A DNA stretch of 29,535 bases, taken from IMG/VR virus record IMGVR_UViG_3300046517_000417, positions 1 to 29,535 of that record, one strand, 5' to 3'. This DNA is from a virus. The notes under the pieces are model-generated. The model saw only the letters and a program-made list of their open reading frames with translations, ran no database searches and had not been told where the DNA came from. This document shows, piece by piece, positions 1-29,535 of this stretch. The position numbers were made by a program, and so were the translations under genes. The number at the start of each line of letters is the position of its first letter. The stretch's first letter is position 1.

Positions 1-85
1 TGGCACCCCAGACGAGGCCGACGATCAGCGCGCCGACGCAGAAGATGAGGTAGACGCCCAACAGGGTCGCGGCGATTTCGAACAT
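1..85 (-). CDS. Small membrane peptide, partial (runs off left edge)
   Basis: Reading the minus strand, an ATG at 85-83 opens a frame of 28 codons that is still open at the window edge. It encodes MFEIAATLLGVYLIFCVGAL and then more hydrophobic residues, so it looks like a single transmembrane segment close to the N terminus. The start lies only 2 bases after the stop of the serine recombinase, and GGGAA lies 5-10 bases upstream, so the two are probably co-transcribed. The length and function cannot be judged because the C-terminus is outside the window. Confidence 0.5.
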   Translation of the reverse strand, partial: MFEIAATLLGVYLIFCVGALIVGLVWGA

Positions 86-87
86 TT

Positions 88-741
88 TCAGTTCCCTTGT
101 TGCAGTCGGTCGATCAGGCGGTGCACGGTCATGGACGACCAGGCCACGCCGGTGGAGCTCTTGATGCCGCGGGCATTCAACGTCGCGGCGATGCGGCGGG
201 TCGAGAAGCCGATCTCGATCATCGGCTCCACGATGGCCTTGAGGCTGGCAGCGAAGGCCGCCGAGCGCTCCTTGTGGATCGCCGGCCCTGTAGGGCTGCC
301 AAGTTTGACACCGCGATCACGGGCCGCCTTAAGGGCCACCACGGTGCGCTGGGAGATCATCCGGCGCTCCTGTTCGGCCAGCGCCGCATAGATGTGCAGC
401 ATGAACGGGTCGGCATTGGCGCCGAGGTCGCAGACGATGAACGGCACGCGCTGTGCCATGAGGCCGGCGATGAAGGCGACGTCACGCGACAGCCGGTCCA
501 ACTTGGCGACGATAACGGGCGCGCCAGCCTTGCGGGCAGCCTCAAGGGCGGCGGCCAGTTGCGGGCGTTTGGCCAGCGCATCTGCCCCCTTGCCGGTTTC
601 GACCTCGGTGTAGATGTCGCTGATGTCGAAGCCCTCGGCGACGGCGAAGCGGGCGATCGCGGCAAATTGGGCTTCCTGGCCCAGGCCGGATCGGCCCTGC
701 TTCTGGGTCGAAACGCGGATGTAGGCGATGGCGGATTTCAT
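88..741 (-). CDS. Small serine recombinase (resolvase/invertase family)
   Basis: This 217-aa protein has the N-terminal resolvase catalytic domain at about residues 3-150. YIRVST carries the nucleophile Ser11, DRLSRD lies at 82-87, and [12 protein letters not shown] forms the start of the long E-helix. A short DNA-binding tail with a helix-turn-helix (about 180-215, [15 protein letters not shown]) follows. The size fits resolvases and invertases, not the large serine integrases. I chose the ATG at 741 because AGGGGGAACCACC precedes it and the catalytic domain begins directly after; an upstream in-frame ATG would add 25 residues unlike the family. It probably acts in site-specific inversion, dimer resolution or element integration. 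No partner site was identified. It is the only recombinase in the window. Confidence 0.9.
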
Positions 742-836
742 GGTGGTTCCCCCTTTGGTGACCATCAATAAGCACAGTATTCGCAGGGGTGCAACAGGAA
801 CTGCAACAGGATGCAATATTATTTCAGGGTGTGGAT
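742..836. promoter_or_regulatory. Divergent promoter region with TGCAACAGGA direct repeats
   Basis: This 95-base gap separates the recombinase (leftward) from the small-ORF operon (rightward), so it should hold promoters for both. It contains TGCAACAGGA at 790-799 and again at 802-811, exactly 12 bases apart, followed by TGCAAT at 812-817. Read leftward, the repeats give TTGCAG and TTGCAC, which resemble -35 hexamers, with an AT-rich GAATACT further on. They could be operator half-sites overlapping the recombinase promoter. Rightward, TATTAT at 817-822 is a -10-like hexamer without a clear -35. The hexamer assignments are weak. Confidence 0.4.
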
Positions 837-920
837 ATGGACCACGGAACGCTGATCATGGCCTGCATCATCCTGGGCCTGCTGGTGGCGACGTGCGCCG
901 TGCTGTTCAAGCCGCTGTGA
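837..920 (+). CDS. 27-aa membrane peptide
   Basis: ATG at 837 to TGA at 920 encodes 27 residues, [20 protein letters not shown] followed by AVLFKPL. It has one strongly hydrophobic helix from about residue 6 to 22, so it would span the inner membrane once. The stop overlaps the next start (TGATG at 918-922), which argues for a translated, coupled gene. The upstream sequence CAGGGTGTGGAT gives only a modest ribosome binding site. No family is recognised, and the peptide is too short for a firm call. Confidence 0.4.
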
Positions 921-1174
921 TGCAGCAGTGTCCGCGGTGCGGCCAGGTGGTCGAGGCCGCGGTCGAGCCGATCATGTGCGGATCCAGCGACCGGGAAGGA
1001 TCGCTGACCTATTGGCGATGCAGCCGGTGTCGGGCAATATTCAGCCGGCTATCGCGAGCCATCCTTGAAGAGAACACCGAAGTCACCGAGCGAGCCATAG
1101 ACCTCGACAGCAACATCCAGGTCGAGCGCTCGTCCCGCCATAGCGAAGCGAAGGCGGAAGCCATTCGGGGATGA
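920..1174 (+). CDS. Small zinc-ribbon protein
   Basis: This 84-aa protein begins with a zinc-ribbon pattern: CPRC at residues 4-7, a further Cys20, and CSRC at 34-37, with the aromatic pair YW just before the second knuckle. The two CxxC pairs are the usual Zn(II) ligands of such ribbons. The C-terminal half (about 44-84) is charged and is encoded by the 18-base repeat array, so it is probably disordered. Its start overlaps the stop of the membrane peptide, and its stop overlaps the next ATG (ATGA at 1171-1174). Role unknown; a nucleic-acid or protein-binding function is only inferred from the ribbon. Confidence 0.6.
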   Translation: MQQCPRCGQVVEAAVEPIMCGSSDREGSLTYWRCSRCRAIFSRLSRAILEENTEVTERAIDLDSNIQVERSSRHSEAKAEAIRG

Positions 1175-1417
1175 GCGCGCCAGAACGATCGAGCGAGCCT
1201 AATCTGCGGAGAGCACCACATTCCGCGAGCGAGCCACCAGACCGGAGCACACCATTTCCGTCGAGCGAGCCACACGCCAAGAGAGCACCAAAACAAGCGA
1301 GCGAGCCAAACAACCTCGAACACACCAAACAAAGTGAGCGAGCCACTGACCTGGAGAACACCAGCCGCAATGAGCGAGCCACGCGAGCAAAGAGCACCAC
1401 AGCGAACGAGCGACCAT
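1052..1417 (+). repeat. 18-base-period array of alternating 10-mers (main block)
   Basis: Two related 10-mers alternate, GAGCGAGCCA and GAGAGCACCA, with 8 variable bases after each, so the full period is 36 bases. Motif starts run 1052, 1070, 1088, 1106 and 1124 (degenerate). After a phase break near 1142-1172 they continue 1173, 1191, 1209, 1227, 1245, 1263, 1281, 1299, 1318, 1336, 1354, 1372, 1390 and 1408. Every step is 18 except 1299 to 1318, which is 19. The 8-base intervals differ from unit to unit. The last unit (GAGCGACC) runs into the ATG at 1416. The array crosses two ORFs and changes reading frame inside one, so conservation appears to be at the DNA or RNA level. Confidence 0.9.
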
Positions 1418-1419
1418 GA
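1171..1419 (+). CDS. 82-aa ORF made of the repeat array
   Basis: The ATG overlaps the zinc-ribbon stop (ATGA), and the TGA overlaps the next ATG (1416), so it sits in a coupled chain and may be translated. The product is a low-complexity, charged peptide with a 6-residue rhythm. The first part repeats SEP and RAP units; after the extra base near 1318 the frame moves to ERA and ENT units. Because the 18-base units lack stops, an open frame here could be a by-product of the DNA repeat. No domain is recognised. Confidence 0.35.
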   Translation: MSAPERSSEPNLRRAPHSASEPPDRSTPFPSSEPHAKRAPKQASEPNNLEHTKQSERATDLENTSRNERATRAKSTTANERP

Positions 1420-1697
1420 GCAACATGAAAATGGTGTCACTGATCGACGCCGAAGCCGCGGAAGCCAAAACCGAAGCACGCGCCCGCCTTCGTGAAGAAG
1501 CTACGGCGAGACAAGCCGACCTCGAACACGCCGCAAGCGCGATCGCCGATGAACTTCTGAAAATCAACAACATGATCGCCGAGCAGAAAATCAGCATCGC
1601 AACGCTGCAGTACGACTTCGCAACCCTGCGGTTCGAAGTCGATGAGCTGAAACGACAACAGCCGATCGAGCCATCGCGTGAGAGCGCACCATGTTGA
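1416..1697 (+). CDS. Small coiled-coil protein
   Basis: This 93-aa protein starts at an ATG overlapping the preceding stop. After a short N-terminus it is almost wholly helical and charged: a stretch rich in Ala, Glu and Arg (residues 12-45), then a heptad-like run with hydrophobic spacing (IADELLKINNMIAEQ, then IATLQYDFATLRFEVDELKR) ending near residue 81. That pattern predicts a coiled coil. The last ten or so residues (IEPSRESAPC) are encoded by the second repeat block. Composition and codon use look like a genuine gene. Function unknown. It is bracketed on both sides by the 18-base repeats. Confidence 0.65.
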   Translation: MSNMKMVSLIDAEAAEAKTEARARLREEATARQADLEHAASAIADELLKINNMIAEQKISIATLQYDFATLRFEVDELKRQQPIEPSRESAPC

Positions 1698-1799
1698 TCG
1701 AGCGAGCCACACAAGCCGACAGCAACAGACTTTGCGAGCGAGCCAATTCCGCAGAGAGCACCAAAATAACCGAGCGCGACCAGGTGCAGACCGCACCGC
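1664..1799 (+). repeat. 18-base-period array, second block
   Basis: The same alternation reappears with motif starts at 1664 (GATCGAGCCA), 1682 (GAGCGCACCA), 1700 (GAGCGAGCCA), 1718 (GACAGCAACA), 1736 (GAGCGAGCCA), 1754 (GAGAGCACCA), 1772 (GAGCGCGACCA) and a degenerate copy near 1789. Steps are 18 bases. The GACAGCAACA variant also occurs in the first block at 1106, so the two blocks share sub-types. It begins inside the 3' end of the coiled-coil gene and ends about 55 bases before the possible terminase small subunit. Confidence 0.85.
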
Positions 1800-1852
1800 A
1801 GCAAAATCCGATGGAACTGAGGCCGTAACAGGAGGGGGCTCACCCCAAGCAA

Positions 1853-2122
1853 ATGCCTGATGGAACTCCGCTAAAGAAATTGCCGCTCGATCTCAAATCG
1901 CTGGCGCGTTCGTACACCGAAACCTCGGTGAGACAGCTGGCCGGCATCGCTGAGAACAGCGAGAGCGACGGCGCCAAAGTGTCCGCGATCGCGCTGCTGC
2001 TTGAGCGCGGCTGGGGCAAGGCGCCCCAGGCGCACACCGGACCAGATGGCGAGGGCGATATCCGCGTCACCATCCGCCAAATCATTGAGACTGTTGGGAA
2101 ATCCGAGACCAAGCCTGAATAG
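1853..2122 (+). CDS. Possible terminase small subunit (DUF5681-like)
   Basis: This 89-aa protein has the segment LARSYTETSVRQLAGIAEN, then AKVSAIALLLERGWGKAPQ. The layout, a Tyr/Thr-rich helix and then an Ala-rich helix ending in LxRGWGKxPQ, is one I know from small phage proteins encoded just ahead of the large terminase, often annotated DUF5681-like or hypothetical. Acting as the DNA-recognition subunit for packaging is inferred from position. AGGAGGGG lies about 15-20 bases upstream of the chosen ATG; a small GGGG-CTCA-CCCC hairpin lies between, which could shorten the effective spacing. The repeat arrays directly upstream could be its binding sites, but nothing shows this. Confidence 0.55.
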   Translation: MPDGTPLKKLPLDLKSLARSYTETSVRQLAGIAENSESDGAKVSAIALLLERGWGKAPQAHTGPDGEGDIRVTIRQIIETVGKSETKPE

Positions 2123-2124
2123 TA

Positions 2125-2155
2125 GAGAGCACCAGAAGGTCTGAGCGCAACACCA
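2125..2155 (+). repeat. Isolated repeat pair 1
   Basis: GAGAGCACCA at 2125-2134 is followed at exactly 18 bases by GAGCGCAACACCA at 2143-2155, with GAAGGTCT between. It begins 2 bases after the stop of the possible terminase small subunit. Confidence 0.7.
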
Positions 2156-2224
2156 TAACGGACGTTATCCTGTTGCGATATCCAACATCGCATCGGCTAA
2201 GTCATTGATAAGCCATCGATATCA

Positions 2225-2250
2225 GAGAGCACCATAACCCCTGAGCGGGA
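2225..2250 (+). repeat. Isolated repeat pair 2
   Basis: GAGAGCACCA at 2225-2234, then TAACCCCT, then GAGCGGGA at 2243. Spacing is again 18 bases, and this pair begins exactly 100 bases after pair 1. Confidence 0.65.
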
Positions 2251-2288
2251 GGGGTATCGCGATAGGGGGTGGGGACCTCCGGGGGCGG

Positions 2289-2329
2289 TGAGCCGGGATT
2301 GAAACCGGGCAGGTACCAGAACCGGCTCA
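2289..2329. repeat. Stem-loop candidate (8-bp inverted repeat)
   Basis: TGAGCCGG (2289-2296) is perfectly complementary to CCGGCTCA (2322-2329) with a 25-base loop. No T-run follows, so it does not look like a simple terminator. It could be part of a structured RNA or a protein-binding site. Confidence 0.4.
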
Positions 2330-2378
2330 GTTCACTTTGCCCAAGGATCTCAGGGTGTTACCGAGAGCCGTATGATGA

Positions 2379-2406
2379 GAGAGCACCGGGTACCAGGAGC
2401 GATCAC
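2379..2406 (+). repeat. Isolated repeat pair 3
   Basis: GAGAGCACCG at 2379-2388, then GTACCAG-type spacer, then GAGCGATCACC from 2397. Spacing is 18 bases. It overlaps the end of the convergent minus-strand ORF by a few bases. Confidence 0.6.
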
Positions 2407-2717
2407 CGCCGTCTGATCATCTCCGGGTGGTCTGCGGCGGCCTGATCGGCTGCGGCTCGCAGGCTGGCTTTATCGGTGGGGATGGTGAGGCCTTTGCGGT
2501 GCAGGCGGTGCAGGCGGGCGGCCTTTGAGGCGCGGACTGGGTTGTAGTGGTAGGGCAGCCATTTCTCGCCAGAGGTGGAGAAGGTTTTGCCGGTGCCGCG
2601 CAGCCGTTGCATGAGGGAGCTCGTTTGTGGAGGTCGCGAAGGGCGAAGGCTCTCGCGCGCCATAGCAATAATCTGTCCGTGTGACAAGTGCGGTCGCACA
2701 ATCACAGGGCGAGCCAT
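2403..2717 (-). CDS. Hypothetical basic protein, minus strand
   Basis: A 104-aa frame starting MARPVIVRPHLSHGQ and ending DHPEMIRRR. The last 65 codons have strong G/C third-position bias (for example the stretch WLPYHYNPVRASKAARLHRL), as expected of a genuine gene in this DNA; the first 40 codons are less biased. It is rich in Arg, Lys and His, so a nucleic-acid-binding role is possible but no domain is recognised. No clear ribosome binding site precedes the ATG at 2717, so a later start is possible. It lies opposite to all neighbours, between the repeat pairs and the packaging operon. Confidence 0.4.
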   Translation of the reverse strand: MARPVIVRPHLSHGQIIAMARESLRPSRPPQTSSLMQRLRGTGKTFSTSGEKWLPYHYNPVRASKAARLHRLHRKGLTIPTDKASLRAAADQAAADHPEMIRRR

Positions 2718-2803
2718 ACTACCGGTGGGGGGTGGGAACCCAGGGGGTGGTCGATATTTCTGAATATCCGATCTGGTTCCATCAGGGGAGGTGACGACGC
2801 GCG

Positions 2804-3064
2804 ATGACGGAAATGCGGAAGAAGATCGACGCCAACCTGGCGGGCTACCTGATGGATGCGGCCGACCATATGGCGAGGCTCGAGCTCGAGATGAGGGACA
2901 TGCGCTGGCGGCTATGCTTCCGCGATGATCTCTCAAGTGATGGGAGCCTGGCGCGCGGGCATTGCCGCAAGCTCATCCATGCGCTGGAAATGGTAGATCA
3001 CTGTTTGAGCGCGGCGGCCGAGGATGCGGCCGGGAAGCCGGCGATCCGGCAGGTTTCTCCGTGA
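2804..3064 (+). CDS. Small hypothetical helical protein
   Basis: This 86-aa protein follows a good ribosome binding site (GGGAGGTGA, about 11 bases before ATG). It is predicted helical throughout, with MTEMRKKIDANLAGYLMDAA then a charged amphipathic stretch (MARLELEMRDMRWRLCF) and a short Ala/Glu helix near the end. Its stop overlaps the next ATG (TGATG at 3062-3066), so it opens the packaging operon. No family recognised. Confidence 0.65.
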   Translation: MTEMRKKIDANLAGYLMDAADHMARLELEMRDMRWRLCFRDDLSSDGSLARGHCRKLIHALEMVDHCLSAAAEDAAGKPAIRQVSP

Positions 3065-3252
3065 TGGCGACTGCCCTCGCGATGGAAGCGATTGCCTGGA
3101 GAACGCGCGCGAGGCGGGATGGCGCGCGGATTGAAGAGCTCGAGGACGTGCTGCGCGACATTGCGAGGCTGCGCATCATGGACAGCCTGACGGCGATCCA
3201 CATGAGAGCGCTCGCGATCGGCGCGTTACACGAAGACGTCAGGCGTGCTTGA
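3064..3252 (+). CDS. Small hypothetical protein ahead of terminase
   Basis: This 62-aa protein is coupled to the gene before it through the TGATG overlap and overlaps the terminase start by 8 bases. The sequence is helical and charged (RIEELEDVLRDIARLRIMDS in the middle). Because it sits directly before the large terminase subunit it is another candidate for a packaging accessory or small-subunit function, but no motif supports that. Confidence 0.6.
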   Translation: MATALAMEAIAWRTRARRDGARIEELEDVLRDIARLRIMDSLTAIHMRALAIGALHEDVRRA

Positions 3253-4642
3253 CGTCAACCTGCCGCATGGCGGCTGGCTGCCAAGACCCCACCAGATGGC
3301 GCTGTGGCAATATTTGCAGGGCGGTGGCAAGCGCGCGATGGCGGTCTGGCACAGACGCGCCGGCAAGGACGAGGTGGCGCTGCATCATACCGCCTGCGAG
3401 ATGATGCGCCGACCAGGTAATTATTGGCATGCGCTCCCTGAATACAACCAGGGCCGCAAAAGCCTGTGGAGCGCGATCAATGCGCACACCGGCAAGCGCC
3501 GCATCGATGAGGCGTTTCCGCTGGCGATGCGGGAGAGCACCAACGACACCGAGATGTTTATTCGGTTCAAGCAGGAGCTGGGTGGCAGCACATGGCAGGT
3601 GATGGGCAGCGATCGCTACGACGCCACGCTGGGCTCCGGTGTCGCGGGGATTGTCTACAGTGAGTGGGCGCTCGCGAACCCGAGCGCCTGGGCCTACCAC
3701 CGGCCGATCCTCGCCGAGAACAATGGCTGGGCGGCGTTCATTTCGACACCGAGGGGCCATAACCACTGCAAGGCGATGTTCGACTACGCGAGCCGCTCGA
3801 ATGAATGGTTCTGCGAGCTCCTGACCGCGCGCGACACCGGCGCGCTTTCGGAGCCCGAGCTCACCGAAGCGCGCTCGGAGATGATGGCGCTCTACGGCGA
3901 GGACGCCGGCAACGCCACCTTCCTGCAGGAATACGAATGTTCGTGGAACGCCGCGATCCTCGGCAGCTTCTTCGCTTCCGAAATGGCCGCGGTGCGCAGC
4001 GAGGGCCGCATCCTCGACATCGATCCGATCGATGCGCCCGTCAACAGGGCGTGGGATCTCGGCGTCCGCGACGACACCACGATCTGGTTCTACCAGGACG
4101 GCCCGCAGATCAGGATCCTGGATTGCTATTCGCAGAGCGGTGCCGGCGTCGAACACTATGCCGGCATCATCGAAGCCAGGCTGAAACAGCACGGCTGGAA
4201 AAACGGCACCGACCACGTTCCGCACGACGCCAAGGTGCGCGAGTTCGGCACCGGCCGCACCCGCGTCGAGACCATGGCATCGATGGGATTGCGTCCGATG
4301 CTGGTGCCGATGTCGACCGTCGCCGACGGCATCAACGCCGTGCGCCGCGTGCTGCCGCTGTGCGTGTTCCACACAAGATGCGAGGACGGCATCAACGCGC
4401 TCGAGCAGTACCGGAGGGAATGGGACGACGAGAAGAAGACCTTCCGCGCCCTCGCCGTGCATGACTGGACCAGCCACTACGCGGATGCATTCCGCTACCT
4501 GGCGCAGGCCGTTGTCCCCGCAACCACCGCATCCCGAGCCCAGGCGGGCACGTCACGCCGAAGCCCCGGTCCTTACCGGGGCGAAGGCGGTTGGCGGATC
4601 CCGCCGCCGGTCGACCATAGCCACCGAGGCATCATCCTATGA
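3245..4642 (+). CDS. terL: Terminase large subunit
   Basis: This 465-aa DNA-packaging motor protein has both expected domains. ATPase: a deviant Walker A RRAGKD at residues 37-42, Walker B GIVYSEW at 135-141 with Glu140 as the likely catalytic acid, and coupling motif FISTPRG at 165-171. RNase H-fold nuclease: Asp271 (AWDLGVRDDT), Asp328 (VPHDAK) and Asp414 (HYADAFRY) form the acidic metal site. It cuts concatemers and drives DNA into the prohead through the portal. The start is GTG at 3245, overlapping the previous gene. The last 30 or so residues (from about 436) are unusual: their DNA contains a copy of the palindromic repeat seen elsewhere in the window, suggesting a C-terminal extension by insertion. 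Confidence 0.93.
   Translation: MLDVNLPHGGWLPRPHQMALWQYLQGGGKRAMAVWHRRAGKDEVALHHTACEMMRRPGNYWHALPEYNQGRKSLWSAINAHTGKRRIDEAFPLAMRESTNDTEMFIRFKQELGGSTWQVMGSDRYDATLGSGVAGIVYSEWALANPSAWAYHRPILAENNGWAAFISTPRGHNHCKAMFDYASRSNEWFCELLTARDTGALSEPELTEARSEMMALYGEDAGNATFLQEYECSWNAAILGSFFASEMAAVRSEGRILDIDPIDAPVNRAWDLGVRDDTTIWFYQDGPQIRILDCYSQSGAGVEHYAGIIEARLKQHGWKNGTDHVPHDAKVREFGTGRTRVETMASMGLRPMLVPMSTVADGINAVRRVLPLCVFHTRCEDGINALEQYRREWDDEKKTFRALAVHDWTSHYADAFRYLAQAVVPATTASRAQAGTSRRSPGPYRGEGGWRIPPPVDHSHRGIIL
4554..4590 (-). repeat. Palindromic repeat copy 1, inside terminase 3' end
   Basis: Read on the minus strand this is CCGCCTTCG, a 7-bp stem (CCCCGGT with ACCGGGG, loop AAGG), then CTTCGGCG. The outer arms match the three intergenic copies at 11677, 14897 and 17350, but the inner stem is longer. 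It lies within the terminase reading frame. Confidence 0.65.
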
Positions 4643-6975
4643 GCGATGAACCGATCGAGTTCGGTGTAGCAGATGCACCGAGCGAAGAAGACGAGCGCCA
4701 TGACGACGCCGAGTTCAACCCCGCGATCGAGCCGAAGAGCGCAAAAGCCTGGCTCAACCTCCTGCAGGAGAGCGAGGACAATTTCGAGCCGTGGAACAGG
4801 CACTGCGACAACCTCGACCGGCTCTATGCCAGCCTCGAGCGGCTCTCCAGCGACGGCACCGGCCGCATCAACCGCAACCGCGAATACCAGATGTTCTGGG
4901 CCAATGCCGAAGTGCTCAAGCCGTCGATCTATGCGAAGCCGCCGGTGCCGGTGGTGGCCCCGAAGTTCAAGGACAGGCGCGCGGTGTACCAGGCGGCGAG
5001 CGAAGTCGCCGAACGCTGCGCCGTGGTCGCCTTCGACCTCGCAGGCATCAACGACCTGATGCTCTTGGTGCGCGACGATCTCTCGATGATCAGCCGCGGT
5101 GTCGCCTGGTGCCGCTACGAGGGGGGCGAGAACAGCATCTCAGGCACCGAGCGCGTCTGCATCGACTTCAAGCACCGCAAGGACTTTTTGCATTCGATCT
5201 CCCGCAACTGGAGGGAAGTCACCTGGGTCGCCGGCGCCAGCTATTTGACCCGCGCGCAGGCCCGCAAAAGGTTCGAGAAATATTCCGGCGATGAATACCA
5301 GCGCGCCGACTACCGCGTCGACAAGGAAGCGAAGAACGTCGGCGGCGCCGATGCCCGCGAGCGCGCGAAATTCTGGGAGATCTGGAGCAAGGGCGACAAG
5401 CGCGTGGTCTGGGTCTGCGAAGGCTGCGAGAACATCCTCGATGAAGCCGAGCCGCACCTCGACTTGAGGGAGTTCTTCCCGTGCCCGAAGCCGGCGTTCG
5501 GCACCGTGCAGCGCGGATCATTGGTGCCGGTGCCCGACGCCATGCAGTATCGCGACCAGCTCGACGAGATCAATTTGCTGACCGGCAAGATCCACGCGCT
5601 GTCCGAAGCGCTCGAGGCCAAGGGCTTCTACCCCGCCGGCGGTGCCGAGCTCGCCGACGCCATCCAGGCCGCGGTGGAGACCAATACGCCCGGCCGGCTG
5701 CTGGTGCCGATCTCGAACTGGGCGAGTTTCGGGGGGACGAAAGAGATCATTGTCTGGATGCCGATCGACGTGATCGCGCAGACCGTGCAGGGCCTGGTGG
5801 CGCTGCGCAAGGAGATCATCACCGACATCTACCAGATCATGGGCTTCTCCGACATCATGCGCGGCAGCACCGATCCCAACGAAACCCTCGGCGCGCAGCA
5901 GCTCAAGACCCAGTACGGCTCGACCCGCATCCGCGACAAGCAACAGGAAATGGTTCGCATCGCGAGAGACCTGGTCGAGATCACGCTGGAAATCATCACG
6001 GAGAAGTTCAAGCCCGAAACCATCATCGCGATGAGCCAGACGCAGCTGCCGACCACCGCGATGCAGAAGCAGGCCTACGCGCAGAAGCAGCAGGAGCTGC
6101 AGCAGCAGCTCGGCCAGATGCAGTCCGCCTACGCCCAGGCTTCGGCGGGACAGGCAGACCCGAACCAGGTGCAGCAGCTGCAGGTGCAGATGCAGCAGAC
6201 CATGATGGCCGGCCAGCAGGAGCTGCAGAAGATCGCCGACAAGCCGACCATCGAGCAGGTGCTGCATTTCCTCGGCGACAGCCGCGCGAAAGCCTTCACG
6301 CTCGATATCGAAACCGACAGCACCATCATGGCCGACGAGAACGCCGAGAAGCAACGCCGCGGCGAGTTCATCGGCGTGCTGGCGCAGCTATTGCCGCAGC
6401 TGGCGCAGATGATCCAGGCCGAACCGCGCACCGCGGAATTCTGCGGCGAATTGTTGAAGTTCGCCACCGCCCCGTTCCGCGCCGGCCGCTCGCTCGATGG
6501 CGCGATCGACGGCCTGATCGAACAGATGAAGGCCAAGGGCGACCAGCCGCGCGGCGACGACCCGGCGACCGCGCAAGGCAAGATCATGCTGCAGGTCGAG
6601 CAGATGAAGGACCAGACCGCGCAGAAGAAGATCGACGCCGACGCCCAGCTCGCCCAGGCCGAGCTGCAGATGAAGGACCAGCACAAGGCCGCCGAGCTCG
6701 CCAACCAGCGCCAGCTGAAGCAGATGGAGCTGCAGGCGAAGCAGGGCGACAACGCCGCGAAGGCGCAGGTGCAGAACCAGAAGGCGATCGAAAGCCGCGA
6801 GCAGAACCAGGTCGAGCTGCTCGCCAAGCAGCAGGACATGCAGCTCAACCGGCAGAAGGCCGACCTCGCGATCCAGACCCACAACCTCAAGGCCAGCGAC
6901 CTCGCGCAACGGCAAGGCGAGCGCCAGCAGGCGGCGCAGCTCAAGGCCGCGCAGCTAGGCCAGGGCGGCATATGA
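4639..6975 (+). CDS. Portal protein
   Basis: This 778-aa protein is coupled to the terminase (its ATG at 4639 overlaps the TGA at 4640). The size, the position right after terL, and the body motifs (SAKAWLNLLQESEDNF, ANAEVLKPSIYAKPPVPVV, ITDIYQIMGFSDIMRGSTDP) fit the large portal proteins of short-tailed phages. The portal is a dodecameric ring at one capsid vertex through which DNA enters and leaves. From about residue 480 it is Gln-rich, and residues 640-778 form a long Gln/Lys/Ala coiled coil, comparable to the C-terminal barrel helix of P22-type portals. No truncation or frameshift is seen. Confidence 0.88.
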   Translation: MSDEPIEFGVADAPSEEDERHDDAEFNPAIEPKSAKAWLNLLQESEDNFEPWNRHCDNLDRLYASLERLSSDGTGRINRNREYQMFWANAEVLKPSIYAKPPVPVVAPKFKDRRAVYQAASEVAERCAVVAFDLAGINDLMLLVRDDLSMISRGVAWCRYEGGENSISGTERVCIDFKHRKDFLHSISRNWREVTWVAGASYLTRAQARKRFEKYSGDEYQRADYRVDKEAKNVGGADARERAKFWEIWSKGDKRVVWVCEGCENILDEAEPHLDLREFFPCPKPAFGTVQRGSLVPVPDAMQYRDQLDEINLLTGKIHALSEALEAKGFYPAGGAELADAIQAAVETNTPGRLLVPISNWASFGGTKEIIVWMPIDVIAQTVQGLVALRKEIITDIYQIMGFSDIMRGSTDPNETLGAQQLKTQYGSTRIRDKQQEMVRIARDLVEITLEIITEKFKPETIIAMSQTQLPTTAMQKQAYAQKQQELQQQLGQMQSAYAQASAGQADPNQVQQLQVQMQQTMMAGQQELQKIADKPTIEQVLHFLGDSRAKAFTLDIETDSTIMADENAEKQRRGEFIGVLAQLLPQLAQMIQAEPRTAEFCGELLKFATAPFRAGRSLDGAIDGLIEQMKAKGDQPRGDDPATAQGKIMLQVEQMKDQTAQKKIDADAQLAQAELQMKDQHKAAELANQRQLKQMELQAKQGDNAAKAQVQNQKAIESREQNQVELLAKQQDMQLNRQKADLAIQTHNLKASDLAQRQGERQQAAQLKAAQLGQGGI

Positions 6976-9722
6976 TGCGCCAGCTCTACGATCCCGAGGC
7001 GACAGAGAACGTCGACCCCGAGATCGCGCGGCGGTTCTATGAGACAGCCAGCAACATGGCGATCCAGCCAGGCGCGTCAGACCGCGCAGCCGCGCCGGAT
7101 CCGCGGTGGATATTGGGAGCCACCGCCGCCCAGGACGCCTACCAGCCAGCCGGCGCCGATCCCTGGACCGCGACCAATCCCTACCGGCCAGGCTCCGAGC
7201 CGTGGCAGTTTTTCGAGGACAGCCGCGCCAACGCGCCCTCCGACAAGCCGGTGCCGACCAGCCTGGCCGATATGATCGTGAACACCGGCCGCGGCATCGC
7301 CGGCACCGCGCAAGCCGCAGGCCGATGGCTGAACAAGCCCGCCGCGGAGGGCATCGCCGACATCGGCAGTGTCGCGAAGGGCATCTACGACATCCCGCAA
7401 AAAGCCTACGAGACCGCCGACAGATACAGCCAGGGCGGCGCTTACGACCCTGGCCCGATCCTCAACGCCGCGATGCTCGGCACCTCAGGTGGCCTTCTCG
7501 GCGGCACCGGAGGCGAGGCCGGCGCCGTGCTGCAGGCCGGCATGCGCCGCGGACGACGGCTGCCGCCACCGCCGGCGGCCGCATTGGAAGCCAACCCGCG
7601 CGCCGTGATCGGCGGCAACATGCCGCCCGAGGCGATCGCGGCCGAAACACCGGCACCGCCGGTGCTTGCCACGCCGAAGCCAGGCGAAGGCGGGATGGGC
7701 AGCGTGGTCGAGCCACCGATCACGCCACCGCCGCCGCCAAAAACCTGGGCGCAGGGCCTGCCGCGGCCGGCGCCGGCGGCAAAGTCGACCGAGATCCCGA
7801 GCATCCGCGGCATGCCGGTGCAGGATGCGATCGACATCGCACGCACGCAACCGCATCTGATCAAGTCGGGTGAAGGCTCGGAAGGGCTCTACGTCGGTGG
7901 ACCGCGCAACATCCAGACCAAGCAGCAGCTCAACGCCCAGCGCAAAGCCTTCGATGAATATGTCGCCGCCGATCCGCGCGGCGGTGACTGGTACGAACGC
8001 TATCGCCCCGCCCTGGACCTCTCCACCGGCGGCGTGCCCGAAGCCAACCAGATGGCTTCCGCGATGCACGGCCAATGGTCAGCCGGTGTCGATCCCGGCA
8101 GCGAGTTGCACTATGTGCTGAAGGAGCTCAATTCATCGATCGCAGGCATGCCCGAGCGCGCCAATTACGGCGCCCAGCACCGCGCCTATCTGAACGCGCT
8201 CGCCGCCAATGATCCCTTGCGCATGCAGCTCGCCGACAAGACCGATGAATACCGCAACCAGATCAGCCGCGGCATCCCCGGCGGCGAGCCGCTGGTGCCG
8301 GGCGCCACCGGCGTCAATGACTTCCGCTACCTGCGCAGCTGGGGCTACACCGAGAAAGGCGGCGAACCGCAGAAGGGCGCGCCAGGTGACGCCGCACACC
8401 GCTTCACCGACATGGAAACCGCGCTCGCCGTCGATCGCGCCAACCGCGCCAACCTCGGCGGCCGCAGCGACTGGACCGGCGAGCAGCTGCAGGCCGCTCC
8501 CTGGGTGCGGCAGAAGGCGCTCGACATCCAGGCCCGCGGCGGCAAAAACGAGGACGGCAGTTTCAAGATCAGCTACGACGAGGCGTTCACCCGCGCCAAC
8601 CGCACCATCGCCGACTACTATCCCTCGAAGACCTACAACGCCCCGCACGAAGCGCAGCCAGGGGCAAACACCGGCCACATGACCGGATCGGTCGCCGCCG
8701 ACGACGCCGCGCGGATGGAATACTTCAACGACCCGGCCTCGACCTGGGCCACGGCCCCGCTGCCGGAAGGCGTCACCGGCCCTGGCCGCGATGCCATCTA
8801 TGCCGGCCTGCACACGCCAGGCGCGCCCGGCAACGCGATGCGGGTTTTGCCGAGCGAGCCAATGCGCGGCGTCTACCGCAGGCCAGATGGTGTCATCGAG
8901 AACAACCCCGGCGAGATCGCGCAGCCGATGGGCACATTCACCACGCCGCGCGAATATCCGAAGGACTTTGTCGGCCCGCGCGAGTTTGAGCCGTTCAAGC
9001 GCACCCCCGAAAGCATGCGCGCCATCCTCAACGCCGGCGAACATTTGCGCGCCGCGCTCGATGCACAGAACGCGGGATCCTGGCACAAGGTCTGGGAAGG
9101 CGGGCCGCTGAACCAGAGCAATTCGCTGATCTATCCGCGCAATACTGGCACCCGCGCGCAGATGGGCGAACTGTTCTCGCTGCAGGGCGTCGGTGAGCCG
9201 CGCGGACTGCCCGACGTCACCGACACCGCAAGAGGCAGCCTGCTGACACGCTGGTACCCGCCACCCGAAGGCGGCAAGGCCTTCGATCAGGCGCTGCGCA
9301 AGCGCGAGTTCGAAGTGCCCGGCCTCGGCGAACCGCGGCGCGTCAGGGTCGACAGCGACCTCGCCAACCTGGTCGATGAATGGGCACAGGGCGAAGGTTC
9401 AGGCGCTGTGACGCGCAAGGTGCTGGAGCACATCACCGCCACGCCGGAACTGGAAGCCGCCTTCAACAACAATCCCTACCTGGCCGAGCGTGCGCTGGCG
9501 AAATACGAACGCGACAAGACCGGCGGCACCTGGGCCGGCCGATGGAATGCGCCCAGGGAAGACCTGCAGAACCTGCGCCTGATGGTGGCCGACGGCCCCG
9601 GCTGGATTGATCGCGTGAAAGCCGCGCTCAGGACCGGCGCGGTTTCGCTGCCGGCGGTGGCGGCGCTGATGGTTGGGGCTGCGGCGATGCGCCAGGAGGG
9701 CTCGAGCCGTGAAGGATCGTAA
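6972..9722 (+). CDS. Large phage protein of unknown function (916 aa)
   Basis: The ATG at 6972 overlaps the portal stop. The frame is open 497 codons further upstream through the portal gene, but that part is a shadow. The N-terminal third is Ala/Gly/Pro-rich and includes a Gly-rich segment (AAMLGTSGGLLGG) and a proline linker (residues about 240-275). The middle and C-terminal parts look folded, with many aromatic residues. The C-terminus has a hydrophobic helix (AVSLPAVAALMVGAAAM). Position next to the portal and large size suggest a virion or internal protein. I recognise no catalytic motif and do not assign a function. The last 95 bases overlap a convergent minus-strand gene. Confidence 0.8.
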   Translation: MMRQLYDPEATENVDPEIARRFYETASNMAIQPGASDRAAAPDPRWILGATAAQDAYQPAGADPWTATNPYRPGSEPWQFFEDSRANAPSDKPVPTSLADMIVNTGRGIAGTAQAAGRWLNKPAAEGIADIGSVAKGIYDIPQKAYETADRYSQGGAYDPGPILNAAMLGTSGGLLGGTGGEAGAVLQAGMRRGRRLPPPPAAALEANPRAVIGGNMPPEAIAAETPAPPVLATPKPGEGGMGSVVEPPITPPPPPKTWAQGLPRPAPAAKSTEIPSIRGMPVQDAIDIARTQPHLIKSGEGSEGLYVGGPRNIQTKQQLNAQRKAFDEYVAADPRGGDWYERYRPALDLSTGGVPEANQMASAMHGQWSAGVDPGSELHYVLKELNSSIAGMPERANYGAQHRAYLNALAANDPLRMQLADKTDEYRNQISRGIPGGEPLVPGATGVNDFRYLRSWGYTEKGGEPQKGAPGDAAHRFTDMETALAVDRANRANLGGRSDWTGEQLQAAPWVRQKALDIQARGGKNEDGSFKISYDEAFTRANRTIADYYPSKTYNAPHEAQPGANTGHMTGSVAADDAARMEYFNDPASTWATAPLPEGVTGPGRDAIYAGLHTPGAPGNAMRVLPSEPMRGVYRRPDGVIENNPGEIAQPMGTFTTPREYPKDFVGPREFEPFKRTPESMRAILNAGEHLRAALDAQNAGSWHKVWEGGPLNQSNSLIYPRNTGTRAQMGELFSLQGVGEPRGLPDVTDTARGSLLTRWYPPPEGGKAFDQALRKREFEVPGLGEPRRVRVDSDLANLVDEWAQGEGSGAVTRKVLEHITATPELEAAFNNNPYLAERALAKYERDKTGGTWAGRWNAPREDLQNLRLMVADGPGWIDRVKAALRTGAVSLPAVAALMVGAAAMRQEGSSREGS

Positions 9723-9828
9723 CCCCGCCCTTGGCGCTCGCCATGGCGTAGATCTCGAGCGCCTCTTCCTCGGTGTACGGCGGCTCATGCCACGCGCCAA
9801 GGCCGTCGTCGGTAATGCGTCTAACCAT
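9628..9828 (-). CDS. 66-aa convergent small protein
   Basis: Minus-strand ATG at 9828 preceded by AAGGGGAA, the same kind of site used by the recombinase and the GcrA-like gene. The product begins MVRRITDDGLGAWHEPPYTE and continues with a helical EEALEIYAMASAKGG segment, then a Pro/Ser tail. I recall similar short proteins (RRIT...LGAWHxPPYTEEE) in rhizobial prophages but not their function. The gene is opposite to everything around it, and its 3' end overlaps the 916-aa protein by 95 bases. Confidence 0.6.
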   Translation of the reverse strand: MVRRITDDGLGAWHEPPYTEEEALEIYAMASAKGGVTILHGSSPPGASPQPQPSAPPPPAAKPRRS

Positions 9829-9886
9829 GATGGAAAGTTCCCCTTTTACTTGATGGAACCTAGCCTTTAACCCCGGAGAACACAAG

Positions 9887-10669
9887 ATGGCCCAGAGCGC
9901 GCTGACCGTGACCACGCCGAACCCGACCCCGCCCACCAATATGTCGTTCACCGGCGCCACGCCGCCGAACGCGCCGAACTACACCAAGAACACCTACCTC
10001 AACTGGGTGGGCGTCGGCCAGGATGTCTCGGGCTCGCAGCGCGGCGTGCCGCTCAATACCAACCCGCCGCCGTTCTTCGACAAGGCCGCCGGCGGCGTCG
10101 GCAACGGCCAGACCCTGCAGGCCGCAACGGCTGCGCTCGCATCCGGCACCGGCGCCACCTCGGGCGGAACGGAGAACACCTACCCCGGCTCGGGATCGAC
10201 CGCCGGAACCAACTTCCTCGGCGCCGTGCCGGCGAGCGCCAGCGCGTCCCCCGAAGGCGCCGGCACCGAGACCCTGAACACGCAGAGCTATTCCGCGGCG
10301 ATCTACGCGCCGATCGCGCTGACCACGGTGGGCGTCGGCCCGGCACTGTCGGCGGCAGCGATCGCCGCCGGCCCCAATGCCAACCACGCCTCGAGCCTGT
10401 CGCCGGCGACCAACCCGACGCTGACGACGATCGCGCCGACCACCGCAGTGTCGGGCGCCGGCACCACGGCACTGACGGCCGTCACCGGCGTCGGCTTCAC
10501 CAGGCAGAGCGTGGTCTATGCCAACGGCGTGGCAATCCCGACGGTGTTCGTCTCGAGCACCACGCTGACGGCCACCATGCCGAAGAAAGCCACCGCCGGC
10601 ACCTGGCCGATCACGGTCGTCACCGGCGGCGTCGTCACCACCCTCCCGCAAACCTTTACCTGGACGTGA
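9887..10669 (+). CDS. Virion-type protein with C-terminal Ig-like (IPT/TIG) domain
   Basis: This 260-aa protein follows GGAGAACACAAG. It has a Thr/Ala/Gly-rich N-terminal two-thirds of low complexity with several NTYPGSGS- and GATSGG-type stretches. Residues about 175-260 read as an IPT/TIG-type beta-sandwich: PTLTTIAPTTAVSGAGTT, a GVGF turn, then VVYANGVAIPTVFVSSTTL and a final VTGGVVTTL strand. Such domains decorate phage heads and tails. The next gene also has this fold, so the two may form a decoration or cement layer (inferred from the position between portal and scaffold). Confidence 0.7.
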   Translation: MAQSALTVTTPNPTPPTNMSFTGATPPNAPNYTKNTYLNWVGVGQDVSGSQRGVPLNTNPPPFFDKAAGGVGNGQTLQAATAALASGTGATSGGTENTYPGSGSTAGTNFLGAVPASASASPEGAGTETLNTQSYSAAIYAPIALTTVGVGPALSAAAIAAGPNANHASSLSPATNPTLTTIAPTTAVSGAGTTALTAVTGVGFTRQSVVYANGVAIPTVFVSSTTLTATMPKKATAGTWPITVVTGGVVTTLPQTFTWT

Positions 10670-10672
10670 TCC

Positions 10673-11170
10673 ATGACCACGAAAAAACACGACGACCACG
10701 ACGAGCACGAGCTCGAGCATGAGGGCAAGCATGACGCGAAGGCTCAGGCCAAGCGCGATGCTGAGATCAAGGCCGCTCCCAAGGCCGCCGAGCCCCTGGA
10801 ACAGCCGTTCCCGTTCACCGCCAGCATCAACGAACCGCAGACGGTGTCGCTGCCATTACCGGCCGACGTGGTGGTGCCGAAGCCATCCATCGCGTCACTC
10901 AACCCCGACACCTGCGCGATCGGCGACCCCGACTTCCCGTTGGTGATCAGCGGCGAAAATTTCTTCGCCGACAGCGTCATTCACTTCGCCGCCCACGACG
11001 AGCCGACCACGTTCGACGCCGACGCCAAGACATTGTCGACCGGCATCAAGCCATCGCTGTGGGCCGATCCTGTCACGGTGCAGGTGCAGGTCAAGAACGG
11101 ACCGGAAATTTCCGATCCGGTTGATTTCGAGTTCACAGCAGTGGCTTCGCGTTCGAAGAGAGGCCGCTGA
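10673..11170 (+). CDS. Ig-like (IPT/TIG-type) decoration-like protein with His-rich N-terminus
   Basis: This 165-aa protein starts 3 bases after the previous stop. Residues 5-25 are very rich in His, Asp and Glu (KKHDDHDEHELEHEGKHDAK), which could bind metal or simply be a flexible charged tail. Residues about 70-157 match an Ig-like TIG pattern: PSIASLNPDTCAIGDPDF, VISGENFFADSVIHF, then a last pair of strands VTVQVQVKNG and VDFEFTA. It overlaps the next gene by TGATG. Decoration or host-surface binding is inferred. Confidence 0.65.
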   Translation: MTTKKHDDHDEHELEHEGKHDAKAQAKRDAEIKAAPKAAEPLEQPFPFTASINEPQTVSLPLPADVVVPKPSIASLNPDTCAIGDPDFPLVISGENFFADSVIHFAAHDEPTTFDADAKTLSTGIKPSLWADPVTVQVQVKNGPEISDPVDFEFTAVASRSKRGR

Positions 11171-11373
11171 TGGCGCTGCCCGTTGTCACGGTGGCCTCGG
11201 GCGGCCAGCCGGTGGTCGACGTCACCGCCCTCAATCACAACCTGATCGGCAAGGCCGTGACCGAGAGCCTCAACGGCCGCGGCACCGCCGTGACCAAGGT
11301 CGCCGCCAGCCTCGGCGGCATGGCGGTCTACTACCTGGTGGTCAAGACCGACGGCAGCCAGCACCCGAAATGA
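11170..11373 (+). CDS. Small hypothetical protein (67 aa)
   Basis: Starts at an ATG overlapping the preceding TGA. The product is short and mostly beta-like and polar, with PVVTVASGGQPVVDVT at the N-terminus, then a NHNLIGKAVTES segment and GGMAVYYLVVKTDGS near the end. It overlaps the following ATG as well (ATGA at 11370). Position in the head module suggests a small structural or decoration component; no family is recognised. Confidence 0.6.
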   Translation: MALPVVTVASGGQPVVDVTALNHNLIGKAVTESLNGRGTAVTKVAASLGGMAVYYLVVKTDGSQHPK

Positions 11374-11690
11374 GCGTCGACCTGGTTGAGGTAGAGCCCG
11401 GTAAATGGCGGATCAGGCGGGCCGTGCGTCAGCCCGCGCGCAGCGCCCTCCCGCTGCCCTATGTCATCAGCGACAGCATGCCGCCGACCGAACAAGTCGA
11501 CGGCAAATTCTACGAGAGCAAGCGCGCCTTCCGCGCGGTGGGGCGCGCCAATGGGCTGATCGAGGTGGGCAACGAGAAACCGAAACTGAAGACCACCCGC
11601 GCGAGCGCCGATCCCGCACAGAAGCACGCGCGCCGTGCAGCGCTGCAGAAGGCAGCCGAGAAGTTCAAGGCCGGCATCCGCCTACGCTGA
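11370..11690 (+). CDS. Conserved small phage protein (106 aa)
   Basis: The central segment LPYVISDSMPPTEQVDGKFY, then ESKRAFRAVGRANGLIEVG, is a pattern I recall from short proteins encoded before scaffold/capsid genes in many short-tailed phages. The C-terminal 35 residues are Lys/Arg/Ala-rich and helical. Function unknown. The stop codon falls inside a copy of the palindromic repeat, so the last residues (GIRLR) are encoded by that repeat. Confidence 0.65.
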   Translation: MSVDLVEVEPGKWRIRRAVRQPARSALPLPYVISDSMPPTEQVDGKFYESKRAFRAVGRANGLIEVGNEKPKLKTTRASADPAQKHARRAALQKAAEKFKAGIRLR

Positions 11691-11706
11691 AGCTTCGGCG
11701 AGATAA
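11677..11706 (+). repeat. Palindromic repeat copy 2
   Basis: TCCGCCTACGCT, GA, then AGCTTCGGCGAGAT: a stem with outer arms CGCC/GGCG and inner AGC/GCT pairs. It holds the stop of the 106-aa gene and ends just before the ribosome binding site of the scaffold gene. Confidence 0.7.
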
Positions 11707-11722
11707 ACCTAAGGAGAACTGA

Positions 11723-13015
11723 ATGTCTGACGTTACCGTCGCCCAGCCGGGCGCGGCGCCTTCTGCTGCGCCTGCATCCGCACCGGCACCCGCCTCGCAC
11801 GAGGTGCCGATCAACCAGAACCCGGTCTCGAGCCCGAACCCGGTTGGATCGCAGGCACCGCAAGAGGCCCGCTCGCCTTCCGCGCGCGATGCGCTGCTGA
11901 AAGCCTACGAGCGTGCCCAGAGCCCGCCACCGAAGACCGATCGGCTACACACCGAACGGCCTGCCCCGCCGAAGCCCGCAGAGGCGAAGGCGGGCCACAA
12001 CAACCCGCCCGAAGAGACCCCGAAGTTCGACCTGAAGAAGCGGCCGCCGGCCGATGACGCGCCGAAGGCCGCCAGCGAACAGCCACGCGATCGCGGCAGA
12101 TTTGCTCCCAGGCAGCCAGATGCCAACGCGGCACAAACCGCCGCCGGCACGCAGCCCGCACAGGGCCAGGCGCAGGCCAAACCCTACAAGACACTGCCGC
12201 CACATGCGCCCTATGCCGAGCCGCCGGTGCGGATCTCGGAGCGCGCCAGGCGCGACTGGGCCGACGTGCCCGAGAGCGTGCGCGGCGACATCCACCGCCT
12301 GCAGGGCGAGTTCGCCAAGGCCTATCAATACTACAAGGCCGACCACGAGGCGTTCAAGCCGCTGAAGCAATATCACGAGATGGCGACCCGCCACGGCACC
12401 ACGCTCGATCGCGCGCTCGGCAACTACATCTCGATGGAGAACAAGCTGCGCCAGGACGTCGTCGGCGGGCTCGACGTGATCGTCAACAATTTGCAGATGT
12501 ACCGCCAGGACGGCTCGCAGGTGAACCTGCGCGATGTCGCCTATCACATCCTGTCGCAATCCCCCGAACAGCTGCAGCAGCTGCAGAGCCGGAACGTGCA
12601 GCAGGCCGCAGGCCAGCAGATCGGGGCCCTGCACCAGAAGATCGAGGGGCTTGAGAACACCGTCAAACAGATGCACACTCAGGCGAAGTTCACCTACACA
12701 CGCTCGGCCGTTGACCAGTTCGCTGCCAGCCATCCGAGGTTTGACGAGCTAGGTGACATCATCGAGCAGGAGCTCCAGAGGGGCTTCGACCTCGACACTG
12801 CCTACGCAAGGGCCGCGCTGCTTCGACCGGCCACACACGCGGCTCAGACCCGCCAGACCACCACACCGGCTCAGACCCGACCCACGGACAGATCGATCTA
12901 CGGCGCGCCCGATGTGACTGCCTCAGACGCAGCATCGCGCAGGCCGAGAGAGGCCAGTCCAAACGCGCGCGCGGCGCTGATGAATGCAGCGAAGCGCCTG
13001 AACGGCGCGGCGTAA
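11723..13015 (+). CDS. Scaffolding protein (putative)
   Basis: This 430-aa protein lies directly before the major capsid gene with AAGGAG ahead of its start. The first 180 residues are Pro/Ala-rich and probably disordered. Residues about 185-380 are helical and include a coiled coil (QQIGALHQKIEGLENTVKQM). The C-terminus is Arg/Ala-rich and basic (ARAALMNAAKRLNG), which fits the basic helix that scaffolds of P22-like phages use to bind coat protein. Length and place are typical of phage scaffolds, which fill the prohead during assembly and then leave. The assignment rests on position and architecture, not on a signature motif. Confidence 0.7.
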   Translation: MSDVTVAQPGAAPSAAPASAPAPASHEVPINQNPVSSPNPVGSQAPQEARSPSARDALLKAYERAQSPPPKTDRLHTERPAPPKPAEAKAGHNNPPEETPKFDLKKRPPADDAPKAASEQPRDRGRFAPRQPDANAAQTAAGTQPAQGQAQAKPYKTLPPHAPYAEPPVRISERARRDWADVPESVRGDIHRLQGEFAKAYQYYKADHEAFKPLKQYHEMATRHGTTLDRALGNYISMENKLRQDVVGGLDVIVNNLQMYRQDGSQVNLRDVAYHILSQSPEQLQQLQSRNVQQAAGQQIGALHQKIEGLENTVKQMHTQAKFTYTRSAVDQFAASHPRFDELGDIIEQELQRGFDLDTAYARAALLRPATHAAQTRQTTTPAQTRPTDRSIYGAPDVTASDAASRRPREASPNARAALMNAAKRLNGAA

Positions 13016-13049
13016 GCCGCGTCACATCTGAACCCTTTGTGGAGGCATC

Positions 13050-14087
13050 ATGCCCAACGTAACAACGGCTGCTGCGTATCAGCAGATTTTGTCGATGGCC
13101 GTCGAAGACCGGTCGTCAGGCTACCAGGACCTCGTCAGCAACAACAACGCCCTGCTCGCCGTCCTGAAACGCAAGGGACTGTGGCAGACCTACTCAGGAC
13201 CCTTCGTGCGGCAGACGCTGCAGATCGGCAAGCAATCCGCGCAGTGGTACTCAGGCTACGATCAGCTGCTCAATCCAGCGATCGACATCATGAACGACGC
13301 GGTGTGGTCACCCAAGCAGGTGGTTGTGCCCATTATTCTGAGCATGCAGGAGATCCTCAACAACGAGGGCCAGGCACAGCTGTTCGATGTGATGGCAACG
13401 TATCTCGAGGCGGCCGAGAAGGCTCTGGAAGATGCCATGGACCAGGGCATCTACAGTGACGGCACCGCCAACGGCAACAAGCAGCTCACGGGCCTCGCTG
13501 CCGCCATCCCGGTGACGACGACGTCGGGCGTCTATGGCGGCATCGACCGCGCATCCGCCACCATCTGGCGCACCACCACGTTCGACCCGCACGGCACCGC
13601 CGGCACTGTCACGCTCGGCGGCTTCGGCACCCAGATGACGAGCACGACGATCCGCCCGATGCTGAACTACGCGATGACGCGGCAGTCGAGAGGCCGCGAC
13701 TGGGCCGATCTCCTGATCATGTCGCCCGAACACTATGCGGCCTACGACGCCGCGACGGTGGCGATCCAGCGCCAGCAGAACGAGACCAGCCTCGGCAAGC
13801 TCGGCTTCTCTGCGCTCGAATACATCGGCGGGGGGAAACGCGCGGAGATCGTGCTCGATGGCGGCATTGGTTCGAACTGTCCGGCCAATACAACCTTCGG
13901 TATCAATACCGATACGCTCCGTCTGCGCTATCACCCGCAGCGGAATTTCGACAAGCTGTTCGAAGGCGATGGCCAGATGCCTATAGATAAGGACGCGGTA
14001 GCCCAGTTCATCGGCTTCATGGGCGAGCTCACAATGACCAACAGCCTCTTCAACTGGAGGATGTACGACAGCAACCCGGCGGCCTGA
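13050..14087 (+). CDS. Major capsid protein
   Basis: This 345-aa protein has GGAGG before its ATG. It starts with a helical N-terminus (MPNVTTAAAYQQILSMAVED) followed by SNNNALLAVLKRKG and VRQTLQIGKQSAQWYSGYD, a layout I know from phage coat proteins of the HK97-like fold. The C-terminal half has LLIMSPEHYAAYDAATVAIQ and IDKDAVAQFIGFMGELTM, typical of the A-domain and final strands of such coats. It follows the scaffold and precedes a likely terminator, matching a highly expressed coat gene. Confidence 0.85.
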   Translation: MPNVTTAAAYQQILSMAVEDRSSGYQDLVSNNNALLAVLKRKGLWQTYSGPFVRQTLQIGKQSAQWYSGYDQLLNPAIDIMNDAVWSPKQVVVPIILSMQEILNNEGQAQLFDVMATYLEAAEKALEDAMDQGIYSDGTANGNKQLTGLAAAIPVTTTSGVYGGIDRASATIWRTTTFDPHGTAGTVTLGGFGTQMTSTTIRPMLNYAMTRQSRGRDWADLLIMSPEHYAAYDAATVAIQRQQNETSLGKLGFSALEYIGGGKRAEIVLDGGIGSNCPANTTFGINTDTLRLRYHPQRNFDKLFEGDGQMPIDKDAVAQFIGFMGELTMTNSLFNWRMYDSNPAA

Positions 14088-14110
14088 GTAAATCTCAGGT
14101 TGCTGCGTGG

Positions 14111-14172
14111 CCGAGGTCGCCGCCGTGTAGGTCGTCCTCACCTCCTTCCGCGAAGGCGGCCTCGGTTTGATT
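14111..14172 (+). terminator. Likely terminator after the capsid gene
   Basis: CCGAGG at 14111 and CCGCC at 14120 pair with GGCGG and CCTCGG at 14155-14165, with a small bulge; a nested CCTT-CCGCG-AAGG hairpin (14144-14156) competes. The stem is followed by TTTGATTT. It could set capsid mRNA levels apart from downstream genes. Confidence 0.5.
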
Positions 14173-14191
14173 TGCAACATAAGGAAAACAC

Positions 14192-14896
14192 ATGCCCGCA
14201 TACCGCGACCCCGACGACAACCTCGTCCCCCTCTTCAAATACATCGCCATGGAAAACGAAGCGAAGTCGCTTCTTGCCGGCCGGCCGATTTTCGATGACG
14301 TCGAAGTCTGCGAGATCCGCTCGCCAGGCAACAAGGACGTCAAGGTGTTCCCATCGACCGAAACCTCTCGCTGGGTCGATGATCCCGTCACCGGCCGGCA
14401 GCGCAAGCAGAGCTATGCCGAGCGCTTCAGCTATCAGTATCGGCAGTTCAAGGAGATGGCCGCGCAGACCAAGAGCGGCACGCCGCTCGAGCATGCGCCG
14501 TTCCTCTCTGCCGGCCGCCGCGCCGAGCTGCGCGCACTCAACATCTACACGGTGGAGATGCTCGCCGACGTCGAAGGCACCGAGCTGAAGAACCTCGGCA
14601 TCGGTGGCCGCGAGATGAAGAACCAGGCGATGGCCTTCATCGAGGAGAGCAGGCAGGGCGCGCCGAACAAGCAGATGCTGGCCGAGCTCGAGGTGCTGCG
14701 GGCGCAGAATGCCTTGTTGCAGGACGACCTGCAGGCCGCACGCGCCGCGCCCGATGAATACGCCGGCATGAGCGATGCGCAATTGCGCGAGTACGTCGTC
14801 GCCAATACCGGCGGCATTCCGCTGCAGGGCAATCCGAACCGCAAGACGCTGGTGCGGATGGCGCTCGCCGCAAAGCCCCAGGATAAAGTCGCATGA
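14192..14896 (+). CDS. Possible virion-associated protein with HeH/LEM-like C-terminus
   Basis: This 234-aa protein starts after AAGGAAA. The N-terminal region (about 1-75) is compact and polar; residues 95-150 form a helical module (AGRRAELRALNIYTVEMLAD, then ELKNLGIGGREMKNQAMAFI) resembling helix-hairpin folds. A short coiled coil follows (LAELEVLRAQNALLQDDLQA). Residues about 190-228 (DAQLREYVVANTGG, NPNRKTLVRMAL) match HeH/LEM-like or SAP-like small DNA/protein-binding helices. I recall related proteins right after the coat gene in short-tailed phages. Role undetermined. Confidence 0.6.
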   Translation: MPAYRDPDDNLVPLFKYIAMENEAKSLLAGRPIFDDVEVCEIRSPGNKDVKVFPSTETSRWVDDPVTGRQRKQSYAERFSYQYRQFKEMAAQTKSGTPLEHAPFLSAGRRAELRALNIYTVEMLADVEGTELKNLGIGGREMKNQAMAFIEESRQGAPNKQMLAELEVLRAQNALLQDDLQAARAAPDEYAGMSDAQLREYVVANTGGIPLQGNPNRKTLVRMALAAKPQDKVA

Positions 14897-14925
14897 TCCG
14901 CCTTCGCTTTAGCTACGGCGGGACA
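14897..14925 (+). repeat. Palindromic repeat copy 3
   Basis: TCCGCCTTCGCT, TT, AGCTACGGCGGGACA. It begins straight after the stop of the previous gene and ends just before the next ATG, filling the whole intergenic gap. The GGGACAGG at its end is the only ribosome-binding-like sequence for the connector gene. Confidence 0.75.
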
Positions 14926-14930
14926 GGCCG

Positions 14931-15638
14931 ATGACGATCCTGTCGGTGGTGAAGGATGTCTGCGCCGCCGTCGGCGTTCTGGTGCCGACGAGCGTGTTCA
15001 CCAACATCACCGGCAACCGCACCATGATCGAGATGCTGGCGCTCGCCAACGAGATGAGCCAGCGCATTGCCTACGACACCCGCGACTGGACCCGGCTGCG
15101 CACCACCGCGACCTACAATGGCGACGGCATCGCCACCGCCTTCAACCTGCCGGCCAACTACAGGCGGATGTTGCTCACCGCCAATGTGTGGAGGTCGACC
15201 AGCGCGCTGCAGCCGATGCGGTTCGTGCCCGACACCGATGAATGGCTCAACCGCCGCGCGCTGAACTATGCCGACAGCTGGGGCGAGTGGACGATGCTGG
15301 GCGGCAAGATGCAGATCTGGCCGGTGCTGGCGGTGGGGCAGAGCGCCTACTTCGCCTACCTCGACAAGAACTGCGTCACGCTCGCAAGCGGCGGCCGCGG
15401 CGATGCCTTCATGGCCGACGGCGACAGTTTTGCGCTCGATGAGCGCATTTTGAAATTGGGCTGCATCTGGCAATGGAAGGCGCAGAAGGGCTCGCCCTAC
15501 GCCGAGGACATGGGCACCTACGGCGATGCGCTGACGGTGGCGATGGGCCGCGACAGCCCGGCCCCGATCATCATCGGCCGCCGATCGAGTTCGGTCGCGG
15601 TGCGCACCGCCTATCCCTGGCCGGTGCCATCGCCATGA
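14931..15638 (+). CDS. Head-tail connector / adaptor (P22 gp4-like, putative)
   Basis: This 235-aa protein begins MTILSVVKDVCAAVGVLVPT, the usual start of short-tailed phage adaptor proteins that bind under the portal. It continues with LALANEMSQRIAYDTRDWTR, the helical hairpin with a conserved aromatic, and ATAFNLPANYRRMLLTANVW, the beta section common to this group. The later part has a hydrophobic core (RILKLGCIWQWKAQKGSPYA). The role would be to seal and extend the portal after packaging. Function is inferred from pattern and position. Confidence 0.7.
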   Translation: MTILSVVKDVCAAVGVLVPTSVFTNITGNRTMIEMLALANEMSQRIAYDTRDWTRLRTTATYNGDGIATAFNLPANYRRMLLTANVWRSTSALQPMRFVPDTDEWLNRRALNYADSWGEWTMLGGKMQIWPVLAVGQSAYFAYLDKNCVTLASGGRGDAFMADGDSFALDERILKLGCIWQWKAQKGSPYAEDMGTYGDALTVAMGRDSPAPIIIGRRSSSVAVRTAYPWPVPSP

Positions 15639-15657
15639 TGATTGCAAGGGCAACATC

Positions 15658-17349
15658 GTGAGCCTTCACCAGGCCTTCCGCCGATCGCCGGTGCCGTCGC
15701 AGGTCGCGCAGAACCTGCAGACCATCAGCATCCCGGCCCCGACCCGCGGCCTGGTATTGAACGAGAACGAGAGCTTCATGCAGCCCGCCGGCGCGCTGCA
15801 GCTCGACAACTGGAAGCCGACCATGAAGGGCCTGGCACTGCGCGGCGGCTGCATCCGCTGGAGCGTGCTGCCCGAGACCACACCGGTGGTGTCGATGTTC
15901 CAGTTCATCTCGGGCAACAACCAGCGGCTGTTCGCCGGCAACGCCGCCAAATTGTACGACGTCACCGCGACGACACCGGTGCTGATCAAGAGCGGCCAGG
16001 CCAGCGGCAACTACGTTGCATCGCAGCTCGCCAACCAGGGCGGCGATCACATGCTGGTGGCGAACGAGGCCGGCGACTATCTGCTGCACTTCGACGGCAC
16101 CACCTGGACGACCTACAACGCGAGCCAGATCACCACCAACCCGAGCATCACGCCGCCGCCGAGCTGCGCGACCGGTCACAACCTGACCTACGTCTGGAAA
16201 TATCGCGGCCGCTACTTCTTCGTGGAAGGCGGCACCATGAATGCCTGGTATCTGCCGCTCAATGCGGTGCAAGGCCAGCTCAACCTGATCCCGCTGTCGG
16301 GCGCCGCCACCCGCGGCGGCAAGCTGCTGTGCGGCTTCACCTGGAGCATCGACGCCGGCGACGGGATCGATGACAAATGCGTCTTCCTGACTGACCAGGG
16401 CGAGCTGCTGATATTCACCGGCGGCGATCCCTCGACCGCGACCAACTGGCGCCAGGAGGGCCGCTACGCCACCTCGGCGCCGATGGGCATGAACTGCTGG
16501 ACCCCGATCGGCGGCGACGTGCTGATTGCCACCGTCGACGGCATCATCCCGATCTCGGCCTCGATCCAGAAAGACACCAGCCAGCTCGAGCTCGCCGCCA
16601 TCACCCGCACCATCAAGCCGATGTGGCGCGACGAGGTGAACAAGAAGCGCGCGCTGCCGTGGACGATGTGCAAGTGGGATGAATATGGCGGCCTGTTCGT
16701 GACCTGGCCCGGCGGCAATGCCGGCAATCAGTACTGCGCCGTCGTCAACATCGCCACCGGCGCCTGGGCCCGCTTCGTCGGATGGGACGCGCAGTGCTTC
16801 GGCCGCATGCGCGGCGATATGTTTTTCGGGACGCAAGCCGGCATCGTCATGCAGGCCGACCGCACCGGCTACGACGACGGCGCGCCCTACACCGCGGTGC
16901 TGGTGGGCGGCTGGGAGATGTTCTCCTCGCAGTCGGCGACGATCGTGTGGCGGCAGGCGCGCGCCTCGTTCTCGGCCCGCGCCGGCGAGCCGTTCCAGCC
17001 GCAACTTTCCGCAACGACGGACTATGTGATCGTGCTGCCGCCGCCGCCATCGGCCGCGCCGGATCCTGGCGTGCTCGACGTCTGGGACCAGGGGCTGTGG
17101 GGACCGGACGCCGGCCCGACGCCGCCAGGTCCGCACGCCCCGACGGCACCCGAGATCGCGCAATACGCGCAGTGGGACCAGCCAACGCCGGCGACACCGA
17201 CCGTGCGTAACACCGGCTGGGTGAGCATTGGCTACACCGGGTTTTCGCACGCGCCGATCTGCCAGGTGACGGTGGCGCAGCAGGCGCGTCCCGAAGTGGA
17301 ATTGATTTCGATCGCGGCAACCTACGAGCCTTGCGGCATCAACGTCTGA
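15658..17349 (+). CDS. Tail protein, beta-rich (tail nozzle/stabilisation type)
   Basis: This 563-aa protein starts at GTG 15658 with AAGGGC 8 bases upstream. The pattern TRGLVLNENESFMQPAGALQ, then LDNWKPTMKGLALRGGC, then SMFQFISGNNQRLFAGNAAK, is one I recall from beta-propeller tail proteins following the adaptor in short-tailed phages (gp10/nozzle type). It is beta-rich throughout; a proline-rich linker (about 460-510) precedes a last compact part with VSIGYTGFSHAPICQVTVAQ. It would form the distal part of the short tail. Confident as a virion gene, less so on its exact role. Confidence 0.7.
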   Translation: MSLHQAFRRSPVPSQVAQNLQTISIPAPTRGLVLNENESFMQPAGALQLDNWKPTMKGLALRGGCIRWSVLPETTPVVSMFQFISGNNQRLFAGNAAKLYDVTATTPVLIKSGQASGNYVASQLANQGGDHMLVANEAGDYLLHFDGTTWTTYNASQITTNPSITPPPSCATGHNLTYVWKYRGRYFFVEGGTMNAWYLPLNAVQGQLNLIPLSGAATRGGKLLCGFTWSIDAGDGIDDKCVFLTDQGELLIFTGGDPSTATNWRQEGRYATSAPMGMNCWTPIGGDVLIATVDGIIPISASIQKDTSQLELAAITRTIKPMWRDEVNKKRALPWTMCKWDEYGGLFVTWPGGNAGNQYCAVVNIATGAWARFVGWDAQCFGRMRGDMFFGTQAGIVMQADRTGYDDGAPYTAVLVGGWEMFSSQSATIVWRQARASFSARAGEPFQPQLSATTDYVIVLPPPPSAAPDPGVLDVWDQGLWGPDAGPTPPGPHAPTAPEIAQYAQWDQPTPATPTVRNTGWVSIGYTGFSHAPICQVTVAQQARPEVELISIAATYEPCGINV

Positions 17350-17378
17350 TCCGCCTTCGCTGAAGCTACGGCGGGACA
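17350..17378 (+). repeat. Palindromic repeat copy 4
   Basis: TCCGCCTTCGCT, GA, AGCTACGGCGGGACA. It is identical to copy 3 except in the two loop bases, and it again starts exactly after a TGA stop. Confidence 0.75.
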
Positions 17379-17390
17379 TGGGGAAGAGAG

Positions 17391-19139
17391 ATGGCAACGA
17401 GCTATCAATATGATCCGATCGGTGCCGACAACGGCCTGTTCGCCCCGGCGCTGATCCGCGGCGACCCGGTGTCCGAGCAGGCGGTCAGGGACTGGGAAGC
17501 GGCCCACCTGAAAAAACCGCCGGCCTATGATCCCTGGTACGTCCCGCCGCCACCGCCGCCGGTGCCGGGGCTGACGCCGGATGCCAGCACGCAGCGCGAC
17601 CGCATTGCCATGCAGATGGTCCAGGGCAGCGGACCTGGCGGCGGCGGCGATGTTGCTACCAGCATCGGCAGCCCCACGCCCAGCCCCACCGCGCCGGTGA
17701 TGAATAGCGAGCCGACGCCGCCGGTGAACGAGCCGACACCGCCGCCAACTCCAGACCCCACGCCGCCGGATGAGCCGGCCCCGCAGCCGCAGCCGCAGAC
17801 CCTCGCTTTGCCTAACGACCCTAACTTGAACCAACCGGTATCGCCGGTTGATCTGGCGCAGCAAGTGCAAGCACCGCCTGCGGTGGTGGATGCCATCAAC
17901 GCCCATCAAGGGCTGACGCAGGCCGCACAGCAGCACGGCTACAACGAGGCACCGCTTGGCAAGGGCAACCCCGACGCGGTGACGCAGGGCATTACGCCAA
18001 GCAGCGTGGCGCCAGCACCGGAAGGGCCACTGGGCAAGGGCAACCCTGACGCGGTGACACAAGGCATTACGCCAAGCAGCGTGCCGTCGACAACTACGGC
18101 CAAAGGCGAGCCTACACCGGAACAAGATGCGGCTGATCTGGCAGCGGCTATCGCGCTTGGTAACCAGCTTGGTTACACAAACCCGGATGGCACGCCGGGG
18201 AAGGGCGTCACTGTCAGCTCAATGTCGGCAAATCTGGCCATGGCACCGAACATTTCAAACGTCACCAATCAGAATAACCAGAATATGTCGTTCGCCCCGG
18301 CGCCGCAGGCACCGAAGGGCGACCCCGATGCGGTGACGCAAGGCATTACGCCTAGCGCCATTGCGGCTCCTGCGCCGCCGGCGCCCCCTGGGCAAACGCA
18401 AGAAAGCCTCGCCGCGCAGGCAGCGGCGAACCTGGCCGCCGCGATCGCCGCCGCGCAGGACAGCGTTGCCGATGTCGCCGCGGCACCAGCCCCGCCTGGC
18501 CCCACCAGCGTTGCGCCGTCGCCGTCCAGCCTTGGTCTGAACGCGCCCACCGGCGTCCCAGGCGTGAACACCGGCCTGCAGCATGGCTACTTCGGCGATC
18601 CGAACCAGACCTCGACGCTGGGCCAGGTGAACGCAGCCCTTGCCAATCAGGCGCCCAACGAGATGGCGATGTCGGTGACCGACGCGCAGTCGCTCGCCAA
18701 CGCGATTTCGATGGGGTTGACCGCGGCCGACGCGGAAACGGCGGCAGATCCCGGTATCGCATCGGGGATCACCGGAGAGACCGCCGACAGCGGCATTGGC
18801 CTGAGTGGCATCGGGTTTGGCGACACCGGCACTGCCACCGGCACTGCCACCGGCGCTGACGGCAACGTCGGCGGTGTGTCCGTCGGCGGCTTTGGTCCCG
18901 GCATCGGCCTCGGCGAAGGTCAGAGCGTCGGGCCTGGTCCTGACGGCGGTGTCTCGGTTGGCTTCGGTGGCACGGCCGACGGACCATCTGGACAAGCTGG
19001 CGAGGCCGGCAGTATCGGCGGCGCAGCGGCGGCAGCAGCAGGAGCCGCCGCAGCCGGAGACGGCACGGCCGGCACGGCCGGCGAGGCCGGCGGCCCCGGC
19101 CCAGGTGACGGCGTCGGCGGGGGAGGCATCGGATGGTGA
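17391..19139 (+). CDS. 582-aa low-complexity Pro/Ala/Gly protein with internal repeats
   Basis: The first 60 residues look partly ordered (SEQAVRDWEAAHLKKPPAYD); then come a proline-rich stretch (about 45-150), Ala-rich helices and a Gly-rich C-terminus. A 17-residue unit, GKGNPDAVTQGITPSSV, occurs at residues 190 and 215 and as a variant, GDPDAVTQGITPSAI, at 310. The start follows GGGGAAGAG. Composition predicts a largely disordered protein, possibly an internal virion protein or a flexible tail component given the genes on both sides. No catalytic motif is seen. Its end overlaps the next gene by 7 bases. Confidence 0.65.
   Translation: MATSYQYDPIGADNGLFAPALIRGDPVSEQAVRDWEAAHLKKPPAYDPWYVPPPPPPVPGLTPDASTQRDRIAMQMVQGSGPGGGGDVATSIGSPTPSPTAPVMNSEPTPPVNEPTPPPTPDPTPPDEPAPQPQPQTLALPNDPNLNQPVSPVDLAQQVQAPPAVVDAINAHQGLTQAAQQHGYNEAPLGKGNPDAVTQGITPSSVAPAPEGPLGKGNPDAVTQGITPSSVPSTTTAKGEPTPEQDAADLAAAIALGNQLGYTNPDGTPGKGVTVSSMSANLAMAPNISNVTNQNNQNMSFAPAPQAPKGDPDAVTQGITPSAIAAPAPPAPPGQTQESLAAQAAANLAAAIAAAQDSVADVAAAPAPPGPTSVAPSPSSLGLNAPTGVPGVNTGLQHGYFGDPNQTSTLGQVNAALANQAPNEMAMSVTDAQSLANAISMGLTAADAETAADPGIASGITGETADSGIGLSGIGFGDTGTATGTATGADGNVGGVSVGGFGPGIGLGEGQSVGPGPDGGVSVGFGGTADGPSGQAGEAGSIGGAAAAAAGAAAAGDGTAGTAGEAGGPGPGDGVGGGGIGW
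17958..18362 (+). repeat. In-frame coding repeat, three copies
   Basis: The 51-base unit coding for GKGNPDAVTQGITPSSV occurs at 17958-18008 and 18033-18083 (75 bases apart), and a diverged 45-base copy lies at 18318-18362. The first two are near-identical at DNA level, indicating recent duplication. Confidence 0.85.
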
Positions 19140-19375
19140 GGCAGACACAGGCGGAAGCCAACTATCGCAAGGGCAACCCGATCGAGCACTGCGGCATCTG
19201 CAGATATTATCGCGGCTTGCACCGCTGTTCGCTGGTGATGGGCGACATCAGCCCGTTCGGCCTGTCCGATGTGTTTCGTGCCGAGCCGAGCCCGTTCCCC
19301 AAAACGCTGACGCCAAATGAGATGAACACCATCAGGGCGATGTCGGCGGACGCATCCGACCGCTCGGGAGGGTAG
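19133..19375 (+). CDS. Small Cys-motif protein (HiPIP-like pattern, incomplete)
   Basis: This 80-aa protein contains HCGICRYYRGLHRCSLVMGD (residues about 19-38) followed by ISPFGLSDVF. The CxxC, then C, then V-x-G-D-ISPxG pattern resembles small iron-sulphur (high-potential type) proteins encoded by some phages, but those end in a fourth Cys (GWC) where this has Gly-Leu, so three cysteines remain. A zinc or other metal site is also possible. It overlaps the preceding gene and is followed by GGGAGGG for the next. Confidence 0.55.
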   Translation: MVRQTQAEANYRKGNPIEHCGICRYYRGLHRCSLVMGDISPFGLSDVFRAEPSPFPKTLTPNEMNTIRAMSADASDRSGG

Positions 19376-19377
19376 AT

Positions 19378-19860
19378 TTGCTCGGCTACGTCTACGGACA
19401 CGACCAGGCGGTGGCGAAGTTCGTGGCGCAGCTGATCCCGCATGCCCGCGATCGCGGCTTCGGCCCGAACATCATCGCGATTGGCATTGTCAACGACGGC
19501 AAGCTGATCGCCGGCGTCGTCTACCACAACTACGACACCTACGCCGGCGTGATGGAGCTCAGTGGCGCGGCGCTGCCGGGCTCGCGCTGGGTGACGCCCG
19601 AGACCATCCGGCGCTGCTACCAGTATCCGTTCCTGCAGTGCCGGTGTCAGATGATCGTGCAGCGCGTGGCGGCCGATGACGCGCGCCAGCTGCGCCAGCT
19701 CTCCGCGCTCGACTACGCCTTCACGCCGCTGCCGCGGATGCTCGGCCGCGACCGCGACGGCATCATCTGCACGCTGACTTTCGAAGCCTGGGCCGCCAAC
19801 AAGTTTTGCCGGCGGTTTGGCCACCACATCGCCCAACCCGCAAAAGAAGAGGCCGCATGA
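19378..19860 (+). CDS. GNAT-like acyltransferase (putative)
   Basis: This 160-aa protein uses a TTG start at 19378, fixed by a strong GGGAGGG site 5 bases before it; the previous stop is 2 bases upstream. The sequence IIAIGIVNDGKLIAGVVYHN forms the first beta strands of a GNAT fold, MELSGAAL and YPFLQCRCQMIVQRVA match the central strands, and LSALDYAFTPLPRMLGRDRD the late helix-strand region. The A-motif pyrophosphate loop is not obvious, so acetyl-CoA binding is uncertain. I recall GNAT-like genes placed within structural modules of short-tailed phages; the substrate is unknown. Confidence 0.65.
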   Translation: MLGYVYGHDQAVAKFVAQLIPHARDRGFGPNIIAIGIVNDGKLIAGVVYHNYDTYAGVMELSGAALPGSRWVTPETIRRCYQYPFLQCRCQMIVQRVAADDARQLRQLSALDYAFTPLPRMLGRDRDGIICTLTFEAWAANKFCRRFGHHIAQPAKEEAA

Positions 19861-20210
19861 TGCCAGGTAACCCATACCAGAACACGGGCGTGGCCGATCA
19901 GCGCGATGCCATCACCCGCGCGCTCATGAACATTGCGAGCCCGCCGCCGCAGAACGCGCTGCCGCAGATGCCGCAAGCCGGCTCGCCGATCCCGCAACTG
20001 CCGCAGATGCCGCCACAAGGCGCGCCACCGCAGGGCGCGCCGATCCCGAACGTGCCGCCGGCCTCGATGCCGCTGACGCCGACCGGCGCGATCCAGGCCC
20101 CGCAAGTGCCGCAGATGGGTGCCCCGCAGATGGGCGCGCCACCGATGCCGGGCGGCGCACCGATGCCGCCGCAGGGAATGCCGCCGCCGCAAGGCCCACA
20201 GGGATATTGA
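19857..20210 (+). CDS. Pro/Gln/Met-rich small protein
   Basis: This 117-aa protein starts at ATG 19857, overlapping the stop of the acyltransferase, with AAGAGG upstream. After a 30-residue polar start (MMPGNPYQNTGVADQRDAIT) it is a low-complexity run of Pro, Gln, Met, Gly and Ala (for example LPQMPPQGAPPQGAP). It is probably disordered. Its place beside the ejection proteins suggests a minor virion or internal component; no function is assigned. Confidence 0.6.
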   Translation: MMPGNPYQNTGVADQRDAITRALMNIASPPPQNALPQMPQAGSPIPQLPQMPPQGAPPQGAPIPNVPPASMPLTPTGAIQAPQVPQMGAPQMGAPPMPGGAPMPPQGMPPPQGPQGY

Positions 20211-20213
20211 GCC

Positions 20214-21620
20214 ATGAGCTGGTTTGACACGCCGACGCCACCCAACCCGGTCGACACCGCGCGCGCGGCGACCTCGACCAACGTCGCCACCGGTGTGGCC
20301 AATGCCTATCTCGGCAACGTCAACCAGGTCACGCCGCAGGGCTCGCTGACCTACAACCAGACCGGCAATTACGGCTGGACCGATCCGGTCACAAACACCG
20401 CCTACCAGATCCCGCAGTTCACGGCGACCCAGACCCTGACGCCGCAGGGCCAGGCAATCCAGTCGCAGAGCGATGCCGCGAAGTACAATCTCGCCGGCAT
20501 CGCCAACGCCGAGAGCGCGAAGGTTTCCGGCATCCTGGCCTCGCCATTCAATCCGAACAGCAGCCCCTATCCCGGCGGCAATCCGAACAGCATCAGCAAC
20601 GTACCGGCACCCGCAACGTCGTTTGCATCCGGCGGCCCGATCCAGGGCCAGCTGACCGACCCCGGCGACATCACCCGCACCTACGGGCCTGCGGATAATT
20701 TCTCGGCCGACCGGCAGCGCTACGAAGACAGCCTGATGCAGCGGATGAACCCGCAGCTCGCGATCGAGAAGCAGGGCGTAGCGCAGAGCCTCGCCGACCA
20801 GGGCATCCGCTACGGCTCGCAGGCCTATGCCAGCGCGATGGATGACTATAACCGCCAGGCCAATGATGCCCGCTTCGCGGCGATCGGCCAGGCCGGGCAG
20901 GAACAGCAGCGCATGGTGGGCGAGCAGGCGCAGCTCGCGGCGTTCCAGAACCAGGCGCAGGATCAGGCCTATCAGCAGTCGCTCGGGGCCGGCACCTTTG
21001 CCAACCAGGCGCAGCAGCAGGGCTTCAACCAGAATGCCGCGCTGGGCTCGTTCTACAATACCGGCCTGGCGCAGCAGGTGGCGCAGGCGCAGAGCGGCTT
21101 CAACGCCCAGCAGGCCGCGCGCAATCAATGGATGCAGGAACAGTACGCCGCCAGGAACCAACCGCTGAACGAGATCTCCGCGCTGATGTCGGGCTCGCAG
21201 GTGAGCCAGCCGAACTGGCTGAACACGCCGTCGTCGCAGATCCCGACCACCGACGTCGGCGGCCTGATCAACCAGAATTTCGCGCAGCAGATGCAGGTGA
21301 ACCAGCAGCAGTCGCAGAACGCCAACCAGCTGATCGGCGGCGTGCTCGGCTTAGGTGCCGGCGCGCTGAAGCTATCGGACGAGCGCGAGAAAAAGAACAT
21401 CGATCGCGTCGGCACTGTGTTCGCGTTCAACGAAGACGCAGAGCGCGAGAAGCTGCCGATCTACGCCTATGAATACAAGAACGACCCGAGCGCGGTGCGC
21501 CATGTCGGCCCGATGGCGCAGGAGGTCGAGCGGATCGATCCCGGTGCGGTGAAGAACATCGGCGGCCGCAAGTATCTCGATGAGCGGCAGGTGATGGGCA
21601 ACATACTGAGGGCAGCGTGA
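20214..21620 (+). CDS. Internal/ejection-type virion protein with C-terminal S74-like chaperone domain
   Basis: This 468-aa protein has an N-terminal part rich in Asn, Thr and Gln, then a long Gln/Ala helical region (about 165-320, e.g. FQNQAQDQAYQQ) like internal proteins released into the host with the DNA. Its C-terminus from about residue 380 reads LSDEREKKNIDRVG, LPIYAYEYKNDPSAV, HVGPMAQEVERIDPGAV, KYLDERQVMGNIL. That is the pattern of the peptidase S74 / intramolecular chaperone domain (SD-x-R-x-K-x-NI start, with Ser as the usual self-cleavage residue). Such domains normally end tail fibres, so finding one here is unusual. Confidence 0.75.
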   Translation: MSWFDTPTPPNPVDTARAATSTNVATGVANAYLGNVNQVTPQGSLTYNQTGNYGWTDPVTNTAYQIPQFTATQTLTPQGQAIQSQSDAAKYNLAGIANAESAKVSGILASPFNPNSSPYPGGNPNSISNVPAPATSFASGGPIQGQLTDPGDITRTYGPADNFSADRQRYEDSLMQRMNPQLAIEKQGVAQSLADQGIRYGSQAYASAMDDYNRQANDARFAAIGQAGQEQQRMVGEQAQLAAFQNQAQDQAYQQSLGAGTFANQAQQQGFNQNAALGSFYNTGLAQQVAQAQSGFNAQQAARNQWMQEQYAARNQPLNEISALMSGSQVSQPNWLNTPSSQIPTTDVGGLINQNFAQQMQVNQQQSQNANQLIGGVLGLGAGALKLSDEREKKNIDRVGTVFAFNEDAEREKLPIYAYEYKNDPSAVRHVGPMAQEVERIDPGAVKNIGGRKYLDERQVMGNILRAA

Positions 21621-23395
21621 TGGCAACAGACGCAACCGACAACGCGGCAGATCCTGGCCTGCTCGACAAGCTGGCGACGATCTACTGGGGCAACAGTCCC
21701 AACATCAATCAGCAACTGCGGCAGCGCATTGCCCTACAGATGATGGGCCAGGGCGCCAAGAAGGGCTACCCGAAAACCATCGGCGAAGGCCTGTCGGCGA
21801 TCGGCGATAGCCTCGGCGACATGGGCCTCGCCAAGATGCTCGAGCGCAGCGACCAGGCTGCGCAGGGCATCACGCCACCGCCTGCGGCCGCCAGAGCCGC
21901 CGATGCCACGCCTACCGCCTCGGCGAGCGATGCCCTGGCCTACGCGCCGGCCGAGGAAGCAGCTCCCGTGAGCAGATCCGTGGCCGCGGAAGGGCAGCCC
22001 GCCGATGCGCCCGGCAACGTGATGTCGCCGGCCGTTGCGCCCTCGTCTGCCATGCTGGCGCCGGCAATGCCGAGCGGCCTCGGTGGCGCCGGGCCGCCGA
22101 TGACGCCGCCGCAGACCGCCTCGCTGCTCAACCCGCGATCGACGCTGGGCGGCACGGCCCCGCGCGTGCCTGCCGAGTTTCAGCCAGCCGCGCCACCGGA
22201 CCCACAGCAACGCGACAGGATTGCGGCCACGCTGAACGGCCGGGTGCTGGCGCAAGGCGACACTGCCCAGGGGGTGCAGCAGCCGGACCCTACGCTGGCG
22301 GGGGCGCAGCAGGCGTCCCCTATCTCGACTACCGCAGCTGGTGGCCCTCAACCTGACCAGCGCGTGGCGCAGCTCGCGGCCACCAACCCGCGGACGCTGA
22401 CCGACATCAGCCGCGCGCCGGCGCCACCGGCGCAGCCGACACCGATCCCTGGCTACGTCCCGCCGCAGCCCGGTGCCCCGTCAGGCGCGCCGATCATCGG
22501 CATGACCCCGCGCGAGATCCAGCTGCGGCAGTGGCTCGCGGCCAATCAGGGCAACCCCTACGCGGCCATGAAGGTCGCACCGGAGATGAGCCAGCTGGAG
22601 CTGGCGCGCACCACCCGGCAGAACGAGGCCAACGAGCTCTACAAGGCCCAGATCCTGCGCGACACCGAGCAGGCCAAGCAGAATATTACCGGCCGCATGG
22701 ACCAGGCGAAGCGCATCGCCGACGAAGCCAAGGTCCGAGCGGACATAGTGAAGGAAGGCATTATTGAAAAGCCGGGCAACAAATACGAGCGCGGTCCCGA
22801 CGGCGTGCTGCGCAAGCTGCAGGTGGCCGGCACCGATCCGAATGCGCAGCCGACAGCGGATCTGACCGAGGCGCAGGGCAAGGCACTGCTCTATCACGGC
22901 TGGGGCACGATCGCGCAGGACCAGCTGCAGGGCAAGGAAGACGTGCTCGCCAAGGGCTTCGCGCAGGAAGCCGCCGGCAAGGTGCCGTTCGCCGGCAACG
23001 CGCTGCTGTCGAAGCAGTACCGACAAGCCAAGGCCGCCTCTGAAGCGTTCACGACCGCGTGGCTGCGTTCGACCAGCGGCGCGAACTTTGGGCCGGGCGA
23101 GCAGCAAAACCATCTCAACATGCTGGTGCCGCGATTTGGCGACGATCCGCAAGTCATGAAGAACAAGGCCGCACTGCGCGAGGTATTCCTGCGCAGCCAG
23201 TACGGCCTGTTGCCGGATGATGGGCGCGAGGCCGCCGACTACAACATCAGAAAGTACCGCGAACAACAGGCCGCCGATCGCAGCAAGGCGGAAGAGGAGA
23301 TGAAGGGCGCCGAGAAGGTCGTCGGCAAGGTCTACGTCAATCCGAGGACCAAGGGGCGCCGGGTCTGGACCGGCACGGCGTGGGAGGATCTATGA
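21620..23395 (+). CDS. Internal/ejection-type virion protein (591 aa)
   Basis: ATG at 21620 overlaps the previous stop; an in-frame GTG one codon earlier is possible. The N-terminus (LLDKLATIYWGNSPNINQQL) and a helical start are followed by a long Pro/Ala-rich stretch (about 90-285). The C-terminal 240 residues are helical, including ELYKAQILRDTEQAKQNITG and AFTTAWLRSTSGANFGPGEQ, then ALREVFLRSQYG. That last section (a helix ending in a SGA-motif, then a loop, then a hydrophobic helix) resembles DNA-transfer proteins of P22-like phages. Predicted to be packaged in the head and injected; inferred from neighbours. Confidence 0.65.
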   Translation: MATDATDNAADPGLLDKLATIYWGNSPNINQQLRQRIALQMMGQGAKKGYPKTIGEGLSAIGDSLGDMGLAKMLERSDQAAQGITPPPAAARAADATPTASASDALAYAPAEEAAPVSRSVAAEGQPADAPGNVMSPAVAPSSAMLAPAMPSGLGGAGPPMTPPQTASLLNPRSTLGGTAPRVPAEFQPAAPPDPQQRDRIAATLNGRVLAQGDTAQGVQQPDPTLAGAQQASPISTTAAGGPQPDQRVAQLAATNPRTLTDISRAPAPPAQPTPIPGYVPPQPGAPSGAPIIGMTPREIQLRQWLAANQGNPYAAMKVAPEMSQLELARTTRQNEANELYKAQILRDTEQAKQNITGRMDQAKRIADEAKVRADIVKEGIIEKPGNKYERGPDGVLRKLQVAGTDPNAQPTADLTEAQGKALLYHGWGTIAQDQLQGKEDVLAKGFAQEAAGKVPFAGNALLSKQYRQAKAASEAFTTAWLRSTSGANFGPGEQQNHLNMLVPRFGDDPQVMKNKAALREVFLRSQYGLLPDDGREAADYNIRKYREQQAADRSKAEEEMKGAEKVVGKVYVNPRTKGRRVWTGTAWEDL

Positions 23396-25278
23396 GCGAC
23401 ACCTGGATCCCCGAGGAAAACACCCGCGGCCCGACGAGCGGCTCGGCGACCGTTCCCGCGGCGCCGGCCGACGGCTGGGTGGAAGAACAGCCGAAGGGCT
23501 GGGGCGAGTGGCTGACCAGTGGCGCGGGCAATGTCGCGCGCGTTGCCGCCAGCAACATCCCGCTATGGGACCGCGCCAGGGCATTGCCCGATGTCATCAG
23601 CGGCAAGAAGACCTACGACCAGGCCGTCAACGACGAGGCCGCCATCACCGCCGCCTCGCGCCGCGAGCTCGGGCCGTTCATGGCTTCCACCTCCGACATC
23701 GCCGGCGGCGTGGGCACTGGCCTTGGCGCGGCGCGCGCCGGCCTCACCACCATCGGCCGCAACATCGCCGCGCCGCTGTGGCAACGCATCGCCACCAGTG
23801 CGGCAGAGGCTGGCCTGTGGGGCGGCATCCAGGCTGCCAACCAGACCTACAGCGGCAACCTGCCCGACTACATCACCAACGCCGGCAAGGGCGCCGGTGC
23901 CGGCATGGTGCTTGGCGCGGCGCTGCCGGCTGCAGGTGCCGGCCTCGGCAAGCTCTACAATACGGTGTCCGATCGCTTCTCGGGCATTCCCGTGCCGGTG
24001 CTCCGCGCCGGTGCCGCCGACACCGCGGGCCTGCAGAACCTGAACCGGCTCGGCCCCGACGCGATGCTGGCCGATGCCGGCCCGTCGATGCAGGCGACCG
24101 CGCAGGCGGCCGTGCAGGGTATGGGCGACAACCGCACCCGCATCGTCAACGCCATGCTGGCACGCGATCGCGAAACGGTGCCGCGGCTGCAGGCCGATCG
24201 CGAGGCCGCGATCGGGCCCGCACCGCGCGTCAGCCAGGTCGAGAATGCGATCGACCGCGACCGGCAAGCCATCAACGCCAATGACTACGCTCCGGTGCTG
24301 CAGGGGCGCAGCATCCATCCGCAGGGTGCCAATACGGTGATGACGGCGCTCGACAGCCTCGGGCAATCCACCCGCGTCCCGATGAACGAGGTGCGCAATG
24401 CGCTGACGTTGCCGGGGACGCAGAACCTGCCGGATCTGTCGCCGCAGACCTGGCTGCAAGCCCGGCAGAACGTCGACAGCATGATTGCGGTGGCCAACCG
24501 CGCCGGCGATCGTTATCGCGTCGGCGTTCTCGGCCAGGCCCGCGATCTGATCGACAACGAACTCGCCGCCAACGTGCCCGGCATCAAGGCCGCCGACGCC
24601 AAGTTCGCCGGCAACCGCGCCGAGCTCGAGGCGCTGCAAACCGGACAGACGCTGCTCGACAAGGGCAAGAACGCGGTCCATCCCGACGATCTGCGCGACG
24701 TGCTGCGTGTCGCGCCGCCGGTCGTCGGCATCCGCTTGCGCCAGGGCGCGCACGCCGACCTCGAGCGCAAGCTCGGCACCCAGGCCAACGACCTCACCGA
24801 GCTCGAGCGCACCATCGGCACGCCGCAGGACTGGAATGCGCAGAAGCTGCGCACGGTGTTCGGCGACCAGCCGGCGCAGGCGATCTCCGACAGTGTCGCG
24901 CGCAACCGCCAGTTCCGCGAGACCCAGCAGAAAGTCACGCAGGGATCGGACACCGCGCAGCGCCTCGCCGCGCGCGAGGACACCAAACTATCGCCGACCA
25001 AACTTGGCAGCCGCACGCTGTTCGGTACGGTGCTGGAAGCCGGCGGCAAGGCGATCGATGCCGTGCGCGATGTGTCGCAACAGCAGATGCGCGACCGCAT
25101 CGCGCGACTGATGGCGCTGCGCGATCCGGCCGAAGTCGCGGCCGCACGCGATGCCATCCTGGCGCAGAATGCGAACACCGCGCGCCGCGGGCCGTTGGTC
25201 AGCAAGTATTCCCGCGCCGGCATCCAGGGCGGCTTCGGCAGCGTTCTAAGCCCGATCATTGTGGATGAGGAGCAGTAG
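23392..25278 (+). CDS. Internal/ejection-type virion protein (628 aa)
   Basis: The start is ATG 23392, overlapping the previous stop, with GGGAGGATCT just upstream; an earlier in-frame GTG is less likely. The N-terminal part has WGEWLTSGAGNVARVAASNI and then Gly/Ala-rich hydrophobic helices (about 105-190, including GAGAGMVLGAALPAAGAGLG) that could insert into a membrane. The rest is helical, rich in Ala, Arg and Asp, with a coiled-coil-like region. This layout fits the large ejection proteins that help move DNA across the host envelope (P22 gp16 or gp20 type). No lytic transglycosylase motif is seen. Confidence 0.65.
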   Translation: MSDTWIPEENTRGPTSGSATVPAAPADGWVEEQPKGWGEWLTSGAGNVARVAASNIPLWDRARALPDVISGKKTYDQAVNDEAAITAASRRELGPFMASTSDIAGGVGTGLGAARAGLTTIGRNIAAPLWQRIATSAAEAGLWGGIQAANQTYSGNLPDYITNAGKGAGAGMVLGAALPAAGAGLGKLYNTVSDRFSGIPVPVLRAGAADTAGLQNLNRLGPDAMLADAGPSMQATAQAAVQGMGDNRTRIVNAMLARDRETVPRLQADREAAIGPAPRVSQVENAIDRDRQAINANDYAPVLQGRSIHPQGANTVMTALDSLGQSTRVPMNEVRNALTLPGTQNLPDLSPQTWLQARQNVDSMIAVANRAGDRYRVGVLGQARDLIDNELAANVPGIKAADAKFAGNRAELEALQTGQTLLDKGKNAVHPDDLRDVLRVAPPVVGIRLRQGAHADLERKLGTQANDLTELERTIGTPQDWNAQKLRTVFGDQPAQAISDSVARNRQFRETQQKVTQGSDTAQRLAAREDTKLSPTKLGSRTLFGTVLEAGGKAIDAVRDVSQQQMRDRIARLMALRDPAEVAAARDAILAQNANTARRGPLVSKYSRAGIQGGFGSVLSPIIVDEEQ

Positions 25279-25280
25279 CA

Positions 25281-26807
25281 ATGCCTCGCGATGGATCAAG
25301 CATCTATCATCGGCCACCTGGCACGGACGGCGTGCCGAACTACACGATCGAGAGCACGAAATACAACGCCTACGTCGCCGATGTCGAGCAAGACCTCAAC
25401 CTGCCGCGCCCGATTGTGGCCGGTGGCACCGGAGCCAACAACGCGCGCGATGCGATGACGTCATTGCAGGGCGATGTCGCCTATCAGGTGGTGACCAACT
25501 ACGACGCCTATGCGTTCGTGTCCGGGTCGTTCTATTCCGCAGCCGGTGCAACATCCGCACCATCAGGCAATGCCTTCATCGGGCAATGCTACACCTCCGA
25601 CCCTGCGGTGGTGCCGCCAGCGGTGCCCGCCGGGCAGAATATGTTCATCGAGGCGCGCGATGTCACGACGGGGCTGAAGTATCTGCGCCAGAAAACGGCT
25701 GGCGTGTGGGGCGCGTGGGCGCAGCAGGCGGGTGGCACTGCCGCTCTCGACGCCGCCTACGTAAATGTTTCGGGCGATGTCATGACGGGAGGGCTGACGC
25801 TACCCGCCGTGATAGTCAAGGCTGCCAGCGGCACGACAAGCATCGCGATACAGGATAGTGTGCCAACGTCCACAGCTACTATTTCGCTGTCCAGTGCAAA
25901 GTTCAGGATCGAGGACAATGCCCTGCCGGTCGAGTTGGTCGCCAACTCCAACGCAGGTAACGCGGGGCAACTGCTGCTGAACTCCAACGGCACCGTCAGC
26001 ATGTCGGGCGGTTTGATTGTTACCGGAAACACTCAAATCAACGGAGTCGTCACCTGTGCGGTATCGCCTACCACCGGCGCCCACTACTTCGGCAACAGCG
26101 GCACCAAGTCGCTGAGTTACGACGGCACCAATTTCAATCTGGTGGGCGGACCACTGTTTGTAAGCAGTTCGGTTTTAGCAGTAAATACTGCAACAACAGG
26201 AATATTCGGCTTTGGCAACAGCGGCGCCAAGTATCTTCAATTCGACGGCGCCAAATTTATTTTCAACGGTGGCAACGTCTGGCATGGCGCAGTCAACTCA
26301 GCGGTAGATGCACCGATGACGGCGGGGACCAATGCTGCGGGGGCGTGGCCGGTTGGCGTCAGTGCGCAGGATCGCGGCGTCCTGCTGCTGGCCTTGTCAG
26401 GGAACAACATCTACCACTATTTCACGCAGGGCACGACCTCGAACGCCGTCGGCGGGATCAACGGTACGACCACGTCCACCGTCTACACCACCGCCTCAAG
26501 CGGCGAATTGAAGGAAGATCTGAAGTCGTTCGACGCGGGCAACATCATCGACCAGACCAATGTTTATGACTTTGCGTGGAAGAAAACCGGCGAGCGTTCC
26601 TATGGCGTGATCGCGCAGCAGGCCATCGACATCTACCCGATGGCGGTGACGCACATGGCAGTGCAAGTGCCAGACGGCGAAGTCAATGACTTCTGGGGCG
26701 TGGATTATTCCAAGTATGTCCCGGTGCTGTTGCAAGAGTTGAAGGCGCTGCGGGCGCGGGTGGCGCAACTGGAAGGCAGGGCTGGCGCGGGAGCGCAGCC
26801 CGCGTGA
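25281..26807 (+). CDS. Tail fibre with C-terminal S74-type chaperone domain
   Basis: This 508-aa protein starts 2 bases after the previous stop. It carries the typical fibre motif GGTGANNARDAM (about 48-60), beta-rich collar regions, and a repeated unit: FGNSGTKSLSYDGTNFNLVG and FGNSGAKYLQFDGAKFIFNG (about 270-340). The C-terminus from about 400 has SSGELKEDLKSF, YDFAWKKTGERSYGVIAQQA and VDYSKYVPVLLQELKALRAR, the S74 intramolecular chaperone layout ending in a trimeric coiled coil. It would trimerise, then may self-cleave at the Ser in SSGELK. The fibre tip would choose the host receptor. Confidence 0.8.
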   Translation: MPRDGSSIYHRPPGTDGVPNYTIESTKYNAYVADVEQDLNLPRPIVAGGTGANNARDAMTSLQGDVAYQVVTNYDAYAFVSGSFYSAAGATSAPSGNAFIGQCYTSDPAVVPPAVPAGQNMFIEARDVTTGLKYLRQKTAGVWGAWAQQAGGTAALDAAYVNVSGDVMTGGLTLPAVIVKAASGTTSIAIQDSVPTSTATISLSSAKFRIEDNALPVELVANSNAGNAGQLLLNSNGTVSMSGGLIVTGNTQINGVVTCAVSPTTGAHYFGNSGTKSLSYDGTNFNLVGGPLFVSSSVLAVNTATTGIFGFGNSGAKYLQFDGAKFIFNGGNVWHGAVNSAVDAPMTAGTNAAGAWPVGVSAQDRGVLLLALSGNNIYHYFTQGTTSNAVGGINGTTTSTVYTTASSGELKEDLKSFDAGNIIDQTNVYDFAWKKTGERSYGVIAQQAIDIYPMAVTHMAVQVPDGEVNDFWGVDYSKYVPVLLQELKALRARVAQLEGRAGAGAQPA

Positions 26808-27019
26808 TCTGGCTGGTGATGATCATCCTGCACGCAGGTTCAGGCGTCGAGATTGATCTGCAGACCGACAGCATCACCAATTTGCGCAACCCGGAGCCGC
26901 ATAACCAGTTGTTCACCGGCAACGTCAAATGCGTGGTCAACATGAGCGACGGCAAGTACGTCACCGTCAAGGAAACCTGCGCCGAGGTGCGGCGATTGAT
27001 GGAGGTTAACAGGTATTAG
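26804..27019 (+). CDS. Small exported protein (71 aa)
   Basis: GTG start at 26804, overlapping the fibre stop (GTGA). The first 10 residues are hydrophobic (MIWLVMIILHAGSG), a short signal or anchor. The remainder has VKCVVNMSDGKYVTVKETCA, where two cysteines could form a periplasmic disulphide. I recall short phage proteins with this kind of sequence near fibre and lysis genes, but know no function. A role at the envelope is inferred. Confidence 0.6.
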   Translation: MIWLVMIILHAGSGVEIDLQTDSITNLRNPEPHNQLFTGNVKCVVNMSDGKYVTVKETCAEVRRLMEVNRY

Positions 27020-27028
27020 GAGGCCGCA

Positions 27029-27250
27029 ATGGCCGCGATGGCAATCAACGTACTCTGGTTTTTGATCGGCCTGATCGTTCTGGCCGGTGTCGTCTACTTG
27101 GCAATCTGGGTGATCGAAAGTTTCATCTATCCGATACCGGACAAGGTCAAGCAGGGCGTCTGGGTGATCATCCTGTTGCTTGCGTTGATCGCGCTGATTA
27201 CGGTGCTGCTGGGAGGCGGCACTTTTCATTTTCCCTCAGTCGGCAAGTGA
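27029..27250 (+). CDS. Two-helix membrane protein, holin-like
   Basis: This 73-aa protein has a strong TAGGAGG site 5-10 bases before the ATG. Two transmembrane helices are clear: about residues 7-28 (VLWFLIGLIVLAGVVYLAIW) and about 44-62 (VWVIILLLALIALITVLLGG). They are joined by a short loop containing PIPDKVKQG. Size and topology, and the endolysin gene less than 200 bases later, suit a class II holin that opens the inner membrane. A general phage membrane protein (Thivi_2564-like families look similar) cannot be excluded. Confidence 0.65.
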   Translation: MAAMAINVLWFLIGLIVLAGVVYLAIWVIESFIYPIPDKVKQGVWVIILLLALIALITVLLGGGTFHFPSVGK

Positions 27251-27307
27251 GATCGATCCGATGCCGCCGCTGGACACCACGCAGCCGAAGATCTGTCGGG
27301 GGTGCTG

Positions 27308-27400
27308 ATGTTCGGGAAGTCAGACATGATCTACATCATCGCGGCGGTCGCCGTCGTCGTACTGTTGCTGCTGCTGGTCAGCGCGTTGTTTCCGCAATGA
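27308..27400 (+). CDS. 30-aa membrane peptide
   Basis: ATG at 27308 with GGGGGTG upstream; stop at 27398-27400, 9 bases before the endolysin ATG. It encodes MFGKSDMIYIIAAVAVVVLL, more Leu/Val, then SALFPQ: one transmembrane helix with a short charged N-terminus. It may be a small accessory holin/antiholin-like peptide. Too short for an automatic gene finder; supported by placement, the ribosome binding site and composition. Confidence 0.5.
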   Translation: MFGKSDMIYIIAAVAVVVLLLLLVSALFPQ

Positions 27401-27409
27401 GGTAACGCC

Positions 27410-28348
27410 ATGCGCATTGTGATTTCGTCAGGGCACGCGATGGATTGCCAGGGTGCCGACGGCATCCTCAACGAGGTCGATGAGGCGCGGCGCGTGGTCG
27501 AGCAACTGGCGATCAATTTGCGCGATCGCGGCGTCGACGTGACGACCTATCACGACGATGTTTCGACCTCGCAGAACGAGAACCTCAATCGCATAGTCGA
27601 TTTCCATAATAGTCGCGCGCGCGACCTAGATATCAGCTGTCACTTCAATGCGTATGTTGAGACATCGAAGCCGATGGGATGCGAGGTGCTCTACGTCACG
27701 CAAGCCACCCTGGCGGCCGAGCTCTCCGAGGCGATCGCGGCCGTCGGCTTTCTGAACCGCGGAGCAAAACGTCGGGATGATCTTTTCTTCCTGAACCAGA
27801 CCGAAATGCCGGCGGTGCTGCTGGAGATCTGCTTTGTCGACAGCGAGGCCGATGCGGCGATCTACCGGGCCCAGTTCGAACAGATTTGCGAGAACCTGGC
27901 GATGGTGGCCGGCGAGCCGCTGGAGCCGGAAGCGCCGCAGGAGGAAGCCGCCTTCTACGCGCGCGGCGGTTGTTCGATGTTCGGCGGCCCCGACGACATC
28001 GGCGTGTCCCCCAGCGAGGGCCTGGCGTTCTACGACGACGTGATGCAGGCGCCGCAGCTGTTCTTGCCGTATCAGCCCACGGGCACCACGGGCCTCGCCA
28101 GGCGGCTGAACCCCTATGTGCACTACGTGGCCTGCAGGTGGAACTACGACGTCACGCCGAAGGAAATGCTGCGCGACGGCAGCGTGGCCCTGGTGCGGGT
28201 GCCGGGCACCGACCGCGCGATGTCTGCCTTCCCGGCGGACTGGGGCCCGCATGAGGCCACCGATCGCGTGGCCGATCTCTCACCCGGCCTGATGGCCGAC
28301 CTCGGCCTCGACACCGACGACGAGGTCGAGGTGATCTACCCGGCTTAG
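27410..28348 (+). CDS. Endolysin: Amidase_3 N-acetylmuramoyl-L-alanine amidase with C-terminal DPBB-like domain
   Basis: This 312-aa protein has an N-terminal amidase_3 domain with all expected residues: His9 in ISSGH, Glu22 in LNEVDEARR and His78 in SCHFNAY bind zinc, and Glu139 in AVLLEICFVDS is catalytic. It would cut the bond between MurNAc and the peptide stem. After an acidic Pro/Glu linker (about 170-180) comes a second domain, including CSMFGGPDDIGVSPSEGLAF, GLARRLNPYVHYVACRWNYD and WGPHEATDRVADLSPGL. This resembles a DPBB (expansin-like) fold that I recall on phage proteins and that probably binds the wall. There is no signal peptide, so release through the holin is expected. GAGGT precedes the ATG. 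Confidence 0.85.
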   Translation: MRIVISSGHAMDCQGADGILNEVDEARRVVEQLAINLRDRGVDVTTYHDDVSTSQNENLNRIVDFHNSRARDLDISCHFNAYVETSKPMGCEVLYVTQATLAAELSEAIAAVGFLNRGAKRRDDLFFLNQTEMPAVLLEICFVDSEADAAIYRAQFEQICENLAMVAGEPLEPEAPQEEAAFYARGGCSMFGGPDDIGVSPSEGLAFYDDVMQAPQLFLPYQPTGTTGLARRLNPYVHYVACRWNYDVTPKEMLRDGSVALVRVPGTDRAMSAFPADWGPHEATDRVADLSPGLMADLGLDTDDEVEVIYPA

Positions 28349-28468
28349 TGGTCCGAACGAACTGACCAACGTCCGTTCGATCTCGATCATGCGCACACCC
28401 TCGTCGTCGGTCAGCTGATCCGACAACAGCTTTATCAGCAGAGCGTCGTATTCATCCTGCAACGTCAT
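28280..28468 (-). CDS. 62-aa small acidic protein, end of minus-strand operon
   Basis: Minus-strand ATG at 28468 overlaps the stop of the 79-aa gene (ATGA), so translation is probably coupled. The product begins MTLQDEYDALLIKLLSDQLT and continues DDEGVRMIEIERTLVSSF, mostly helical and acidic. The 3' end overlaps the endolysin C-terminus by 69 bases, tail to tail, so the last 20 residues are a by-product of endolysin codons and may not matter. No family recognised. Confidence 0.5.
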   Translation of the reverse strand: MTLQDEYDALLIKLLSDQLTDDEGVRMIEIERTLVSSFGPLSRVDHLDLVVGVEAEVGHQAG

Positions 28469-28704
28469 CTTGCCAATAGACGTGATCTCAATTTTTGCAC
28501 GATGCGGCGGCCTGGTGACTGGTGCTCGAGCCGCGCGCTGCAGACCTCGGCCTCGAGCCGCGCCAGAAAACCAGCATCCAAAAAGCTTGGCAAGGGGGCA
28601 TCGTAGTCATCGAGCTCGCGCTCGATCGCCGCCAGCACATGGTCGAGGTGGGTCGAGCCCTCGGCCTTGAAGGGGTTCGGCAATACGCGCTCGTTGATCA
28701 TCAT
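28465..28704 (-). CDS. 79-aa hypothetical protein, middle of minus-strand operon
   Basis: Starts MMINERVLPNPFKAEGSTHL at 28704 with GGGGAGGACTGC upstream. The longer open frame beyond 28704 is a shadow of the GcrA-like gene. It continues with a helical, acidic segment (LDHVLAAIERELDDYDAPLP) and a basic C-terminus (IVQKLRSRLLAR). Its start overlaps the GcrA-like stop and its stop overlaps the next start. Function unknown. Confidence 0.6.
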   Translation of the reverse strand: MMINERVLPNPFKAEGSTHLDHVLAAIERELDDYDAPLPSFLDAGFLARLEAEVCSARLEHQSPGRRIVQKLRSRLLAR

Positions 28705-29192
28705 GCAGTCCTCCCCTCGGCGTTCTCCGGGTGTGCGTAGGCTCGCTTCAGATGGTGGAGACAGTACGGCGTCGGGAGATAGACCGGCCCGCCGCAAAAC
28801 AGCTGCGCGACTTCGTTGATCGGACCCAGCGGCCAATGGCAGCGCAGGCTGTCGAGCTCCCCGATCGTGCAGGGATCCACCGCCAGCTGATCGGTCTGCG
28901 GCAATGGCCGGCGCGCGCCCTGTGGCGGCAACGCTGGCTTCACCGGCACGGTGCGCTCGCGCTTGCGCTTGACCGGCTCGAGCTTCTTCGCGTTCGGGGG
29001 CGGCACCGCATATTGTTTCCCGTTCATCGGCGCCAGGCTGACGCCTGCCCGTCGCAGCCGCCCAGCCTTGCCACAAACCGCCGAGCGTGTCCGCTTCAAG
29101 GTCGCGGCAATCTGGCCGGCGCTGTGTGTCTCCCATTGGTCAATCAGCGTCCGCGTATCCTCCATGGACCATGCGCGATCGGGCACTCCCAT
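28701..29192 (-). CDS. GcrA-like cell-cycle regulator
   Basis: This 163-aa protein has the GcrA DNA-binding layout: RAWSMEDTRTLIDQWETHSA at residues 6-25, QIAATLKRTRSAVCGKAGRL at 27-46 (the helix-turn-helix), and a C-terminal part with CGGPVYLPTPYCLHHLKRAY. GcrA in Alphaproteobacteria binds sigma-70 RNA polymerase at promoters methylated by CcrM (GANTC) and drives cell-cycle genes. Phage copies could redirect host transcription. The ribosome binding site is AAGGGGAGCCCAACG. It heads a coupled three-gene operon facing the endolysin. Confidence 0.85.
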   Translation of the reverse strand: MGVPDRAWSMEDTRTLIDQWETHSAGQIAATLKRTRSAVCGKAGRLRRAGVSLAPMNGKQYAVPPPNAKKLEPVKRKRERTVPVKPALPPQGARRPLPQTDQLAVDPCTIGELDSLRCHWPLGPINEVAQLFCGGPVYLPTPYCLHHLKRAYAHPENAEGRTA

Positions 29193-29209
29193 CGTTGGGC
29201 TCCCCTTTT

Positions 29210-29407
29210 TTATCTCCGACGCCCACCGCGAGGCACAAATCGCCGCGTGTCGCGTAGCGCCGCGAGCATTTCCACTTCACATCGCTTGCCGTGCTTGCCT
29301 TCGAAAACTTCCAAAATGAAATGACACCCGCAACAGGCGGGTGCCGGGCGTTTTGAACCTGGTGGGTAGAGGACACCAGCCTGCAGTATTCCCGCCACAT
29401 GGTTCAT
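29210..29407 (-). CDS. Possible 65-aa Cys-containing protein upstream of gcrA-like gene
   Basis: A minus-strand frame whose TAA ends 17 bases before the GcrA-like ATG, as expected in an operon. The N-terminus is less convincing; the middle (PACCGCHFILEVFEGKHGKR) has three clustered Cys and a fourth later (RCEVEML), a possible metal site. No strong ribosome binding site precedes the ATG at 29407, so another start is possible. Reported as a candidate only. Confidence 0.35.
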   Translation of the reverse strand: MNHVAGILQAGVLYPPGSKRPAPACCGCHFILEVFEGKHGKRCEVEMLAALRDTRRFVPRGGRRR

Positions 29408-29476
29408 GACACCATGCTTCTGCTAGCGGTTATTCCCACAGACGCCCGGCCCAGGGCCGGCCTTCCTCTACCCACC
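29361..29476. repeat. 13-bp inverted repeat flanking a palindrome
   Basis: GGTGGGTAGAGGA at 29361-29373 is the exact reverse complement of TCCTCTACCCACC at 29464-29476. Between them sits CCGGCCCAGGGCCGG at 29446-29460, a perfect odd-length palindrome. This is upstream of the GcrA-like operon and could hold its regulatory sites. The remaining sequence 29477-29535 shows no gene. Confidence 0.5.
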
Positions 29477-29535
29477 ATTCGAGGACGCAACCGGTGTTCA
29501 AAGCCGCTTGCGCCCTGCCTACTACCCTACATCAA

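What the first reader, a model, noticed from the sequence alone, without database searches (positions are those of the whole stretch)
1052..1799. 18-base-period array of two alternating 10-mers with fixed 8-base variable intervals
At least 26 motif copies in two blocks alternate between GAGCGAGCCA and GAGAGCACCA types. Motif starts fall every 18 bases with only a few phase changes (one 19-base step, one break near 1142-1172). The 8-base gaps differ in nearly every unit. This is not a simple tandem duplication, because the interval sequence is not kept, yet the distance is. Strict spacing with variable fill suggests a ladder of protein-binding sites (iterons, a packaging or partition site) or a structured RNA. 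It lies upstream of the packaging genes. I know of no described element with this layout.
Basis: seen in the sequence. Interest (0 to 1): 0.78.

Follow-up and report, generated by a model that had tools for sequence, protein, structure and literature searches.

The report
Phage guide-RNA array (TIGR-Tas)
The evenly spaced repeats are a phage-borne array of tiny guide-RNA genes of the TIGR-Tas type, a CRISPR-like DNA-targeting system first described in 2025; the window's piece is real and typical, but its protein partner lies off the end of the sequenced fragment.

Summary
In detail: GAGCGAGCCA and GAGAGCACCA alternate every 18 bp with 8-nt variable gaps (10 pairs found, 0.01 expected). The iteron/packaging reading is not supported. 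It is a TIGR (tandem interspaced guide RNA) array: GAGCGAGCCA is the edge repeat, GAGAGCACCA the loop repeat, the 8-mers are spacers A and B, each 36-bp unit one tigRNA gene. The exact edge-N8-loop pattern occurs in 101 viral stretches. All 30 other array contigs I loaded encode one protein family, within 50 nt of an array in 28; no other family is in more than 9. It matches NCBIfam TIGR_Tas_endo (2e-62) and folds like TasH/TasR. The window lacks tas, but its left edge is 87 bp past a recombinase, and the three nearest relatives carry tas 1.9-2.1 kb beyond that gene. Between relatives repeats are conserved, spacers are not. Three isolated one-unit cassettes lie at 2112-2401. Spacer pairs show no excess of matches to array-bearing phages; natural targets stay unknown. 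A new member of a known kind.

The parts
1052..1133 (+). First TIGR sub-array, inside the 3' end of the zinc-ribbon-like ORF: edge 1052 / spacer TCCTTGAA / loop 1070 / AAGTCACC / edge 1088 / TAGACCTC / loop 1106 (GACAGCAACA) / TCCAGGTC / degenerate edge 1124
1154..1415 (+). Second TIGR sub-array: 5'-truncated edge (GCGGAAGCCA), then seven edge-spacerA-loop-spacerB units (spacers 8 nt, two of 9 nt), ending in a 3'-truncated edge GAGCGACC that abuts the ATG at 1416
1664..1776 (+). Third TIGR sub-array: three units, starting inside the 3' end of the 1416-1697 ORF and ending in 3'-truncated edge GAGCG at 1772
2112..2152 (+). One-unit cassette AGCCT-GAATAGTA-GAGAGCACCA-GAAGGTCT-GAGCG, overlapping the stop of the 1853-2122 ORF; same position occupied in relative G040 (34940) with other spacers
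2211..2247 (+). One-unit cassette AGCCA-TCGATATCA-GAGAGCACCA-TAACCCCT-GAGCG (not confirmed in relatives)
2366..2401 (+). One-unit cassette AGCCG-TATGATGA-GAGAGCACCG-GGTACCAG-GAGCG (not confirmed in relatives)
920..1174 (+). Small zinc-ribbon-like ORF (CxxC pairs, seen by direct inspection) whose C-terminus is read through array units; homologous start of array in relative G040
   Evidence: no Pfam/NCBIfam/PHROG match
1416..1697 (+). 93-aa probable coiled-coil ORF between sub-arrays; starts directly after a truncated edge repeat
   Evidence: weak SlyX-like match below cutoff
88..741 (-). Serine recombinase (Resolvase domain); landmark for synteny with G040, L220, L222, where tasA lies beyond it. 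Not itself part of the TIGR system (most recombinase relatives lack tas and array)

Best explanation
The feature is the guide-RNA array part of a phage TIGR-TasA system. The + strand is transcribed with the surrounding operon. The transcript is cut within each edge repeat (GAGCGAGCCA) into 36-nt tigRNAs, each carrying spacer A (8 nt), the loop repeat (GAGAGCACCA) and spacer B (8 nt). A dimer of TasA (about 270 aa, Nop domain, no nuclease domain) holds each tigRNA through the repeated GA..CCA boxes. The two spacers pair with opposite strands of adjacent DNA, so each unit addresses a 16-bp site. Because TasA has no nuclease, the likely outcome is binding, bending and blocking of the target (competing mobile elements or host genes) rather than cutting. 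Shown here: array grammar, strand bias, constant linkage to a Tas-family gene, truncated edges at both array ends, conserved repeats with replaced spacers. Inferred from the published systems: processing, loading, tandem-spacer targeting. Not shown: the targets and the biological purpose. The tas gene of this phage is inferred to lie just left of the window. The confidence given is for the identity (TIGR array); for guided DNA binding as the mechanism I would say 0.75, for blocking without cutting about 0.5.
For: The same edge-N8-loop pattern is in 101 viral stretches. Over 86 non-redundant loci the repeats are near invariant, spacer columns carry about 0 bits, and 1673 of 1770 spacers are distinct. 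All 30 other loaded array contigs encode one protein family; the next most frequent family is in 9. That family: NF052498 TIGR_Tas_endo 211 bits against cutoff 100, Transposase_20, TasH 21kl and TasR 9mty by sequence, and all fold matches with E<=0.001 are TasH or TasR complexes. Arrays begin at a 5'-truncated edge built into the upstream stop codon and end in truncated GAGCG before the next start, as the TIGR paper describes for array ends (PMC12045711). Nearest relatives of the window carry tasA and arrays in the same neighbourhood.
Against: No tas gene or remnant inside the window. Box D is GA, not the UG seen in TasR arrays. No terminator beyond chance on the + strand after the array. No enrichment of spacer-pair matches in array-bearing phages, their own genomes, or for one conserved unit in viral contigs. 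No expression data.
Confidence: 0.95

Rival explanations
1. Orphan or decaying TIGR array: the phage has lost tasA and the array is no longer used, or is served in trans by a Tas of another element.
For: No tas in 29.5 kb; the first sub-array is degenerate around 1116-1172.
Against: The contig ends 87 bp past the recombinase, and the three closest relatives have tas 1.9-2.1 kb beyond that gene; most repeats in the window are intact and one-sided in strand.
Confidence: 0.1
2. Ladder of DNA-binding sites (iterons, pac site or parS-like partition site) acting as DNA.
For: Regular spacing and closeness to the terminase; some TasA loci in the literature are operonic with ParB-like genes (PMC12045711).
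Against: Orientation follows transcription, including in contigs with genes on both strands; arrays sit next to tas in relatives; 18 bp is not a multiple of the helical turn; alternation and truncated edges match TIGR.
Confidence: 0.02
3. Protein-coding tandem repeat (SEP/RAP or ERA/EST peptides).
For: 18 bp is six codons; the ends of two ORFs read through units.
Against: The array changes reading frame after the 37-bp step while the 10-mers stay the same; spacer columns have no codon-like information; most motifs are intergenic (829 of 970).
Confidence: 0.01

Closest known systems
TIGR-Tas, dual-repeat arrays with TasA (Faure et al. 2025, Science, PMC12045711)
   Same: Two alternating short repeats, short variable spacers, 36-nt unit, truncated edge at each end, CCA box in both repeats, Nop-domain protein next to the array, found in tailed phages.
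   Different: 8-nt spacers (usual 9); box D is GA; arrays run from stop codon to start codon inside operons without an evident terminator; the same repeat pair is kept across many phages, where the paper notes variation between loci; some arrays hold more than 20 and one about 45 units (paper: most often 5-15); scattered one-unit cassettes.
TasH of Salicola phage CGphi29 (SpTIGR)
   Same: 8-nt spacers (16 nt in total per the paper), phage-borne; one of only two named phages with a detectable relative of this Tas (23% identity).
   Different: TasH carries an HNH nuclease; the proteins here are Nop only, about 270 aa.
IS110-family RNA-guided transposases (IS621 and relatives)
   Same: Share the Transposase_20 / Nop-type RNA-binding domain.
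   Different: IS110 has a DEDD catalytic domain and one bridge RNA; here there is an array and no catalytic domain.
CRISPR arrays
   Same: Conserved repeats with unique spacers, presumably guides.
   Different: Repeats 10 nt rather than 25-36, two alternating repeats, 8-nt spacers; the partner family is Tas, not Cas.

Membership tests
TIGR-Tas (TasA, dual-repeat) | Two distinct alternating repeats of 8-12 nt | tested here: met
   10-nt edge and loop; B-A 1174 and A-B 1139 steps of 18 against 27 A-A steps
TIGR-Tas (TasA, dual-repeat) | Short variable spacers of about 9 nt (8-12) | tested here: met
   8 nt in 695 of 753 spacer A and 721 of 753 spacer B; 1673 distinct of 1770
TIGR-Tas (TasA, dual-repeat) | Array starts with 5'-truncated and ends with 3'-truncated edge repeat | tested here: met
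   window 1154, 1408, 1772
TIGR-Tas (TasA, dual-repeat) | Both repeats share box C (CCA) and a matching box D | tested here: met
   Both end in CCA and both start with GA; the TasR form UG is not present, but the paper says the boxes may diverge if edge and loop agree
TIGR-Tas (TasA, dual-repeat) | tas gene (Nop domain) next to array, in related loci | tested here: met
   30 of 30 other array contigs; NF052498 2e-62; fold match TasH/TasR
TIGR-Tas (TasA, dual-repeat) | tas gene next to array, in the window itself | tested here: inconclusive
   absent from the window, but the contig is truncated where relatives carry it
TIGR-Tas (TasA, dual-repeat) | 36-nt processed tigRNA | not testable with these tools
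   needs small-RNA sequencing
TIGR-Tas (TasA, dual-repeat) | Spacers A and B bind opposite strands of adjacent DNA | tested here: inconclusive
   no enrichment of predicted targets in 2.4 Mb of phage DNA or own genomes
CRISPR | Single repeat type of 25-36 nt | tested here: not met
IS110 transposon | DEDD catalytic domain in the protein | tested here: not met
   protein of about 270 aa covers only the Nop/C-terminal part of the model
Iteron / partition / pac site | Sites act as duplex DNA, orientation independent of transcription, linked to Rep, Par or terminase genes | tested here: not met
   strand follows transcription, linked to tas; the duplex-binding part itself could not be tested

The most novel reading that the evidence does not exclude
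A soil-phage clade of TIGR-TasA systems keeps its guides as operon-embedded arrays, plus scattered single-unit cassettes, that one TasA serves in trans. Whole 36-nt units are replaced between related phages while repeats stay fixed, implying an unknown unit-exchange or acquisition route and rapidly changing targets. The edge repeat may double as the stop and start context of the neighbouring genes.
Probability: 0.3. Interest if true: 0.7.

Novelty: new member of a known kind. Interest (0 to 1): 0.5.

Why it matters
TIGR-Tas was reported in 2025 with its natural targets, the role of nuclease-free TasA and the way arrays grow all unknown. This repeat pair is a ready search key: it finds about 80 phage contigs that share one Tas family and hundreds of guides. 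Close relatives with shared and replaced units make spacer turnover directly measurable, and a phage of this clade with a cultivable host would allow target discovery.

Tried and rejected
Blastn of the array against GenBank phages gave only weak, off-strand Providencia matches, judged chance. A literature search for the 10-mers gave only unrelated papers. Rfam found nothing above threshold. Ribosome-binding-site, tRNA-mimic and RNA-sponge ideas were dropped once the Tas family appeared. Target search with spacer A followed by reverse-complement spacer B (order worked out from the 8-nt 3' overhangs in PMC12045711): 6, 158 and 3009 hits at 0, 1, 2 mismatches against 3, 157 and 2852 for shuffled pairs. 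Own genomes: 0, 1 and 55 against shuffled means 0, 2.6 and 65. One unit shared by three phages: 7 viral matches in model geometry, 17 in the inverse control. Plasmids carry no relative of this TasA.

Full report
What is there. Window 1052-1776 holds two alternating 10-mers on the + strand, GAGCGAGCCA and GAGAGCACCA, stepping by 18 bp with 8-nt gaps that all differ. Ten edge-N8-loop pairs are found where shuffles give 0.01. The run comes in three sub-arrays (1052-1133, 1154-1415, 1664-1776). A stricter grammar scan (truncated edge, spacer, loop, spacer, GAGCG) adds three isolated units at 2112, 2211 and 2366; 100 shuffles gave none. The array changes reading frame at the 37-bp step while the 10-mers stay intact, so conservation acts on the nucleic acid.

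It is widespread. The exact 28-bp pattern matches 101 stretches of viral contigs and eight stretches in genome bins of Acidobacteria, Bryobacterales and Gemmatimonadetes, which may be phage contigs binned with the host (my inference, not tested). In 86 non-redundant loci the repeats carry near-maximal information, the spacers carry none, and 1673 of 1770 spacers are distinct. Over all fetched loci the 18-bp step dominates (2340 steps) and edge and loop alternate.

Orientation and position. In 31 contigs read in full, 829 of 970 exact motifs lie between called genes, and 748 of these 829 point the same way as the next gene, 81 the other way. In contigs with genes on both strands the agreement can be complete (G001 26:0, G048 44:0, G015 30:0). 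Arrays typically begin at the upstream stop codon, which replaces part of a first edge repeat (TGA-GCCA, TAA-GCCA, TAG-CCA), and end in a truncated edge (GAGCG) a few bases before the next start codon. The gene calls come from a simple home-made caller, so individual boundaries may be off, and some of the 81 exceptions may be calling errors.

The partner protein. All-against-all comparison of the predicted proteins of the 31 contigs gave one family in 30 of them, missing only from the window itself; the next family is in 9. Two of the 30 contigs (G002, G011) are near-duplicates. The gene lies within 50 nt of an array motif in 28 of 30 contigs, often ending 12 nt before it. It matches NCBIfam NF052498, 'TIGR-Tas system RNA-guided endonuclease', at 2e-62, Pfam Transposase_20, and solved TasH and TasR by sequence. 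A predicted model (mean pLDDT 85) matches TasH and TasR complexes in every hit with E<=0.001. At 262-290 aa in most members it is the Nop-only form, TasA, so the word 'endonuclease' in the model name should not be taken literally here.

Comparison with the published system. Faure et al. (PMC12045711) describe alternating 8-12-nt edge and loop repeats, spacers mostly of 9 nt, 36-nt processed tigRNAs, CCA boxes in both repeats, truncated edges at array ends, and tandem targeting of both DNA strands. The sequence-level features fit. Differences: 8-nt spacers (known also for the Salicola phage system), GA in place of UG at the start of both repeats, no evident terminator, and arrays of up to 35 units by strict scan and about 45 in L036.

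The window lacks tas. No hit by tblastn or six-frame profile search. The nearest relatives by recombinase (80-81% identity: L220, L221, L222) all carry tas 1.9-2.1 kb past the recombinase; in the two longer ones arrays lie on both sides of the recombinase. The window ends 87 bp past that gene, so the missing tas is most simply explained by the contig edge.

Spacer turnover. Between the window and G040 the array positions match, repeats are 84-94% identical, but spacers are 11-36% identical, near random, while the small gene that follows is 80% identical. In the closer pair L021/L056 seven units are shared with both spacers, none with only spacer A and one with only spacer B, in largely the same order with other units between them and one local duplication. 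Units therefore seem to be inherited and replaced as 36-bp modules; the number of pairs is small.

Targets. Predicted 16-bp targets are not enriched in 2.4 Mb of array-bearing phage DNA, in own genomes, or, for one conserved unit, in viral contigs. Host genomes could not be tested. Function is therefore inferred: RNA-guided binding and blocking of foreign or host DNA by a nuclease-free TasA.

Noticed in passing
window 2112-2152, 2211-2247, 2366-2401; other contigs: Isolated one-unit tigRNA cassettes; 14 single-unit places in 30 contigs by the strict scan, 12 intergenic, some more than 30 kb from tas.
   Followed up: partly
L036:2900-4450 (-): An array of about 90 repeats (about 45 units) in 1.5 kb, far longer than the published usual of 5-15 units.
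   Followed up: partly
L189 (contig G032, 53597-54430 in contig coordinates): tas appears split into two ORFs (126 and 95 aa), a frameshift, insertion or assembly error, while arrays are intact.
   Followed up: no
contig G035 23441-24604: The called tas ORF has an N-terminal extension that reads array units (SERA..EST..) in frame; probably a wrong start call.
   Followed up: no
window 920-1174 and 1416-1697: Array units overlap the 3' ends of two small ORFs, so the last codons of these proteins are guide sequence.
   Followed up: partly
L112-L119: Array-bearing contigs sit in bacterial genome bins of several phyla; likely phage contigs or prophages, hosts unverified.
   Followed up: no
L269:3379-3424, L270:5078-5123: Clusters of three motif-like copies in recombinase-bearing contigs without tas; may be chance.
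   Followed up: no
window 5481-9722: A 1413-aa ORF overlaps the portal gene (4639-6975) in another frame over about 1.5 kb; its true start is probably later.
   Followed up: no
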